Shown piece after piece: positions 1 through 64,000 of a stretch of 64,000 nt of DNA. A program made the translations under genes and the position numbers. How positions within the stretch are numbered: position 1 is the first letter of the stretch; each line of letters begins with the position of its first letter. Source of the DNA: Aurantimicrobium sp. (GTDB taxonomy: Bacteria > Actinomycetota > Actinomycetes > Actinomycetales > Microbacteriaceae); the NCBI GenBank assembly GCA_024644865.1, contig JAHEGZ010000009.1, forward strand, positions 1 through 64,000, read 5' to 3'. The notes under the pieces were generated by a model that was not told the origin of the DNA, ran no database searches, and worked only from the letters and a program-made list of their open reading frames with translations.

Positions 1-74
1 GGCCCTGTAGCGCAGTTGGTTAGCGTGCCGCCCTGTCACGGCGGAGGTCGCGGGTTCAAGTCCCGTCAGGGTCG
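1..74 (+). tRNA. tRNA-Asp (GTC)
   Basis: The cloverleaf is complete. The acceptor stem GGCCCTG (1-7) pairs with CAGGGTC (67-73) with one G-T wobble, and base 74 is the discriminator. The anticodon loop contains GTC, and the T arm reads GGTTCAAGTCC. CCA is not encoded. The gene begins on the first base of the window, so its promoter is not visible. Confidence 0.96.
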
Positions 75-82
75 CAGATGTG

Positions 83-107
83 AAAGCCCTTCTTCGGAAG
101 GGTTTTT
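83..107 (+). terminator. Rho-independent terminator after tRNA-Asp
   Basis: A perfect 6-bp stem, CCCTTC (87-92) and GAAGGG (97-102), is closed by a TTCG tetraloop. It is followed by TTTTT (103-107) and preceded by AAA. It sits just after the tRNA and before tRNA-Phe, so the two tRNAs are probably separate transcripts. Confidence 0.88.
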
Positions 108-133
108 CATCTAGGCGACTGAACAAGTTGTCT

Positions 134-209
134 GGCTCTGTAGCTCAGTTGGTAGAGCGCACGACTGAAAATCGTGAGGTCACGGGATCGACGCCCGTCG
201 GAGCCACCA
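134..209 (+). tRNA. tRNA-Phe (GAA)
   Basis: The acceptor stem GGCTCTG (134-140) pairs with CGGAGCC (199-205). The anticodon GAA lies in the loop CTGAAAA. The discriminator is A206, and CCA is encoded at 207-209. D and T arms are normal. Confidence 0.96.
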
Positions 210-211
210 CG

Positions 212-239
212 AAAAACCCCCGCAACTGCGGGGGTTTTT
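212..239. terminator. Bidirectional terminator between tRNA-Phe and the AI-2E gene
   Basis: The stem CCCCCGC (217-223) and GCGGGGG (228-234) has an AACT loop. It is flanked by AAAAA on the left and TTTTT on the right, so it can end the rightward tRNA-Phe transcript and the leftward transcript of the permease gene that stops at 264. Confidence 0.88.
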
Positions 240-263
240 GCGTTTAAGCGAGAGTGCAGCCAG

Positions 264-1313
264 CTACATCTCGTCGAGCCGGGGCATCGCAATCTCTTTG
301 ATGATCAAAATGATCGAGGCCGCGATCGGAATGGCCACCAATGCACCGAGAATTCCCATGAGTTCGCCACCGGCGAGCGCGGCGATGACGACGACCGAGC
401 CGGGAATCGAGACCGCCTTGTTCATGACCCGCGGGCTGATGACATAGGCCTCAATCTGCATGTAGATCAGGAAGTAAACCAGAATAACCACCGCTGTAAG
501 CGGGCTCGCGAGAATGAGCTGCGAGAGTGACACCGTGATTGCAGAGATGACCGTACCAATGAGGGGAATCAGCGCTAGCAAGAATGCAACGAAGGCCCAG
601 ACAATTGCTGCCTTGCCGCCAATCACCGTGAGCATGATGAAACAGAGGAAGCCATTGAGCGCTGCGAGCGCGATTTGACCGACCACGTACTTGCCCACGC
701 CAGCAGTTACCTTCTCAAACATGTCGGCAAAACCGACGCGCTTTGACTTGGGAACCAGCGCATAGGTTGACTGCTTGATCACTTCGAGAGACGCCGTGAA
801 ATAGAGGGTCAAGATAATGACAATCAACGTTCCGGTGAAGCCACTGGCGATGCCAACGCCCACCTTGAACAGGCCGCCCGTGATTTTCGAAATGTTTGCC
901 GGGTCCGACAGGAATTTCTGAATTTCATGGGTGATGGCCTTGATGTCAAAGGCATCGCCGAACGTGTGTTGAAGCCATATCACCCATGGCTCCTGAAGAA
1001 ATGACTTCGCGAAATCGGGAAAACCTTTGATGAAAGCGTTCGTCTGATCAACGAGCGAGGGGACGATGGCGAAGATTGCCCCGACCACAATGAGAAGGAA
1101 AACGACAACGACCGTCAAGATGGCCGCCCACTGCGGAAAACGATGCTTGCCCAGCCACTTGACCGCGGGATCAAGTCCGAGTGCCAAGAAGAAGGCGACA
1201 CCGATATATGTGAGAACGGTAGCGAGCGAGCCGACCATCGTCATGAGCAGCATCGCTAGTCCAACACCCAGCGCGCCGATGAGGCCGATCCGGAAAGCAT
1301 TCTTAATAACCAT
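264..1313 (-). CDS. AI-2E family transporter (permease)
   Basis: This is a 349-residue polytopic membrane protein of the AI-2E/UPF0118 (PerM/TqsA) family. Two hydrophobic segments lie at the N-terminus, a large variable extracytoplasmic stretch runs from roughly residue 85 to 140, and a block of five to six helices fills the C-terminal half with the family-typical PLIGT segment. Substrates of this family vary (autoinducer 2, Na+/H+, others), so none is assigned. The ATG at 1313 lies 6 nt after TACCCT (1325-1320, minus strand), which suggests a leaderless mRNA. The gene stands alone. Confidence 0.88.
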   Translation of the reverse strand: MVIKNAFRIGLIGALGVGLAMLLMTMVGSLATVLTYIGVAFFLALGLDPAVKWLGKHRFPQWAAILTVVVVFLLIVVGAIFAIVPSLVDQTNAFIKGFPDFAKSFLQEPWVIWLQHTFGDAFDIKAITHEIQKFLSDPANISKITGGLFKVGVGIASGFTGTLIVIILTLYFTASLEVIKQSTYALVPKSKRVGFADMFEKVTAGVGKYVVGQIALAALNGFLCFIMLTVIGGKAAIVWAFVAFLLALIPLIGTVISAITVSLSQLILASPLTAVVILVYFLIYMQIEAYVISPRVMNKAVSIPGSVVVIAALAGGELMGILGALVAIPIAASIILIIKEIAMPRLDEM

Positions 1314-1319
1314 GTCTTG

Positions 1320-1325
1320 AGGGTA
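1320..1325 (-). promoter_or_regulatory. -10 box of the AI-2E transporter gene
   Basis: TACCCT on the minus strand fits TANNNT and ends 6 nt before the ATG at 1313, the spacing expected when transcription starts at the start codon. Confidence 0.45.
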
Positions 1326-1430
1326 GGCGCGCGAGGGGCTAGAACCCGGGAGGGTGGTCGGTGTGTGGATTGCTAGTGCTATGCGCTCTGAAACAAACTC
1401 GAACGGGCACGCGGATGCTTTGCTGAAACT

Positions 1431-2627
1431 ATGACCACGACGACGACACCCGCAACCAGACGACTGGCTCCCTATCTGGGCATCATGCTCGTCTCGCTGG
1501 GCTTACTAACCGGCGTGACCTCGTTCCCTCCCATTGCGGCCCAAATCTCACAGGACATCCACCTCACTGACGTCACCTACGGTCTGCTCGGCATGCTCTC
1601 ACCATTCACGTTCGGGCTCATGGGCCTTCTCACTCCGCTGGTGGTCCGTCGAATGTCGCTTGAATGGGCCATTCTGATCGCCGCAGCGTTAATGGGACTC
1701 GGTCAACTGCTGCGCGCATTCGCCGGGGAATCGGCGACCTTCTTCACGTTCTCAATCGTCTCGATGCTGGGAATTGGTGCGGCCAACATGCTGCTACCAG
1801 CTCTGATCAAGCGCTTCTTTCCCGATCGAGTGGCGTCGGTCAGCACGCTCTACGTTGTGCTCCTCGTTGTCTCGAGCGTCTACCCACCACTGTTTGCAGT
1901 GCCCATTGCCCAGGCTGCGGGCTGGCGAGCATCCATTGGCGTCTGGGCTGTCGTGGAGTTCGCCGCCATTGTTCCCTGGGTGATCACCATCATTCGAGGT
2001 CGCAATTCGCACACCTCGGTTGCCGTGGAAGCGCCCGTGGCGGGAATGGCCCGCAAGGTGTGGAGCCACCCCGTAAGCTGGTCTCTGCTGATTGGCTATG
2101 CGGTCGCCACGCTCAACTTTTATGTCATGGTCGCCTGGCTTCCCACCATGCTAACCGAAACTGTCGGAGCCTCTGCTGCGGATGCCGGGGCTCTACTCTC
2201 GCTGTACACGGCGGTCAGTATTCTGACCGGTCTATTCATTCCGGGATTGCTGGCCCGGTCAGGCAACATCGGCATGCTGTTCACCGCCAATGCCGTTCTC
2301 ATGATCGTCGGTTACGCGGGATTGATGATCGCGCCCGGAACAGCCACCTGGTTGTGGGTTGCCTTGGCGGGTACCGCACCTTCGCTCTTCTCGGTCGTGC
2401 TAGTGGGCGTGAATTTTCGAACGGCCTCACAGCAGGGTGCGGTCTTGCTCAGTGGCATGACCACGGCTGGCGGGTACTTCATCGGTGCATCCGGCCCGCT
2501 GGTCGTGGGTGTGCTGCGAGCTCAGGGTCTGACGTGGAACACGGTGATGATCATGCTTATCGTTTCAAGCGTGGTCGCGATTGCGGTGAGCTGGAACCTT
2601 CGCCGGCGCGTTAACGTCGACCAGTAG
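1431..2627 (+). CDS. MFS transporter, CynX/NimT-like
   Basis: This is a 398-residue major facilitator with about 12 predicted membrane segments. After a short Thr-rich N-terminus the first helix starts near residue 14. The sequence resembles the cyanate/nitroimidazole-type MFS group (CynX/NimT). The substrate cannot be read from the sequence, and in actinobacteria such proteins are only loosely assigned to organic anions. The ATG at 1431 has only weak upstream signals. Its 3' end overlaps the convergent flippase gene by 17 bp, so antisense interference between the two mRNAs is possible. Confidence 0.85.
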   Translation: MTTTTTPATRRLAPYLGIMLVSLGLLTGVTSFPPIAAQISQDIHLTDVTYGLLGMLSPFTFGLMGLLTPLVVRRMSLEWAILIAAALMGLGQLLRAFAGESATFFTFSIVSMLGIGAANMLLPALIKRFFPDRVASVSTLYVVLLVVSSVYPPLFAVPIAQAAGWRASIGVWAVVEFAAIVPWVITIIRGRNSHTSVAVEAPVAGMARKVWSHPVSWSLLIGYAVATLNFYVMVAWLPTMLTETVGASAADAGALLSLYTAVSILTGLFIPGLLARSGNIGMLFTANAVLMIVGYAGLMIAPGTATWLWVALAGTAPSLFSVVLVGVNFRTASQQGAVLLSGMTTAGGYFIGASGPLVVGVLRAQGLTWNTVMIMLIVSSVVAIAVSWNLRRRVNVDQ

Positions 2628-3837
2628 CCGGGAGTGCTCGCGCGAGGGCGAGGAGCTGAATGGCCAGCACCAACACCTCGCTGATGGTCACAGCCCAGGC
2701 AATGCCTTCAACTCCAACGGACAAGCCGAGAATCACCGTCAGGGGCAAGCCGACGCACGCGCCAGCGACCGTACTGATAGCGACGGTGCGTTGTTTGCCC
2801 AGAGCGACGAGTGCGGCCAGTCCAGTCACGCCGGAAATGACGATGAGACCGGTCGTCAACCCCATTGGGATGCTCAGAGTGAAGGGCACGGCGACCTTAC
2901 CGGCGGTCATGAGCTGCGCGACCCAGGGCAATAGTGCGCCGAGGCCGACGGCGAGAGCGGCACCACAACCGAATGCAATGACGACCGAGCGATTGATTCG
3001 TCCCCGCATTCCCGCGGTGTCATCGGCGTTCGGGATGTACCCCTGCACGACCTGCGTGAACGGGGTCATGGCCAACAGGGCAAATCGCTGAATCTTCTCG
3101 GCGGCCGCGTAGATCGGCGTCGCCAGTGGAACCGCCGCCGAGACCACAATGAGTGGCACGTTCACATACAGCGCCGCGGTACCTGCGGTGACCATCGACG
3201 CGTAGGAGTCCTTGAGCCTTCGAAAACCGTCGCGCACCGATCTGTTCAGCACGCCCTCACGGTGGCGGGTGTTAATACTGCGGGTGGTCATCCAAATTGA
3301 GATGAGGATGCCCAACAGCTGTACCGCGACAAACACGAGCAGGCTGTGCGAGACGAAGAGCAGGGCGGCCCCGGCGATGGTGCCTAACGCTCGCGGCAGT
3401 GACTCGTTGAAGAGCAGTCGTGCCGGTTGCGCTTCACCGACGAAAAACCATCCGGAGCCGACAGCCACCACGACGGTCGAGACGCCGCCGACTAAAAAGG
3501 CACCGATGTCAGAGCGCGCACCAAGCACGAGCAGCACCGTGACCACGTATGCGGGAAGCGCGCAAGCGAACAGCAGCGATCGCGAGACGAGAGAGTCTTT
3601 GAAGAACTGACCTCGCGCGCTCGCCGACAGCCCGGCGACCTGCGCGGGGCCGATGATTCCCCAGCCGAATCCCACGCCCACCGCGTAGATGGCACCGATG
3701 GCTTGGGCTACCGCGAGCGAACCCCAGGTGGGGGCGCCAACAATCGAAATGATGACCGGGATTGCCAGCAGACTCGTGACTCCACCGAGGGCAACGTTGA
3801 GCACATAGAGGAGTGCTTTCGTCGCCTGCCGTTGCAA
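2611..3837 (-). CDS. Polysaccharide flippase-like membrane protein (MOP superfamily)
   Basis: This 408-residue protein has about 12 hydrophobic segments and the general look of Wzx/O-antigen flippases: an N-terminal segment with conserved glycines, and paired helices throughout. These proteins move lipid-linked saccharides across the membrane. No glycosyltransferase or polymerase gene lies nearby, so the cargo is unknown. The start is TTG at 3837 with AAGGGA about 8 nt upstream. It lies 48 bp downstream of the carboxyltransferase stop and may be transcribed from that operon. Confidence 0.72.
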   Translation of the reverse strand: MQRQATKALLYVLNVALGGVTSLLAIPVIISIVGAPTWGSLAVAQAIGAIYAVGVGFGWGIIGPAQVAGLSASARGQFFKDSLVSRSLLFACALPAYVVTVLLVLGARSDIGAFLVGGVSTVVVAVGSGWFFVGEAQPARLLFNESLPRALGTIAGAALLFVSHSLLVFVAVQLLGILISIWMTTRSINTRHREGVLNRSVRDGFRRLKDSYASMVTAGTAALYVNVPLIVVSAAVPLATPIYAAAEKIQRFALLAMTPFTQVVQGYIPNADDTAGMRGRINRSVVIAFGCGAALAVGLGALLPWVAQLMTAGKVAVPFTLSIPMGLTTGLIVISGVTGLAALVALGKQRTVAISTVAGACVGLPLTVILGLSVGVEGIAWAVTISEVLVLAIQLLALARALPATGRR

Positions 3838-3885
3838 TCGAGTTCCCTTCGCGCGCGTGGGTCAATCCTCCCACGCACCGACAGG

Positions 3886-5373
3886 TTAGAGCCCGAGGGT
3901 GCGGTAGCGCTCGTAGCGCGAGTTCACCAGTTCTCGACCGTTTCGCCGTGACAGGTGCGCGAGGGCCTGCTCGAGGGCAGCGGCCAATCGCTTGGCAAAT
4001 TCGGCGGGCTCGTCGGCGGCATCTGGAGTCTCGGCTACCACGAGGTCAACGATTCCGTTGGCGAGCAGTGCCTGCGACGAAACACCCTGAGCCTCGGCCA
4101 TCTCCATGGCGTGCGTCAGATCACGATGGATAATCGCGCTTGCCCCCTCGGGAGGCAAGGGCGCGAGCCAGCCGTTCTGTGCCGCGATCGTGTAGTCGGC
4201 GGGCAAGAGTGCGATTGCGCCACCGCCGGTACCTTCGCCCATAATCACCGAGACCACCGGAGTCTCGATGGTGGTGAGGTCAGAGAGGCAGCGGGCGATC
4301 TCTTGGGCGAGGCCACCTTCCTCTGCCTCGCGGGTGAGGGCCGCGCCGGGGGTATCAATCACGGTCACGAGAGGGAGCTTGAGTTCGAGTGCCAGTCGCA
4401 TTCCGCGTCGAGCTTCGCGAAGCGCCGCCGGGCCGAGTGGCTTTCCGGTGCGCTGGCTCACGCGGTCTTGCCCCATGATCACACAGGAGACCCCGCCGAA
4501 ACGAGCCAGCGCCAGAATCACGCCGGGGTCGTGTTCGCCCTCGCCCGTTCCGTTGAGGGGCAGCACATCGTCGGCGGCGTGCTTCAAGAAGGCGCGAACT
4601 CCCGGTCGGTCACGTCGACGTGAGCGCTCGATGGCGTCGGCCGTCGAAACGAATTCGATCGGCTGTTGCTGAGGCAGGGCATCCGCGTATCTCGACTCGC
4701 GCGGCGTCATCAGGATGCCCAGCACACGATCAATGATGGCCGGCAGCTGCTCGGCCGGAACCACCGCGTCCAGCAGTCCGTGGCGAAAGAGGTTTTCCGA
4801 GGTTTGCACACCCTCGGGAAAAGCGAAGCCAAAGAGTGCCTCGTGCACGCGCGGACCGAGGAACCCGACAAGCGCTCCCGGTTCGGCAACGGTGAGATGA
4901 CCGAGCGAGCCCCAGGTTGCCATCACTCCTCCGGTGGTGGGGTGACGCAGGTAGACCAGGTAGGGCAGGCCGGCCTCTTTGTGACGTGAGATTGCCGCTG
5001 AGATCTTGACCATCGCCATAAACGCGAGGGTTCCTTCTTGCATCCGTGTGCCGCCCGAAGCGGGGCCAGCCAAGAGAGGCAACCCCTCGGCGGTGGCGCG
5101 CTCGATGGTCGCGACCAAGCGCTCAGCGGCTGCCATGCCAATGGTGCCGGCAAGAAATGCGAACTCACAAGCGACAAAGGCAACTCGGTGACCACGCACG
5201 AGGGCTTCACCCGAAACAACCGACTCGTCGACGCCGCTCTTTTCCGCGGCCAGAGCGAGCTCGGCGGCGTACTCTTCATTCGGGTTCACGTCGATCAGTG
5301 GGATGTCCCACGAAACGAAGGTGCCCGGGTCTGCAACCTGAGTGAACAGGTCGTGCGCGCTTGGTCGGGTCAT
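3886..5373 (-). CDS. Fused acyl-CoA carboxylase carboxyltransferase (beta + alpha)
   Basis: The 495 residues combine the two halves of a biotin-dependent carboxyltransferase. The N-terminal half is AccD-like (residues 1-240, with SGGTRMQEG and TTGGVMATWGSLGH). The C-terminal half is AccA-like (about 260-480, with GEGTGGGAIALLPAD). No N-terminal zinc ribbon is present. The enzyme transfers a carboxyl group from biotin to an acyl-CoA, but no biotin carboxylase or carrier gene lies nearby. Its ATG overlaps the stop of the CoA-transferase gene (ATGA, 5373-5370), implying translational coupling. The context suggests that the CoA thioester made by the CoA transferase, or a product of it, may be carboxylated. 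This is inference. Confidence 0.86.
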   Translation of the reverse strand: MTRPSAHDLFTQVADPGTFVSWDIPLIDVNPNEEYAAELALAAEKSGVDESVVSGEALVRGHRVAFVACEFAFLAGTIGMAAAERLVATIERATAEGLPLLAGPASGGTRMQEGTLAFMAMVKISAAISRHKEAGLPYLVYLRHPTTGGVMATWGSLGHLTVAEPGALVGFLGPRVHEALFGFAFPEGVQTSENLFRHGLLDAVVPAEQLPAIIDRVLGILMTPRESRYADALPQQQPIEFVSTADAIERSRRRDRPGVRAFLKHAADDVLPLNGTGEGEHDPGVILALARFGGVSCVIMGQDRVSQRTGKPLGPAALREARRGMRLALELKLPLVTVIDTPGAALTREAEEGGLAQEIARCLSDLTTIETPVVSVIMGEGTGGGAIALLPADYTIAAQNGWLAPLPPEGASAIIHRDLTHAMEMAEAQGVSSQALLANGIVDLVVAETPDAADEPAEFAKRLAAALEQALAHLSRRNGRELVNSRYERYRTLGL

Positions 5374-6560
5374 GAATTCACCACGCCAGCCGCTACGAGC
5401 TCGTCAATGGCCTGAGCCGAAAGTCCGTAGCTGGCAAGCACGGCACGTGTGTCTTCGCCCAGAGCCGGGGGTGTTTTGAACACCGTTGTGGCAACGTGGT
5501 TGAACGAGAGCGGACCGCGCACCAGCGGTAACGTCGAGCCATCTTTTCGATGGGTTTCGACAACCATCTTGAGGGCCTTGACCTGCTCGTCTTCAAACAC
5601 CTGGTCATAGGTGTAAATCGGCCCGACGGGAATTCCCGCGTCTCGGATGAGCTGCGTCCACACGATGGCCGTGCGCGCGGCGAGCAACCGTTCGAGAGCG
5701 GCCTTCAACGCCGGACGGTTCGCGGTGCGGTCGCGGCCGGAGGTGAAGCGTGCATCCGTTGCCAGTTCGGGCTCGCCAAGAATCTCGCAGAACTGAGCCC
5801 ACTGCTTGTCGTTGCCCACGGCGATGACCAGCGGCCCATCGGATGCCTGATAGACGCCGTAGGGGGTCAGCGAAGGATGATCGTTTCCGGTCGGAGTCGG
5901 AGCGACACCGGTGCTCAGCACGCGCTGACCCTGGAACGAAGAGATGGCCAGTGCCGACTCGAGCAGCGAGGTGCTCACGATCGCACCCTCGCCCGAGGAG
6001 CTGCGCGCGAGCAGTGCCGAGACGATTCCCAGCGCGCTAAAGATGCCCGAGACGGTGTCGATGATCGGGATGCCGAAGCGGTAAAACTCACTTGCGTTCG
6101 GGCCGGTGACCGACATGAGCCCCGACATGGCCTGGGCCACTTGGTCGAGGCCGGCCGACTGTGCCAACGGACCGACTTCACCGAATCCCGAAATCGACGC
6201 GATGACCAGGTCGGGCTTGACCGCGCGAAGCTCGTCGGGGTCCAGGCCCATCTCGCTCATCACACCCGAGCGGAAGTTCTCAACGATGACATCTGACTTC
6301 AGCGCCATGTCTCGCAGAAGGGCTTGGCCGTCGGCGCTATAGAAATCGAGCGCAATCGAGCTCTTTCCTCGGTTGATCGACTCGAAGTAGAGGCTGTGCT
6401 CGTTCTCAAACGGTGGCCAGGCGCGCGTGATGTCGCCGCCCTTGATGCTCTCAACCTTGACGATGGTCGCGCCGAGATCGGCCAGCAGGGCCGTACAAAA
6501 CGGACCGGCGAGAGCCCGGCTCAGATCAAGAACGGTAACTCCCGCGAGTGGCCCGGCCAT
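5370..6560 (-). CDS. CaiB/BaiF family CoA transferase
   Basis: This is a class III CoA transferase of 396 residues. The family start, LAGVTVLDLSRALAGPF, follows directly after the chosen ATG at 6560. The reading frame stays open upstream but encodes an Arg/Ser-rich, non-conserved stretch. NRGKSSIALD lies near residue 63, and Asp139 (GLDQVAQ) is the likely catalytic aspartate that forms the acyl-anhydride. It starts 4 bp after the FAH-family gene and overlaps the carboxyltransferase by ATGA, so the three genes form one leftward unit. The CoA acceptor is unknown. Confidence 0.9.
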   Translation of the reverse strand: MAGPLAGVTVLDLSRALAGPFCTALLADLGATIVKVESIKGGDITRAWPPFENEHSLYFESINRGKSSIALDFYSADGQALLRDMALKSDVIVENFRSGVMSEMGLDPDELRAVKPDLVIASISGFGEVGPLAQSAGLDQVAQAMSGLMSVTGPNASEFYRFGIPIIDTVSGIFSALGIVSALLARSSSGEGAIVSTSLLESALAISSFQGQRVLSTGVAPTPTGNDHPSLTPYGVYQASDGPLVIAVGNDKQWAQFCEILGEPELATDARFTSGRDRTANRPALKAALERLLAARTAIVWTQLIRDAGIPVGPIYTYDQVFEDEQVKALKMVVETHRKDGSTLPLVRGPLSFNHVATTVFKTPPALGEDTRAVLASYGLSAQAIDELVAAGVVNS

Positions 6561-6564
6561 GCGC

Positions 6565-7425
6565 TTAGGCCTTGACCGCGGTGTGACGGAACTCGTTGCC
6601 GACGATCGGGTTCGAGACTTTGCCGATGCGCTCGATTTCAACTTCGACCACATCACCGGGGTGCAACAACCACTTCGGAGTGCGCGCGTAGCCAACGCCC
6701 TCGGGGGTGCCGGTTGCGATGAGGTCGCCCGGGCGCAGAGTGATCGTGCGCGAGATGTGCGCGAGCACCTCGCCAAGCTCGTATATCATGTCGCGGGTGT
6801 TGCCGTCTTGTGCGACAACACCGTTCACGCGAGTCTGCACCCGCAGGCCGTCACGCAAGTCGCCAGCTTCATCGACGGTGACGAGGTGACCCAGCGGTCC
6901 GGAGTTGTCACCGTTCTTGCCCAGAATCCACTGCGAGGTCACCTTCTGTGCCCAGCGCGAGGTGACATCGTTGAACGCGGCGTAGCCAAACACGGATGCC
7001 CGCGCAGAGTCTGCGTCAGCATCCACGACCGTCTTACCGACGAACGCAGCGATCTCGCACTCCCAGTCGATACCCTCTTCGTTGGCGGGAACAGGGATAG
7101 GCGTTCCGTCGACCACCAGGGTCGAGGTCCAGCGCGAGAACAGCGTCGGATACTCGGGCAGGTCGTCGTTCTTGAACGAGCCCTCGGCCACATGCGCGTG
7201 GTAGTTCAAGCCGATGCAGAAGACCTTGGCTCCCGGTAGGACTGGGGGAACAATCGTGACCGTGGACAGTTCGACCTGCTTACCCGTGGCCGAGCGCTTG
7301 GTCGCGGCAAACGGGTCTGCCCAGAAGGCATTGAGCTCGTCAATGATCTCGGCGTGGGTGGCGCTCAACCGCTTGGCCACATAGACAGCGTTGTCTATAG
7401 CCGAACGAATTCCGATGAGTTTCAT
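6565..7425 (-). CDS. Fumarylacetoacetate hydrolase (FAH) family protein
   Basis: This FAH-fold enzyme has 286 residues. The hallmark metal-site segment (WECEIAAFVGK, near residue 120) and the C-terminal LRPGDLIATGTPEGVG motif are intact. The family cleaves or decarboxylates C-C bonds next to oxo-acids. The ATG at 7425 was chosen over the in-frame ATG at 7440 because GAGGGAAAG directly precedes it as a Shine-Dalgarno. It is divergent from the GntR gene across a 43-bp region that contains a perfect palindrome, so it is probably a direct target of that regulator. It heads the FAH, CoA-transferase and carboxyltransferase operon. Confidence 0.9.
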   Translation of the reverse strand: MKLIGIRSAIDNAVYVAKRLSATHAEIIDELNAFWADPFAATKRSATGKQVELSTVTIVPPVLPGAKVFCIGLNYHAHVAEGSFKNDDLPEYPTLFSRWTSTLVVDGTPIPVPANEEGIDWECEIAAFVGKTVVDADADSARASVFGYAAFNDVTSRWAQKVTSQWILGKNGDNSGPLGHLVTVDEAGDLRDGLRVQTRVNGVVAQDGNTRDMIYELGEVLAHISRTITLRPGDLIATGTPEGVGYARTPKWLLHPGDVVEVEIERIGKVSNPIVGNEFRHTAVKA

Positions 7426-7442
7426 CTTTCCCTCTTTCATAA

Positions 7443-7462
7443 AACCTTCTAAAGGTTACAAT
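7443..7462. promoter_or_regulatory. Palindromic operator and -10 box of the GntR locus
   Basis: AACCTT-CTA-AAGGTT (7443-7457) is a perfect 6+3+6 inverted repeat in the 43 bp between the divergent FAH and GntR genes. Its right arm runs into TACAAT (7457-7462), a -10 box ending 6 nt before the GTG at 7469. A dimeric regulator bound here would block its own promoter and could block the leftward operon. Binding by the adjacent GntR protein is inferred from position. Confidence 0.6.
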
Positions 7463-7468
7463 GTTTAT

Positions 7469-8161
7469 GTGCTGACAAACAACCTTCGCCAAGCCCCACT
7501 TTCTCGTGCAGAAACGTTGGCCAGTCGACTCGAAGAGTCGATGCTCGCCGCCAATAAGCAGCCGGGAGACTTCGTGGGAACTCTCGCTGAGTTGCAGCAG
7601 ACCACCGGGTTTGCTCGCGCCACGGTGAGTGAAGCGGTTCGACTGCTTCGCGAGCGCGGGGTCATGGAGATTCGCCCGGGCCGTGACGGCGGCCTTTTTG
7701 TGGCCGAGACATCCCCCGTCATCAAGCTTCGTCACACTTTGCTAACCGTGCGTCACTCGGCCACCTCCGTCGCCGATGCCATCGTCGTACGGGAGGCGCT
7801 CGAAGAAGTGCTCGTTCTCGACGCCACCGCTCACCGTCGCGAGAGCGACATCGCCGACCTGCGCGCACTCATGGCCGCGCTGCGCAAGACCAAGGCGTCG
7901 CCCGAGAAGTTCATGACCACGAACTGGCAGCTGCACGCGCGCATTGCCGAGATCACCCCCAACGCCCTGGCCAAGGCGCTCTACCTGGGCGTGCTCGACT
8001 TCATCAAGTCTGAGACGACAGAGTTTGCACCCGACGACACAGAGTGGAGCGAGAACTTCGACAATCGCATCGCCGTGCACGACCAACTGGTTGAAGCGAT
8101 CGCATCCGGCAGTATCGTCGCCGCCCGCAAGGCCGTGGCCACCCACAACAGCACCACCTAA
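7469..8161 (+). CDS. GntR family regulator, FCD (FadR) subfamily
   Basis: The 230-residue protein has an N-terminal winged helix-turn-helix (about residues 10-70, with FARATVSEAVRLLRERG) and an all-helical FCD ligand domain after about residue 85. FCD proteins sense organic acids or CoA pathway intermediates. The frame is open further upstream, but GTG at 7469 is preferred: it lies 6 nt after TACAAT, so the mRNA is probably leaderless. It sits between the leftward FAH, CoA-transferase and carboxyltransferase operon and the rightward DUF3500-SnoaL pair and likely controls both. Confidence 0.86.
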   Translation: MLTNNLRQAPLSRAETLASRLEESMLAANKQPGDFVGTLAELQQTTGFARATVSEAVRLLRERGVMEIRPGRDGGLFVAETSPVIKLRHTLLTVRHSATSVADAIVVREALEEVLVLDATAHRRESDIADLRALMAALRKTKASPEKFMTTNWQLHARIAEITPNALAKALYLGVLDFIKSETTEFAPDDTEWSENFDNRIAVHDQLVEAIASGSIVAARKAVATHNSTT

Positions 8162-8216
8162 CCGACCACTCGCGCTGAACTTTTCGACGAAGACGTCGAG
8201 CACCGAAAGGAAAGAA

Positions 8217-9469
<1,253 letters not shown>

Positions 9470-9470
<1 letters not shown>

Positions 9471-9877
9471 TGACCTCGCTCGAAACGATGGCGCTGTACC
9501 GCCACATCGGCGAGAGCCTGCTGTTTGCCTACGCGCAAACCTCCGACACAAAGAACCCGCAGGCGGCCCGCGACATTCTCTCGGATGCCGTCGTGGTCTT
9601 TGGCGACACTCGACTCGAATCCCCCGAGGCGATTGAGGCTCACTTCACCAAGCTGTGGTCACCGCCCGAGCCGCATCGGCATGCCATCACCAACGTGCAG
9701 GTGTTCGAGGGTCGGGCAGCAGACACCTTCGTGCTGACGGCCAACTACGAACGCGACGAATTTCGGCCTGACCCGGTTCGAACTACCCTCGGCGTCTACA
9801 CGGTCACGGTGGCCAAAGTCGGCGACAGCTGGCGCATCCGCGAACTCAACATCAACCGCATCTGGCACCAGCCCTAG
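9470..9877 (+). CDS. SnoaL-like / NTF2-fold protein
   Basis: This small protein of 135 residues has the NTF2-like cone fold. Helices at the N-terminus carry an early LYRHIGESLLFAYA segment, and beta-strands follow, ending in GDSWRIRELNINRIWHQP. Members act as isomerases, hydratases or ligand-binding proteins. The one-base overlap (TAATG) with the DUF3500 gene suggests coupled translation and a shared pathway. A second NTF2-fold gene lies in the other catabolic locus at 45945-46340. Confidence 0.75.
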
Positions 9878-9880
9878 GCT
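9875..9880 (+). promoter_or_regulatory. -10 box of the lipoprotein gene, inside the upstream stop codon
   Basis: TAGGCT includes the TAG stop of the SnoaL-like gene and ends 6 nt before the ATG at 9887. The lipoprotein may therefore have its own leaderless transcript. GGAG at 9881-9884 is too close to be a standard Shine-Dalgarno. Confidence 0.45.
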
Positions 9881-9886
9881 GGAGTC

Positions 9887-10318
9887 ATGAAGATCACTGC
9901 GCGCATTCTTGGCCTCGTCGCCGCGGGCACGCTCACCCTGAGCGCCCTGTCGGCCTGCTATCAAATGGGCGACGTGCAAGACATCGCCGCGTGCCAGGCT
10001 TTTGCCGCCGCTCAGTCTGCCTACGACTCTGCCGCGAATGACGCCATGGCCCATCCTGATGACAAGGCAAAGCAGGCGGCGTGGCTGGGATCGTGGGGGC
10101 TCTTTGTTCCGGGTATCGACGCGGCGTCAAAGATTCCTAACACTTCGTCACTCAAGAAACTTCTAGGAGAGTACGCAACGGCTGTGAATCAGGCCGGTGT
10201 CGGCGCATCCAAAGAAACGCAAATCGCGATCTGGAAAACCGGCATGCCCAGCAAGATAGTTTCACTCTGCAACGAGCTTGCAGCACCCATCACAATCACT
10301 GACCTCAAGGTTCAGTAG
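9887..10318 (+). CDS. Predicted lipoprotein, function unknown
   Basis: The 143-residue protein starts with a lipoprotein signal: positive MKITAR, a hydrophobic core and the lipobox LSAC with Cys24. The mature part is helical and Ala-rich with two further cysteines, near residues 36 and 129, that could pair. I recognise no family. It is probably transcribed alone from the -10 box at 9875 and could serve the neighbouring ECF transporter, but nothing in the sequence proves that. Confidence 0.72.
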   Translation: MKITARILGLVAAGTLTLSALSACYQMGDVQDIAACQAFAAAQSAYDSAANDAMAHPDDKAKQAAWLGSWGLFVPGIDAASKIPNTSSLKKLLGEYATAVNQAGVGASKETQIAIWKTGMPSKIVSLCNELAAPITITDLKVQ

Positions 10319-10340
10319 GCCGGGCCACAGTCCAAGGTCC

Positions 10341-10367
10341 TTGCGCAAAGGTAAACTCATTGCGCAA
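10341..10367. promoter_or_regulatory. Twin TTGCGCAA palindromes flanking a -10 box (ECF transporter operon)
   Basis: Two identical 8-bp palindromes, TTGCGCAA at 10341-10348 and 10360-10367, lie 19 bp apart centre to centre. TAAACT (10352-10357), a good actinobacterial -10 box, sits between them. Transcription would start near 10364, about 60 nt before the ATG at 10423. Tandem identical palindromes around the -10 box look like a repressor operator. The regulator is not identifiable here. Confidence 0.55.
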
Positions 10368-10422
10368 CACACGGAAGCCTCCAGTTGCTGTCCATCTGGA
10401 CCTTTCACTCACCTGGAGAAGC

Positions 10423-10944
10423 ATGTCTCGTCGTTCACCCACCATTGGCATTGCCGCGTCGCTCATCCTCGCAGCCACCCTCACCCTGACCGGATGCACC
10501 CCCGCCCCCACACCGGCACCCACGTCAACCAACTGCACGGGGGTTCGCGTCATCGTGAACTTCGACCTGCTGGGCGCGGCCGGAGCTGCCGCGGAAGTTA
10601 ACGCGTGTGCCCCGCTGGCCAGTGGCCACGAGACCGTTGCCGACGCACTCGCCACCGTGGAAGTAACAACCGAAGGAACCGCCAAGTACGGCGACCAGGT
10701 GGTGTGCCGAGTCAACGGATTACCGGCAGCCGACAAGCCATTCACCGTTCCCGGTCACTCGGCATACAGCGAGACCTGCGCGAGCATGGCTCCCGAGTAC
10801 GCGTACTGGGCACTCTGGATCAAGGCCGGCGCGAAGGCCTGGGACTACGCGGCCGAGGGTGTCTCAACCCAGCAGGTTTCGCCCGGCGACTCCATCGGAC
10901 TTGTCTTCACAACCGGGGGCGCAACCCCCACGCCCAGCGCATAA
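10423..10944 (+). CDS. DUF4430 (transcobalamin-like) lipoprotein
   Basis: The 173-residue protein begins with a lipoprotein signal (lipobox LTGC, Cys25) and a Pro/Thr-rich linker. The mature domain resembles DUF4430/transcobalamin-like modules: a VRVIVNFDLLG strand, ETVADAL, and a C-terminal YWALWIKAGAKAWDYAAEG block. The family is often linked to cobalamin or other cofactor capture. The ATG at 10423 follows CTGGAGAAGC. It lies 9 bp upstream of the ECF energizer and probably delivers the ligand to that transporter. The ligand is inferred, not shown. Confidence 0.75.
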   Translation: MSRRSPTIGIAASLILAATLTLTGCTPAPTPAPTSTNCTGVRVIVNFDLLGAAGAAAEVNACAPLASGHETVADALATVEVTTEGTAKYGDQVVCRVNGLPAADKPFTVPGHSAYSETCASMAPEYAYWALWIKAGAKAWDYAAEGVSTQQVSPGDSIGLVFTTGGATPTPSA

Positions 10945-10953
10945 GAGTCAGTC

Positions 10954-12699
10954 ATGATCTCGTCGCGAACCCATTCACGCTGGGCGCCCCTGCGCTCGGC
11001 GGCGTGGTTCGCCTTGGGCTTCATCGCCCTGCGCCTGCTCTATCGAGTACTGTTCCTGGGCGCGAACGGGTCGGGACTTGTGCTCTACTCCGGTCGCCCG
11101 ATTCACCTCGACGGACCCTTTCGGTTCATCTCGATTCTCGGGCCAGTTACCACGGGTGGGCTGTGGAGCGCCATCGTTGACGCCGTTCCGTTCGCAGCGG
11201 GCATCCTGTTTATCGGGCTTGCGGTCTCGCTCGTGGATGTTCGCAACGCCCTTTCGCGCGTGGCCACCTGGCCCCTCGGCCGCGGGGTGCTCACCGCCCT
11301 GGCGATTGGCATCAGCACGTACCCCTCACTGGTGACCACCTGGCGGTCGATGCGACAGATGCACCGACTGCGCCGCGAGCGTGGTGGTCTGTCTGTACTC
11401 GGACCCCTGTTTGAACGCACACTGGAGCGCGCAAGCACATTGGCGCTGAGCATGGAGGTGCGCGGTTTCGGGCGTGCGGCTAGAGAACCCGAGCTCGACT
11501 GCAATGCACCTCTGGCTCTCGATGGCCTGTGTCTGGGCTTCAACGGTCGCGAGGTTCTTCGCGACGGCACCGCCCGGTTCGGACTCGGCGAGCTCGTGCT
11601 CTTGACCGGCGCGACCGGTTCCGGAAAGTCAACTCTCTTGCGCGCCATTGCCGGGCTACACCAGTCCTCGAGCCTGACGAGTGCCTCGGGCCATCTTCGT
11701 GTTGGTGGTGTCGACCGCTTCACCACATCCGTCGCCACGTCGTCCACCTTCATCGGGTATGTTCCACAAAACGTTCGCGACTCATTCGTCGCCTCCACAG
11801 TTAAAGAAGAGCTCTCGTTCGCTTTGCGTATGCAGCGCATGCCGGCCCCGGCGATCGAGGTCCGTCTTCACGAAGTTGTCACAACCCTGCGGCTGGATGC
11901 CCTGCTGAACCGCCGCGTCGAAGAACTTTCTTCGGGCGAGGCTGTCATCGTTGCCCTCGGTGCGGCTCTGGTCTCGCGGCCCACTCTGCTTCTGCTCGAT
12001 GAGCCCCTCGCTGATCTCGACTCCGACCAGACATCACACGTTGTTGCCCTGCTTCGCCGTCTCGCTCACACGACGTTGATGACCATCATCATCGCCGAAC
12101 ACCGCACGCATGCTTTCACCTCGATGCCTGTCAAGAACCTGCACCTGGCAGACTCGCGACTCTCTTTTGAGAGTCGGCCCGTGTCAGAAGCCTCCCCTGC
12201 AGAACCGCGCTCCATCGGCGCTCCAGCTATTACCGCTCTCGTGGGTCCTAACGGCAGTGGCAAGACAACTCGCCTTTTCTCGATGGCACTGGCAGACCCA
12301 GCGGGCACCGCGCTCGTGCCCGAGTCGCTCGGCGACTTCTTTGTGCGAGACACCGTGAGCGCCGAGTGCGCACGGTCGGATGCAACCGCCCGCGTTTCCC
12401 CCGGAACGACCCTTGCGCTCCTGCGCGACGTGCTCGAGGTCGATGGCTCAACGCTGGAGCGCCACCCGCGCGACCTCTCGGCAGGGCAGCAGTTGGCGCT
12501 TGCCATCGCAGTTGCGCTGGCTGCGCATCCGACCCACTTGCTCATTGACGAACCAACTCGCGGACTCGATGCCACGGCACGACACAACCTCATGCAACTT
12601 CTCAAGAGCGTGAGCTCAAGAGTTCAGGTGACGATAGCCTCCCACGATGCGCACTTTGTTCGAGACCTCGAAGCGATACCCGAGCAGGTGACCGCGTGA
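10954..12699 (+). CDS. ECF transporter energizer, single-chain EcfT-EcfA-EcfA fusion
   Basis: The 581 residues carry a whole ECF energizing module. Residues 1-175 form a reduced EcfT-like membrane domain ending in the coupling motif SMEVRGFG (166-173). The first ATPase (about 185-405) has Walker A GATGSGKST (219), signature LSSGE (325), Walker B LLLLDEP (345) and His383. The second ATPase (about 425-575) has Walker A GPNGSGKTT (431), LSAGQ (508), LLIDEP (529) and His564, and at roughly 150 residues it is unusually short. GTGA overlaps the S-component start. The module powers vitamin uptake, and cobalamin is the best guess from the DUF4430 neighbour. Confidence 0.88.
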   Translation: MISSRTHSRWAPLRSAAWFALGFIALRLLYRVLFLGANGSGLVLYSGRPIHLDGPFRFISILGPVTTGGLWSAIVDAVPFAAGILFIGLAVSLVDVRNALSRVATWPLGRGVLTALAIGISTYPSLVTTWRSMRQMHRLRRERGGLSVLGPLFERTLERASTLALSMEVRGFGRAAREPELDCNAPLALDGLCLGFNGREVLRDGTARFGLGELVLLTGATGSGKSTLLRAIAGLHQSSSLTSASGHLRVGGVDRFTTSVATSSTFIGYVPQNVRDSFVASTVKEELSFALRMQRMPAPAIEVRLHEVVTTLRLDALLNRRVEELSSGEAVIVALGAALVSRPTLLLLDEPLADLDSDQTSHVVALLRRLAHTTLMTIIIAEHRTHAFTSMPVKNLHLADSRLSFESRPVSEASPAEPRSIGAPAITALVGPNGSGKTTRLFSMALADPAGTALVPESLGDFFVRDTVSAECARSDATARVSPGTTLALLRDVLEVDGSTLERHPRDLSAGQQLALAIAVALAAHPTHLLIDEPTRGLDATARHNLMQLLKSVSSRVQVTIASHDAHFVRDLEAIPEQVTA

Positions 12700-13484
12700 C
12701 AAGCGCACCCGTTTTTTCTGGCACCATTCTGTCTGGCGCTCGTTCCCGACGTCTGGAGAGGTGGCTTATCGCCTCGGCCAGCACCGTTGCACTCGCGGCG
12801 TTCTTCTGGCCATTTGTCGCCAGCGGGTCACCGGTGGGCACTCGGGGCTGGATTCCCCTGGTTGCCGTCGCGATCATCCCGCTCATCGCCGTTGCCGTCG
12901 CGCTAATGCTCGATCGTTCCCTGCGGACCGCACGATCGGTGGCGCTTCTTGGCATACTCGCCGCGGTGGGGTCAATCGTGCGCATCTCCACTGTCGGCAT
13001 CGCTGGCGCGGAGACCATCTTTATCGTCCTGATCTTGGTCGGGCGGGCGCTCGGGGCGCGCATGGGCTTTCTTCTGGGCCTGCTCATCATTGCGGTGTCC
13101 TCCGTCGTCATGGGCTCGATTGGCCCGTGGACACCCTTCCAAATGTTCGCGGCCGCCTGGGTCGGAGCTGGGGCCGGGCTTTTGCCGTGGCATCGCCTAC
13201 GTGGTTGGCGTGAGCTCACGCTCCTGGCCGGTTATGGGCTCATCGCCGCCTACCTGTTTGGCGCACTCATGAACCTGTGGTTCTGGCCATTCGCCGTGGG
13301 CGCCGATACGACAATTTCCTATCAGGCCGGGTCCACACCGCTCGAGAACCTCGGTCGCTTCGGTCTGTACACGCTGATGACGTCGACGCTGACCTGGGAC
13401 ACCGTGCGGGCAGTCACCACCGTTGTTGGCATCGCGCTGGTCGGCCGGTTCGTGCTGCGTGCCCTGCGCCGGGTCGTCCCTTAG
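12696..13484 (+). CDS. ECF transporter S component (substrate binding)
   Basis: This integral membrane protein of 262 residues has a hydrophilic N-terminus of about 22 residues followed by six to eight hydrophobic segments. Its position after the fused T-A-A energizer, with a 4-bp GTGA overlap, marks it as the substrate-binding S subunit. The sequence carries no diagnostic vitamin motif that I can name. Cobalamin or another corrinoid is suggested only by the DUF4430 lipoprotein. Its end overlaps the convergent Phd-nucleotidyltransferase gene by 4 bp. Confidence 0.78.
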   Translation: MTSAPVFSGTILSGARSRRLERWLIASASTVALAAFFWPFVASGSPVGTRGWIPLVAVAIIPLIAVAVALMLDRSLRTARSVALLGILAAVGSIVRISTVGIAGAETIFIVLILVGRALGARMGFLLGLLIIAVSSVVMGSIGPWTPFQMFAAAWVGAGAGLLPWHRLRGWRELTLLAGYGLIAAYLFGALMNLWFWPFAVGADTTISYQAGSTPLENLGRFGLYTLMTSTLTWDTVRAVTTVVGIALVGRFVLRALRRVVP

Positions 13485-13963
13485 AGCTCAACCAGGTCGC
13501 GCTGAACTTCGCTCCAGCGTTGAGTGTCTGTTTCGAGCACGGCTCGAGTCAGAACATCCACCCGAGCACCCACGAGATCCTCGACCTCAGCGGCAAAATC
13601 GACGATGTCAAAGTGGCTCAGGCTCACCGGGCATTCAATGAGCAAATCGACGTTGCTGCCGAGCGATTCTTCGCCTCGGGCCACTGATCCGAACACCCCG
13701 ACGCCGGTAATGCCGAGTTTCGCGGCCATCCCACGAATAACAGGCGCCTTGCCCTGCAGTTCCGACAAACTCACCGGTCGGTCTACCGGCACCAGACCAG
13801 CGATGAACTGCTCGTAACTGACCAAGACCGCCTCGGGCTTGCGGTGACTCCCCAAGACGATGGGAGCGGCATTCGGGTCAAGGCGAAATCGACGAAGTGT
13901 CTTGGAAAGGTCTTTTCGAGCGTCGGCAACGCTCACGATATCGCGTCGAGTGAGTCCTGCCAT
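13481..13963 (-). CDS. Phd/YefM antitoxin domain fused to a minimal nucleotidyltransferase
   Basis: The 160-residue protein has two modules. Residues 5-60 look like a Phd/YefM DNA-binding antitoxin (DIVSVADARKDLSKTLRRF, then EAVLVSYEQF). Residues 75-150 look like an MNT-type nucleotidyltransferase (GVGVFGSVARGE at about 87-98). In the GSx10DxD motif the first Asp is replaced: S103-N104-V105-D106. Asp136 (RVDVL) fits the third acidic site. The ATG at 13963 is favoured over TTG at 13969 because TAGTGT ends 6 nt before it. No separate toxin gene lies beside it. It could be a self-contained or orphan toxin-antitoxin regulator. Confidence 0.75.
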   Translation of the reverse strand: MAGLTRRDIVSVADARKDLSKTLRRFRLDPNAAPIVLGSHRKPEAVLVSYEQFIAGLVPVDRPVSLSELQGKAPVIRGMAAKLGITGVGVFGSVARGEESLGSNVDLLIECPVSLSHFDIVDFAAEVEDLVGARVDVLTRAVLETDTQRWSEVQRDLVEL

Positions 13964-13969
13964 ACCCAA

Positions 13970-13998
13970 ACACTAATTTATGTACATAAATTTGTACA
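13970..13998 (-). promoter_or_regulatory. YefM-type double operator and promoter of the Phd-nucleotidyltransferase gene
   Basis: An 18-bp perfect palindrome, AATTTATGTACATAAATT (13975-13992), is followed by a second TGTACA core (13993-13998). The two TGTACA cores are exactly 12 bp apart. As I recall, the E. coli yefM-yoeB operator has the same long-plus-short arrangement with this core and spacing. Read leftward, TAGTGT (13975-13970) is the -10 box, the long palindrome fills the 17-bp spacer, and the short TGTACA occupies the -35 position. This fits tight autorepression. Confidence 0.78.
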
Positions 13999-14016
13999 TA
14001 TTTTGAGCGCGTGGCA

Positions 14017-14045
14017 TAAATATACCCCGAGCACAGGGCTCGGGG
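14017..14045 (-). terminator. Hairpin downstream of cls
   Basis: The perfect 8-bp stem CCCCGAGC (14025-14032) and GCTCGGGG (14038-14045) is followed on the minus strand by TATATTTATG, a weak T-rich tail. A second inverted repeat, CAGGCGCG and CGCGCCTG (14068-14094), lies nearer the cls stop. Together they probably end the long leftward ftsH-cls transcript. Confidence 0.55.
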
Positions 14046-14096
14046 CGGTTTAGCACCCGCAGGAGTGCAGGCGCGGAAGGATTTATCGCGCCTGGC

Positions 14097-15560
14097 CTAC
14101 TGCAGGGCCGAGGTCAGGCGAGCTAGGCCATCGAGAACGGTCGATCGCAGCGGCTGCTTGCTCCACTCCTCCATGCTGAGTTGACGACTCACCGAACGGT
14201 AACGCTGTTCGACGGCACGCATCTCGTCGACAAACTCTTTTCCCCTGACCAGGAGCGATATTTCAAGGTTGAGCGAGAATGAGCGCATGTCCATGTTGCT
14301 CGACCCAATCACGGCAACATCATCGTCGATACTGAGGTGCTTGGAGTGCAGAATCGTGGGCGCCTTGTAGAGCCAAATCTTGACGCCGGCCTCAAGCAAA
14401 GCCTCGTAGTACGAACGCTGGGCGTGATAAACCAGGGACTGGTCGCCAATCTCTGAAACGAACAGCTCCACCTCAACCCCGCGCTGGGTTGCCGAGGTAA
14501 TCGCGTAGAGCAACGACTCGTCTGGCACAAAGTAAGGACTCGTGATGATGATTTTCTTGCGGGCTGCGTAGAGCAGAGCGAGGAACATGCGCAGATTATT
14601 CTCTGAAACGAAACCCGGCCCACTGGGCACGAGCTGACAATCGAGATCTCCCTTTGGTGCGGAGCGCTTGACCGGGAGGGCCTCGGTGCTCAACAGCTGG
14701 TCAGTCTCGGAGTACCAATCCGAGAGAAAAATTGCGTTAAGTGCGGCGACAATCGGTCCCTGCAGGCGAACATTTGCGTCTTTCCAGTGCAACCCGCGCT
14801 TGATGTTTCCGCGCTTGAGGTAGCTGGAGTCGATGATGTTTTGCGAGCCCATCCAGCCAATGTGGTCATCAATGATGAGGAGCTTGCGGTGGTTACGCAG
14901 GTCAGGTCGCTCATATTTTCCCTGGAACGGCAGGAACGGAAGCATGAGGTGCCAATCAGCACCAATCGCCGTGAGCTTTTTCTTCGTCTTGCGATACCCC
15001 ACCGTGCGTAGAGCGGCAACGTGGTCGAAAAGCACGCGAACCGTCACACCGCGGGCGACCGCACGCTCCATCGCGTCAAAAATCGGTTGCGTCACGCTGT
15101 CGTGAGACAGGATGTAGTACTCGACGTGAACAAAACGCTTCGCCTTGTCGATATCGGCGGCCATGTCGACCATGTTTTGCTCGTAGTCGATGCGCATGCT
15201 CGCGGAGTTGCCGCCCATGAGGGGCATTGCGCCAAGAGTGCGGTTGAGCTCGACGATGGGTGGGAACCACTCCGGTTTGCGCGGGGTCTTGGCCAGGAAC
15301 TCGACATCGTGCGTCGATTCCTTGATGAACGCGTTAATTTCGCTCTGTTTTGCTCGACGCTTGCGACCCAAGCGAGGGCTACCGATGAGCAGATAAAAAA
15401 GTACGCCGACGTATGGAATGAAGAAGATGGCCAACAGCCAGGCCATCGCAGATCCGGGTCGACGGTTGCGCGGCACGAAGATGATCGCGAGAACACGCAC
15501 GACGAGGTCGATCACCACCGCAATGGTGGCAATCAGCAGTGAAACCTCGGATGACGTCAT
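14097..15560 (-). CDS. cls: Cardiolipin synthase (phospholipase D type)
   Basis: This 487-residue protein has two N-terminal membrane segments (about residues 8-30 and 40-60) and two phospholipase D active sites: HRKLLIIDDHIGWMGSQN near residue 225 and HSKHLSIDDDVAVIGSSNMD near 410. It joins phosphatidyl groups to make cardiolipin at the membrane. Many actinobacteria instead use a CDP-alcohol type enzyme, so a related phosphatidyl transfer cannot be excluded. Its ATG overlaps the stop of the small membrane-protein gene (ATGA), making it the last gene of the leftward run from ftsH. Confidence 0.9.
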   Translation of the reverse strand: MTSSEVSLLIATIAVVIDLVVRVLAIIFVPRNRRPGSAMAWLLAIFFIPYVGVLFYLLIGSPRLGRKRRAKQSEINAFIKESTHDVEFLAKTPRKPEWFPPIVELNRTLGAMPLMGGNSASMRIDYEQNMVDMAADIDKAKRFVHVEYYILSHDSVTQPIFDAMERAVARGVTVRVLFDHVAALRTVGYRKTKKKLTAIGADWHLMLPFLPFQGKYERPDLRNHRKLLIIDDHIGWMGSQNIIDSSYLKRGNIKRGLHWKDANVRLQGPIVAALNAIFLSDWYSETDQLLSTEALPVKRSAPKGDLDCQLVPSGPGFVSENNLRMFLALLYAARKKIIITSPYFVPDESLLYAITSATQRGVEVELFVSEIGDQSLVYHAQRSYYEALLEAGVKIWLYKAPTILHSKHLSIDDDVAVIGSSNMDMRSFSLNLEISLLVRGKEFVDEMRAVEQRYRSVSRQLSMEEWSKQPLRSTVLDGLARLTSALQ

Positions 15561-15766
15561 TGGGCAGCAGGCTTCGAGGGTTTCGCGGGTTTCTCATCGA
15601 CCGGGGGCATACCGCGCTTGGCACGCTCCTCGGCCTCGATTTTGGAATACGTCTCACGCTCGGTGCGGTCTGCGCGCAGAATCGAACGGATGATGAGCCA
15701 AAACAACAAGCCGAGGAGCACGGTCGGTGTAATCGACCACAGCGCGTTCAGCCAGAAGTTGTCCAT
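15557..15766 (-). CDS. Small single-pass membrane protein, unknown
   Basis: This is a 69-residue protein with one hydrophobic helix (about residues 8-27), then a charged helix (ADRTERETYSKIEAEERAKRG) and a Lys/Pro-rich tail. I recognise no family beyond small actinobacterial membrane proteins seen near lysS. It lies 9 bp after lysS and overlaps cls by ATGA, so it is co-translated with cls. Confidence 0.7.
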   Translation of the reverse strand: MDNFWLNALWSITPTVLLGLLFWLIIRSILRADRTERETYSKIEAEERAKRGMPPVDEKPAKPSKPAAQ

Positions 15767-15775
15767 GGGTTCAGG

Positions 15776-17275
<1,500 letters not shown>

Positions 17276-17309
17276 GGCAGGCACAAACGAGCTTTCTTGG
17301 GTTGGAACC

Positions 17310-18131
17310 TCAGTTGATCACGAGGTTGATGGTGTCGATGAGTCGGGTTGAACCGACCCACGCAGCGACCACCGCGGTGGCCGGTCCTCGGAACTGTTCA
17401 TCAACCGGCGTGAAGTCGTGCGGATCAACAATGTCGAGGTAATCAAGTCTAACTTCTGGCTCTGCCTCAACCGATGCGCGCGCCTCGGCAACGGCCTCGG
17501 CCGTGCTGGTAGCCGACATCAGGCGAAGCGAGAGATTGATCAACGCTCGGCTGAGCACGAGGGCATGTAGGCGTTCCTCGGCGCTGAGGTAACGGTTACG
17601 GCTCGAGCGGGCCAAGCCATCGGCCTCTCGATTTGTGGGAACGACCTCGAGGGTGATCTGCGGGAACATCTGCTCGATGAGGTTGCGCACGAGAAAGACC
17701 TGCTGGGCATCCTTTTGGCCAAAGACAGCGACATCGGGTTGCACCATCTCGAACAACCGCGCAACCACGGTCAGCATGCCGTCAAAGTGGCCGGGTCGGG
17801 TTGCCCCCTCAAAGGTGGTCGTGGGCTGGCTCGCAGCAAAGGTGCTGATTGAATCGGGCACCTCGATTCGGCCCTGTGGGGATTCTCGGTCCGCGAGCGG
17901 GTAGACCTCGTCGATGCTCGGCGCAAAAACCTCGACGCCGAATGGCTCGAGCAGCGCGCGATCTGACTCGAGCGTGCGCGGGTACTTGTCGAAGTCCTCG
18001 TTGGCGCCGAACTGCGTGGGGTTCACGAAAATGGATACGACCACGCGATCGGCAACCTCTTTAGCTCTACGCACCAAATCGAGATGACCCTCGTGCAGAG
18101 CACCCATGGTTGGCACCAGAGCGGTAGTCAC
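17310..18131 (-). CDS. panC: Pantothenate synthetase
   Basis: The 273-residue enzyme condenses pantoate and beta-alanine with ATP to give pantothenate. The nucleotide-binding motif PTMGALHEGH is at residues 8-17, FVNPTQFG near 36, FGQKDAQQ near 137 and the KMSKS-like SSRNRYLS near 175. Its ATG overlaps the stop of the DUF2520 gene (ATGA). Confidence 0.96.
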   Translation of the reverse strand: MTTALVPTMGALHEGHLDLVRRAKEVADRVVVSIFVNPTQFGANEDFDKYPRTLESDRALLEPFGVEVFAPSIDEVYPLADRESPQGRIEVPDSISTFAASQPTTTFEGATRPGHFDGMLTVVARLFEMVQPDVAVFGQKDAQQVFLVRNLIEQMFPQITLEVVPTNREADGLARSSRNRYLSAEERLHALVLSRALINLSLRLMSATSTAEAVAEARASVEAEPEVRLDYLDIVDPHDFTPVDEQFRGPATAVVAAWVGSTRLIDTINLVIN

Positions 18132-18889
18132 GACAGGTCGTCCTCTGCGTCGATGTAGAGCAGTCGCGAGGCGTCACCCTGTTTGGCAAGGGCGTTGTCG
18201 ACCGCCGAACGAATGAGCGGGGCCAAGATTCTGCCCGGACGCTCAACCCCGATGTCGGCGAGGATGCCCGTGGACTGCGCCACGATGGCCGCCGAAAACT
18301 GCGACGCCGTGGCAATCGCTTCAGCGTAGGCGGCGCGCTTGCCTTCTGGAACAACCAAAGGCTCCGCCCCGAGCTCGACAGCGAGTGCCTGCCCAATGGG
18401 TAACACCGGGGTGGGCGCGGTCACGGCGACGTACGCGTCAGTCAGGCGGTGCACATCCACGCTCGTGCCCGTGAAGGACATGGCCGGATGCAGCGCAATC
18501 GGAATCACGCCGGCCGCTATGGCAGGGGCCAGCACTGAAATGCCAAACGCCGGCGAGGTGTGCACAACGATTTGCCCGGGCTGCCAGGTGTTGGTTGAGG
18601 CAAGGCCGGCAACAAGTGACTCGAGTGCGGAGTCGGGCACGGCAAGAATGATGAGTTCGGCAGACTCGACAACGCGAGCTACATCGAGAACCGGGACTCC
18701 GGGAAGAAGCGCGTGTGCCCGCTCGCGGCTCTCGTCAGAAATCGCCGAGATCGCTACAACACGGTGTCCGGCACCCGCAAGTGCTACGCCAAGAACCGGG
18801 CCGACATGGCCTGCGCCGATGATGCCAACCGAGAGTCGACCGTCACGCTCGTGGGGCTGGGTCACCGACCGACTCCTGTTCTGGGTCAT
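18128..18889 (-). CDS. Rossmann-like DUF2520 protein (possible ketopantoate reductase)
   Basis: The 253-residue protein has an NAD(P)-binding Rossmann motif (VGIIGAGHVGPVLG, from about residue 21) and a helical C-terminal DUF2520 domain. The architecture resembles 6-phosphogluconate/ketopantoate reductases. Its fixed place directly before panC makes a role in pantoate formation plausible. That is inference from context. It overlaps the DUF3180 gene by 47 bp if ATG 18889 is used. GTG at 18865 is a possible shorter start that still precedes the Rossmann motif. Confidence 0.8.
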   Translation of the reverse strand: MTQNRSRSVTQPHERDGRLSVGIIGAGHVGPVLGVALAGAGHRVVAISAISDESRERAHALLPGVPVLDVARVVESAELIILAVPDSALESLVAGLASTNTWQPGQIVVHTSPAFGISVLAPAIAAGVIPIALHPAMSFTGTSVDVHRLTDAYVAVTAPTPVLPIGQALAVELGAEPLVVPEGKRAAYAEAIATASQFSAAIVAQSTGILADIGVERPGRILAPLIRSAVDNALAKQGDASRLLYIDAEDDLS

Positions 18890-19322
18890 CCGGTGGCAGA
18901 GTGCACATGCGCTCAGCGATGAGTCCCGCTGCCACGAGAATAGCCGCCGAAATCAGGTCGGCGATGGCGCGACCGAGCAGGTCCCAGCCCGGTGCAATAG
19001 GCCGTGCGACCAAGAAGATGGTGAGCCCAATGCCGAGGCCCAGTAGCAGCGCACCCACGTGCGAGGAAGACTTCGCCAAGACCGCTACGCGCAGCGAATA
19101 GAACGGGCTGAGCGGCTCTTTGCGCTTTCCGGTCACTCGGCGACGAACGGGAATGGCAAGCAACACGACCAACACTGCAACCGCGATCAACGTGATCGAC
19201 AGCGAGTACGGAGGCAAAACGCTCGGGCGGCCACTCGCCTGCAGCACCAGTTCGACCAAATAGGTGAGCGCCGCTCCGGCAAAGCCGAAGCCGACAATCA
19301 CGGCAACCCGGGTGCGCTTCAT
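18843..19322 (-). CDS. DUF3180 membrane protein
   Basis: The 159-residue integral membrane protein has four hydrophobic segments and a basic loop (RRRVTGKRKE) in the middle, matching the actinobacterial DUF3180 family of unknown function that travels with folK and panC. The longer open frame upstream is not conserved. ATG 19322 overlaps the folK stop (ATGA) and gives the expected N-terminus MKRTRVAV. Confidence 0.85.
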   Translation of the reverse strand: MKRTRVAVIVGFGFAGAALTYLVELVLQASGRPSVLPPYSLSITLIAVAVLVVLLAIPVRRRVTGKRKEPLSPFYSLRVAVLAKSSSHVGALLLGLGIGLTIFLVARPIAPGWDLLGRAIADLISAAILVAAGLIAERMCTLPPDDPEQESVGDPAPRA

Positions 19323-19822
19323 CGGGCGACCTCGGCAATCACGATGTGCGTGGCCTCGGGTGCGTGCTCGCGCAGGAGCGCATCGTTGAGGCGAGCATCC
19401 GGTTCGATTTCGAGCCAGGGTGCACACACGAAGTCGCGCTCGAGCACTGACGGATGCGGAACCGTGAGCTCCTCGGACTGCAAGGACACCCCCGAGATGT
19501 CGATGATGTCGAGGTCAAGGGTGCGGTCTCCCCAGCGCTGCTCGCGCACGCGACCGTGGTCACGCTCAATCTGCATGAGCGCGCCCAAAAGCTCGCCGGG
19601 CTCGTAGTCGGTTGTCACCGTAGTCACCGCATTGAGGTATTCGGGTGCGTTCGGATCGGCGCCCTCGGGCTTGAGCGCAATCGACCGGTAGAGCGACGAA
19701 TTGAGCTCCACACGAATGTGCGGGTCGGCGGCCATCGCCTCACGCGCTGAGGCGATGGTGGCACTGCGGTCGCCGAGGTTGCTGCCGAGGGCAATCACGG
19801 CCCGACGCCAGGTCGCGCTCAC
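19319..19822 (-). CDS. folK: 6-hydroxymethyl-7,8-dihydropterin pyrophosphokinase (HPPK)
   Basis: This 167-residue HPPK has IALGSNLGDR at residues 10-19 and the signature RWGDRTLDLDII near 95-106, where the two catalytic aspartates bind Mg2+. It activates hydroxymethyl-dihydropterin with ATP for FolP. It is coupled by ATGA overlaps to folB upstream and DUF3180 downstream. Confidence 0.95.
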   Translation of the reverse strand: MSATWRRAVIALGSNLGDRSATIASAREAMAADPHIRVELNSSLYRSIALKPEGADPNAPEYLNAVTTVTTDYEPGELLGALMQIERDHGRVREQRWGDRTLDLDIIDISGVSLQSEELTVPHPSVLERDFVCAPWLEIEPDARLNDALLREHAPEATHIVIAEVAR

Positions 19823-20181
19823 GAGCGTTCCCGTCGAAGTGTGACCGAGACATCCGAGAAGGAAACTTCGAGTGGGGCCTGTGGCTTGTGCACGGTAACC
19901 TCAACGGCCGAGACGATGAAGCTCGACAAAAGGTCGAAGGCGATCGCCTGAGCCAGGGTTTCAATGAGATTGACCGGGTCGCCGGTGATCTGGTCGATCA
20001 CGCGCGTGGCAACGAGCGAATAGTCGATGGTGTCGGCAACATCGTCGCTCAAGGCGGCGGTGCTCACATCCGTTTCGAGAGTGACGTCGACGACAAAGGT
20101 CTGACCCTCTCGGCGCTCGTGCTCAAAGACGCCGTGAAAACCGGTTGCGCTCAAGCCGGTCAGCGAAATGCGGTCAGCCAT
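19819..20181 (-). CDS. folB: Dihydroneopterin aldolase
   Basis: The 120-residue FolB begins with DRISLTGLSATGFHGVFEHER, the conserved substrate-binding segment, and ends with a typical VTVHKPQAPLEVSFSDVSV block. It converts dihydroneopterin to hydroxymethyl-dihydropterin plus glycolaldehyde. It overlaps folP by 8 bp and folK by ATGA. Confidence 0.94.
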   Translation of the reverse strand: MADRISLTGLSATGFHGVFEHERREGQTFVVDVTLETDVSTAALSDDVADTIDYSLVATRVIDQITGDPVNLIETLAQAIAFDLLSSFIVSAVEVTVHKPQAPLEVSFSDVSVTLRRERS

Positions 20182-21262
20182 TGAGCTCTCCGGTCGTCAA
20201 CTCACCTTGCGCGAGCTCCTCGGCGAGCGCCGCCTCAGCTACCACCGCGGCTTCGTGCACAATTTCGTCGCGAACGCGGCCGGCAATCGTCGTGCGGGTT
20301 ACTTCTTCGAGGGCGAGCTCACGGGCAATGGCAAGTTCAGCATCAAAGTCAAAAGTGAGCTCGTTGATTTGCTCGGCGAGCGCCTCGGTACGGGCGCGTG
20401 ACTCCTGGCGCTCGGTGAGAAATATTTCATCGACCACAGTGTCCGGGCGCTCGGCTCCCCGGTTCCACGAGTCCAGCACGCGCAGAGCGGCGTGGGTGCG
20501 AGCGACGTCGTGCACACGCACGCCCCAGGCACCCGCGTTGGCCGCCAGCACCGAGACAGCCACCGAGGCGTTGTCACGCTCATCCAGCGATGCGTCATCA
20601 GGCAGCAGGGCTGACAAGAATCGCTTGCGCGAGGCCCCAACGAGCAATGGGTAGCCGAGTGCCATGAGTTCATCAAGGCGACCAAGCATCTGCCAGTTGT
20701 GGGCCTCGGTCTTGGCGAAGCCCAGACCCGGATCAAGGATCAGACGATCGGGGGCGATGCCGTCAGCGAGCAGATCTTCGACCCGCTGCTTGAGCTCGCG
20801 AGTGATATCGGAGGGAGCGTCTTTGTAGATTGCCTGTTTGTCCATGGTGGCCGACTGACCGCGCCAGTGGCTGGCGATGAACGTGGCACCAGTGGCTGAA
20901 ACGGCCTTGGCCATGAAATAGTCGGCGAGACCGCCCGAGACGTCGTTGACGTAGGCCGCACCGTTTTCAACGGCGAGAAGCGCGGTGGCGGCGTTCATGG
21001 TGTCGATGCTCACCGCAATTCCGTTTCGGGTGAGCGACGCGATGACGGGAACAACCCGAAGCTGCTCCTCTTCGGGGGTAACGCGCGCGGCCCCGGGTCG
21101 AGTCGACTCTCCCCCGATGTCGATAATGTCGGCGCCCTGTTCGGCCATGCGCATGCCGTGATCAATTGCCGCTCCGGTGTCCAGAAAGCGGCCACCATCA
21201 CTGAACGAGTCGGGGGTGACATTGAGCACACCCATGATGAGCGTGCGATTAGCCACGAGCAT
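20174..21262 (-). CDS. folP: Dihydropteroate synthase with C-terminal extension
   Basis: The N-terminal 275 residues are a normal DHPS TIM barrel: LIMGVLNVTPDSFSDGG at about 9-25, GGESTRPGA near 57, DPGLGFAKT near 170 and GASRKRFL near 205. The protein is 362 residues, about 85 longer than usual. The extra tail is acidic, Ala/Glu-rich and probably helical. The start ATG 21262 lies just before the conserved region and overlaps folE by 14 bp; the longer open frame upstream is an antisense-like extension through folE. Confidence 0.93.
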   Translation of the reverse strand: MLVANRTLIMGVLNVTPDSFSDGGRFLDTGAAIDHGMRMAEQGADIIDIGGESTRPGAARVTPEEEQLRVVPVIASLTRNGIAVSIDTMNAATALLAVENGAAYVNDVSGGLADYFMAKAVSATGATFIASHWRGQSATMDKQAIYKDAPSDITRELKQRVEDLLADGIAPDRLILDPGLGFAKTEAHNWQMLGRLDELMALGYPLLVGASRKRFLSALLPDDASLDERDNASVAVSVLAANAGAWGVRVHDVARTHAALRVLDSWNRGAERPDTVVDEIFLTERQESRARTEALAEQINELTFDFDAELAIARELALEEVTRTTIAGRVRDEIVHEAAVVAEAALAEELAQGELTTGELNG

Positions 21263-21818
21263 CCCCGATGAGCGCGATGAGCTCAGCTCGCGCGGCCGGC
21301 TCGGCGAGCGAACCTCGTGAGGCAATGGTGATTGTGCGGCTTTCTGTCTGCTGGGATCCGCGTGCGCGCACACAGTTGTGTGCCATGTCCAGAACGACGA
21401 GCACCCCGTTCGCACCCAGTCCATCTTCGAGAGTTTGAGCCACCTCTTCGCCGAGCCGCTCTTGAATCTGCAGCTTGGCGGCAACCGTCTGTGCAACCCG
21501 AGTCAGGTTTCCCAAGCCGGTGACGAATTCACCGGGAACGTAGGCAAGATGCGCTTTGCCGATAAACGGCATGAGGTGGTGCTCACACAGGGAACGAACG
21601 GCGATATTGGTCACGAGCACCGGTTCGGCGTCGGTGGGAGCGGGCTCGAGCGCGGTGAGGAAGGTGCGGGCATCCACGTCAAGCCCCTCAACGAACTCGC
21701 CCAAAGACTGGGCGACGAGATCGGGGGTCTGAGCCAATTCTGGACGCGACGGATCTTCGCCGAGCGCGGCGAGCAGTTCCACCACGGCCGCAGCGGCACG
21801 ATCGTGATCGACGCCCAT
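21249..21818 (-). CDS. folE: GTP cyclohydrolase I
   Basis: This 189-residue enzyme opens GTP to dihydroneopterin triphosphate, the first folate step. The zinc and active-site motifs SLCEHHLMPFIGKAH (near 75-89) and the later Cys-containing AHNCVRARG near 146 are intact. It is 8 bp downstream of ftsH, in the usual actinobacterial order. Confidence 0.96.
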   Translation of the reverse strand: MGVDHDRAAAAVVELLAALGEDPSRPELAQTPDLVAQSLGEFVEGLDVDARTFLTALEPAPTDAEPVLVTNIAVRSLCEHHLMPFIGKAHLAYVPGEFVTGLGNLTRVAQTVAAKLQIQERLGEEVAQTLEDGLGANGVLVVLDMAHNCVRARGSQQTESRTITIASRGSLAEPAARAELIALIGDARG

Positions 21819-21826
21819 GAGCTTTC

Positions 21827-23857
21827 CTACTTGGTCGACTTGCTCGCGCGAGTCGAGGTGGCCGCGGGCTTCGCGATCGGCTTTGTTGCGCGAGTCGCAC
21901 GCTTTCGAACCGGCTTTTCGCTCATTTCACCGTGCTGAGCGGCCTCTGAGGGTTTGCGCTTGGGCACGGCAACCGGGGGAAGCTTCGACGTCGGGCGCTT
22001 GGTGCTCGAGAGCCATTCTTTGCGCTCGGGTAGCTTCTTGACCGGCTTGAAGATTGCGGCAAGCTGATTGTGATCAAGCGTCTCTTTGTCGAGAAGTTCG
22101 GCGGCCAGCTTGTCAAGCACCTTGCGGTTGCTGTTGAGCACAGTCCACGCTTCGGTGTGTGCCTGCTCGATGAGCGCGCGTACCTCGGCATCGACCTTCT
22201 CAGCGAGCTCTTCAGAGTAATCACGTCCGTGACCCATGTCACGACCCATGAACACCTCTCCGGATGACCCACCGAGCTTGACCGCCCCAACCGTGGCACT
22301 CATGCCGTACTCGGTGACCATCTTGCGAGCGATGTTCGTTGCCTTCTCGATGTCGTTCGAGGCACCCGTGGTCGGATCATGAAACACGATCTCTTCGGCA
22401 ACACGGCCACCCATGGCATAGGTGAGCTGATCGAGCAGCTCGTTGCGAGTAACCGAGTACTTGTCTTCGAGCGGCAGCACCATCGTGTATCCGAGGGCGC
22501 GACCGCGCGGAAGAATCGTGACCTTCGTGACCGGGTCAGAGTAGTTCATCGCGGCAGCTGCCAGAGCGTGACCGCCCTCGTGGTACGCAGTGATGAGTTT
22601 CTCTTTGTCTTTCATCACGCGACTGCGACGCTGAGGACCGGCAATCACGCGGTCGATAGCCTCGTCGAGAGCGCGGTTGTCGATGAGGTTCGCGTTGGAG
22701 CGAGCCGTCAGAAGAGCCGCCTCGTTCAAAACGTTGGCCAGGTCGGCACCCGTGAAGCCCGGAGTCTTGCGAGCAACAACTTCGAGGTCAACGCTGGTCG
22801 ACATCGGCTTGTTGGCCGCGTGCACCTCGAGGATCTTGCGACGGCCTTCGAGGTCAGGAGCATCCACGCCGATCTGACGGTCGAAGCGACCCGGGCGCAG
22901 AAGTGCGGGGTCAAGAATGTCAGGACGGTTGGTAGCGGCAATCATGATGACGTTGACCTTGGGGTCGAAGCCGTCCATCTCGACGAGCATCTGGTTGAGG
23001 GTCTGCTCGCGCTCGTCGTGACCGCCACCCATGCCGGCACCTCGGTGACGACCAACCGCGTCAATCTCGTCGACGAAGATGATCGAGGGCGAGGCCTGCT
23101 TAGCCTGCTCGAACAGGTCGCGCACACGGCTGGCACCAACACCGACGAACATCTCGACGAAGTCAGAACCGGAGATGGCGAAGAACGGAACGCCTGCCTC
23201 GCCGGCAACGGCTCGAGCGAGCAGGGTCTTTCCGGTTCCGGGAGGGCCGTAGAGCAGAACACCCTTGGGGATGCGCGCTCCCACCGCCTGGAATCGCGCG
23301 GGGTCTTTCAAGAAGTCCTTGATTTCACCGAGTTCTTCGATGGCCTCATCGGCACCGGCGACGTCGGCGAAGGTGACTGTGGGCGTCTCTTTGGTGACGA
23401 GCTTGTGACGTGATTTACCGAACTGCATGACGCGACCGCCGCCGCCGCCCATCGAGCTGAGCATGAACCAGAAGAATCCACCAATCAGAATGATCGGCAG
23501 GATGAAGCCCAGAGTCGACAGCAACCAGTTGTCGTGGGGCACGTCGTCGTTGTATCCGCCGGAGAGCTTGGCGTTATCAATGGCCGTGATGACCTGTTGT
23601 CCGCGCGGGGTCACCCAGAAGAACTGCACCTGAGTTCCGTACTTGGCGTCGGGCGAAATCAGGGTCATGTCGACGCGCTGGTCACCCCCGATGATGGTCG
23701 CCTCCTTGACCTTGCCGTCGGCGAGCATGGTCAAGCCCTGGTCGGTGGTGATGGCCTTATAGCCGTTCATCGTGATCAGCGAGGAGCCGATCCAGACAGC
23801 GGCAATCGCCAGAATCACGTAGATGAACGGACCGCGGAAAAGTTTCTTGAAATTCAT
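21827..23857 (-). CDS. ftsH: ATP-dependent zinc metalloprotease FtsH
   Basis: The 676-residue membrane AAA+ protease has two transmembrane segments (about 11-29 and 113-133). Walker A GPPGTGKT is at 204-211, Walker B FVDEID at 261-266, the second region of homology RPGRFDR near 321, and the zinc site HEGGH at 426-430. It degrades misfolded membrane and regulatory proteins. The C-terminal tail (after about 600) is Lys/Pro/Ala-rich and not conserved. It is the first gene of the folate, panC, lysS and cls run. Confidence 0.97.
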
Positions 23858-23920
23858 GGTCTGTCTAGGCTATCGGTCTACGCAAGGTCCTCGGCTGGAT
23901 GTTTGCCGTCAGCGAAAGCG

Positions 23921-23926
23921 TAGGCT
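23921..23926 (+). promoter_or_regulatory. -10 box of menF
   Basis: TAGGCT ends 6 nt before the GTG start at 23933, the spacing expected for a leaderless transcript. It lies in the 75-bp region that also holds the divergent ftsH promoter. Confidence 0.5.
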
Positions 23927-23932
23927 TGCCCG

Positions 23933-25183
23933 GTGAGCGCTTCGAGTGACCTGCGATTGACGGTGGTGACCAAACCACTGCCTGCTGCGCCCGCATTTAC
24001 CGAGATTTTGGATGCCGCGCATCCGCTGCTCTGGCGACGTCGAGGTGCCGGACTGGTGGGATACGGCCTCACCGCCCAACTCGAGTTTTCGGGGGCCACC
24101 CGAATTGCCGATGCAGCCACGGCTTGGCAGCAGATTGCCGCCGCGGCCACTGTTTCAGACACCGTGAACCTGCCCGGTTCAGGTTTGGCCGCGTTCGGAT
24201 CGTTCGCTTTTGCCGACTCCTCATCAGCCACAAGCGTGCTGGTTATTCCCGAGGTCATCATTGGTCGTCGCGATGGTGTCGCTTTTGTGACGACCATTAC
24301 CGCCGAGGGTCAGTCTTCCGCCGAAGCGCGCATTCCCGACATCGCCCCGCTGCGCACCCGCGCGAGCGTCGCATTTTCCCCGGGGCACCAGAGCGAAGAG
24401 GGTTACCGCTCCAGCGTGCGCGAGGGCGTGAGTCGCATTCAGCGCGGAGACATGAGCAAGGTTGTCCTCGCGCGTGACCTGCGCGGTTCGCTTGCCGAAG
24501 GCGCCGACATTCGCCCCATGATCATTGACCTTGCGCAGAGTTACCCCGACTGCTGGACCTTCAGCGTCGACGGACTGATCGGGTCGAGCCCCGAGACGCT
24601 GGTGCGCGTGCACGACAAAACGATGGATGCCCGGGTGCTTGCCGGCACTGCCGCCCGAGGCACGGATGCACATACCGACCTCGAAGCCGCTGCCGAACTT
24701 GCCACCAGCTCGAAAGACCTCGACGAGCACGCGTTCGCCGTGCGCTCTGTCATCGACTCCCTCGAGCCGTTCACCTCGCACCTGTCGACCGGCGAATCAC
24801 CCTTTACTCTGCGCTTGGCCAACCTCTGGCACCTGGCCACTGATGTCACCGGTGCGGTTGCCGACGGAGCCACATCGCTCGACCTCGTGGCTGCCCTCCA
24901 CCCCACGGCCGCCGTTGCAGGTACTCCGCGCGACGCGGCGCTCGCGCTCATCGAGGAGCTTGAACCCTTTGACCGCGGACGTTACGCCGGCGCAGTCGGG
25001 TGGGTTGGGGCATCCGGTGATGGCGAGTGGGCCATTGCGCTGCGCTGTGTTCAGGTCGACGGCGACCAGGTCACCGCCTACGCAGGTTGTGGTGTTGTGG
25101 CCAATTCGGATGCCGAAGCAGAACTTCGCGAAACTACGATGAAATTCCGCCCCGTGGTCGAAGCCCTCTCGCCGATCGACTAA
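23933..25183 (+). CDS. menF: Isochorismate synthase
   Basis: This 416-residue chorismate-binding enzyme has a variable N-terminal region (1-150) and the conserved catalytic half with RGDMSKVVLARDLRG near 178, SPETLVRV near 222, LAGTAARG near 239 and the C-terminal GAVGWV and YAGCGVV blocks. It makes isochorismate for menaquinone. A siderophore-type EntC is possible, but the adjacent menD favours menaquinone. It is convergent with menD, with a 4-bp overlap. Confidence 0.9.
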   Translation: MSASSDLRLTVVTKPLPAAPAFTEILDAAHPLLWRRRGAGLVGYGLTAQLEFSGATRIADAATAWQQIAAAATVSDTVNLPGSGLAAFGSFAFADSSSATSVLVIPEVIIGRRDGVAFVTTITAEGQSSAEARIPDIAPLRTRASVAFSPGHQSEEGYRSSVREGVSRIQRGDMSKVVLARDLRGSLAEGADIRPMIIDLAQSYPDCWTFSVDGLIGSSPETLVRVHDKTMDARVLAGTAARGTDAHTDLEAAAELATSSKDLDEHAFAVRSVIDSLEPFTSHLSTGESPFTLRLANLWHLATDVTGAVADGATSLDLVAALHPTAAVAGTPRDAALALIEELEPFDRGRYAGAVGWVGASGDGEWAIALRCVQVDGDQVTAYAGCGVVANSDAEAELRETTMKFRPVVEALSPID

Positions 25184-26910
25184 CGCGCGAGCACTACCTC
25201 GACCAGCTGCGGGCCGGCGGCCGGCTGCGTCAGCGCACGCTCGAGTTCAGCTGCCGTGGTGACACGCGTGTACTCCCAGCCGTACCCCGCGGCGAGCGCC
25301 TCGAAGTTGGCGCCGTGGGGTGTGTAGAACGCGCGATCCATCACACCGGCATCGGTGGTCGCTGCCACCTCGAGCGAGTCGAAAATCGTTCCGCCACCAT
25401 CGTTGCCCACGATCACCTGGATGCGCGGCCGCTGCTCACTCGGACCGATGAGCATTGCGCCGGCGTCGTGCAGGGCCGCCAAATCTCCCAGCAGAACTCG
25501 CGTTACTGCGCCCGAGGCCAGCGCAATCCCAACACCGGTCGAAATCGTGCCATCGATACCAGCCAGTCCGCGATTCGAAAAAACGGGAACCTTCTTGCCG
25601 ACCAGGATTCGGTCTGCCACGCGCACCAGGCGCGAAGCGCCGAGCAGCAGTCGGTCATGTGGCCAGGTTGCGCGCCACACTGCGTCCACGAGAAGTTCTC
25701 GGGTCACCGATGCCTTAGCCGCAGCCAACTCCGCGGCAGCAAAAGCGCGCATATCTTCGACGGAACTCGACCGGGATGCCTCGACGTTTGGTGCCCGCAT
25801 CGACGGGTTTGCAGCTACGTAGCGGGCCATCGCCTCATCGTGAGCGGCGTGCCCGGCGCGTAACCAAGCTCCCAACCACTCGCGATCAGTTTCACCCTCG
25901 GCCAGCGTCACAGCCTCAACGAATGCCGAGACATTGTGGCCGGGGTTGTAATTTTCGCCGCCGGCTCCGAGAACAACGATGGTTTCGATCGCGCGTCCAC
26001 TGTCGCCGATTAGGGCCGGAACTTCGCGGCTCAGCGTCGGGTGACCGAACACAATCACTCGTTCGACGCGCTCGAGGAGTTCGGTGGTTCGAAGCACTTC
26101 TCGATAGGCCGGGACGACATTGCGGCCGAAGCGCGCACCGCTGGTGATCTCGGCGATGAGGGGCCAGCCGCCATCGTGAGCGAGCTGCTCGGCCGCCGGG
26201 CCTGCACCAGTGCCCGCAATAACGAGCGTGCGCGGCCCGCGCGGCAATTCAACCGCACTTGATTCAGCGGAGTCGGTGGCACCGGGCTGCGAGCCCGCGG
26301 CCCTCGACGCGGTGAGACGTTCCAGACCCTCGGCAACATCGGCCACAGCAAAGGCGTCGCCACCCGAGAGCGGTTCGCGAAACGCGAGGTTAAGGTGAAC
26401 CGGACCAGCCGCCATGTCAGCAACGGCGGCAGACCAGGCCGAATCGGCGAGCGCGGATGCCCCCGTTGCCGGATCGTCGAATGTGGGCGCATCCACATCG
26501 GCGCTAAACCGAACCGCGTGGGCAAAAAAGTCGGCTTGAGCCGTGGTCTGGTTCGAGGCGATTCCGCGAAGTTCTTCGGGTCGATCAGCGGTGAGCAACA
26601 ACATACCCAGACCGGAGTGGTGCGCCTCAAGCACGGCCGGGTAGAGATTTGCGATTGCGGTGCCCGACGTCGTCACCAATGCTGCTGGGTGACCCGACTC
26701 AAGAGCCAGCCCCAGGGCAACGAACGCAGCGGCTCGCTCATCGATGCGTACGTGCACCTTGAGAACGCCTCGCGCCTCAAGCTCAACCGCTGCCAGTGCC
26801 AGTGCCTGCGAGCGAGCCCCCGGGCACAGCACAACGTCGGTCAACCCGCGCTCGGCGAGTGCAACGAGCAGGCGGGAGGCAAAAAGGGTGGATGCGGTGG
26901 GCGAACTCAC
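25180..26910 (-). CDS. menD: 2-succinyl-5-enolpyruvyl-6-hydroxy-3-cyclohexene-1-carboxylate synthase
   Basis: The 576-residue ThDP enzyme joins isochorismate and 2-oxoglutarate. The N-terminal domain has VVLCPGARSQALALAA (26-41), HVRIDERAAAFVALG and TTSGTAIANLYPA. The C-terminal ThDP region carries SNRGLAGIDGTISTGVGIALA and the GNDGGGTIFDSL metal site. It starts with GTG and overlaps the upstream small gene by GTGA (26910-26907). Confidence 0.95.
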   Translation of the reverse strand: MSSPTASTLFASRLLVALAERGLTDVVLCPGARSQALALAAVELEARGVLKVHVRIDERAAAFVALGLALESGHPAALVTTSGTAIANLYPAVLEAHHSGLGMLLLTADRPEELRGIASNQTTAQADFFAHAVRFSADVDAPTFDDPATGASALADSAWSAAVADMAAGPVHLNLAFREPLSGGDAFAVADVAEGLERLTASRAAGSQPGATDSAESSAVELPRGPRTLVIAGTGAGPAAEQLAHDGGWPLIAEITSGARFGRNVVPAYREVLRTTELLERVERVIVFGHPTLSREVPALIGDSGRAIETIVVLGAGGENYNPGHNVSAFVEAVTLAEGETDREWLGAWLRAGHAAHDEAMARYVAANPSMRAPNVEASRSSSVEDMRAFAAAELAAAKASVTRELLVDAVWRATWPHDRLLLGASRLVRVADRILVGKKVPVFSNRGLAGIDGTISTGVGIALASGAVTRVLLGDLAALHDAGAMLIGPSEQRPRIQVIVGNDGGGTIFDSLEVAATTDAGVMDRAFYTPHGANFEALAAGYGWEYTRVTTAAELERALTQPAAGPQLVEVVLAR

Positions 26911-27104
26911 TCGGGTTTGTCCTTGCCCAGTCCGCGCAGGAAATCGGGGTCGTCATCGGGCGCGGAAGGTCCGCGACGAGTACCGCCCGACCCGCGCGAA
27001 TCACCTGAAGACTGCTCGCGTCGACGGGCGCGGGCAGCAAGCCAGAGCCCGAGGGCTACTCCAATGAGCAGAACCAGGCCGAGCACAATCCACACGCGAA
27101 GCAT
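26907..27104 (-). CDS. Small membrane protein upstream of menD, unknown
   Basis: The 65-residue protein has one N-terminal transmembrane helix (about residues 3-24), then Arg-rich and Ser/Gly/Asp-rich cytoplasmic sequence. No known domain is evident. It overlaps menD by GTGA. The ATG at 27104 lies 6 nt after TAGACT, so it is probably the leaderless first gene of the menD unit. Confidence 0.7.
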   Translation of the reverse strand: MLRVWIVLGLVLLIGVALGLWLAARARRREQSSGDSRGSGGTRRGPSAPDDDPDFLRGLGKDKPE

Positions 27105-27110
27105 GCGAGA

Positions 27111-27137
27111 AGTCTACGCAGGGCAAACGCGTAGACT
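27111..27137. promoter_or_regulatory. Divergent -10 boxes between the menD unit and the DUF4229 gene
   Basis: On the minus strand TAGACT (27116-27111) ends 6 nt before the ATG at 27104. On the plus strand TAGACT (27132-27137) ends 7 nt before the GTG at 27145. The two start codons are only 40 bp apart and both transcripts look leaderless. Confidence 0.6.
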
Positions 27138-27144
27138 CACCGTC

Positions 27145-27408
27145 GTGAAACGAATCCCCGCTTGGCTGACCTACACCGTTCTTCGACTCGTCTTCTTTGT
27201 CGTGCCGTTTATCGTTTTCTGGTTGCTGGGCTTTCAGGCGTGGATCGCGGCGATCTTGGCGGCCGTCATCGCCCTCGCCCTCTCGCTGATGCTGCTCACC
27301 AGGTTTCGAAACCAGACCTCAAGCTCGATCTATCGAGCCCGTGCGCAGCGCGCCGGTAAGAAGTCAGCAGACGAACAGCACGAAGACGATCTGCTCGACC
27401 AGAACTAG
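27145..27408 (+). CDS. DUF4229 membrane protein
   Basis: The 87-residue protein has two tightly spaced transmembrane helices (about 8-28 and 32-53) and a charged C-terminal tail ending in DEQHEDDLLDQN. It matches DUF4229, a small actinobacterial family commonly found next to menA. Function is unknown. GTG at 27145 is set by the -10 box TAGACT ending 7 nt upstream; the frame is open far upstream through menD antisense. Confidence 0.78.
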   Translation: MKRIPAWLTYTVLRLVFFVVPFIVFWLLGFQAWIAAILAAVIALALSLMLLTRFRNQTSSSIYRARAQRAGKKSADEQHEDDLLDQN

Positions 27409-27437
27409 CCCCCGACTCGGCGCTCGCTGACCGGAAA

Positions 27438-28388
27438 TTAGATCGCCAGGCCGATGCCCAGCAGCACCCCGTAGGCCAGGGTTGCAAAGCTGGTGATCTT
27501 CAACACGGTGATGTACTCGCCGGGTGTCTTTGCCATGACGGCGATCAGTCCAGCAGGAAGCACCGCGAGCCACACAAACTGGGCGTAGAGCGCGGGAGCA
27601 AAAAAGAACCCGATCAGTCCGGCAAGTCCCATCGGAATAGAAATCATCGAGCAGAACGCAATCACGGAGGCGCGCTGCCCGAGGCGAACGGCCAACGTCT
27701 TCTTTCCGGCGATGGTGTCTGTGGGGATGTCTCGAATGTTGTTGATCATGAGTACGGCACAGGCGAGCAGGCCAACACCAGCCGAACCGACGAGACCCGA
27801 GTTCGACCATCCGTGGGTTTGCACGAACGCGGTTCCCTGGGTGGCCACAAGACCAAAGAAGACGAAGACGGCGAGTTCCCCGAAGCCGGCATAACCGTAT
27901 GGGCGCTTGCCGCCGGTGTAGAACCAGGCAGCGACGATTGCAACCGCGCCCACAGCGAGGAACCACCACTGCTGCGAGAAGACGGTCACCAGAATTCCGG
28001 CCACGGCAGCCATGCCGAAGAAGACGAGCGCAACTGTCAAAACTGCCTTGGGCTTTTTTGCTCCTGAGCCGGTCAGGCGTGCGGGCCCGACTCGATGAGC
28101 ATCGGTGCCGCGAACACCATCCGAATAATCGTTGGCGTAGTTGACGCCGACCTGCAAGAAAACGGCAACCGCCAAGCACAGCAGGCTGAGCAACAGTGAG
28201 AAATGCTGCGCGTGCGCGGCGACTCCAGAACCCAGGGCAACCGGCGCGATGGCCAGGGGAAGGGTTCGCAAACGGGCACCGGCAAGCCAGCTCACCTTAG
28301 GTGCGTGCGGAACACCCGACTTCTTGGGGTGGTGCGCTGAGCGAGCAGAGCCGGACGAACGCTTTTTGGTCTTCTTTTTAGTAGCCAC
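27438..28388 (-). CDS. menA: 1,4-dihydroxy-2-naphthoate polyprenyltransferase
   Basis: This UbiA-type membrane prenyltransferase attaches the isoprenoid chain to dihydroxynaphthoate. The Mg-pyrophosphate motif NDYSDGVRGTD lies near residue 85, with eight to nine hydrophobic segments following. About 33 N-terminal residues are very basic and precede the conserved start. GTG 28388 is preferred to TTG 28394 because TAGGAT ends 6 nt upstream, giving 316 residues. Confidence 0.93.
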   Translation of the reverse strand: MATKKKTKKRSSGSARSAHHPKKSGVPHAPKVSWLAGARLRTLPLAIAPVALGSGVAAHAQHFSLLLSLLCLAVAVFLQVGVNYANDYSDGVRGTDAHRVGPARLTGSGAKKPKAVLTVALVFFGMAAVAGILVTVFSQQWWFLAVGAVAIVAAWFYTGGKRPYGYAGFGELAVFVFFGLVATQGTAFVQTHGWSNSGLVGSAGVGLLACAVLMINNIRDIPTDTIAGKKTLAVRLGQRASVIAFCSMISIPMGLAGLIGFFFAPALYAQFVWLAVLPAGLIAVMAKTPGEYITVLKITSFATLAYGVLLGIGLAI

Positions 28389-28394
28389 GCCCAA

Positions 28395-28400
28395 ATCCTA
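28395..28400 (-). promoter_or_regulatory. -10 box of menA, inside the end of menE
   Basis: TAGGAT on the minus strand (28400-28395) overlaps the menE stop and ends 6 nt before GTG 28388. menA therefore probably has its own leaderless promoter in addition to read-through from menCBE. Confidence 0.5.
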
Positions 28401-29534
28401 TTGAGCGACGAGTGCGCTCACAGCCACCAGGTTCGGTTTGCCCGACACAAGAAGTGGGATGCTCGGCACCCAGACAATGCGTTCGGGAACGGCCACTCGG
28501 CCACTGGTTTCTAGCACGACCGCACGAATCGCTGACTCCAGGTCTTGGCTGCCAGTTCCCTCGACAACGAGCACCGGGCGTGAGCCCCACGTCTCGTCGC
28601 TGACCGCTACAGCGACCACGAGACCTCCCACTACGGCCGCCGCGACCGACTCGATGGCCTCAAGCGACACCTTGACGCCACCCGAGATCAATACGCGGTC
28701 GGCACGCCCCGTGACGTGCAGATTGCCGCCCCGTAGTTCAGCGGTGTCTCCCGTGCGGTACCAACGCCTGCCGTCTCGCTCGATGAACCGGTCGTTCTCG
28801 GGCAATTCCGAGACATATTCCGAAGCGAGCATATGTGTTGAAATGAGAAGCTCGCCGCTGGCATCGATCTCGAGTGAAACCCCGGGAAGCGCGATGCGGT
28901 CGTACACACATCCGCCAGCGGTCTCGGTTGACCCGTAGGTGGTCACGACTGAGATGCCGAGTCTGCGCGCCCGGTCGAGCACCTCAACCGGGGTAGCCTG
29001 GCCGCCCACAAGCAAGGCATCGAGAGAGCCCAGAATGTCTCGGGCGGATCCCGAACCTTCGGCAAACTCACACAGCCTTGCCAACTGATAAGGAACCACG
29101 CTGCTGTAGCGGCGGTCGTAGTCCATCGCGGCGATGCCTCGACAGAAAGCCTCGGGGGTAAAGGGGCCTCCCGGCAGGCTGACATGTTCGATTCCCGAGT
29201 CAATGCTTCGAGTAAGAACCTGCAAGCCCGCGACGTAATTCACGGGGAGGGCGAGCAGCCACTGCCCCGGACCGCCGAGCCGGCCGTGCGTCGCACGGGC
29301 GCTGGCCAGCAAAGCCTCGGCACTCAGGCCGACGCGTTTGGGGTATCCACTCGATCCCGAGGTCTCAACAACCACGGCAATGTTGTCGGATACATGTTCG
29401 GGAAGCGGCACGCGAGTGACTACGGACTGTTCATCCACCACGATGATGGCCGGGCCACGTCCGCGCAGGGAATCCTCTAGTCCGGCTCGCACTCGCGCGA
29501 GGTCGGTCGACGGAACGCTCAGCAGCCGACGCAT
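28398..29534 (-). CDS. menE: o-succinylbenzoate--CoA ligase
   Basis: The 378-residue adenylate-forming enzyme is shorter than typical acyl-CoA synthetases, as is usual for actinobacterial MenE. The AMP-binding P-loop reads VVETSGSSGYPKRVGLS (near 59-75). TTYGSTETAGG, the RTGD segment and a C-terminal GKPNLVA lysine motif follow. ATG 29534 is one base after the menB stop; upstream in-frame sequence is not conserved. It activates o-succinylbenzoate for MenB. Confidence 0.93.
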   Translation of the reverse strand: MRRLLSVPSTDLARVRAGLEDSLRGRGPAIIVVDEQSVVTRVPLPEHVSDNIAVVVETSGSSGYPKRVGLSAEALLASARATHGRLGGPGQWLLALPVNYVAGLQVLTRSIDSGIEHVSLPGGPFTPEAFCRGIAAMDYDRRYSSVVPYQLARLCEFAEGSGSARDILGSLDALLVGGQATPVEVLDRARRLGISVVTTYGSTETAGGCVYDRIALPGVSLEIDASGELLISTHMLASEYVSELPENDRFIERDGRRWYRTGDTAELRGGNLHVTGRADRVLISGGVKVSLEAIESVAAAVVGGLVVAVAVSDETWGSRPVLVVEGTGSQDLESAIRAVVLETSGRVAVPERIVWVPSIPLLVSGKPNLVAVSALVAQ

Positions 29535-29535
29535 C

Positions 29536-30426
29536 TTAGAAATGCCAGGGGTAGCCAGACCAGTCGGGCTCGCGCTTCTCGAGGAACGAATCGCGACCTT
29601 CAACAGCCTCATCGGTGCCGTAGGCCAATCGCGTAGCTTCACCCGCGAAGACCTGCTGGCCAACCAGACCGTCGTCGACGGCGTTAAATGCAAATTTGAG
29701 CATACGTATCGCAGTAGGCGACTTGGTCATGATGTCATAGGCCCAGTCGAGGGCAGTTGCCTCCAGTTCGGCGTGCGGCACCACCGAGTTCACGGCACCC
29801 ATCTCGTACGCACGCTGGGCGTCATACTCGCGAGCCAAGAAGAAAACCTCACGCGCGAACTTCTGTCCGATCTGGCGAGCAAAGTAGGCCGATCCGTATC
29901 CGGCATCAAAGGATCCGACGTCTGCATCGGTCTGCTTGAAGCGGGCGTGTTCTTGGCTGGCCAGGGTGAGGTCGCACACCACGTGGAGAGAGTGTCCTCC
30001 GCCGGCGGCCCATCCGGGTACGACCGCAATAACAACCTTGGGCATGAAGCGGATGAGGCGCTGCACCTCAAGAATGTGCAGGCGACCGGTTGCACTCGAG
30101 CCATCGGCGTATTCGTAGCCGTTCTTGCCACGGATTCGCTGGTCGCCACCCGAGCAAAAAGCCCATCCGCCATCCTTGGCGCTCGGTCCGTTGCCGGTGA
30201 GCAACACGACCCCAATGCGAGTGTTCTGGCGCGCATCGTCGAGTGCGCGGTACAGCTCGTCCACCGTTTGCGGGCGGAATGCGTTGCGCACCTCGGGGCG
30301 ATTAAATGCGATGCGTGCAACCCGGCCGGTCACGTCGTGGTGATAGGTGATGTCAGTCATGCCGGCGGCGGCAGGGGCATCCACCCACGCAGTGGCGTCA
30401 AAGATGTCGGAGACGGGCGAGGTCAT
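29536..30426 (-). CDS. menB: 1,4-dihydroxy-2-naphthoyl-CoA synthase
   Basis: The 296-residue crotonase-fold enzyme closes the naphthoquinone ring. FCSGGDQRIRG (near 101) and PGWAAGGGHSLHVVCDLTLAS (near 146) form the oxyanion-hole region, and TDADVGSFDAGYGSAY is the MenB signature. It is in the order menC-menB-menE with spacings of 9 and 1 bp. Confidence 0.97.
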   Translation of the reverse strand: MTSPVSDIFDATAWVDAPAAAGMTDITYHHDVTGRVARIAFNRPEVRNAFRPQTVDELYRALDDARQNTRIGVVLLTGNGPSAKDGGWAFCSGGDQRIRGKNGYEYADGSSATGRLHILEVQRLIRFMPKVVIAVVPGWAAGGGHSLHVVCDLTLASQEHARFKQTDADVGSFDAGYGSAYFARQIGQKFAREVFFLAREYDAQRAYEMGAVNSVVPHAELEATALDWAYDIMTKSPTAIRMLKFAFNAVDDGLVGQQVFAGEATRLAYGTDEAVEGRDSFLEKREPDWSGYPWHF

Positions 30427-30435
30427 GGCTTAACC

Positions 30436-31440
30436 CTACGCTTCCTCGGTGGACGAGCTTGTCGAGATCAGCGCGTGCACCCGGGCCAAACGATCAAGCC
30501 ACCACTTCGTGCGCTCGGCGTTGGCGGCAAGCCGGGTCAGCGCCATCTGGTCGACCTCGGGGCGTTCAACCGGAATGTGACCGTCGAGTGGAATCAGCGG
30601 CCGGGTCACAACGTCATCGGCGAGCAGCGCAGCGGTACCCAGACCGCAATCGAACTCGAGGGTGGGCAGAGCGGCAGCTAGGTGCGCGCCCATTGCCAGG
30701 CCGATGGAGGTGTCGAGGGCACTCGAGACAACCACGGGCAGTCCGGATGTTTCGGCAATGGCCAATGAGTTGCGAATGCCGCCGAGGGGTTGCGCCTTGA
30801 GCACGAGCAAGTTGGCCGCTCCCGCGCGAGCAACTTCGAGTGGATCGCTCTCTTTGCGCACGCTCTCGTCGGCGGCAATGGGGATGTCCATGTACTTCAC
30901 TCGCGAGCGAATCTCGGCGAGCTCGACGATGGTCGCACAGGGCTGCTCGACGTACTCGAGGTCATATTCAGCCAGAGCATGGATGGCGTGCTCGGCCTCA
31001 TCAACGTTCCACGCGCCGTTAGCGTCGACGCGCAGTCGACCCTCCGCGCCCAAGAGCTCGCGAACCCGGGCAACCCGCGCAACATCCTCGGCCAGTGTCT
31101 GCATCGGTTGCGCCACTTTCACCTTGACCGTGCGGCACGGTCCGAAACCAGCGAGCACGCGCTCAACCTCGTCAGGGGCAACAGCCGGCACGGTGGCGTT
31201 TACCGGGATGGTGGCGCGGTGTAACGGCGGCAGGGCATCCCAGCCGAACTCGTAAGCAGCACGCAGCCAGGCGGCAGACTCGGCATCGTCGTACTCGATG
31301 AACGGGCTGAACTCCGTCCACCCCTGGGGGCCGGAAAAGACCACGGCCTCGCGCTCGGTCAGCCCGCGAAAGCGAGTGCGCAGCGGAATCGAAACGACAT
31401 GCGCGGTGGCGAGAACGTCGCTCAGCTCAGGGGTGACCAT
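30436..31440 (-). CDS. menC: o-succinylbenzoate synthase
   Basis: This enolase-superfamily protein of 334 residues dehydrates SHCHC to o-succinylbenzoate. VKVKVAQ (near 108) holds the catalytic lysine, and RVDANGAWN, EYVEQPC and AADESV supply the metal ligands. The last 12 residues (LISTSSSTEEA region) come from a sequence resembling a short dispersed repeat, see findings. It lies 32 bp after ccsB. Confidence 0.94.
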   Translation of the reverse strand: MVTPELSDVLATAHVVSIPLRTRFRGLTEREAVVFSGPQGWTEFSPFIEYDDAESAAWLRAAYEFGWDALPPLHRATIPVNATVPAVAPDEVERVLAGFGPCRTVKVKVAQPMQTLAEDVARVARVRELLGAEGRLRVDANGAWNVDEAEHAIHALAEYDLEYVEQPCATIVELAEIRSRVKYMDIPIAADESVRKESDPLEVARAGAANLLVLKAQPLGGIRNSLAIAETSGLPVVVSSALDTSIGLAMGAHLAAALPTLEFDCGLGTAALLADDVVTRPLIPLDGHIPVERPEVDQMALTRLAANAERTKWWLDRLARVHALISTSSSTEEA

Positions 31441-31472
31441 GCGCTCAGTCTGGCAGGTGAGTCACCGGGTGC

Positions 31473-32351
31473 CTAGAGACCCGAGTACGCGTGCAGACCC
31501 TTGAAGAAAATGTTCACGATGGTGAAGTTAAACATGACCGCGCTGAAGCCCACGATGGCTAGAACGGCCGAACGCGTGCCGCGCCAACCGCGGGTCGCAC
31601 GAGCGTGAATGTAGCCGGCGTAGATCGTCCAGATGATGAAGGTCCAGACCTCTTTGGTGTCCCACCCCCAGTAGCGACCCCAGGCCTTCTCCGCCCAGAT
31701 TGCTCCGGCGATGAGCGTGAAGGTCCAGAAGATGAAGCCGATGATGATCAAGCGGTACGCGTAGTTCTCGAGCGCCACCGCGTCGGGCAACTTGACCAGT
31801 CCTGTGAGCCGGGTCTTCTTGCCATCATGCACAGCGACCTCACGACGCTGCTGAAGTAGCTGCAATACAGAAAGCGAAAATCCCAGTGAGAAGAAACCCG
31901 TCCCCAGCGTGGCAACGAAGACGTGAATCACCAGCCAGTAAGACTGCAGCGCCGGCGGAAGGGGCACGACCTCGACGTAGTAGCGTGTGGCGGCCAGTCC
32001 GAGAAGGATGAGGACCAGACCGGTCGAGAAGGTTCCCACGAAGCGAAGGTTCCACTTTAGGTTTGCCACCAAGAAGACGCCCGTGATGATGAGTGTGCCG
32101 GTCATGGCGAACTCGTACATGTTGGCCCAGGGCACGCGGTGAGCGGCTACTCCGCGCATGATTGCCGCTGCCAACTGCAGCGCGAAGCCCACCCAGGTGA
32201 GTGCATACGCGATGCGCTGGAACTTCGCCGAGATCTTTCCCTCGGTGGTCTTACCGGCGAGGTCGATAGTAAACAGCACGAACGCAATGGCGTACACGCC
32301 CATAGCCGAGTACAGGCTCAGAACGGAATACTGCGAGAGGGCGTCAGTCAC
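31473..32351 (-). CDS. ccsB: Cytochrome c biogenesis protein CcsB (ResC)
   Basis: The 292-residue membrane protein has eight or so helices and the haem-handling tryptophan-rich motif WGRYWGWDTKEVWTFIIW (near 222). With ResB it exports haem and attaches it to apocytochrome c (system II). It overlaps the resB gene by 8 bp. Confidence 0.94.
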   Translation of the reverse strand: MTDALSQYSVLSLYSAMGVYAIAFVLFTIDLAGKTTEGKISAKFQRIAYALTWVGFALQLAAAIMRGVAAHRVPWANMYEFAMTGTLIITGVFLVANLKWNLRFVGTFSTGLVLILLGLAATRYYVEVVPLPPALQSYWLVIHVFVATLGTGFFSLGFSLSVLQLLQQRREVAVHDGKKTRLTGLVKLPDAVALENYAYRLIIIGFIFWTFTLIAGAIWAEKAWGRYWGWDTKEVWTFIIWTIYAGYIHARATRGWRGTRSAVLAIVGFSAVMFNFTIVNIFFKGLHAYSGL

Positions 32352-33945
32352 GCGTTAATCCTAGGTCGCGAATATGAGCGTCGATGATGCCCTGAACCCC
32401 AGCAACGAGCGTGGGGTCATCGCCTCGAGCCAGTGCCGCGTACTCCACCAGAATCTTGTTCTTGCCGGCTGGGGCAATGCTGACCCACACGCGTCGACGC
32501 GGAATGAACAGCGAGGTCAGGAGCCCGGCCAGGGCAGCCAGCGCGAAGAACAACACCCAACCCTGCGTCGGGTCATGGTGCACGTCAAGGGATGCGTAGC
32601 GAACCACTTTGTCAAAGGTCACAGTTCCCAGGCCGTTAGGCATGGTTGCCGACTGTCCGGGCTTCATCTCGAGCGACTCGAGCTTGGTGTTGATACCGGT
32701 TAGCTTGGTCAGCTTGCTGGTGTCGAGCGCGTAGATCGAACGAGGAACACCGTCGTTGAGCCCGAGATCACCCACGTAAATGTTGAACGTCAGAAGCGGG
32801 TCGACCAGGTCGGGGTAGACCGAAACTTTCATGCCGCCATGTGCGTCTTGTGCCGTTGGGTAGAAGAACCCGATCATGCCGACCTGCTTGGGCAGGCCAT
32901 CCGGAAGCTTGACGACACCCAGGCTGGTGAGGTTCTTGTCTTGAGGGAGAAATGGAACGGCGTCGTGAAAGACGACCTTGCCGGCAGGATTGCGCACGGT
33001 GACCACAGGTGCGTAACCGTTACCGAGGAGGTAGACGTCGGTACCGGCGATGCGCAGCGGCTCGTTGACCTTGATGGTCGTGGCGAAGGGTTTCTGGTCT
33101 CGCAGCTGAGCGGTGACGTTGGCTAGGTAGTCGGTCGGCTGCCCGATGGCGTTGAGGTTCTTCTGCTCGTAGGTCGTTGTGAACTTGTCGAGCTTGAGGC
33201 TGTAGGGCTCGAGCTGAGTCGGCGTGAAGAACCGACCGGGGTTGAAGGAGTCGTAGGCGAGCAGTGTGTTGCTGAAGCCCTGCCCCTCGACGATGACGCG
33301 CTGCCCGTTGTAGCCGAAACCACTGCCAAAGCCCACCGCAATAAGAACCCCGACGAGTGCGAAGTGGAACACCAGGTTTCCGGTCTCACGCATGTAGCCG
33401 CGTTCGGCCGAGATTGTTATGGCACCGTCGCGGTCGTAGCGTTCGACCCGGTAGCGCTGCGATTTGAGCACTCGCCTGGCTGAGGCAAGAGCCACCTCGG
33501 CATCTACCCCACCGAACTCACGCTCGTCGAAACCGGGCAGGCGCTCGAGGCGAGCGGGTGTGCGCGGCGGTCGAGCGCGCAGTGCATCGAAATGGTGTTT
33601 GGTGCGCGGAATCACGCAGCCGATGAGTGAGATGAAAAGCAGGATGTAAATGGCTGAGAACCACACCGAGCTGTAGACGTCGAAGAGCTGGAAGGTGTCG
33701 AGCACCGGAGCGAGGTCTTTGTTGTCGGCAAAGTACTGGGCCACTCCGTTGGGGTCAGAGCTGTGCTGCGGAAAGAGCGAACCAGGAATTGCAGCGATCG
33801 CCAAGAACAGCAGTAGCACGAGGGCTGTGCGCATGCTGGTGAGCAAGCTCCACAGCCACCGACCGTAACCAGCGATGCTGAGTTTCGGGTTCACCACGGG
33901 GGCAACCTGCTCGGCAGAATCAAAGTGATCAGATGGTCGGGACAT
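32344..33945 (-). CDS. resB: Cytochrome c biogenesis protein ResB (Ccs1)
   Basis: This 533-residue protein has N-terminal membrane helices (about 30-50 and 90-110), a third helix near 190, a large extracytoplasmic domain and a final helix near 465. This is the ResB/Ccs1 layout. It forms the haem lyase complex with CcsB. It overlaps ccdA by 17 bp and ccsB by 8 bp, so the group is co-translated. Confidence 0.93.
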
Positions 33946-34663
33946 ATCCGCCGATCACCGCCTGAAGAGAAGACATCCACACGGTCCACAGCCCGGTGGC
34001 TAGAAGCACGCCGATGACGATCAACATGGCCCCGCCGACGAGGTTGATTGCGCGTATATGCCGTTTTAGGAATGTAACTGTTTTAGTGGCCCATTGCAGT
34101 CCGAGCGCGATGAGCAAGAACGGAATACCCAGACCGATGCAGTAGGCGAAACCGAGAGCGGCGCCTCGCCACGGTGACGCGGTGTCGATGCTCAGTGCCA
34201 GAATCGCTCCGAGCGCCGGGCCGATGCAGGGCGTCCAGCCAAGACCAAACACAATTCCCAGAAGCGGTGCACCGGCGAGGCCCGTTGCCGGCGTGAGGTT
34301 GAGCTTGGCGGTTCGCTGAAACAGCCCAAAGAACCCGACGAAGACGAGTCCCATCAGAATGACCAGGATGCCCACCACAACGTTGATGATCGGCAGGTAT
34401 GCCTTGAGGGCGAGGCCGGCCGTGCCGAACAGGATTCCGAAACCGACGAAAACCACCGTGAATCCGAGAATAAAGAGGAGTACGCCGGCAACCACTCGGC
34501 CCATGCTCTTCTTTTCACCAGCCATGCCGCTGACGTAGCCGAGGTAGCCGGGAACGAGAGGAAGAACGCAGGGGGACGCGAACGAGAGAAGACCGGCAAG
34601 CAGCGCTAGCGGAAGTGCAACCAGCAGCTGGCCGCCGTAGACAACCGAGCCGACGTCGGTCAC
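33929..34663 (-). CDS. ccdA: Cytochrome c biogenesis protein CcdA (thiol-disulfide transporter)
   Basis: The 244-residue protein has six transmembrane helices with the redox cysteines in TM1 ([11 protein letters not shown], Cys32) and TM4 ([11 protein letters not shown], Cys146). It passes electrons from cytoplasmic thioredoxin to the TlpA-like protein so that apocytochrome cysteines stay reduced. Overlap with the TlpA-like gene is 4 bp. Confidence 0.94.
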
Positions 34664-35256
34664 GAGGTGGCCTTGACCTGCTCGGCCACCAGAGTCGAGA
34701 GAATCGTCGGTGATGCAAGGCGGCCTAAGACACGTGCGGCAACGCGGCCCTTCTTGTCGAGCACCAGCGTGGTCGGCACCGCATTCGGAGCCACCGCCGA
34801 AGAGAAGGCCAGCTGAACTTTTCCGTCGAGATCACTCACGCTCGGGTAGCTCACGCCAAAAGTCTCGTTGAACGTCTTGGCGGTCTCCGCGCTGTCGCGA
34901 ACATTGACGCCGACGAACGCGACGCCCTGGTTGGCGAACTGCGAGTAGACCTTTTCGAGGTCTTTAGCCTCGGCGCGGCAAGGAGCGCATCCGGCGTACC
35001 AAAAGTTGACGACCACGACCTTGCCGGTCAATGCGGCCGAAGACAGAGGCTTTCCGTCGAGGTCGGTTGCACTGAAGTCAATAGCCGCCCCACGGTTTGC
35101 CACGGCGACCTCGGTGATCGATCCGTCGCCGGCAATGTAGTTCTTGCCGCTGCCGGCCCGATACTGCTCGGCGAGCTTGTCTTGAGCACAGCCACTCAGA
35201 GCAACAAGGGATGCAACCGCCAGCGCCAGTGCGGCTACTTTGGTGACCCGACTCAT
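34660..35256 (-). CDS. TlpA/ResA-like thiol-disulfide oxidoreductase, lipoprotein
   Basis: The 198-residue protein has a lipoprotein signal (lipobox ALSGC, Cys23) and a thioredoxin fold with CAPC (Cys90, Cys93) after NFWYAG. The conserved cis-Pro segment is [10 protein letters not shown]. It acts outside the membrane, reducing apocytochrome c with electrons from CcdA. It overlaps the phosphatase gene by 4 bp. Confidence 0.92.
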
Positions 35257-35912
35257 ACGGCACCCACATCGAGGGCACCCGCGTTCAGCGCGGCCGCCGG
35301 ATCGGAGTAGCCAACCTCGCGCAGCCCCAGTTCGGGGCGAGCGGGATCGACGAGCTCAAAGGTCGTGACGCTCGAGAGGGCGCAACGGCGGTGACGAGGG
35401 TCGTGAATGAACGGCTTGCGAGCGATGGCACGGTGGGCCATCCAGATGGGAAGTTGGTGACTGACCAGAACGACGTCGCCGGATTCGGTTTCGACGGCTG
35501 CCTGCGTCATGGCGGCGAGCATGCGGTCGGCGATGGAGCGGTAAGCCTCACCCCAGCTCGGACGGAATGGGTTGAGCAGGTACGGCCAGTTCGACGGCGA
35601 TTTCAGAGCTGAATTCGGCCCGCGCATGCGCTTTCCGGCGAAGACATTCTCGGGCTCGATGATGCGCTCGTCAGACTCGATATCGAGCTCGAACAGCTTG
35701 GAGAACGGCAGTGCTGACTCCTGCGTGCGTTGCAGCGGTGAGGCAATCAGCCGAGTGACGGCGCGGTGGCGAAGTTTGAGGTCAGCGGCGGCGGTTCCGG
35801 CCATGGCAGCGCCGAGTTCAGACAGCCCGAAACCGGGGATGCGCTCGTAGAGCACACGGTCGGGGTTGAAAACCTCACCGTGGCGCACAAGGTGAATCTG
35901 CTGGGCAACCAC
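35253..35912 (-). CDS. Histidine phosphatase family protein
   Basis: The 219-residue protein starts with the phosphoglycerate-mutase-like catalytic motif HLVRHGEVFNP; the second catalytic histidine is in VLVSHQLPIW (near 150). Substrate is unknown. The GTG at 35912 lies 6 nt after TAGACT, so the mRNA appears leaderless. As first gene of the cytochrome c maturation operon it may be there for expression reasons only. Confidence 0.87.
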   Translation of the reverse strand: MVAQQIHLVRHGEVFNPDRVLYERIPGFGLSELGAAMAGTAAADLKLRHRAVTRLIASPLQRTQESALPFSKLFELDIESDERIIEPENVFAGKRMRGPNSALKSPSNWPYLLNPFRPSWGEAYRSIADRMLAAMTQAAVETESGDVVLVSHQLPIWMAHRAIARKPFIHDPRHRRCALSSVTTFELVDPARPELGLREVGYSDPAAALNAGALDVGAV

Positions 35913-35918
35913 GCCATA

Positions 35919-35982
35919 AGTCTAGGCGCGCCAACCAAGGGAAAATGCTGGGAGAACCCAGCCCGCGCGCGACCGGTAAACT
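35919..35982. promoter_or_regulatory. Divergent promoters of the phosphatase-cytochrome c operon and aspS
   Basis: The minus-strand -10 box TAGACT (35924-35919) ends 6 nt before GTG 35912. The plus-strand -10 box TAAACT (35977-35982) ends 8 nt before GTG 35991. Neither gene has a Shine-Dalgarno, so both transcripts are probably leaderless. Confidence 0.55.
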
Positions 35983-35990
35983 CGTGGACT

Positions 35991-37301
35991 GTGACTGCAC
36001 GCATTCTTATTAAGGACCTCGCCCACACACCCGAGGGTCCCGTTACTGTTTCCGGTTGGGTTGAGACCGTTCGCGATCAAAAGAAGGTGCAGTTCGTCGT
36101 TCTTCGCGATGAGACCGGCGCAGCCCAGCTCGTTCACCCGGTTCCCGAAGAGCGGGATGCCGTTGCCGACATCATCTCTGGTCTGGCACAGGGCACGTTC
36201 CTGACCGTGACCGGCGAACTCAAGCTCGACGAGCGCGTGAAGCTTGGCGGCCTTGAAGTCAAAGTTGCCGAGATTGAGATTGCCGCTGCCGCCATCCCCG
36301 AGACTCCCATTGCCGCTGACTCGGGAATCGACAAGCGCATGGACTGGCGCTTCATCGACCTGCGCACCGCGCGCAACAACCTGCTGTTCCGCGCACAGAC
36401 CACGTTCGAGCACGCGATGCGCACGTACTGGATCGAGCGCGGGTACATCGAGATTCACACCCCGAAGCTCATGGCCAGCGCCTCGGAGTCGAACGCCGAG
36501 CTGTTTGAGCTCGAGTACTTCGAGACCAAGGCGTACCTGGCGCAGAGCCCACAGTTCTTTAAGCAGATGGCTCAGTCGGCCGGATTCGGCAAGATCTTTG
36601 AGATTGCACCCGTTTTTCGCGCCGATCCCTCGTTCACCTCGCGTCATGCCACTGAATTCATCTCGGTCGACGCCGAAATCAGCTGGATCGACAGCCACGA
36701 AGACGTCATGAAGATGCAGGAAGAATTGCTGCAGTTCGCAATCTCGGCGGTCAAAGAGAAGCACGGCGAGGCGATCAAAGAGCTATTCGACGTCGACGTT
36801 GTCGTTCCGTCGCTGCCGTTCCCGCGCATCCCGCTTGCCGAGGCTAAGAAGATCGTGGCCGAGCGTGGCTACGAGGTTCCTCGTCACGATGAAGACATGG
36901 ACCCGGAAGGCGAGCGCCAAATCGCCGCCTACGTCGAAGAGACCTACGGCCACGAATTCGTATTTCTCACCGACTACGCCACGAGCATCCGCCCGTTCTA
37001 CCACATGCGCGATGAGGCCAACCCGGCGATTACTCGCTCGTACGACCTCATCTGGCGTGGCACCGAAATCACTACCGGTGCTCAGCGTGAGCACCGGGTT
37101 GAGATTCTCGAGCAGCAGGCGCGCGAGAAAGGCCTCAAGCCCGAAGAGCTCGAGTTCTACCTTGACTTCTTCCGCTACGGCGTTCCACCGCACGGCGGAT
37201 TCGGCATGGGCCTGTCACGCGTAATGATGCTCATGCTGCACCAGCCCAACCTGCGCGAGGTTACCTATCTGTTCCGCGGCCCGAACCGCCTGACGCCTTA
37301 G
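35991..37301 (+). CDS. aspS: Aspartate--tRNA ligase, archaeal/eukaryal type
   Basis: This class IIb synthetase has 436 residues, much shorter than the bacterial AspRS of about 590, because the GAD insertion is missing. The OB-fold anticodon domain covers about 1-105. Motif 2 is FEIAPVFRAD and motif 3 GVPPHGGFGMGLSRVMML. Archaeal-type AspRS may be non-discriminating (charging tRNA-Asn too). GTG 35991 follows TAAACT by 8 nt. Confidence 0.93.
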   Translation: MTARILIKDLAHTPEGPVTVSGWVETVRDQKKVQFVVLRDETGAAQLVHPVPEERDAVADIISGLAQGTFLTVTGELKLDERVKLGGLEVKVAEIEIAAAAIPETPIAADSGIDKRMDWRFIDLRTARNNLLFRAQTTFEHAMRTYWIERGYIEIHTPKLMASASESNAELFELEYFETKAYLAQSPQFFKQMAQSAGFGKIFEIAPVFRADPSFTSRHATEFISVDAEISWIDSHEDVMKMQEELLQFAISAVKEKHGEAIKELFDVDVVVPSLPFPRIPLAEAKKIVAERGYEVPRHDEDMDPEGERQIAAYVEETYGHEFVFLTDYATSIRPFYHMRDEANPAITRSYDLIWRGTEITTGAQREHRVEILEQQAREKGLKPEELEFYLDFFRYGVPPHGGFGMGLSRVMMLMLHQPNLREVTYLFRGPNRLTP

Positions 37302-37304
37302 TCG

Positions 37305-37341
37305 TTGGTTGAGTAGCCGACGAAGTCGGTGTATCGAAACC
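37305..37341. repeat. Dispersed palindromic repeat, copy A
   Basis: This 37-bp element begins TTGGTTGAGTAGCCGACGAA and ends GTATCGAAACC, directly after the aspS stop. Its centre contains the inverted arms CCGAC and GTCGG. It matches copy B inside metH (58705-58741, opposite strand) at 30 of 37 positions. Elements of this look are, from general knowledge, common between genes of Microbacteriaceae. Confidence 0.75.
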
Positions 37342-37613
37342 TAGGCGATGGGCGCAGGCGCGACGATCGCGTAAACCTCGATGTTCCACCAGGCTGCCAT
37401 GGGCAGGGCCTCTACCGTCGAAAGAGCCGACGCGGCATCGTCGGCGTGGACCTGCAGAAACACCTTGCCCTGCGGGGTGGCAAGCTTGACGGCTCCGAGC
37501 CGACCGGCGGCCTGAAGGTCGGCGACCGCCGACCGCTCTTCAGCAACAACCGACATTACTTCGGCCATGTTGGTGCCTTCTTTGAACGTGCAAACAACCA
37601 TGAACTCGCTCAT
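37341..37613 (-). CDS. Muconolactone isomerase-like protein
   Basis: The 90-residue protein is a single ferredoxin-like barrel domain of the muconolactone delta-isomerase family, starting MSEFMVVCTFKEG. No other beta-ketoadipate gene is nearby, so catalysis is unproven; it may be a generic dimeric alpha-beta barrel protein. ATG 37613 was chosen because AAGGAGG lies 6 nt upstream; the open frame begins earlier. The repeat copy A abuts its 3' end. Confidence 0.7.
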   Translation of the reverse strand: MSEFMVVCTFKEGTNMAEVMSVVAEERSAVADLQAAGRLGAVKLATPQGKVFLQVHADDAASALSTVEALPMAAWWNIEVYAIVAPAPIA

Positions 37614-37690
37614 TAGGCCTCCTTGGCCGGTTGGTATCGCTTCTGATTTCGACAGGCTCACGCAGCTTGGCCGCGCAATCAGCTTGTGGT

Positions 37691-37945
37691 TTAGATGGTG
37701 CCGAGCGCGGTGAGCTTGGCGTGCAGGTCCGAGTCTGAGGGCTCGACCTGGTGAGTGCCATCGGGGAAAACGATGACCGGGATGTTCTTTCGCCCCGAAA
37801 TCGACTGAGCCTCGTCGGCTGCCTCGGGCTTTTCTTCAAGATCAACATAGTTGTAGTCAATGCCGAGGGTGTCGAGCAAGGACTTGGAGCGACGGCAGTC
37901 GCCGCACCACTGAGCGCCATACATTGTGATTCCACTGTGAGCCAT
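37691..37945 (-). CDS. Glutaredoxin/mycoredoxin-like protein
   Basis: The 84-residue thioredoxin-fold protein has the dithiol site CGDC (Cys14, Cys17) after MYGAQW, and a conserved NIPVIVFPDG cis-Pro segment. In actinobacteria similar small redoxins use mycothiol or act as electron donors. The -10-like TATAGG ends 8 nt before ATG 37945. Confidence 0.86.
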   Translation of the reverse strand: MAHSGITMYGAQWCGDCRRSKSLLDTLGIDYNYVDLEEKPEAADEAQSISGRKNIPVIVFPDGTHQVEPSDSDLHAKLTALGTI

Positions 37946-38026
37946 ATTCCGACCCTATACTCTCCTCGCTAGACTTAAAATTCAGTCGGGCACATGCTCG
38001 ACTTCCCTATGAAAGGCTCTCCCCAA

Positions 38027-38407
38027 ATGGGTAACGTTTTTGATTTCCTCGGCTGGTTCGTGATGGTGTTCTTCTTCATCACGTACTTCATGATTCTGTT
38101 CTCGGTCATCACCGACATCTTTAGTGACCACGACCTCGGCGGTGGCGCCAAGGCCCTGTGGGTCATCCTGATCATCGTCACCTGGTGGCTTGGTCTGCTT
38201 ATCTACCTCATCGTTCGCGGTAAGGGCATGGCCAAACGTCGACAGGCAATGTACGAGCAGGCAAAGAAAGCGCAGGACGACTACATCAAGGAAGTTGCCG
38301 GCACGTCACACGCTGACGAGCTCGCCAAGGCAGCTGACTTGAAGAAGTCGGGCGCGATTACTCCTGCTGAGTACACCGCTCTGAAGAAGAAGATCCTCGC
38401 TAGCTAG
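38027..38407 (+). CDS. PLDc_N and SHOCT domain membrane protein
   Basis: The 126-residue protein has two N-terminal transmembrane helices (about 3-25 and 45-65) resembling the PLD nuclease N-terminal module. A coiled helix follows, and a C-terminal SHOCT motif (ADLKKSGAITPAEYTALKKKIL) ends the protein. Function unknown. ATG 38027 is preferred (AAAGG about 10 nt upstream); in-frame ATGs at 37994 and 38012 are alternatives. Confidence 0.8.
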   Translation: MGNVFDFLGWFVMVFFFITYFMILFSVITDIFSDHDLGGGAKALWVILIIVTWWLGLLIYLIVRGKGMAKRRQAMYEQAKKAQDDYIKEVAGTSHADELAKAADLKKSGAITPAEYTALKKKILAS

Positions 38408-38427
38408 TTTCGACCAGCTTGCCCACT

Positions 38428-38453
38428 GGCCCGTCCCGAAAGGGGCGGGCCTT
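38428..38453. terminator. GC-rich hairpin between convergent genes
   Basis: GGCCCGTCCC (38428-38437), GAAA loop, GGGGCGGGCC (38442-38451): a 10-bp stem with one T-G wobble and only two following T. It sits between the SHOCT gene (plus) and the Dabb gene (minus) and probably terminates both. Confidence 0.7.
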
Positions 38454-38458
38454 GTGCA

Positions 38459-38761
38459 TTAAAGTTCGTAGTCGACGGTGAGCCCGGCCGTGACGAGTGC
38501 CTTGACGTAGTCGACACCGGCGACGTGCTCGGGATGCGTGAGGTAGGTCTGCATGTCTTCGAGGTTGTCAAACTCGGCCTCGAGGATGACGTCACCCGAG
38601 GTCGGCAATCCTGCGTCGCTCGAGCGAACCGAGAGGTTGTGCACCTGCGGAATGATCGTCGCCAGCGCCTCAACGCGCTCGCGAATGTCGGCGGCCACGG
38701 CTGCCTTCTCCTGGGAATCTTCAGCCTTGAGCTTCCAAATCACGGTGTGACGAATGGTCAT
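38459..38761 (-). CDS. Dabb family protein (stress-responsive A/B barrel)
   Basis: The 100-residue dimeric alpha-beta barrel protein starts IRHTVIWKLK and has the EAEFDNLEDMQTYLTHPEH segment typical of the Dabb family. Function is not defined. It overlaps the upstream glutaredoxin-like gene by ATGA (38761-38758). Confidence 0.85.
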   Translation of the reverse strand: MTIRHTVIWKLKAEDSQEKAAVAADIRERVEALATIIPQVHNLSVRSSDAGLPTSGDVILEAEFDNLEDMQTYLTHPEHVAGVDYVKALVTAGLTVDYEL

Positions 38762-39024
38762 TTTTCTCCCTTGCTAATTTCGACGAGCTCAATCAGCTTC
38801 GATTTGAGTCGGTCGGGGTCGATCCGCCAGAAGTTGTGCACCTTGTCGTTAATGAGAAGTACCGGAATCTGCTCCCAGTACTCTGCCCTCAGCGATTCGT
38901 CGTCGTCAATCGAAACTTCGAGCAACTGCGCCTGCGGAAACTCCGTAAGTACATCCACCACGACCGCTCGGGCGTCGTCGCAGAGGTGGCAGCCGTCGCG
39001 GCCGATGAGGGTGAGGGTGGTCAC
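38758..39024 (-). CDS. Glutaredoxin-like protein (DUF836 type)
   Basis: The 88-residue thioredoxin-fold protein has CHLC (Cys12, Cys15) after LIGRDG and the IPVLLIN cis-Pro element. It is probably a small cytoplasmic disulfide reductase. It is translationally coupled to the Dabb gene. The codons near its 3' end resemble a short dispersed motif, see findings. Confidence 0.84.
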   Translation of the reverse strand: MTTLTLIGRDGCHLCDDARAVVVDVLTEFPQAQLLEVSIDDDESLRAEYWEQIPVLLINDKVHNFWRIDPDRLKSKLIELVEISKGEK

Positions 39025-39047
39025 GGATTCAGCCTACGCAAGGCATG

Positions 39048-39080
39048 CGAAAAGCGCCCACCGTGCAGCGGGCGCTTTCG
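39048..39080 (-). terminator. Terminator downstream of the bS22 gene
   Basis: AAAGCGCCC (39051-39059) pairs with GGGCGCTTT (39070-39078) around a 10-nt loop. On the minus strand the stem is followed by a short T run, so it suits the end of the small ribosomal protein gene at 39100-39198. Confidence 0.7.
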
Positions 39081-39099
39081 TCGATTTTTGAAGAAGTGT

Positions 39100-39198
39100 T
39101 TACTTCTTGTTGCGACGCTGGTGACGCGTCTTGCGAAGGAGCTTGCGGTGCTTCTTCTTCGCCATACGCTTGCGGCGCTTCTTAATTACTGAACCCAC
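39100..39198 (-). CDS. Small ribosomal protein bS22 (AURKAIP1/COX24 domain)
   Basis: A 32-codon gene encodes an extremely basic peptide beginning MGSVIKKRRKRMAKKKHRK (GTG start at 39198) and ending HQRRNKK. This is the conserved actinobacterial AURKAIP1/COX24-like protein, found as an extra 30S protein (bS22) in mycobacterial ribosome structures. GAGG lies upstream of the GTG. The gene is monocistronic with a hairpin terminator. It is easy to miss because of its size. Confidence 0.92.
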   Translation of the reverse strand: MGSVIKKRRKRMAKKKHRKLLRKTRHQRRNKK

Positions 39199-39306
39199 AC
39201 AAACCTCACATGTTTCGGGCGTGGCCACGAATCGTGCGGCCGGGAGTGACGGCGAAATACCGTCGTGAAAGTCTAGCCGAGTTTTCGGCTGACAAAAATT
39301 TATGGG

Positions 39307-39783
39307 CTATTTGCCCAGCTTGGCCACGATCTGCTCGATGAAGTCTCGAGCGGATGCCTGGGCCTCGTCAATCACCGATGTCACCTGGTGCGTCACAGTC
39401 GCGGCAGCGCGACCGAGCGACGCGGCGATCTCGAGTACCTCATCGTCGAGTGGGGCGGATGCGCGCTCTTCCCCTGCGACCGAACTGGCTGCTCCCGCCG
39501 ATGCTTCGCCCTGTGGTGCGAAGTAGCTCAGCCACGACGCGGCCTCGCCGAGCGGCCCGGGCTCGAGGTGGTAGCGGCGGTGCTGTCCGTCTTCGCGCAC
39601 GCCGGCGACTCCGGCCTCGCGCAGAACCTTGAGTTGCTTCGAGACAGTCGGCTGGGTCAGACCGGTTTTGGCAACGAGGTCAGAGACGCTGAGTTCTGCG
39701 TTGCCGTTCATCTGGGCATCCAGCAGAAGGAAGAGGATGGCTCGTCGGTCGTCATCAGCCAGAACGTCAAAGATGTCACTCAT
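39307..39783 (-). CDS. ArsR-like winged-helix regulator
   Basis: The 158-residue protein has an N-terminal ArsR-type winged helix (DVLADDDRRAILFLLLD, then LVAKTGLTQPTVSKQLKVLREAGVAG at about 37-62 and the wing DGQHRRYHLEP). A Ser/Ala linker and a helical C-terminus follow. No metal-binding cysteines are present. ATG 39783 lies 6 nt after TACACT, so it looks leaderless. Target genes are unknown; proC lies upstream on the same strand. Confidence 0.85.
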   Translation of the reverse strand: MSDIFDVLADDDRRAILFLLLDAQMNGNAELSVSDLVAKTGLTQPTVSKQLKVLREAGVAGVREDGQHRRYHLEPGPLGEAASWLSYFAPQGEASAGAASSVAGEERASAPLDDEVLEIAASLGRAAATVTHQVTSVIDEAQASARDFIEQIVAKLGK

Positions 39784-39789
39784 GGCATG

Positions 39790-39795
39790 AGTGTA
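39790..39795 (-). promoter_or_regulatory. -10 box of the ArsR-like gene
   Basis: TACACT on the minus strand (39795-39790) ends exactly 6 nt before the ATG at 39783, consistent with a leaderless transcript. Confidence 0.5.
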
Positions 39796-39822
39796 TCGCC
39801 GTATGCCCGCAAAGGAATATGG

Positions 39823-40689
39823 CTACTTCCCGGCAGCGAGTTCCTGCGCGCGGGCGAGCGAGGCAGCAGTTGCAGCCTCGACGACCGCCTTGAGGTCGGC
39901 GGAGTCAAAGGTTGCGATGGCGCGCTCGGTGGTACCGTTCGGGCTGGTCACCGCGCGACGAAGTTCGGAAGGAGTGCTCTGGCTCTCGAGTGCGTACTGG
40001 CTTGCGCCACGGAACGTGGACTGCGCGAGCAGGGCCGCTTCAGCCGGAGTGAATCCGCGAGCAACGGCAGCGGCCTCGAGCGCCTCAATGAAGTAGAAGA
40101 CATAGGCCGGGCCCGAACCCGAAATCGTGGTCAGGGCATCGAGCTGCGTCTCGGGAACAACCAGCACGTCGCCAACGGTGGCAAAGACCTCGGCAACCTG
40201 GGCTAGGTCGGCGGGGCTCGCGCTCGAGCCTGCTGACAGGCCGGTCATGCCTAAGCGAATGGCGGCCGGGGTGTTCGGCATCGCACGGATGACCGCCCCC
40301 GCTCCGGCGAGCGCAGCCTCAATCGTGCCGCAGGTAACGCCGGCGGCGACACTGACGACGATCGCATCGGGCTCGAGGGCATCCGCGATTTCGGCAGCAA
40401 GTTCAGCGATCTGCGCCGGCTTCACGGCGAGGATGACGACCTTGGCTCCGGCGACAGCGTGGCGGTTGGCCATCTCATCGGTGCTCGTGACCCAGGCGCT
40501 CACGCGCGACTCGGCAGCAAAGTCACTCGCGCGCTCGGCCGAGCGATTGGTGACGCGAACGCTACCCGTGACGGTGACGTGTTCTGCGAGGAGCCCGGCC
40601 AGAATGGCGCGACCCATCGAGCCGGCTCCAAGAATGGCCACCGTGGGCAGAGTTACCGATGCGGGGGCTGAGCCGGAGTGTGCGTTCAC
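39823..40689 (-). CDS. proC: Pyrroline-5-carboxylate reductase
   Basis: The 288-residue enzyme has the dinucleotide motif VAILGAGSMGRAI (13-25), AVKPAQIAELA near 87, and the C-terminal ProC signature SGSGPAYVFYFIEAL near 188. It makes proline from pyrroline-5-carboxylate. GTG 40689 lies 6 nt after TAGAAT. Confidence 0.95.
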   Translation of the reverse strand: MNAHSGSAPASVTLPTVAILGAGSMGRAILAGLLAEHVTVTGSVRVTNRSAERASDFAAESRVSAWVTSTDEMANRHAVAGAKVVILAVKPAQIAELAAEIADALEPDAIVVSVAAGVTCGTIEAALAGAGAVIRAMPNTPAAIRLGMTGLSAGSSASPADLAQVAEVFATVGDVLVVPETQLDALTTISGSGPAYVFYFIEALEAAAVARGFTPAEAALLAQSTFRGASQYALESQSTPSELRRAVTSPNGTTERAIATFDSADLKAVVEAATAASLARAQELAAGK

Positions 40690-40695
40690 GCCTTC

Positions 40696-40704
40696 ATTCT
40701 AGGA
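40696..40704. promoter_or_regulatory. Overlapping divergent -10 boxes of proC and the CDF transporter
   Basis: TAGAAT on the minus strand (40701-40696) is the -10 box of proC. TAGGAT on the plus strand (40699-40704) can serve the transporter at 40734. They share three bases, so the two promoters cannot be occupied at once. Confidence 0.45.
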
Positions 40705-40733
40705 TTGAGGCAGAGCAGACGAGGGGAACTTAG

Positions 40734-41696
40734 GTGAGTACATCCGGCGGCACCCGTGCCATCGTTGCAGCGCTCATGGCCAACCTCGGCATCGCGGCGA
40801 CAAAGTTCATCGCCTTCGCCTTCTCTGGTGCGTCGTCGATGCTGGCCGAAGCGATTCACTCGCTGGCCGATTCGATCAACCAGATTCTCTTGCTGGTCGG
40901 CGGGCGCAAGTCGCTCAAGTCGGCCGACGTGAAACACCCGTTCGGTTACGGTCGCGAACGCTATGTGTACGCCTTCGTCGTCTCGATGATTCTTTTTACT
41001 GTCGGAGGCGTGTTCGCGCTTTACGAGGGCTACGAGAAACTACTTCACCCGCACCCGCTCGAGGTCTGGTGGCTGCCCATGACCGTGCTCACGGTGTCGA
41101 TCGTGCTCGAGTCGTTCTCGCTGCGCACCGCGCTGAAAGAAGCCTCGGTTCCCCGAGGGAACGCCAGCTGGGTCTCGTTCATTCGCCACGCCAAGGCTCC
41201 TGAGCTGCCCGTTGTTATTCTCGAGGACACCGCCGCCCTGCTTGGACTCGTCTTTGCATTCTTCGGTGTGGGCCTGACCGCCCTGACCGGAAACAGCGTG
41301 TTCGACGCCATCGGAACGATGCTGATTGGCGCCCTGCTCGTGGTCGTGGCGGTCGTTTTGGGCATTGAGACCAAGGGGCTCCTTGTGGGCGAAGGAGCAA
41401 CTCCCGGCGACGTTGAAAAGATTGAGCTGGCGATTCTGGCCGGTGACGAAGCCGAAAACATCATCCACATGAAGACCCTGTATCTCGGGCCGGATGAGCT
41501 CATGGTGGGGGCAAAACTTGCCTTCTCGCCCAAGAAGACGTTGGCCACCGTAGCATCCGACATCGATGCCATCGAGGCGCGCATCCGCGCGGCCGTGGAG
41601 TCGGCTCGCATCATTTACATCGAGCCAGATGTTCAACGCTCGACCAAGAAAGTCAACACAGACACTGACACCATCGTGCTGAAGGGCCTCGAATGA
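40734..41696 (+). CDS. Cation diffusion facilitator (ZnT9-like group)
   Basis: The 320-residue protein has six transmembrane segments and a cytoplasmic C-terminal domain. The first metal half-site HSLAD (His42, Asp46) is normal. In the second, the usual HxxxD is replaced by ILEDTAAL around Glu164-Asp165, as in the SLC30A9-like group. The exported ion is uncertain (Zn2+, Mn2+ or other). GTG 40734 has GAGGGGA upstream. It overlaps the amidotransferase by ATGA. Confidence 0.85.
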   Translation: MSTSGGTRAIVAALMANLGIAATKFIAFAFSGASSMLAEAIHSLADSINQILLLVGGRKSLKSADVKHPFGYGRERYVYAFVVSMILFTVGGVFALYEGYEKLLHPHPLEVWWLPMTVLTVSIVLESFSLRTALKEASVPRGNASWVSFIRHAKAPELPVVILEDTAALLGLVFAFFGVGLTALTGNSVFDAIGTMLIGALLVVVAVVLGIETKGLLVGEGATPGDVEKIELAILAGDEAENIIHMKTLYLGPDELMVGAKLAFSPKKTLATVASDIDAIEARIRAAVESARIIYIEPDVQRSTKKVNTDTDTIVLKGLE

Positions 41697-42400
41697 GCAA
41701 GCGTGCATTGGTCATCGAGCACGACCCGTCGATCAGCCTCGGCAACCTTGAGCCGGTGCTCCGCGAAGCCGGCTACGACATTGAGGTTGTGGACGCCCGC
41801 ACCGCGGACCTCGAATTGATGGACGCCACCGGCGCAGACGTTGTCGTCGTGCTCGGCAATGACAGTGGCGTGTATGAGAAAGACCGCCTGAGCTACATCG
41901 CCACCGAAGAGACTTGGCTGGCTTCACGACTCGAGGCGCAGCGTCCGACTCTCGGCGTCTGCTTCGGCGCCCAAATCATGGCCAGCGCCCTCGGTGGCGA
42001 GGTCTACAAGGGCGACTCCACTCAGATTGGCTATCGCGAGGTCACACCGACTCCCGAGGGCAGTCAGTCACCGGTTGCCGTCTTCGATGGGGTACCGGTC
42101 GTGCAATGGCATGGCGACACGTTCACTCTTCCCGAGCAGGCCACGCGCCTTGCCGGCAGCAGCGACTACGCGAACGAAGCGTTTGCAGTGGGTGACTGGG
42201 CGCTGGCCATCCAATTTCATCCCGAAGTCACCGTCGAGATGTACCGCCAGTGGTTGGCCGACGGACGAGAGTCAGTGACCAATCAGGGTCTGAGTGAAGA
42301 CGAACTCATGCGTGAACACATGGAACTCAACGAGCGCATGCAGGCGGCGAGCGCTGAAATGCTTAGGAGCTGGCTTCACGGCCTCGAAAAAACTCAGTGA
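41693..42400 (+). CDS. Class I glutamine amidotransferase domain protein
   Basis: The 235-residue stand-alone GATase has the nucleophile in GVCFGAQ (Cys90) and the His-Glu pair in QFHPEV (His176, Glu178). It is similar to GuaA-like C26 hydrolases annotated as GMP synthase-type; the acceptor is unknown. It overlaps the CDF gene by ATGA, and its 3' end overlaps convergent tadA by 38 bp. Confidence 0.86.
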   Translation: MSKRALVIEHDPSISLGNLEPVLREAGYDIEVVDARTADLELMDATGADVVVVLGNDSGVYEKDRLSYIATEETWLASRLEAQRPTLGVCFGAQIMASALGGEVYKGDSTQIGYREVTPTPEGSQSPVAVFDGVPVVQWHGDTFTLPEQATRLAGSSDYANEAFAVGDWALAIQFHPEVTVEMYRQWLADGRESVTNQGLSEDELMREHMELNERMQAASAEMLRSWLHGLEKTQ

Positions 42401-42839
42401 GCCCGGATGCGCACTGCGCTTCGAGCACGCCACCGATGACCTCGACCTGGTGGTTGAGCCGGCGATCGCGCAGCAGGTCGTAAACCGACCCTGCGGCACC
42501 GGCTTTCTCGTCCCAGGCTCCAAACACCACCCGAGGAATGCGTGCCGCCAGGATTGCCCCGGCACACATGACGCACGGCTCAAGCGTGACCACGAGCGTG
42601 GCATCGGTCAATCGCCACGACTCGAGCGTGGCGGTTGCGGCGCGAATGGCTTCAACCTCAGCGTGACCGGTGGGGTCGTGTGTGACCTCGCGAGTGTTGT
42701 GCCCGGAAGCAAGAAGGTTTCCGTTGGAATCAATGATGACGGCACCCACGGGTACATCCCCCGCCGCGCGAGCAAACTCGGCTTGCTCGAGAGCGCGCAG
42801 CATCCACTGTTCGTACTCCGGAGAAATACTCAGAGCCAC
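42363..42839 (-). CDS. tadA: tRNA-specific adenosine deaminase
   Basis: The 158-residue zinc deaminase converts A34 to inosine in tRNA-Arg. HAE (His59, Glu61) and PCVMC (Cys89, Cys92) form the zinc site. GTG 42839 was chosen because AAGGAGGG lies just upstream; the longer open frame adds a non-conserved basic leader. It shares 38 bp with the end of the amidotransferase gene. Confidence 0.9.
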   Translation of the reverse strand: MALSISPEYEQWMLRALEQAEFARAAGDVPVGAVIIDSNGNLLASGHNTREVTHDPTGHAEVEAIRAATATLESWRLTDATLVVTLEPCVMCAGAILAARIPRVVFGAWDEKAGAAGSVYDLLRDRRLNHQVEVIGGVLEAQCASGLTEFFRGREASS

Positions 42840-42898
42840 CTGCCCTCCTTCCAACAAGATCGAGCCTATGCGAGGTTGCTTTCTCTCACGCTGTCGGT

Positions 42899-42928
42899 TT
42901 GACACGGGCCTGACCACTCCGGTTAACT
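42899..42928 (+). promoter_or_regulatory. Sigma-70 type promoter of the winged-helix gene
   Basis: TTGACA (42899-42904) and TTAACT (42923-42928) are separated by 18 bp. Transcription from here would give a 5' leader of about 190 nt before ATG 43127. The leader contains an 8-bp inverted repeat, GTCGAATG (43017-43024) and CATTCGAC (43048-43055). Confidence 0.55.
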
Positions 42929-43126
42929 TTTGGTATGTTCACGCGCGTTCAGCCCTCTATCGCTCCGGCGATCCAGTGTTGTGCCGGCTCGATGATGGCC
43001 GGTGTGAATGACGCCTGTCGAATGTGTCGCTAGTCGCTTCACCTCACCATTCGACAATTCGTTCCCCAACAGAACCTCCGCGTCATCGCAGGTCACGAGG
43101 AACACTCACATCATCTAAGGACAAAA

Positions 43127-43741
43127 ATGTCACCCGACCAGCAGCCCGCTAAGTCGCCAAAAACCGCGCGTGGATTCGCCCTCTATGTGGGCATCGACGA
43201 GGCCACTGCGGCCGCCAACGGTATCGATCTCTCCAAGCTCGTCGAAGCTCTGAAGAACCTGACGAGCGAACTCGCGCCGAGCGCCGAGACCTACGCGGCA
43301 GTGGCCCTCGCGTCGGAGTCGGCCGGGGGTCGCGACGTAGACGTCGTGCGCCTTGCCCTGCAAGAACCTGCCGCCGTTTCTAAGGTGCGCAGCCGTGACG
43401 ATAAGACCGGTGGAGTTGTCGTCGACATTTCTCGCAAGCGCGTTCTCATCGACAATGAGACAGCTCCCCTGACGTTCAAAGAATTCGAGCTGCTGCAGTA
43501 TCTGGTTCTGCACAAGGGACAGACCGTCAGTCGCGCAGACCTCATCAGCGCGCTGTGGCGAGCCGATGAAGATGACATCCCCAACGACCGCACCATCGAT
43601 GTGCACGTGCGCCGATTGCGTTCCAAGCTCGGACGATTCGAAGACATCGTGCGCACGGTTCGTGGCACCGGGTACCGCTATGACGTTCACGCGGATGTGC
43701 TGGTTCTGTTCGCCAGCGCACCCAGCCCCGACCTGTTCTAG
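43127..43741 (+). CDS. Winged-helix DNA-binding protein (OmpR/PhoB C-terminal type, no receiver)
   Basis: The 204-residue protein has an N-terminal region of about 90 residues that is not a response-regulator receiver (no phospho-acceptor Asp pattern seen). A full OmpR/PhoB-type winged helix follows (about 103-185: LTFKEFELLQYLVLHKGQTVSR, then DRTIDVHVRRLRSKLG and VRGTGYRY). It probably acts without phosphorylation. TAAGGACA precedes ATG 43127. Confidence 0.84.
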   Translation: MSPDQQPAKSPKTARGFALYVGIDEATAAANGIDLSKLVEALKNLTSELAPSAETYAAVALASESAGGRDVDVVRLALQEPAAVSKVRSRDDKTGGVVVDISRKRVLIDNETAPLTFKEFELLQYLVLHKGQTVSRADLISALWRADEDDIPNDRTIDVHVRRLRSKLGRFEDIVRTVRGTGYRYDVHADVLVLFASAPSPDLF

Positions 43742-43874
43742 CCGTTCTTAAGAAGTTTCTGAGAATTGCGCGGAAAGGCTAGTGTTCCGTTACCAATTCG
43801 TTATACATTGAACTCACGCGGAAATTGGCTTCAAGGTTTTCGTATTGTGATTGCTTTTCTCTTGGTGAATGACT

Positions 43875-43904
43875 TGGCCGACCGATTGCCTCATCGGTCG
43901 GCCA
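43875..43904. terminator. Long perfect hairpin between the winged-helix gene and the photolyase
   Basis: GGCCGACCGA (43876-43885) and TCGGTCGGCC (43894-43903), with a flanking T-A pair, form an 11-bp stem with an 8-nt loop. There is no T tract on either side. It may be a U-poor terminator or a protein site; it ends 15 bp before the photolyase -10 box. Confidence 0.5.
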
Positions 43905-43918
43905 CAGTCGTTAAGCGG

Positions 43919-43924
43919 TAGTCT
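43919..43924 (+). promoter_or_regulatory. -10 box of the photolyase gene
   Basis: TAGTCT ends 7 nt before the GTG at 43932 and there is no Shine-Dalgarno, so the transcript is probably leaderless. Confidence 0.5.
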
Positions 43925-43931
43925 CGCCAAC

Positions 43932-45341
43932 GTGAACACAAGCATCGTGTGGCTTCGTGACGACCTGAGAGTTGCCGATAACCCTGCGCTCAATGCTGCG
44001 GTTGAGACAGGGCATCCGGTGCTTGCCGTGTACATCCTCGATGAGGTGAGCGAAGGGATTCGCCCGCTGGGTAGTGCCACCAAGTGGTGGTTGCACCACA
44101 GCCTGGAATCGTTGGCCTACCGTCTCGAGAGACTCGGCGGCCGCCTTATTCTTCGCCGCGGAGCGGCTCACGATATTTTGCGCGATCTCATTCGCGAGAC
44201 GAGTGCAACGAGCGTGTTCTGGAACCGTCGATACGGACTGGCGGAGCGCACACTCGATGCCAACGTCAAAGAGTACGCGCGCGCATCCGGGCTGGAAGCC
44301 CAGAGCTTTGCAGCGAACCTGCTTCACGAACCGTGGACGATTCGCACTGGTGGCGGCACCCCGTACACGGTCTTCACGCCGTTCTGGAAGTCGTGTCTGA
44401 ACCAGCTCACGCCCCCGAGGGCGCCGCTGGCAGCCCCCTCGAAAATCACCGGGTTCGCAGGCGACATCGAGTCGGATGACCTCGGCTCGTGGAAGCTTCA
44501 ACCCACCACCCCCAACTGGGCGATGGGCTTTGGATACCGATGGACGGTGGGCGAGCAGGGAGCTCATGCCGCCCTTGAGCGCTTCGTCACCGAGCGATTG
44601 AGCGACTACGCAGTCGGACGTGACGAACCGTCGAAATACACGACCAGCGAGCTCTCCCCGCACTTGCGATTTGGTGAGATCAGTCCGTTCCAGATTTGGG
44701 AGCGCATCGAGCAGGTGAAGCAGAGTGCCGACGCCGAACTGCTCAAGAACTGTGCAAGGTTCCTAGCCGAAGTGGGCTGGCGCGAGTTCAGCTACCACCT
44801 GCTGTTCCACTGGCCCGACCTCGCCACGGTTAACTTCGACGCGCGCTTCAACTCGTTCCCGTGGGCCACACCCGAGCCCGAGGTGCTGCGCTCCTGGCAG
44901 CAGGGCGAGACGGGCATCCCACTGGTGGATGCCGGTATGCGCGAGCTCTGGCAAACCGGTTACATGCACAATCGCGTGCGCATGGTCGCCGCGAGCTTTT
45001 TGATCAAGAACCTGCTCGTCGACTGGCGCGTGGGTGAGGCCTGGTTCTGGGACACCCTCGTCGACGCCGACGCAGCAAACAATGCAGCGAGCTGGCAGTG
45101 GGTGGCCGGCAGCGGCGCAGATGCCGCGCCGTACTTTCGCGTCTTCAACCCGGTGCTCCAGGCAGAGAAATTCGATGCTCACGGCAGCTACCTGCACAAG
45201 TACCTCGGTGACTACGAGCTCGGTGAGCTCGCCGGATACCCCGAGCCGATTGTCGATCTCAAAGCCACACGTGACCGCGCGCTCGAGGCGTTCGCGACCG
45301 TGCAGAAACTACCACGCGATATTCGCCCTCCGGTGAGCTAG
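43932..45341 (+). CDS. Cryptochrome/DNA photolyase family protein
   Basis: The 469-residue flavoprotein has an N-terminal photolyase alpha/beta antenna domain (1-130, SIVWLRDDLRVADNPAL) and a C-terminal FAD domain (about 200-460) with TSELSPHLRFGEIS, PLVDAGMRELWQTGYMHNRVRM and WDTLVDADAANNAASWQWVAG. These are class I CPD photolyase features, so light-driven DNA repair is likely. GTG 43932 starts at the conserved N-terminus. Confidence 0.92.
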   Translation: MNTSIVWLRDDLRVADNPALNAAVETGHPVLAVYILDEVSEGIRPLGSATKWWLHHSLESLAYRLERLGGRLILRRGAAHDILRDLIRETSATSVFWNRRYGLAERTLDANVKEYARASGLEAQSFAANLLHEPWTIRTGGGTPYTVFTPFWKSCLNQLTPPRAPLAAPSKITGFAGDIESDDLGSWKLQPTTPNWAMGFGYRWTVGEQGAHAALERFVTERLSDYAVGRDEPSKYTTSELSPHLRFGEISPFQIWERIEQVKQSADAELLKNCARFLAEVGWREFSYHLLFHWPDLATVNFDARFNSFPWATPEPEVLRSWQQGETGIPLVDAGMRELWQTGYMHNRVRMVAASFLIKNLLVDWRVGEAWFWDTLVDADAANNAASWQWVAGSGADAAPYFRVFNPVLQAEKFDAHGSYLHKYLGDYELGELAGYPEPIVDLKATRDRALEAFATVQKLPRDIRPPVS

Positions 45342-45418
45342 TTCATCCACACATGTGACGTTCGGCATACCGAGCAAGCTCGGGCTTGGCAAACTAGCAA
45401 CGTGGACTATTTTCGTAT

Positions 45419-45424
45419 TACAAT
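45419..45424 (+). promoter_or_regulatory. -10 box and small inverted repeat of the RHH/toxin-like pair
   Basis: TACAAT (45419-45424) ends 6 nt before ATG 45431, so the mRNA is probably leaderless. The -10 box lies inside TATT-AC-AATA (45417-45426), a short inverted repeat that would suit a dimeric ribbon-helix-helix repressor. Confidence 0.5.
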
Positions 45425-45430
45425 AAAAGC

Positions 45431-45691
45431 ATGAACGCGAAGCGCACCATCCAGGGGCACCCCGTCACCGAGGCGCAGATTGAGGCCTGGGCGGCAGAAG
45501 CTGAGCGAGGATTCGACATCCCGGCGCTGAAAAAACGCGGACGCGGGCGTCCGGGTCGCGCGGCTAGCGCATCCCAGGTCGTCTCGCTGCGGTTCACTGA
45601 CGCCGAGCTTGCCGTGATCGATGCGCGCGCCAAGCGCGACAACCTGACGCGATCTGAACTTATTCGCGCGGCGGTGATGTCCTCCTCCTGA
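45431..45691 (+). CDS. Ribbon-helix-helix protein, probable antitoxin
   Basis: The 86-residue protein has a variable N-terminal half (AQIEAWAAEAERGFDIPAL), a basic linker (KKRGRGRPGR) and a C-terminal CopG/Arc-type motif: strand VVSLRFTD then two helices AELAVIDARAKRDN and LTRSELIRAAVMSS. It stops at TGATG, overlapping the downstream gene by one base. The order is that of a type II toxin-antitoxin operon with the antitoxin first. Confidence 0.72.
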   Translation: MNAKRTIQGHPVTEAQIEAWAAEAERGFDIPALKKRGRGRPGRAASASQVVSLRFTDAELAVIDARAKRDNLTRSELIRAAVMSSS

Positions 45692-45948
45692 TGAGCGTTC
45701 ACGATTCCGCACTTAGGCACGGGATCGCAAGGGAGGATGCCATCCACGTTTCGTCAACACCTTTGTGGGTTGACTACCTCGATGAGGGAAGTCCGGCGCA
45801 CCAGCTGCGAATTGGGTTCGATACCCAAGGAAGACTCCTCGAGACGGTGGTGCTGGTTTTCGACAGCGGTGAGGAACTGGTGATCCACGCGATGAAAATC
45901 AGAAAGAAGGTTGTGGCGCTCGTGCCACGGGCGTTGCTCGAAAACTAG
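45691..45948 (+). CDS. Small toxin-like protein (BrnT/RelE-like, tentative)
   Basis: The 85-residue protein starts SVHDSALRHGIAREDAIHV, then a beta-rich middle (LRIGFDTQGRLLETVVLVFDSGEELVIHAMKIRKK). The HGI-x-x-EDA opening, the IGxD-x-x-GRLLE strand and the terminal HAMK element resemble BrnT-like ribonuclease toxins paired with RHH antitoxins. Toxicity is untested and the assignment is by resemblance. It overlaps the convergent SnoaL gene by 4 bp. Confidence 0.55.
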   Translation: MSVHDSALRHGIAREDAIHVSSTPLWVDYLDEGSPAHQLRIGFDTQGRLLETVVLVFDSGEELVIHAMKIRKKVVALVPRALLEN

Positions 45949-46340
45949 CTCATCGACTTGTTTTGCTCGGCACTGTCGACGACCTGCTCGAAGGCCACGA
46001 CCTTGCCGTCGCGCACGGTCCACAGGTGCACCACGCGCACGTTTTGCGGCTTGCCCGTGGCGCGAAAAGTACCGACATAGTTGCAGACCGCGGCGACCTT
46101 GCCGGATGCTTCGTCAGCGATGAGGTACTCGGGCACGGCTCCGAAACCTTCCCATTCGGCGTTGATGCGCTCGAAGATGTTCGGCACAACCTCAGCCATG
46201 CCGTGGAAGGTGCCCGCGTAGGCGCCGCCGTCTGATTCCTTCCAGACGATGTCGTCTGAAAAGTCTTTGAACATCGAGGGGATGTCGCCCGCTGCGCCGG
46301 CGGCGTAGTGAGCGGCGATAGTGTCATGTGCGTTTGCCAT
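45945..46340 (-). CDS. Nuclear transport factor 2 (SnoaL-like) family protein
   Basis: The 131-residue NTF2-fold protein starts AHDTIAAHYAAGAAGDI, has DIVWKESDGGAYAGTFHG in the middle and ends VRDGKVVAFEQVVDSAEQ. It belongs to the broad SnoaL-like group of small isomerase or ligand-binding proteins. It lies 9 bp after the MoaF-like gene, last in a leftward run with dehydrogenases. Confidence 0.83.
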   Translation of the reverse strand: MANAHDTIAAHYAAGAAGDIPSMFKDFSDDIVWKESDGGAYAGTFHGMAEVVPNIFERINAEWEGFGAVPEYLIADEASGKVAAVCNYVGTFRATGKPQNVRVVHLWTVRDGKVVAFEQVVDSAEQNKSMS

Positions 46341-46349
46341 GTGGGTCTC

Positions 46350-47144
46350 CTAGATGGGTTGGGCGTCGGGGTAGCGAACGGTACCGAGCGGGTAAATGTA
46401 ACCGCCGGCTCGGGAGTGCATCGACTCGCCCTCGGCCGAGATGCCGAGGAAGATGCCGGTCGTGTTGAGTCCGTATCCCAAATCGTGCAGCCACACGCTG
46501 GCCACCGAGATGCGGAACTCGCGGAAGCAGAACAGGTACAGGCCGTGATCGAGCTTCCATACGGTGCTCAGATCCATGTCGCCGTGACCGAACTGAGCGC
46601 CCTGCAGGCACTGCCAGGCGTAGCGCTGTGACGAGATGTAGACATGCTCGTAGAGGTGGTTGGGGCTGTAGCGGTAAACGTTGCGCATGCCGATGAGGTC
46701 GCGGCTCTCGTGGGGAACCTCTCCCGAGGCGGATCCCTCGTTGGTCGTGCCTGCCCAGAACTCCTGCGTCACCTGCGGAGTGCCCTCGATTTTCTCGGGC
46801 GCGATGACCGAGTAAGCCACGATCGCGCGATTCGTCGATCGCGAAAAAACAATGGTGATCGACTCGCGGTCGCGGCTGGTCAGCGGCAGGTTGATGAAGA
46901 ACACGCCCTCGCGCACCTCGACAGCGTCGTAGGGGTCTGTGGTTCCCGCTGCGGCCACAATCGGACCGGATGCACTCCACTCCACCTGCTGGCTATCGAG
47001 AAAGTGCAGGTCAATCGCTGAGCTGCCACCGTACGTGATGCTCAGAAAGGCGCCCGCGAGTGAGACGTTGGGTTTGCGATAAGTGTCGATCCCCAGGGCG
47101 AAGTCGTCGTAGGTTTTCCACTCGTCGTGCGCGGCGTCAGCCAT
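46350..47144 (-). CDS. MoaF-like beta-barrel protein
   Basis: The 264-residue, beta-rich protein has no signal peptide. It resembles the MoaF family in its two-domain beta-barrel pattern and the C-terminal block YGLNTTGIFLGISAE, HSRAGGYIYPLGTVRYPD. Despite the database name (molybdenum cofactor biosynthesis F), MoaF is linked to monoamine or aromatic catabolism rather than to the cofactor. The exact role here is unknown. It sits between a dehydrogenase and a SnoaL-like gene. Confidence 0.66.
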   Translation of the reverse strand: MADAAHDEWKTYDDFALGIDTYRKPNVSLAGAFLSITYGGSSAIDLHFLDSQQVEWSASGPIVAAAGTTDPYDAVEVREGVFFINLPLTSRDRESITIVFSRSTNRAIVAYSVIAPEKIEGTPQVTQEFWAGTTNEGSASGEVPHESRDLIGMRNVYRYSPNHLYEHVYISSQRYAWQCLQGAQFGHGDMDLSTVWKLDHGLYLFCFREFRISVASVWLHDLGYGLNTTGIFLGISAEGESMHSRAGGYIYPLGTVRYPDAQPI

Positions 47145-47173
47145 CTGAACTCCTCGTTGAGTTGCGGTGTGAT

Positions 47174-48082
47174 CTAGCCCAGGTTGCCTGCGAGCTCAGA
47201 AATCTTGGCGGCGGTCTCATGCAACCGCGTCATCTCTGAACTATCTAACGGAATCTCGACGACTCGCACTAGTCCCCCAGCGCCCAAAATCACGGGCGAG
47301 GATGCACTGACACCGTGCAATCCGTATTCGCCTTCGAGCACCACCGACGCCGGGAATGGCGTGTCACTCGGGTGGGCAATGGCTTCGACCATGAGTGCGC
47401 CGCCGATGCCTGAGCTCCACGTGGATGTGCGACCGGAGTCGAGAGCCACGTGACGGACGTACCAGTTGTCGGCGTAGTCGAGCGCAATCGCGCGCTGCTC
47501 GGCGGTGAGTTCGACCGGCGCACCATCCACCTTTATGGTCGAAAAAACGGGCACCTGGCCTGCGCCGTGCTCGCCAACCACCCAGCAGCTCACGCGCTGC
47601 GGGGCAACGCCAAGTGCCTGCGAAATGCCGGTGCGAAAACGCTGGGTGTCGTTGAGCGTGTAGCCGAGCACGCGCTCGCGCGCCCAGCCGGTGCGCTCGA
47701 CTACCCACGTGAGCAGCGGGTCGACCGGGTTGGTCATCAAGATCAGGATGCCGGCGAAACCTCCAGCAACGAGCTGGTCGACGATTCCACCGGTAATGTC
47801 TGCGTTTGCCTGCAGGTACACGTCTCGGCTGGTGTTCAGCGTGAGTGGCACAGCAGCACTCAGAACGACGATGTCGGCATCCATCGCGTCGGACATTTCG
47901 CCGCCGATGATGGAGCGCGCTCCGCCCAGGGAAAGGGCATCCTGCAGGTCCATGACATGACTGACAATCATGTTCGGGCGATTGTCAATGATGGCAATCT
48001 CATACGGCGTTTCGGTTCGTAACAGATTGAACGCTACCGACGAGCCGATGCCACCGGCGCCGCCAATGATGGCGACCTTCAT
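47174..48082 (-). CDS. Lactate/malate dehydrogenase family protein
   Basis: The 302-residue NAD-dependent 2-hydroxyacid dehydrogenase has the Rossmann motif GGAGGIGSSVA (7-17), MTNPVD (116), NDTQRFR (144-150, Asp145 and Arg148) and the catalytic His172 in GEHG. The active-site loop has Arg86 (NTSRDVYL), but neither the Gln of LDH nor the Arg of MDH is obvious before it. The substrate may be an unusual 2-hydroxyacid. It lies 5 bp after the GMC oxidoreductase gene. Confidence 0.83.
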   Translation of the reverse strand: MKVAIIGGAGGIGSSVAFNLLRTETPYEIAIIDNRPNMIVSHVMDLQDALSLGGARSIIGGEMSDAMDADIVVLSAAVPLTLNTSRDVYLQANADITGGIVDQLVAGGFAGILILMTNPVDPLLTWVVERTGWARERVLGYTLNDTQRFRTGISQALGVAPQRVSCWVVGEHGAGQVPVFSTIKVDGAPVELTAEQRAIALDYADNWYVRHVALDSGRTSTWSSGIGGALMVEAIAHPSDTPFPASVVLEGEYGLHGVSASSPVILGAGGLVRVVEIPLDSSEMTRLHETAAKISELAGNLG

Positions 48083-48087
48083 AAGAC

Positions 48088-49623
48088 TTACGCTCCCGCG
48101 ATGATGAACTCAGCGGCCTTTTCGCCGATGATCATCGACGGCGCGTTGGTGTTTCCGTTGGTCACCGTCGGCATGACCGAAGCGTCAACCACGCGAACAC
48201 CTTCGAGTCCGTGCACCTTGAGCGAGGTCGGGCTGACCACTGCCATCGGGTCGGTGCCCATCTTCGCTGTGCCCACCTGGTGGTGGTAGGTGATGGCATT
48301 GTTGCGGCACCAGAACTCGATCTGTTCATCGGTCTGCAGGTCGGCGCTCATGGCAGCTTCGGTTGCACCCCACTCCTCGGCGAGCGCAGCCTGCTTACCA
48401 ACCTCTCGCACCTGCTTGACCGAGGCAATCAATGTGGCGATGTCGTCGGGATGCGTCAGAATCTGTGGGTCTTGCAGGGTGGCCGCATGCGGGTCGGCGC
48501 TCGAGAGCTTGAACGTTCCACGGCTCTTGGGGGTGACCAGTGCGGCGAACATCGTGAAACCGTCGGCCGGAATGTCTTCGGGCTTCATGGTGTCGGTCAC
48601 CATCGGGACGCTGAAGCATAGCGGCTGCGTATCGGGGCGGTCGAGCTCGGGGCGCGACTTCCAGAACCAGTGCACCTGACTGATTGGCACGCCACGAGGC
48701 GGGGCGCCAATCGGCTTCTTGGAGGTCGTGTAGACCATCGGTACGAGCAGGTGGTCGTGCAGGTTCGCACCGACACCGGGCACGTCAGCCACGACGTCGA
48801 TGCCGAGCGCCTCAAGGTCTGCCTTCGGACCGATGCCCGAAAGAAGCAGGATGCGCGGGCTGTCGAGCGCGCCACCGGCGAGGGCCACCTCGCCGCCGCG
48901 CAGCTCGTGGGTCTGGCCATCCTTTTCGTAAACCACACCGACCACGGTGGTGCCCTCGAGGATCAGGCGGTGAACCCAGGCGCCAGTGGTAATGGTCAAG
49001 TTTGCATTGTCACGAACCGGATGCAGGTACGCACGGTAGGTCGAGAGGCGCTCTCCGTTGCGGAAGTTCAGCTGCTCTTGACCGATGCCCTCAATCTCAA
49101 CGCCGTTGTAGTTGGGGTTGAGCTTGAGGCCCTGTTGCTGGCCAGCAACCAGAATCGAGTCTTGAATCGGGTGCTTGGGGTAGTCGGTGGTGACGTCGAG
49201 GATGCCCTTGGTGCCGAGTTCATTGGGCTCGCCTTGCCAGCTTTCGATCTTGTCGGTGAAGATCTTCTCGACGGACTTCCAGCCCCAGCCGGGGCAGCCC
49301 GCGGCCTCCCAGCCGTCGTAGTCCAAACGATTGCCGCGAACGTAAATCGACGCGTTCAGCGAGTGCGATCCACCGAGCACGCGGCCACGCGGCCAGTGGA
49401 GCTTGCGTCCGTTAGCTCCGGGCTGAGGCGTCGTGTGGTAGCCCCAGTCGTCCGGGCTAAACCACAGCTCGCCCAGACGCGACATGTCGTGAATGGCCGG
49501 GTTCTCGTCGGGACGACCTGCTTCGAGCAGGTGAACGGTCTTGCCTGCATCCAGCAAACGGCGGGCAATAATCGATCCGGCGGTGCCTCCACCAACGATG
49601 ATGACATCGGGCTGTGCGCTCAT
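48088..49623 (-). CDS. GMC family oxidoreductase
   Basis: The 511-residue FAD enzyme has IIVGGGTAGSIIARRLLDAG at its N-terminus, the GMC signature WPRGRVLGGSHSLNASIYVRGN near 80, and a C-terminal active-site His in YHHQVGTAKMG, followed by VVDASVMPTVTNGNTNAPSMIIGEKA. It resembles choline and other alcohol dehydrogenases; the alcohol is unknown. ATG 49623 is preceded by GAGAGGAC; the long upstream open frame runs into the divergent amidase and is not conserved. It heads the leftward GMC, dehydrogenase, MoaF, SnoaL unit. Confidence 0.9.
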   Translation of the reverse strand: MSAQPDVIIVGGGTAGSIIARRLLDAGKTVHLLEAGRPDENPAIHDMSRLGELWFSPDDWGYHTTPQPGANGRKLHWPRGRVLGGSHSLNASIYVRGNRLDYDGWEAAGCPGWGWKSVEKIFTDKIESWQGEPNELGTKGILDVTTDYPKHPIQDSILVAGQQQGLKLNPNYNGVEIEGIGQEQLNFRNGERLSTYRAYLHPVRDNANLTITTGAWVHRLILEGTTVVGVVYEKDGQTHELRGGEVALAGGALDSPRILLLSGIGPKADLEALGIDVVADVPGVGANLHDHLLVPMVYTTSKKPIGAPPRGVPISQVHWFWKSRPELDRPDTQPLCFSVPMVTDTMKPEDIPADGFTMFAALVTPKSRGTFKLSSADPHAATLQDPQILTHPDDIATLIASVKQVREVGKQAALAEEWGATEAAMSADLQTDEQIEFWCRNNAITYHHQVGTAKMGTDPMAVVSPTSLKVHGLEGVRVVDASVMPTVTNGNTNAPSMIIGEKAAEFIIAGA

Positions 49624-49846
49624 GCGTGTGTCCTCTCCATTGAGCACACCCTCGCGTGAAAGAGGGCGTACAGCGATTGTGTCGCGCTCGCCCCCTCCAG
49701 GGAAGTGGCCATTCTCATTCTTCGGGTATCTGTTCACTTGGTGACAAACCGGATACACCACCGGGCAACGGTTTTCGCCGACGAGACGAGTTGACTTATC
49801 GGGCGCGGGTTTCCAACGGGGAAGACCTGTCAGCGCTGGAGGCAAC
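49624..49846. other. Divergent intergenic region, GMC oxidoreductase / amidase
   Basis: This 223-bp non-coding region separates the leftward and rightward halves of the catabolic locus. It contains separated half-sites GTATC (near 49725) and GATAC (near 49753) and the sequence TTGGTGACAAACC between them. A GntR-type regulator could act here, but no symmetric site is clear enough to call. No RNA gene or small ORF is convincing. Confidence 0.35.
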
Positions 49847-51211
49847 ATGTCTGCGTTTCCCGGTTCTATCGCTGATTTTCGTGCGCGCCTTGCCGTCGAC
49901 CCCGAAGCAGTTGCTCGCGCAGCTCGTGAGTCGGCACATGGACCGGGCCAAGAGCTCGGCATCTACTGGGCGGTGAACGAAAACCTGCCGGATGCCCCCA
50001 CCGGCCCACTCGCTGGCCTGCCCTTCTGCGTCAAAGACAACGTCAAAGTAGCCGGACTGCCAACCACCTCGGGAACCCCCGCCCTGCGCGGCGCGGTTCC
50101 GCCGCGCGATGCTGAGCTTGTAGCCCGCCTGAAGGCAGCCGGGGCCGACTTCGTCGGAAAAGTCGGACTACACGAACTCGGCTTTGGAACAACGAGTAAC
50201 AATGCCATGTTCGGTCCGGTGCGCAATCCGCGCGATCCCTCGCGCGTTCCGGGTGGCTCGAGCGGCGGTTCAGCCGCTGCGGTTGCCGCGGGTCTCGTGC
50301 CGTTCGCCATTGGCAACGACACTGGTGGGTCGATGCGCATCCCGGCAGCGTTCTGCGGCGTCGTGGGCATGCGCCCAACCACTCACCGCTACCCGGGAGC
50401 TGGCGCAAACGTGATCTCGCCCTCGCGCGATACCTGCGGAGTCTTTGCGCACACGGTTGTCGATGTGGCTCTGGTGGATGGCGTAATCACCGGCGAGAGT
50501 GAATTACCCTCTTTTTCGCTTTCGGAGCTGCGCCTGGGTGTTCCTCGTCGAGACTTCTTCGACAAGCTCGAGCCAGCTGTGCGTGAGGCGATCGAATCGG
50601 CGCTCGACGCGCTTCGACTCGCGGGTGCCACGCTTATCGACACCGATCTAATTGCCACCGACGGTCGAAGCGTGCACGAGCTGGCCGAGTTCGCCGCGTT
50701 TCCGATGGTGGCTTATGAGACGCTGCACAACTTTGAGGCGAACCTCAAAGAACTGGATGCCCCTTTCAACGCCCTCACGATTTCTGACATTGCAGCGCAG
50801 GTGGCCTCGCCCGACGTAAAGGCGGTGCTCGAGCACATGATCGCCGAGCCAATCACCGACGAGCACTATGCACAAACCCTCGCAGCTCGCGAGCTCATTC
50901 GTCAGGCCTACGCGAATGCGTTCGAGCGGGACAACCTCGACGCTCTGGTCTACCCGCTGGTCGGCTTTGTTGCTCCAGTCATTGGGGGAGCAACGGTGAA
51001 CATCGAGGGCGAAGAACTTCCGCACTTCCAGACCTCGATCCGCAACACGGACCCGGGGAGTACCGCCGGGCAACCTGGCATCAGCATCCCGGTTCCGGTT
51101 GCGGCCGGAGCGATGCCCGTGGGTCTAGGAATCGAGGGTCCTGTGAATTCAGACCGTCGACTTTTGTCTGTCAGCGCACTCATCGAAGAGGCTCTTGCCC
51201 GGGTCGAGTAA
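49847..51211 (+). CDS. Amidase signature family protein
   Basis: The 454-residue amidase has the complete Ser-cisSer-Lys triad: Lys63 in CVKDN, Ser138 in PGGSSGGSAAA and the nucleophile Ser162 in GNDTGGSMR. It hydrolyses an amide to acid and ammonia. In this aromatic locus an aryl-acetamide or similar is a plausible substrate, but that is inference. ATG 49847 has GGAGG about 7 nt upstream. It is the first rightward gene, divergent from the GMC oxidoreductase. Confidence 0.9.
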   Translation: MSAFPGSIADFRARLAVDPEAVARAARESAHGPGQELGIYWAVNENLPDAPTGPLAGLPFCVKDNVKVAGLPTTSGTPALRGAVPPRDAELVARLKAAGADFVGKVGLHELGFGTTSNNAMFGPVRNPRDPSRVPGGSSGGSAAAVAAGLVPFAIGNDTGGSMRIPAAFCGVVGMRPTTHRYPGAGANVISPSRDTCGVFAHTVVDVALVDGVITGESELPSFSLSELRLGVPRRDFFDKLEPAVREAIESALDALRLAGATLIDTDLIATDGRSVHELAEFAAFPMVAYETLHNFEANLKELDAPFNALTISDIAAQVASPDVKAVLEHMIAEPITDEHYAQTLAARELIRQAYANAFERDNLDALVYPLVGFVAPVIGGATVNIEGEELPHFQTSIRNTDPGSTAGQPGISIPVPVAAGAMPVGLGIEGPVNSDRRLLSVSALIEEALARVE

Positions 51212-51213
51212 TC

Positions 51214-51231
51214 GTATATGATTTCTTATAC
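51214..51231. promoter_or_regulatory. Imperfect palindrome upstream of the FAH-RraA gene
   Basis: The 18-mer GTATATGATTTCTTATAC pairs at 7 of 9 positions with outer arms GTATA and TATAC. It lies in the 40 bp between amidase and the fusion gene, where a GntR-type operator would be expected; the regulator is encoded two genes on at 52712. Confidence 0.4.
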
Positions 51232-51251
51232 CGACCGCGAAGGGGCCGTTC

Positions 51252-52715
51252 ATGACCGTCAAGCCACTTGAGACAGGCTTTAATCCAGGCAAAATCATTG
51301 CCCTGCACCTCAACTACCCCTCGCGTATCGCTCAGCGTGGTCGCACCCCCGGTCACCCGTCCTACTTTTTGAAGCCGGGAACCTCGTTGGCGACCACCGG
51401 TGGCACCATTGAGCGCCCGGCCGGCACCGAACTGCTCGCGTTCGAGGGGGAAATCGCCCTGATCATCGGGCACGCCGTTCGCCGCGTCGACCCCGAAACA
51501 GGATGGGCCGCCGTGACGGGCATCACCGCCGCAAACGACTTCGGTGTCTACGACCTGCGCTACGTCGACAAAGGTTCGAACCTGCGCAATAAGTGCGGCG
51601 ACGGCTTCACCCCCTTGGGCCCGAACGTGATCGATGCCGCCAACGTCGATCCGCGCGCGATTCGCGTGCGCACCTGGGTTAACGGTCAGCTCGCCCAAGA
51701 CGACACCAGCGCCGACCTCACCTTCTGGTTTGGCCTTCTGGTCTCCGACCTCTCGCAGCTGATGACCCTCGAGCCCGGTGACGTCATTCTCACCGGAACT
51801 CCCGCCGGGTCGTCCGTGGTCAAGCCTGGCGATGTCGTCGAAGTCGAAGTGGATGCCCCCACCGCCGCCGACGCCCCCAGCACGGGTCGCCTTGTCACCA
51901 CCGTGACCGAGGGAACCGTCCCACTTCCAAGCTTCAGTGCCGGCCCGAAAGTCGACGACCTGCAACGCGAGGAAGCCTGGGGATCGCGCGAAGCCGCGGG
52001 CCTGTCGCCCGTGTTCGAGTTGACCGACGAGCTGAAGGCGAAACTCGCTTCGGTCGCAACGGCGACCCTGAGCATCCAACTTCGCAAGCGCGGATACAAC
52101 AACGTCAGTATTGACGGGCTCACTGCCACTCACCCGGGAACGAAGGTCGTGGGACGTGCGCGCACGCTGCGTTACATCGCCAACCGCGAAGACCTCTTCG
52201 AATCGCACGGTGGCGGATACAACGCGCAGAAGCGTCTGTTCGATTCACTCAACACCGACGACATCGTCGTGATTGAAGCTCGCGGCGATGGTCGCTCGGG
52301 AACGCTCGGTGATGTGCTCGCACTGCGCGCTCGCCACCTGGGCGCTGCCGCGCTGATTACCGACGGTGGCATCCGCGACCTGGCTGCCGTGACTGAAATT
52401 GGTGTCCCCGCGTTCCACAACGGAGGACACCCGGCCGTTCTCGGTCGTCTGCACGTACCTTGGGATGCCGACCTGACGGTGACCTGTGGCGGATGCGCCG
52501 TTCAGCCCGGTGACGTGATCGTCGGCGACAACGACGGACTCATCGTCATTCCGCCGAAGCTCGTCGAAGAAGTTGTCAACGATGCCATCGCGCAGGAACT
52601 CGAAGAAGAGTTCATCGCCGAAATCGTTGCGGCTGGCGAGCCCGTCAAAGACACCTTCCCGCTGAACGCAGCCTGGCGCGAAAAGTTCAACGAGTGGAAG
52701 GCGGCCCGCTCATGA
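51252..52715 (+). CDS. FAH-family domain fused to an RraA-like aldolase domain
   Basis: The 487-residue protein joins two enzymes. Residues 10-225 are a FAH/HpaG-type domain: FEGEIALIIG with Glu65 and Glu67, Asp96 in AANDFG, and LEPGDVILTGTPAGS at 173-187. Residues 255-470 are RraA/HMG-aldolase-like: GTLGDVLALRARHLGAAALI and DGGIRDL with Arg375 and Asp376. The first half could decarboxylate or isomerise an oxo-dioate and the second split off pyruvate. It lies in an operon with a GntR regulator, an HpaE-like dehydrogenase and HpaD. It overlaps the GntR gene by ATGA. Confidence 0.88.
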   Translation: MTVKPLETGFNPGKIIALHLNYPSRIAQRGRTPGHPSYFLKPGTSLATTGGTIERPAGTELLAFEGEIALIIGHAVRRVDPETGWAAVTGITAANDFGVYDLRYVDKGSNLRNKCGDGFTPLGPNVIDAANVDPRAIRVRTWVNGQLAQDDTSADLTFWFGLLVSDLSQLMTLEPGDVILTGTPAGSSVVKPGDVVEVEVDAPTAADAPSTGRLVTTVTEGTVPLPSFSAGPKVDDLQREEAWGSREAAGLSPVFELTDELKAKLASVATATLSIQLRKRGYNNVSIDGLTATHPGTKVVGRARTLRYIANREDLFESHGGGYNAQKRLFDSLNTDDIVVIEARGDGRSGTLGDVLALRARHLGAAALITDGGIRDLAAVTEIGVPAFHNGGHPAVLGRLHVPWDADLTVTCGGCAVQPGDVIVGDNDGLIVIPPKLVEEVVNDAIAQELEEEFIAEIVAAGEPVKDTFPLNAAWREKFNEWKAARS

Positions 52716-53365
52716 CCGAAACAATCGCACTTAGCAAGTCGGAGCGGGCTTACCTGCTCATCAAGACGAAAATCACCGACGGGACCTTCGGCCCCGGTTA
52801 CCGTCTTGTACTCGGAGCCATCGCCAAAGAGCTCGATGTCAGCGTTGTTCCTGTTCGCGAGGCAATCCGTCGTCTTGAAGCCGAGGGTCTCGTCACCTTC
52901 ACGACAAACGTCGGTGCACAGGTTGTGGCCACGGATGCCCGCGAATATCAGTACACGATGGAGACCCTCAGCCTGGTCGAGGGCATGGCCACCGCAATGG
53001 CTGCCCCCAACGTGACAGCCAGCGATATCGCCCTTGCTCGCAAGATCAACGCTGAGATGCGTGAATGCCTCGAGCACTTCGAGCCAACCCGCTTCACCGA
53101 GCTCAACCACGAGTTCCACGCGGTCATCTTCGAGCACTGTGCCAACCTGCACATTCTCGACCTGGTTCACCGGGGATGGAACCGTCTCTCCACCATTCGC
53201 GAATCGGCTTTCATTTATGTCCCGGGGCGAGCCAAAGACTCCGTGGATGAGCACGAGCACCTGCTCGACCTCATCGAGTCGAAAGCTGACCCACTCGAAA
53301 TCGAGCTCGCCGCTCGCAACCACCGTTTGTCCACGCTGCACCAGTTTTTGGCCAGCAAGAAGTAA
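52712..53365 (+). CDS. GntR family regulator, FCD subfamily
   Basis: The 217-residue protein has an N-terminal winged helix (SERAYLLIKTKITDGTFGPGYRL, then LDVSVVPVREAIRRLEAEGLV at about 38-58) and a helical FCD domain with metal-type His residues (ELNHEFHAVIFEH, and ARNHRL near the end). It probably senses a pathway acid and controls this aromatic locus. ATG 52712 overlaps the fusion gene stop (ATGA); the frame opens 18 bp earlier. Confidence 0.88.
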   Translation: MTETIALSKSERAYLLIKTKITDGTFGPGYRLVLGAIAKELDVSVVPVREAIRRLEAEGLVTFTTNVGAQVVATDAREYQYTMETLSLVEGMATAMAAPNVTASDIALARKINAEMRECLEHFEPTRFTELNHEFHAVIFEHCANLHILDLVHRGWNRLSTIRESAFIYVPGRAKDSVDEHEHLLDLIESKADPLEIELAARNHRLSTLHQFLASKK

Positions 53366-53379
53366 TCCAAGGAGCTTCC

Positions 53380-54891
53380 ATGTCCAACCGCCCCGCAAAT
53401 CTGCCCGAAAAAATTCAGCACTTCATCGACGGCAAGTTCGTCGACTCACTGGATGGCGACACGTTTGACGTTGTTGAACCCGTTTCCAACGAGGTTTACA
53501 TCACCTCGGCGTCGGCTAAAGCCGCCGATGTCGACCTGGCCGTGGCCGCCGCCAAGAAGGCGTTTGACTCGGGCCCCTGGCCTCGCATGTTGCCACGCGA
53601 GCGCTCGCGCATCCTGCACCGTGTTGCCGACATCGTCGAGTCGCGGGATGAGATTCTCGCTGAACTCGAGTCGTGGGACTCGGGTCTGCCGATTACGCAG
53701 GCGCTGGGTCAAGCTCGTCGTGCCGCCGAGAACTTTCGGTTCTTCGCTGACCTGATTGTCGCCCAGCACGACAACGCGTTCAAGGTGCCCGGTCGCCAGA
53801 TGAACTACGTCAACCGCAAGCCGATTGGCGTTGCTGGCTTGATTACCCCCTGGAACGTTCCGTTCATGCAGGAGTCGTGGAAGCTTGGCCCGGCCATGGC
53901 CACCGGTAACACTGTCGTCCTCAAACCCGCGAGCTACACCCCGCTCTCGGCGGCCCTGTGGCCCGAGATCTTCAAGGAGGCCGGTGTTCCCGACGGTGTC
54001 TTCAACCTCATCCTGGGGTCGGGTGGCGTCGCCGGAGACCACCTGGTCAAGCACCCGGATGTTCCGCTCATTTCGTTCACCGGCGACAGCTCGACCGGCG
54101 CAACGCTGTCAACCAACGCCGCTCCCCTGCTCAAGAGTCTTTCTCTAGAGCTCGGCGGTAAGTCGCCCGCAGTTGTATTCGCTGACGCAGACCTCGAGGC
54201 CGCGCTCGACGCCACCGTGTTTGGTGTCTTCAGCCTCAACGGCGAGCGTTGCACCGCCGGCAGCCGCGTACTCGTGGAACGCAGCATCTACAACGACTTC
54301 ATCGAGAAGTTTGCCGAGCGCGCTCGCAACATCAAGGTCGGTTTGCCGACCGACCCCTCGAGCGAGGTCAGCGCACTAGTTCACGAGAAGCACACCGAGA
54401 AGGTGCTCAGCTACATCGAGATTGGCAAAACCGAAGGCCGCCTGCTCGCTGGTGGCGGCCGCGTTGAAGGCCTTCCGGGAGGAAACTTCGTCGCCCCCAC
54501 CGTGTTTGTCGATGTCGAGCCCGACGCTCGAATCTTCCAGGAGGAAATCTTCGGCCCGGTCGTTGCCATTACACCGTTTGATTCCGACGAAGAGGCACTC
54601 GAGCTAGCAAACAACACCCGTTACGGCTTGGCCGCATACGTGTGGACGACCAACCTCAAGCGCGCGCACAACTTTGCCCACGGCATCGACTCAGGAATGG
54701 TGTGGCTCAACTCGAACAATGTTCGCGACCTGCGCACGCCGTTCGGCGGCGTCAAGGCCTCGGGCCTCGGCCGAGAGGGCGGATACCGCTCCATCGATTT
54801 CTACACGACTCAGCAGTCCGTGCAGATCACCCTCGAAGAATCTCACTCCCCCCGCTTCGGCGTGGGTGGAGCCACCTTCGGCAAGCACTAA
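53380..54891 (+). CDS. hpaE: Aldehyde dehydrogenase, HpaE-like
   Basis: The 503-residue NAD-dependent aldehyde dehydrogenase has TPWNVPF near 156, the general base Glu257 in LELGGKSP and the nucleophile Cys291 in NGERCTAGS. Its place directly before HpaD fits 5-carboxymethyl-2-hydroxymuconate semialdehyde dehydrogenase, the next step after ring cleavage. Family membership alone would not fix the substrate. CAAGGAG precedes ATG 53380. Confidence 0.84.
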   Translation: MSNRPANLPEKIQHFIDGKFVDSLDGDTFDVVEPVSNEVYITSASAKAADVDLAVAAAKKAFDSGPWPRMLPRERSRILHRVADIVESRDEILAELESWDSGLPITQALGQARRAAENFRFFADLIVAQHDNAFKVPGRQMNYVNRKPIGVAGLITPWNVPFMQESWKLGPAMATGNTVVLKPASYTPLSAALWPEIFKEAGVPDGVFNLILGSGGVAGDHLVKHPDVPLISFTGDSSTGATLSTNAAPLLKSLSLELGGKSPAVVFADADLEAALDATVFGVFSLNGERCTAGSRVLVERSIYNDFIEKFAERARNIKVGLPTDPSSEVSALVHEKHTEKVLSYIEIGKTEGRLLAGGGRVEGLPGGNFVAPTVFVDVEPDARIFQEEIFGPVVAITPFDSDEEALELANNTRYGLAAYVWTTNLKRAHNFAHGIDSGMVWLNSNNVRDLRTPFGGVKASGLGREGGYRSIDFYTTQQSVQITLEESHSPRFGVGGATFGKH

Positions 54892-54921
54892 ACAACCCGA
54901 ATTCATTAGAAAGGACAGCTG

Positions 54922-56079
54922 ATGTCTGAACTTAAAGGTCGCGAAAAGACCTCGAGCGGTTTCTACGTCACCGACGAAGCCCCCATCAAGACCAACAACC
55001 CGGTCGCAACCCCGAAAGCGAGCCCGCCCGACATTCTGCGCTGTGCGTACATGGAGCTGGTCGTGACCGACCTGGCCAAGTCGCGCCACTTCTATGTCGA
55101 CGTGCTCGGTCTCGTGGTCTCGCACGAAGACGAGAACGCTATTTACCTGCGTTCGATGGAGGAGTTCATCCACCACAACCTCATTCTGCGCAAGGGGCCA
55201 GTTGCCGGTGTCGCCGCGTTCTCATACCGTGTGCGCAGCAACGAAGATCTCGACAAGGCGGTGGCGTTCTACACCGAGCTGGGCTGCGAGGTTCGTCGCG
55301 AGAAGAAAGGATTCGTCAAGGGCATCGGTGACTCGGTTCGTGTTGTCGACCCGCTGGGTTTCCCGTTTGAGTACTTCTACGAGACCACTCACGTGGAGCG
55401 CCTGGCTTGGCGCTACGACCTCTACGTGCCAGGTGCGCTCGTTCGTCTCGACCACTTCAACCAGGTCACCCCGGATGTCCCCCGTGCGGTCAAGCACATG
55501 CAAGACCTGGGCTACCGGGTGACCGAAGACATCCAAGACGAAGAGGGAACCGTGTACGCAGCATGGATTCGCCGCAAGGCGACTGTGCACGACACCGCCA
55601 TGACCGGTGGTGACGGACCCCGCATGCACCACGTAGCGTTCTCGACCCACGAGAAGCACAACATCCTGTCGATCTGCGACAAGCTCGGTTCGCTTCGCAT
55701 GAGCGACCACATCGAGCGCGGCCCGGGCCGTCACGGTGTCTCCAACGCGTTCTACCTCTACCTTCGCGACCCCGACGGACACCGCGTTGAGATCTACACG
55801 CAGGACTACTACACGGGTGACCCTGACAACCCGGTGGTCACCTGGGATGTGCACGACAACCAGCGTCGTGACTGGTGGGGCACCCCGGTTGTGCCCAGCT
55901 GGTACACCGACGCCTCGATTGTGCTCGACCTCGACGGCAACCCCCAGCCGGTCATCGCACGCACCGACGCCTCAGAGATGGCCGTCACCATCGGAGCCGA
56001 CGGATTCTCGTACGGCAAAGAGGGTGAAGAGATGCCTGACTGGAAGAAGGGCGAGTTCAAACTCGGCAACCAGCTCTAG
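54922..56079 (+). CDS. hpaD: Homoprotocatechuate (3,4-dihydroxyphenylacetate) 2,3-dioxygenase
   Basis: The 385-residue type I extradiol dioxygenase has two VOC domains. Iron (or Mn) ligands are His178 (RLDHFNQ), His237 (RMHHVAFS) and Glu290 (HRVEIYT). Their spacing of 59 and 53 matches the Brevibacterium enzyme (His155, His214, Glu267) with an N-terminal shift of 23. It opens the catechol ring of homoprotocatechuate. AGAAAGGACA precedes ATG 54922. Its last 4 bp overlap convergent metH. Confidence 0.93.
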   Translation: MSELKGREKTSSGFYVTDEAPIKTNNPVATPKASPPDILRCAYMELVVTDLAKSRHFYVDVLGLVVSHEDENAIYLRSMEEFIHHNLILRKGPVAGVAAFSYRVRSNEDLDKAVAFYTELGCEVRREKKGFVKGIGDSVRVVDPLGFPFEYFYETTHVERLAWRYDLYVPGALVRLDHFNQVTPDVPRAVKHMQDLGYRVTEDIQDEEGTVYAAWIRRKATVHDTAMTGGDGPRMHHVAFSTHEKHNILSICDKLGSLRMSDHIERGPGRHGVSNAFYLYLRDPDGHRVEIYTQDYYTGDPDNPVVTWDVHDNQRRDWWGTPVVPSWYTDASIVLDLDGNPQPVIARTDASEMAVTIGADGFSYGKEGEEMPDWKKGEFKLGNQL

Positions 56080-59000
56080 ACCGAGAAGTACTTGGCCTCG
56101 GGGTGGTGGAACACGAACGCGTCAGTTGACTGCTCCGGGTTGAGCATGAGCTCATCGCTCAGGGTGATACCCACGCGCTCGGGCTTGAGCAGCTCAACCA
56201 CCTTGCGACGATCTTCCATCTCGGGGCAGGCCGGGTAGCCGAGCGAGAAGCGGGCTCCGCGGTACTCGAGCTTGAACATCCCGTCAATGGTGCTGGGGTC
56301 TTCGTCGCCAAAGCCGAGCTCAGCACGGATGCGCGAGTGCCAGTACTCCGCGAGCGCTTCGGTCAGCTGCATGGCTAGACCGTTGAGCTCCATGTAGTCG
56401 CGGTATGCGTCGGCCTCGAACATGGCGGCGGTGAACTTGTCGACCGTTGCACCCACCGTGACGAGCTGCACAGGGAGCACGTCGACCTGCCCCGACTCGC
56501 GCGAGCGCACGAAGTCAGACAGGCACAGGTGGCGATCACGGCGTTGACGCGGGAAACCAAAGCGCAGGCGTTCAGTGCCCAGGGGGCCTGTCGAGCCACC
56601 GTCGGGAGAGAGCAAGCCGGCGACGCCGAGAGCTCCGGTGGGGTCATCGCCGTGGTGCAGCACGATCGTGTCATCGCCCTGGCTCACGACGGGAAAGTAG
56701 CCGTAGATCACGGTCGGGTCAAACATGCCCTCGGCCAGAATGCGGTCGAGCCAGTAGCGCAAACGCGGGCGGCCCTCGGTCTCGACAAGCTGTTCATAAG
56801 ACGCGCCGTCTTCACCGCGGCCGGGCTTGAGCCCCCACTGGCCCATAAAGGTCGCGCGCTCATCAAGGAACGCGGCAAAGTCGGCCAATGGAATGCCCTT
56901 GACGATTCGCGTTCCCCAGAACGGCGGAGCAGGCACCGGGTTGTCGGTGGCGACATCAGAGCGCGCGGGCATGTCGGCAACCGGCGTCTCAATCAGCAGA
57001 CCCGGTCGATGGATGCGCTTCTTCAGTGGCGGCAAACCAACACTGTTGGCATCCGCACCACGAGCAATCGCGACCAGGGGTTCCATCAACGCGAGCCCCT
57101 CGAAGGCGTCTTTGGCATAACGTACTGTTCCCTCGAAGAGCTCGGCGAGGTCTTCCTCGACGAATGCGCGCGTCAGTGCTGCGCCGCCGAGAATGACGGG
57201 CCACTTCGTAGCCAGCCCGCGAGCGTTGAGTTCCAGCAGGTTCTCTTTCATGACCACCGTCGACTTCACGAGCAGTCCGCTCATGCCGATGACATCGGCC
57301 TTGTGCACCTCGGCCGCAGCGATGATGTCGTTGATCGACTGCTTGATGCCGATGTTGACGACGTCGTAACCGTTGTTGGTCAAAATGATGTCGACGAGGT
57401 TCTTGCCGATGTCGTGCACGTCTCCGCGCACGGTGGCCAACACAATCTTGCCTTTGCCGGCGGCCTCGCTCTTTTCCATGAACGGCTCAAGAAGTGCAAC
57501 GGCCGTCTTCATGACCTCGGCCGACTGCAACACGAACGGCAACTGCATCTCGCCTTTGCCGAAACGGTCGCCCACAACCTGCATGCCCGAGAGCAGGTGG
57601 TCGTTGATGATGTCGAGTGGTGCCATTCCCTCGGAGCGTGCGGTGGCGAGGTCTTCTTCGAGGCCCTTGTTCTCGCCGTCGATGATGCGGCGGGCCAAGC
57701 GTTCGCCAAGCGGAAGGGCGGCTAGCTCTGCAGCACGCTGATCTTTGAGAGCAGCTGAATCGACGCCGGCAAACAGGTCGAGCATCGTCGATAGCGGGTC
57801 GTAGGTGAGGTTGCCTTCGACGTCATACTCCCGGCGGTCCCAGACCAGGTCGAGGGCGACCTTGCGCTGGTCGTCGGGCACGCTCGCCAGCGGAACGATT
57901 TTGGCCGCATCGACGATTGCCGAGTCGAGTCCGGCTTCGACCGCCTCATGCAAGAAAACAGAGTTGAGCACAACGCGGGCGGCAGGGTTTAGCCCGAACG
58001 ACACGTTTGATACTCCGAGAGTGGTGTGAATGCCCGGATACTTCGTGGTGATCTGACGAATCGCTTCGATGGTCTCAATGGCGTCGCGGCGGGTTTCTTC
58101 TTGCCCGGTGGCGATCGGGAAGGTCAGGGCATCCACGATGATGTCGGTGACTTTCATGCCCCATGAGCCGACCAGGTCGTCGACCAGCCGACTGGCAATG
58201 CGCACCTTGCCCTCGGCCGTGCGCGCCTGACCCTCTTCGTCGATCGTCAGTGCGATGACGGCAGCGCCATGCTCTTTGACCAGGGGCATGATTTTGCCGT
58301 AGCGAGAATTCGGGCCATCACCATCTTCGAAGTTCACCGAGTTGACCACGGGGCGACCGCCGATGAGCTCCATGCCAGCCTGAATCACGGCGGGCTCGGT
58401 GGAGTCAATGACCAACGGCAGAGTGGATGCGCTGGCAAACCGCGACACGATTTCGCGCGCGTCGTCCACGCCGTCGCGACCGACGTAGTCGACACAAACG
58501 TCGAGCAGGTGCGCACCCGAGCGAATCTGGTTCTTTGCGATCTCAACGCAGTCGTCCCAGCGTTGTTCGAGCATTGCCTCGCGGAACGCCTTGGAGCCGT
58601 TCGCATTGGTGCGCTCACCGATGGCAAGGTAGGCATTGTCTTGGCTGAACGGAACGTGCTGGTAAAGGCTCGCGACACCCGGGTCTTCTTCGATGATTCG
58701 CCCGGGTCTCGATACGCCGCCCTCGGCGGCTACTCGACCAGCGACTGGCGCCAGGCGATCGACAACGGCCTTCATGTGTTCCGGTGTCGTGCCGCAGCAT
58801 CCGCCGACGAGCGAGAGGCCGAACTCGCGCACGAACTGCTCGTGAGCGGTGGCCAACTGGTCGGGGGTGAGAGGGTAGCTCGCACCCGTTGCCGTCAGCA
58901 CGGGAAGACCGGCGTTGGGCATGCACATGACCGGAACCTGAGAGTGCTTCGACAGGTAGCGAAGGTGCTCGCTCATCTCGGTCGGGCCGGTGGCGCAGTT

Positions 59001-59717
59001 CAAGCCAATCATGTCTACGCCGAGCGGCTCGAGCGCGGTCAACGCCGCACCAATCTCGCTTCCCATGAGCATCGTGCCGGTGAGCTCGACCGTGATCTCA
59101 ACAAAAATCGGCAAGCGGATGCCCAGCTGCGCAATCGCTTGCTTGCACCCGTTGACCGCTGCCTTGGTTTGCAGCAAGTCTTGTGATGTCTCAATGAGAA
59201 ACGCGTCGGTGCCGCCCTTGATCAGGCCGACCGCCTGCTCGGCGAACGTGTTTCGCAGGTGAGCGTACGTCGTGTGCCCAAGACTAGGCAGCTTGGTTCC
59301 CGGACCCATCGAACCGAGCACCCAACGCATTCGGCCATCGCGGGCTTCGAACAATTCGACGGCATCTCGAGCCAGTCGCGACCCAGCCTGAGCGAGCTCC
59401 TCAATGCGGTCTTCGATGTTGTAGTCAGAGAGGTTCGACCAGTTCGCACCGAACGTGTTGGTCTCAATGGCGTCGATACCCGTTTCGAGGTACGCGTTGT
59501 GGATGCTCGTAATGATGTCGGGGCGCGACACATTGAGGATCTCGTTGCAACCTTCCAGCTGCTCGTAGTCGGCCAGAGTGGGGTTGAACTCCTGAAGTTG
59601 TGTGCCCATGGCGCCGTCGCCGATGACGACACGAGTGGCGAGCGCATCCAGCAGCGCCTGCGAGCGCGCGGGAATCACGGCACTCGAAATGTCGAGGGTG
59701 TATTCAGCGTCACTCAC
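56076..59717 (-). CDS. metH: Methionine synthase, cobalamin-dependent
   Basis: The 1213-residue enzyme has all four modules: homocysteine domain (1-320; zinc ligands Cys241, Cys307, Cys308), pterin domain (about 355-620, NAYLAIGERTNANGSKAFREA), B12 domain (about 665-890, RGDVHDIG with His768 as the cobalt ligand) and the C-terminal activation domain (about 930-1213, RYWLDR to PACPEMEDR). It methylates homocysteine. GTG 59717 lies 6 nt after TAAACT, so it looks leaderless. Residues 326-338 in the linker between the first two domains are encoded by a dispersed repeat. Confidence 0.97.
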   Translation of the reverse strand: MSDAEYTLDISSAVIPARSQALLDALATRVVIGDGAMGTQLQEFNPTLADYEQLEGCNEILNVSRPDIITSIHNAYLETGIDAIETNTFGANWSNLSDYNIEDRIEELAQAGSRLARDAVELFEARDGRMRWVLGSMGPGTKLPSLGHTTYAHLRNTFAEQAVGLIKGGTDAFLIETSQDLLQTKAAVNGCKQAIAQLGIRLPIFVEITVELTGTMLMGSEIGAALTALEPLGVDMIGLNCATGPTEMSEHLRYLSKHSQVPVMCMPNAGLPVLTATGASYPLTPDQLATAHEQFVREFGLSLVGGCCGTTPEHMKAVVDRLAPVAGRVAAEGGVSRPGRIIEEDPGVASLYQHVPFSQDNAYLAIGERTNANGSKAFREAMLEQRWDDCVEIAKNQIRSGAHLLDVCVDYVGRDGVDDAREIVSRFASASTLPLVIDSTEPAVIQAGMELIGGRPVVNSVNFEDGDGPNSRYGKIMPLVKEHGAAVIALTIDEEGQARTAEGKVRIASRLVDDLVGSWGMKVTDIIVDALTFPIATGQEETRRDAIETIEAIRQITTKYPGIHTTLGVSNVSFGLNPAARVVLNSVFLHEAVEAGLDSAIVDAAKIVPLASVPDDQRKVALDLVWDRREYDVEGNLTYDPLSTMLDLFAGVDSAALKDQRAAELAALPLGERLARRIIDGENKGLEEDLATARSEGMAPLDIINDHLLSGMQVVGDRFGKGEMQLPFVLQSAEVMKTAVALLEPFMEKSEAAGKGKIVLATVRGDVHDIGKNLVDIILTNNGYDVVNIGIKQSINDIIAAAEVHKADVIGMSGLLVKSTVVMKENLLELNARGLATKWPVILGGAALTRAFVEEDLAELFEGTVRYAKDAFEGLALMEPLVAIARGADANSVGLPPLKKRIHRPGLLIETPVADMPARSDVATDNPVPAPPFWGTRIVKGIPLADFAAFLDERATFMGQWGLKPGRGEDGASYEQLVETEGRPRLRYWLDRILAEGMFDPTVIYGYFPVVSQGDDTIVLHHGDDPTGALGVAGLLSPDGGSTGPLGTERLRFGFPRQRRDRHLCLSDFVRSRESGQVDVLPVQLVTVGATVDKFTAAMFEADAYRDYMELNGLAMQLTEALAEYWHSRIRAELGFGDEDPSTIDGMFKLEYRGARFSLGYPACPEMEDRRKVVELLKPERVGITLSDELMLNPEQSTDAFVFHHPEAKYFSV
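58705..58741 (-). repeat. Dispersed palindromic repeat, copy B, inside metH
   Basis: This 37-bp element, read on the minus strand, begins CTGGTCGAGTAGCCGCCGAG and ends GTATCGAGACC. It has the internal arms GCCGCC and GGCGGC. It matches copy A (37305-37341) at 30 of 37 positions. It is in frame with metH and encodes AGRVAAEGGVSRP, part of the linker between the homocysteine and pterin domains. Confidence 0.72.
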
Positions 59718-59723
59718 TGTGAC

Positions 59724-59729
59724 AGTTTA
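59724..59729 (-). promoter_or_regulatory. -10 box of metH, at the stop of the SDR gene
   Basis: TAAACT on the minus strand (59729-59724) overlaps the SDR stop codon and ends 6 nt before GTG 59717. No room is left for a riboswitch leader. Confidence 0.5.
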
Positions 59730-60704
59730 CTTGCGGCCTGCGGCGCCAAAATCGTAGCTGACCCCCGTCAGGGCCTCACTGACTGACCACAGCCGGCGGG
59801 CATCCTCAACGCTGTGCGCCTTCTTATTGCGCTTGGCCACGTGGGGGTAACCGGTCTGGGCAGCAAAGCCGTCTGGACCGATGAACGAGTTACCGGGAAG
59901 GTCGACCACGGTGGCGGCATAGAGCGTGGGCAGAGCACCCCATTCGGCTGGCTGAGCGATCGTGCGCGCACCCCAATCCATGAGTCGTCGCTCGAGCCCT
60001 TCGGCTCGCGTGCCCTTCATGTCAGGTGCAACCGACGCAAGGTTGGTAGCGGCATAACCCGGATGCGCCGCCATCGCCTTGATGGCCAGGCCGGCATCCT
60101 CGAACCGAGCGTTGAGCTCGCTCGTAAACAACAGGTTGGCCAACTTGCTCTGACCGTAGCGACGCCACGGGCTGTATGACTTCTCGCCCATGAGGTCATC
60201 CCAGTCCATCGTTCCGGCGCGGTGAGCCGTTGACGAAACGTTGACGACTCGAGCCCCCGGACGCTTGGCCAGCGCCGAAAGCAGCTGACCGGTCAGCGCG
60301 AAGTGACCGAGATGGTTGGTGCCGAACTGCATCTCGAAACCGTCAACGGTGGTGCGGCGAGGAATCGCCATCACGCCCGCGTTGTTGATCAGCAGGTCGA
60401 GACCGCCCGGGTTGGCCTTCTGCCAGTCGGCGGCAAACTTCTTGACCGAGGCCAGACTCGAGACGTCGAGCTCCATCACGGTGAGGTCTGCTCCGGGAGC
60501 GAGGGCCAGCATCTCGGCCTTTGCTTTTTCGCCCTTGGTGAGGGTTCGAACCGCAAGGGTTACCGAGGCCCCGGAACGCGCGAGGTCGAGCGCGGTGAAG
60601 TAACCGAGCCCCGAATTCGCGCCCGTGACGATGGCCACTCGGCCGGTTTGGTCGGGAATGTCTTTGGTCGTCCATCCGGATGCTTTGAACTTGGGAGTGC
60701 CCAT
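59727..60704 (-). CDS. Short-chain dehydrogenase/reductase
   Basis: The 325-residue SDR has TGANSGLG (28-35), NNAG (near 107), the catalytic Ser in NVSSTAH and YGQSK (near 183). It resembles the retinol-dehydrogenase/WWOX-like SDR group. The substrate is unknown. It lies just upstream of metH on the same strand, but metH has its own -10 box. Confidence 0.87.
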   Translation of the reverse strand: MGTPKFKASGWTTKDIPDQTGRVAIVTGANSGLGYFTALDLARSGASVTLAVRTLTKGEKAKAEMLALAPGADLTVMELDVSSLASVKKFAADWQKANPGGLDLLINNAGVMAIPRRTTVDGFEMQFGTNHLGHFALTGQLLSALAKRPGARVVNVSSTAHRAGTMDWDDLMGEKSYSPWRRYGQSKLANLLFTSELNARFEDAGLAIKAMAAHPGYAATNLASVAPDMKGTRAEGLERRLMDWGARTIAQPAEWGALPTLYAATVVDLPGNSFIGPDGFAAQTGYPHVAKRNKKAHSVEDARRLWSVSEALTGVSYDFGAAGRK

Positions 60705-60768
60705 GAGTGTGTCTGCCGTCTCTGCTGCGAAATGAATGAATCCTATTTCTCACCTTAGATGCCCGGAG

Positions 60769-60774
60769 TAGCCT
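60769..60774 (+). promoter_or_regulatory. -10 box of the membrane protein at 60782
   Basis: TAGCCT ends 7 nt before ATG 60782; no Shine-Dalgarno is seen, so a leaderless mRNA is likely. Confidence 0.4.
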
Positions 60775-60781
60775 GAGAGAC

Positions 60782-61528
60782 ATGAACAGTTCAACCCTCA
60801 AAGGCGTTCGTCGCGTCACAGTCATCATCATCATTGCCGCGTTTGCTGCCTCTGCGCTCATCGGCATCTACGCGCTTGTCGGCGGCGGCGTGAACGAAAC
60901 GGTTGGCAAAGTCATTGGCACAACCGCCATTGTCGGCCTGGCCAGCGTGAGCATTCTGTGCCACCTGGCAATCGTGGGTCGCGCCATTCGGGTCATCGGG
61001 TTTGTCGGCATTGCGGCTAGCGTTGTCGCGTTTTTCACCGCCATGGTCATGATCTGGACGAACTGGGCCGACAACTGGGATGCCCAAGGCCAGTGGGGCA
61101 AAGCCCTGTTGCTGTCTAGTCTGTTGGCCGGGTTCTTGGCGCAGGCAAACCTCCTGCTTCTGCTCTCGACGCGCAAGCAACCCATCATTCGCTACACGTT
61201 GCTGGCAACGTTTGTCACGATGGCCATTGTCTACATCTGCGTTGCACTTCTGACCCTGACTGACGGTCACATCGCCGATGGCTGGAACGAGGGCTTTGGT
61301 CGAATGGTTGGCGTCTTCGCCATTCTGGATGCCCTGGGCACCGTGCTCTCACCCGTGCTCGGCCTCGTGCTCAAGACAAGAGAGCCACTCGCCAAGGGGT
61401 CTGTCACTGGCCAAACGAGAACACTCACGGTGACCATCTCGGCCGACGCTGCGGCCCGTCTCACGGCCTCGGCCGAGAAAGCTCACGTGAGTGTAGAAAC
61501 TCTGGCCGCGAACATCCTCGAAAAATAG
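60782..61528 (+). CDS. Membrane protein with a small soluble C-terminal domain, unknown
   Basis: The 248-residue protein has about six hydrophobic segments in the first 200 residues. The final 42 residues form a soluble piece, TRTLTVTISADAAARL then SAEKAHVSVETLAANILE, that looks like a strand-helix-helix (ribbon-helix-helix) unit. No family is recognised for the membrane part. A membrane-tethered RHH would be unusual; the tail may also be just an oligomerisation element. Confidence 0.7.
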   Translation: MNSSTLKGVRRVTVIIIIAAFAASALIGIYALVGGGVNETVGKVIGTTAIVGLASVSILCHLAIVGRAIRVIGFVGIAASVVAFFTAMVMIWTNWADNWDAQGQWGKALLLSSLLAGFLAQANLLLLLSTRKQPIIRYTLLATFVTMAIVYICVALLTLTDGHIADGWNEGFGRMVGVFAILDALGTVLSPVLGLVLKTREPLAKGSVTGQTRTLTVTISADAAARLTASAEKAHVSVETLAANILEK

Positions 61529-61538
61529 TCGCGCATGA

Positions 61539-61571
61539 GCAAAGCCCCCGGTATGCGGCCGGGGGCTTTGC
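61539..61571. terminator. Strong bidirectional terminator
   Basis: GCAAAGCCCCCGG (61539-61551) and CCGGGGGCTTTGC (61559-61571) form a perfect 13-bp stem with a 7-nt loop between the convergent membrane-protein gene and aldehyde dehydrogenase gene. CTTTAT follows on the right. Confidence 0.85.
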
Positions 61572-61586
61572 TTTATCCACACACAA

Positions 61587-62993
61587 CTAACCGTTGATTA
61601 CCTGCGGAACACCGAGTGCCTTAAGGCCCTCGACGCCGAACTCCAGACCGTAGCCGGACTGCTTTGCACCACCGAACGGGATCATCGGGTGCACGCCACC
61701 GTGCGAGTTGATCCACACCGTTCCGGCGACCAGACGCTCTGCGACCTCGCGAGCCTTGGTCTTGTCAGACGACCACACCGAGGCACCGAGTCCGACATCG
61801 ACACCGTTTGCCCACTCGACTGCCTGGTCGACATCGGAGTAGCGGATGATCGGCAAGGCCGGACCGAACTGCTCGATCTGAACGAGAGCGTTGTCGTTGG
61901 GCAGGTTGTCGACAATGGTCGTCGGGTAGAAGAAACCGGGCTGGCTTTCATCGGGGTTACCTCCGAGCAGCACCTTTCCTCCGCCGGCCTTGGCCTTCTC
62001 GACGAGGTCAGCAACAATGTCGTACTGCTTCTTGTTTTGCAGCGGTCCAAGCACGTTGTTCTCGTCAGTGCCGACACCCATGGGCATGTTGGCGGCAACA
62101 GCGGTGAGTTCCTTGGCGACCTCGTCAGCGATGGACTCGTGCACGTAGAGACGCTTGAGCGCGGCACAGGTCTGACCGGTGTTGATGAATGCGCCCCAGA
62201 ACAGACCCTCGGCGATGGCCTTGGGATCGGCATCCGGAAGCACGATTCCAGCGTCGTTTCCGCCGAGCTCGAGCGTGAGGCGCTTGACCGTGTCGGCCGA
62301 GCTCTTGATGATGGCCTTGCCGGTTGCAGTCGAGCCAGTGAACATGATCTTGCCGATTGACGGCTCAGCGGTGAGCGCGGCACCAACCTCACGGCCGCCA
62401 GAGACAACCGTGACCAGGCCCTCAGGGAGAACCGTGTTCATGACCTTTACGATTGCCGTCACGATGAGCGGAGTGAACTCCGAAGGCTTGACGATGACAG
62501 CGTTACCCATGCGCAGAGCCGGTGCAACCTGCCAAATGGTGATCATGGCCGGCCAGTTCCAGGGGCCAATGGCGCCAACCAGACCGATCGGCTTGTACGT
62601 GAGCTCGGCGTGACCCGAGTCATCGTCAACGACAACCTCGGTCTCGAGCGGAGTTGCAGCAGCAACGCGAAGCCACGCCTCGGCGCCACCAATCTCGAAT
62701 CGAGCGTTGGGGCCGTTGAGCGGCTTGCCCTGTTCGCGGGTGAGCAGCTGAGCGAGCGGCTCAGCGTGTGCGGCAATGGCATCCGCCGCTTTCATCATCA
62801 GCTCGCTGCGCTTTTCGTGACCAAGTGCAGCCCAGGCCGGCTGAGCCTTCTTGGCTGCGGCAACGGCAGCGTTGAGGTCATCAACGGTGTGCTCGGCAAC
62901 CTTGGCGACGAGTTCGCCGGTTGCCGGGTTCAGGATGTCGCGCGACGCACCGGTCGGTGCGATGGCGGCGAGCAAGCTCTCTAGGGTGTCCAT
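61587..62993 (-). CDS. Aldehyde dehydrogenase family protein
   Basis: The 468-residue aldehyde dehydrogenase has GPWNWP near 143, Glu242 in LELGGNDAG and the catalytic Cys276 in GQTCAALK. The N-terminus is short. It is a candidate succinate semialdehyde dehydrogenase or broad aldehyde dehydrogenase; the substrate cannot be fixed. GGAGACACCC precedes ATG 62993. It does not share an operon with the aromatic locus but lies only 5.5 kb from it. Confidence 0.9.
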   Translation of the reverse strand: MDTLESLLAAIAPTGASRDILNPATGELVAKVAEHTVDDLNAAVAAAKKAQPAWAALGHEKRSELMMKAADAIAAHAEPLAQLLTREQGKPLNGPNARFEIGGAEAWLRVAAATPLETEVVVDDDSGHAELTYKPIGLVGAIGPWNWPAMITIWQVAPALRMGNAVIVKPSEFTPLIVTAIVKVMNTVLPEGLVTVVSGGREVGAALTAEPSIGKIMFTGSTATGKAIIKSSADTVKRLTLELGGNDAGIVLPDADPKAIAEGLFWGAFINTGQTCAALKRLYVHESIADEVAKELTAVAANMPMGVGTDENNVLGPLQNKKQYDIVADLVEKAKAGGGKVLLGGNPDESQPGFFYPTTIVDNLPNDNALVQIEQFGPALPIIRYSDVDQAVEWANGVDVGLGASVWSSDKTKAREVAERLVAGTVWINSHGGVHPMIPFGGAKQSGYGLEFGVEGLKALGVPQVING

Positions 62994-63132
62994 GGGTGTC
63001 TCCTCGTTGAGTCAAAGGCGCGTCACAGCGGACGCGGTTCATCAACGATAACGCTGGCAGCAAAAAGTGCGACCGGAAAATAGCGCACACCCTGTTGCTT
63101 AATGACGAACACGGCGGCCGCCCGCCAGCCGT

Positions 63133-63852
63133 CTACCGAAGGTGTTCGGCGAAAAACTTCTCGATGCGCATCCACGCGTCGGCGGCGTCTTCGGGGTACG
63201 GCTTGAACCCAACGACCTTTTGCATGAACGGGCGAAGCAGCTTGGGGCCCGCCGGTCCGGGGTTCATGAACGCGTGGTTGGCGTTGGGGTATTCCTTGAT
63301 GTCGTGGGGTATTCCCCTGGCCGTGAGCTCCCTCTCCATGGTTGCTGCAGCACCTTTGAGGGTCTTGTCTTTTGCACCGTATGAGCCGATGATGGCGCAC
63401 GCACCGCCGAGAACGGCGTCGAGATCCTTGGGCATCATGCCGTAGTTGATCGCGGATGCCCCGTAGCCGTGATTCGCCAACTGAAGGGCAAACCCCCCGC
63501 CCATGCAGAACCCGATGACGCCGACCTTGCCGGTGCAGTCATCGCGGGCAATCAGCATCTGCTTGGCCGCTTCGACGTCGTCGAAGGCTTGTCCCGTTCC
63601 CGAGGTGAGTGCGCGAAACGTCGCGTTCAGGCACTTGCGTGCTCCGCCGCGGCTAAACAGGTCAGGCATCACAACGACGTAGCCGGCAGAGGCCAGGCGT
63701 TCAACCTGCGCGCGCATGTTTTCGTCGATGCCAAAAACCTCGTGCACCATGACCGCCGCTGGCCAGGGGCCACTGCCCTCGGGCACTCCGAGCACACCTC
63801 GCAACAGTCCATCTGCTGTCGGAATCTCAACCTCGGTCAGCGTGACGGTCAT
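63133..63852 (-). CDS. Dienelactone hydrolase family protein
   Basis: The 239-residue alpha/beta hydrolase has the dienelactone-hydrolase Cys nucleophile in GFCMGGG (Cys116), Asp162 in GAKDKT and His193 in NANHAFM. It could open lactones in aromatic breakdown, though many members have other ester substrates. It is 3 bp from the upstream aldo/keto reductase fragment, so the two are co-transcribed. Confidence 0.9.
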   Translation of the reverse strand: MTVTLTEVEIPTADGLLRGVLGVPEGSGPWPAAVMVHEVFGIDENMRAQVERLASAGYVVVMPDLFSRGGARKCLNATFRALTSGTGQAFDDVEAAKQMLIARDDCTGKVGVIGFCMGGGFALQLANHGYGASAINYGMMPKDLDAVLGGACAIIGSYGAKDKTLKGAAATMERELTARGIPHDIKEYPNANHAFMNPGPAGPKLLRPFMQKVVGFKPYPEDAADAWMRIEKFFAEHLR

Positions 63853-63855
63853 CGA

Positions 63856-64000
63856 TTACAGTCCGTTCGAAGCGCTCGTGAGGCTGGCGACCTCATCCGC
63901 CGATAGCTGGATGCGCGCAGCCGCCATCAGCGCAGGAAGCTGGCTCACCACGCGGGCGCTCGCAATCGGAGCGTCGACGTGCGCGCGCGTGAGCAGCCAC
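63856..64000 (-). CDS. Aldo/keto reductase, C-terminal part only
   Basis: Only the last 47 codons are in the window; the gene continues past the right edge. The reading frame gives WLLTRAHVDAPIASAR, then VSQLPALMAAARIQLSADEV and a TAA stop at 63858-63856. The WLL-x-R-x-x-V-x-APIASA pattern is the typical C-terminal end of an aldo/keto reductase. Confidence 0.8.
   Translation of the reverse strand, partial: WLLTRAHVDAPIASARVVSQLPALMAAARIQLSADEVASLTSASNGL

Follow-up and report, generated by a model that had tools for sequence, protein, structure and literature searches.

Which step of homoprotocatechuate breakdown is carried out by a protein that joins a fumarylacetoacetate hydrolase (FAH)-type domain and an RraA-type domain in one chain? 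A gene for such a fusion lies in the window that we analyzed, a stretch of 64,000 nucleotides from Aurantimicrobium sp. The features discussed here are as follows.

49847 to 51211, + strand: amidase, ending 40 bases upstream of the fusion on the same strand
51252 to 52715, + strand: FAH-RraA fusion protein, 487 aa, NF009399/PRK12764 family, with full-length relatives found
51291 to 51905, + strand: FAH half of the fusion, aa 14 to 218 (PF01557), with metal ligands E65, E67, and D96, lysines K41 and K114, and R25/Q28 at the dyad positions
52062 to 52547, + strand: RraA-like half of the fusion, aa 271 to 432 (PF03737), with D354, R375, and D376
52712 to 53365, + strand: GntR/FCD regulator, with a predicted ATG start at 52712 that overlaps the stop codon of the fusion (GTG at 52694 in the open reading frame list)
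53380 to 54891, + strand: HpaE-like dehydrogenase (TIGR02299)
54922 to 56079, + strand: hpaD, homoprotocatechuate 2,3-dioxygenase, near structurally solved namesake enzymes

A two-domain protein of a family without an assigned function

Pfam searches of the fusion matched PF01557 (FAA_hydrolase; 157.8 bits, cutoff 23.9) over aa 14 to 218 and PF03737 (RraA-like; 92.7 bits, cutoff 24.5) over aa 271 to 432, and returned no third family. The NCBI model NF009399 covers aa 9 to 486 with 789.4 bits, above its cutoff of 444; judged by its sequence, the protein is a member of NF009399/PRK12764 and differs in nothing from that family. No internal stop was found in the translations of 90 fusion sequences, the window's own among them, with start codons taken as found, unrefined. 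The span of the NF009399 match and these 90 intact translations rule out chance or a frameshift artifact as the origin of the fusion. The family is already modeled at NCBI, yet it has no assigned function: its NCBIfam label is "fumarylacetoacetate hydrolase family protein," with no specific function attached. A search of open-licence literature gave, among the matches listed, no paper on a FAH-RraA fusion. An AlphaFold2 model built from 41 sequences shows two domains (mean pLDDT, 87.5; pTM, 0.57), one matched separately by FAH-fold entries and the other by RraA-fold entries; given the moderate pTM, their relative placement is not fixed by the model.

Downstream of the fusion, the gene order is GntR/FCD regulator, HpaE-like dehydrogenase, and HpaD, with the GntR gene sitting between the fusion and hpaE. 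The dehydrogenase scores 635.8 bits with TIGR02299, slightly below the cutoff of 638.35, and this is still its top family. HpaD reaches 430.4 bits with TIGR02295 (cutoff, 321.4), and solved homoprotocatechuate 2,3-dioxygenases match it at 591 to 634 bits, which lends good support to the substrate assigned to this cluster. Pfam, NF009399, and the neighboring genes all agree with the first-pass annotation in placing FAH-type and RraA-type domains on one open reading frame in an HpaD/HpaE cluster.

The amidase gene upstream may be cotranscribed with the fusion. It is indoleacetamide-hydrolase-like and, together with a GMC oxidoreductase gene on the - strand, occupies positions 48088 to 51211; GMC and/or amidase genes of a similar kind lie near the fusion in four other loci (L044, L046, L047, and L051), and such neighbors may hint at the upstream substrate of this lineage. 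A MoaF-like protein (PF10703/PF17409) is encoded near the aromatic cluster at 46350 to 47144 (- strand). In the predicted MetH at 56076 to 59717 (- strand), a short stretch near the C terminus looks out of frame, which seems to resemble two compensating frameshifts or an assembly error.

Distribution of the fusion in actinobacteria

In a sample of 396 genomes from the phylum, 8, counting that of the window, have the fusion above the NF009399 cutoff. Scanning named genomes turned up at least 578 tblastn-confirmed relatives, some of which are perhaps not fusions. The best 80 of these stretches were taken for comparison, a sample that for this reason favors close relatives and full fusions. Where their origin is named, they come from Actinomycetota, including Cryobacterium, Leifsonia, Mycetocola, Arthrobacter, Microbacterium, and Amycolatopsis. 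In four plasmid records, the match takes in 80% or more of the query; with two of them (Rhodococcus sp. NBC_00297 and pTC2 of Paenarthrobacter aurescens TC1) added to the best 80, we compared 82 loci. Among these, hpaE was present at 60% identity or more in 80 (L062, L071, and L114 giving partial matches); 76 loci have hpaD at 55% or above, most of the remaining loci ending at a contig edge. Both plasmids have the order fusion-gntR-hpaE-hpaD-hpaH-hpaI, in which the P. aurescens hpaD was detected by tblastn and is absent from the PLSDB table. Many actinobacteria carry the fusion inside a hydroxyphenylacetate breakdown cluster. For Arthrobacter sp. Rue61a, the available part of PMC3534580 describes growth on 4-hydroxyphenylacetate, homoprotocatechuate, and tyrosine and proposes a meta pathway. 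In Leifsonia sp. SCN 70-46 (L062:10001-13321), we saw the fusion, gntR, and a DapA-like gene, but hpaE is matched only over a short stretch and hpaD not at all; this cluster is apparently truncated.

A candidate stand-in for HpaG

We consider it likely, from sequence and gene context, that the fusion is an actinobacterial stand-in for HpaG, and possibly for HpaF too. The main argument comes from the 13 of the 396 genomes with HpaD above the cutoff: eight have the fusion (all eight fusion genomes of the sample), four have a single HpaG_C-type FAH, and one has an RraA-type protein alone. The three gene types look like alternatives to each other among these 13 genomes, which points to the same step. 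The four alternative clusters (G032, G058, G081, and G111) read GntR-DapA-like-single HpaG_C-type FAH-HpaE-HpaB-HpaD, with GntR not detected in the G081 cluster. Three of the four exceed the HpaG C-terminal cutoff; the gene of G081, in two pieces, stays below it with 194.9 bits. None of these operons encodes an RraA domain, so the step does not in general depend on RraA. In the RraA-only locus (G109), the lone protein is 50% identical to the RraA half of the fusion, and a DapA-like gene and HpaD come after it; no close hpaE lies nearby (the best is 43% identical to E. coli HpaE), which makes the pathway of this locus less sure. One fusion genome (G338) has the fusion (C257) and hpaD on different contigs, with a stand-alone FAH of the R25 type described below near hpaD (C402). 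Adjacent split FAH and RraA genes in one hpa operon were not seen in the nine regions read, namely, the RraA-only region of G109, the HpaG_C-only regions of G032, G058, G081, and G111, the fusion regions of G225 and G338 (C257), C402 of G338, and a region of G026 that holds an RraA-only gene and no hpaE or hpaD matches.

Searches for the enzymes that the fusion would replace were in line with this. HpaF was found in none of the 82 loci, with the E. coli control found. PF02962 (HpaF) had no match in 10 fusion genomes and records, the controls being silent too, and none of the 10 exceeded the cutoff of the HpaG N-terminal model, nor did any control. The HpaG C-terminal model gave no hit above the cutoff in the 22 fusion genomes searched, out of about 90, with 2 of 14 controls above it. 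The fusion itself, with its one FAH domain, scores far under the cutoffs of the HpaG models TIGR02303 (144.4 against 276.4 bits), TIGR02305 (101.6 against 228.65), and NF011750 (125.4 against 811). It resembles E. coli HpaG/HpcE (1GTT/1I7O) and Acinetobacter baumannii OPETD plus HHDDI in having two catalytic domains in one chain or complex and in being grouped with hpaE and hpaD; unlike HpaG/HpcE, it has an RraA domain in place of the second FAH domain. Its FAH half is 37% identical to the C-terminal half of E. coli HpaG over 178 aa.

Active-site residues and division of labor

In the RraA half, D354, R375, and D376 are invariant in all 90 fusions and align with D102, R123, and D124 of the Pseudomonas putida HMG/CHA aldolase, of which we take D102 to have a metal/enolate-site role. 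The RraA half has the Asp-Arg-Asp metal/enolate site of an RraA-type class II aldolase. Arg-123 of the P. putida enzyme stabilizes the pyruvate enolate and Asp-124 binds the metal, according to the portion of PMC5065237 at hand. E449, present in 89 of the 90 fusions, may correspond to the metal ligand Glu-199 of that aldolase, the alignment being uncertain at this point. The RraA-only protein of G026 has His at the D354 position. The fold of the RraA half is that of the P. putida F1 enzyme (3NOJ, RraA family; Z, 21.6), but its scores with the HMG/CHA aldolase models are far under the cutoffs (74 against 179 bits for NF006731 and 66 against 304.5 for TIGR02798), and it is fused to a FAH domain and proposed to be a decarboxylase.

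In the FAH half, E65, E67, D96, and K114 are found in all 90 fusions and K41 in 89. Glu65 and Arg375, the two residues singled out for mutation in the first-pass annotation, are both invariant. The C-terminal half of E. coli HpaG has the same letters, Glu, Glu, and Asp, at the metal triad. The dyad positions are different: all 90 fusions have R25, and residue 28 is Gln in 82 and Glu in 8, against His and Glu in all four HpaG_C-type sequences compared. The N-terminal half of E. coli HpaG, which is assigned as an isomerase (PMC12718150, available in part), has Gln at both positions. For FAHD1, the accessible sections of PMC8398924 propose that a His30-Glu33 dyad holds the catalytic water in place and that the enol proton is shifted by a Lys-Asp-Lys network. 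By analogy, the His-x-x-Glu dyad would be transferable to HpaG by its spacing, and K41, D96, and K114 would map onto the Lys-Asp-Lys network.

The absence of the His-Glu dyad suggests that the FAH half is an isomerase and, together with the invariant D354, R375, and D376, favors the RraA half as the decarboxylase. We put this division of labor forward tentatively, at slightly under an even chance. A fused pair without HpaF is plausible from the A. baumannii system, where, in the part of PMC12718150 available, OPETD must associate with HHDDI for efficient decarboxylation, and the reaction proceeds without CHMI (HpaF) and faster with it. An RraA-family dehydratase/decarboxylase is also known: FlDet of alginate breakdown belongs to the RraA family and decarboxylates a 2-oxo acid, as proposed for the fusion, but acts on a sugar acid (PMC8563752, from the sections at hand; compared by family and described activity).

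The roles may also be reversed, the FAH half being, like the C-terminal domain of HpaG, the OPET decarboxylase and the RraA half an isomerase or tautomerase that replaces HpaF or the HpaG N-terminal half. The FAH half fits the HpaG C-terminal model (144.4 bits) better than the N-terminal model (101.6), it keeps the metal triad, and HpaF is missing. Yet the His-Glu dyad of the HpaG C-terminal domain is not kept, Arg replacing His in 90 of 90 fusions; an RraA-only locus exists beside hpaD (G109); and the RraA-family activities in the available parts of PMC5065237 and PMC8563752 are those of an aldolase and a dehydratase/decarboxylase. We regard this reversal as rather unlikely.

The R25 type is also found in stand-alone FAH proteins. 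All 22 that we examined, 21 from the best FAH-only rows of the 396-genome search (L013 to L033) plus L130, carry R25, in the combination H19/R25/E28, and are 44 to 48% identical to the FAH half of the fusion. These 22 proteins rule out that loss of the dyad is peculiar to the fusion or began with it; to judge from the sequences, the fusion probably inherited the R25 type. Their flanks (mostly 1.5 kb) gave only remote GntR and aldehyde dehydrogenase matches, apart from an hpaD match near L130, and four wider neighborhoods, read by open reading frames alone, gave no pathway.

FAH paralogues elsewhere in the genomes

If the fusion were an accessory enzyme, for example, for removal of an off-path tautomer or decarboxylation of oxaloacetate, an unlinked FAH paralogue would perform the HpaG step, and by its score one such paralogue could do so. 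Fusion genomes have several FAH paralogues each, some of which outscore the fusion with the HpaG C-terminal model: one in the window's own genome, on contig C37, has 156.2 bits against 145.9 for the fusion, and unlinked paralogues reach up to 208.3 bits. Among the 82 loci, matches to FAH paralogues 29 to 42% identical to E. coli HpaG occur in L039, L049, L051, and L113; FAH paralogues were left out of the HpaG counts. Against an accessory role, no paralogue reaches the HpaG cutoffs (276.4 bits for the C-terminal model) in the genomes searched, and the fusion is the FAH gene that stands beside hpaE and hpaD. We therefore hold an accessory role to be improbable.

The pyruvate-releasing step is probably encoded elsewhere

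The first-pass annotation had the FAH half decarboxylate and the RraA half act as a pyruvate aldolase in place of HpaI, with substrate passed between the sites. The class II pyruvate-enolate residues of the RraA half speak for this, as does the open reading frame list of the 64-kb window, which has no hpaI adjoining the operon. However, hpaH- and hpaI-like genes are present in the same genome on contig C117, where the start of the hpaI-like gene overlaps the end of the hpaH-like gene. TIGR02311 and TIGR02312 are their respective best families, both with scores under the cutoffs (307.8 against 368.8 bits for hpaI and 334.7 against 351.5 for hpaH). HpaI matches were found in 9 of the 10 fusion genomes and records searched; none reaches the TIGR02311 cutoff, and these sub-cutoff matches include plasmid-record genes annotated as HpaI or HpcH/HpaI aldolase. 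The fusion protein itself gave no match to PF03328 or TIGR02311 (HpcH/HpaI aldolase) at an E value of 0.001. Contamination as the source of C117 is less likely, its tetranucleotide signature being near that of the window (r, 0.967), though just under the values for chunks of the window (0.971 to 0.984; Cryobacterium, 0.928). The closest relative by fusion identity (75%), another Aurantimicrobium (L044), likewise has hpaH and hpaI on another contig, and in six of six other fusion genomes of the same family or order, HpaI lies within about 6 kb of the fusion.

An aldolase module was found within flanks of about 10 kb in 73 of the 82 loci: HpaH plus HpaI in 39, a DapA-like aldolase in 34, neither in 9, and both in none. 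When only the loci with 9 kb or more on each side are taken (61), the respective counts are 32, 26, 3, and 0. The HpaH and HpaI genes are on the strand of the fusion in 34 of the 39 loci and divergent in 5, the nearest of them 0.8 to 5.0 kb from the fusion. As for the nine module-free loci, HpaH is above the cutoff elsewhere in seven of the genomes (with HpaI adjoining in both of those read); in one, a DapA-like gene runs into the contig end (96% identity over 76 residues); and in the last, L117, a genome search for HpaH and the DapA-like gene found no aldolase module. On a quick tree of the 90 fusions, built without bootstrap and with 88 labeled (53 HpaH plus HpaI and 35 DapA-like; L062 and L117 unlabeled), the module label changes 9 times (shuffled labels, mean of 27.7), and supported branches account for at least 6 of the changes; 8 of the 53 HpaH-plus-HpaI labels come from genes elsewhere in the genome (the window's, and seven judged by HpaH alone). 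The fusion is thus constant while the aldolase varies, and since the last steps are exchanged while the fusion stays, it is placed before those steps.

The DapA-like gene (L051:12170-13117 and 33 other loci) lies mostly between gntR and hpaE, where HpaH plus HpaI is absent. The count of 34 is by tblastn, at 69 to 100% identity to two query proteins that belong to the same set. We picked 33 open reading frames between the GntR gene and hpaE, the 34th locus being L062; 31 have the class I lysine motif, and the other two (L092 and L115) are wrong-frame picks without DapA motifs from loci that also hold a DapA-like gene by tblastn (76% and 69% identity). For three of the proteins, TIGR02313 ("HpaI-NOT-DapA") is the top NCBIfam family with 312 to 340 bits, below its cutoff of 396.7, and TIGR00674 (dapA) is passed with 264 to 276 bits (cutoff, 206), so that NCBI rules would name them dapA. 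Their cluster position, their identity of 69 to 100% to the two query proteins of the set, and the identity of only 32% between the query and its sole match in the window's genome, which we take from its sequence to be the biosynthetic dapA, stand against that plain name. Because it is present without HpaH, the DapA-like gene product would also perform the hydration of HpaH, and it is possibly a hydratase-aldolase.

The hpaH/hpaI-like genes or DapA-like aldolase of fusion genomes contradict, as far as gene content can tell, the idea that the fusion takes over the role of the final pyruvate-releasing enzyme, and we now consider it very improbable. Separate HpaI/HpaH genes coregulated with the operon would, by the first-pass annotation, count against the replacement; as to presence, separate hpaH- and hpaI-like genes are there. 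What stands of the first-pass annotation is a two-domain, probably lower-pathway enzyme of an hpaE/hpaD cluster with intact metal-site residues; the replacement of HpaI does not.

That the RraA half is a nonenzymatic RNase E-type regulator or scaffold can practically be set aside, since none of the 90 fusions departs from D354, R375, and D376 and a related protein of the RraA type occurs by itself next to hpaD, although the closest fold and closest solved relative is Streptomyces coelicolor RraAS2 (5X15; 128 bits; Z, 26.5; 35% identity), which by its PDB title is an RNase ES inhibitor family member and which, unlike the fused RraA half, is a stand-alone protein.

Proposed role of the fusion

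In the reaction that we propose, the fusion would convert the tri-acid made by HpaE (5-carboxymethyl-2-hydroxymuconate/OPET) to a di-acid and CO2. The RraA half would decarboxylate the 2-oxo acid, bound by way of a divalent metal and Arg375, and the FAH half, with its metal ligands and lysines but without the His-Glu dyad, would perform the enol/keto isomerization. The di-acid, 2-hydroxyhepta-2,4-diene-/2-oxohept-3-ene-1,7-dioate, would pass to HpaH and HpaI, or to the DapA-like aldolase in other species, for pyruvate release. With both activities on a single chain, the fusion would parallel E. coli HpaG, with its two FAH domains, and the OPETD-HHDDI complex of A. baumannii. The whole picture, in which an RraA-fold metalloenzyme is the OPET decarboxylase, a dyad-less FAH isomerase makes HpaF unnecessary, half of HpaG has been replaced nonorthologously, and the downstream module (HpaH plus HpaI or a DapA-like hydratase-aldolase) is freely exchanged, is possible, with the balance leaning somewhat against all of it holding together.

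If the proposal is true, it would fill the missing middle step, the removal of CO2, of a textbook pathway for aromatic compounds in Arthrobacter, Cryobacterium, Microbacterium, Amycolatopsis, and their relatives, a step adjoining that of a ring-cleaving dioxygenase with many solved structures. It would also give a function to the NCBI family NF009399, which has none, and would show that RraA-fold enzymes are able to replace FAH-fold decarboxylases.
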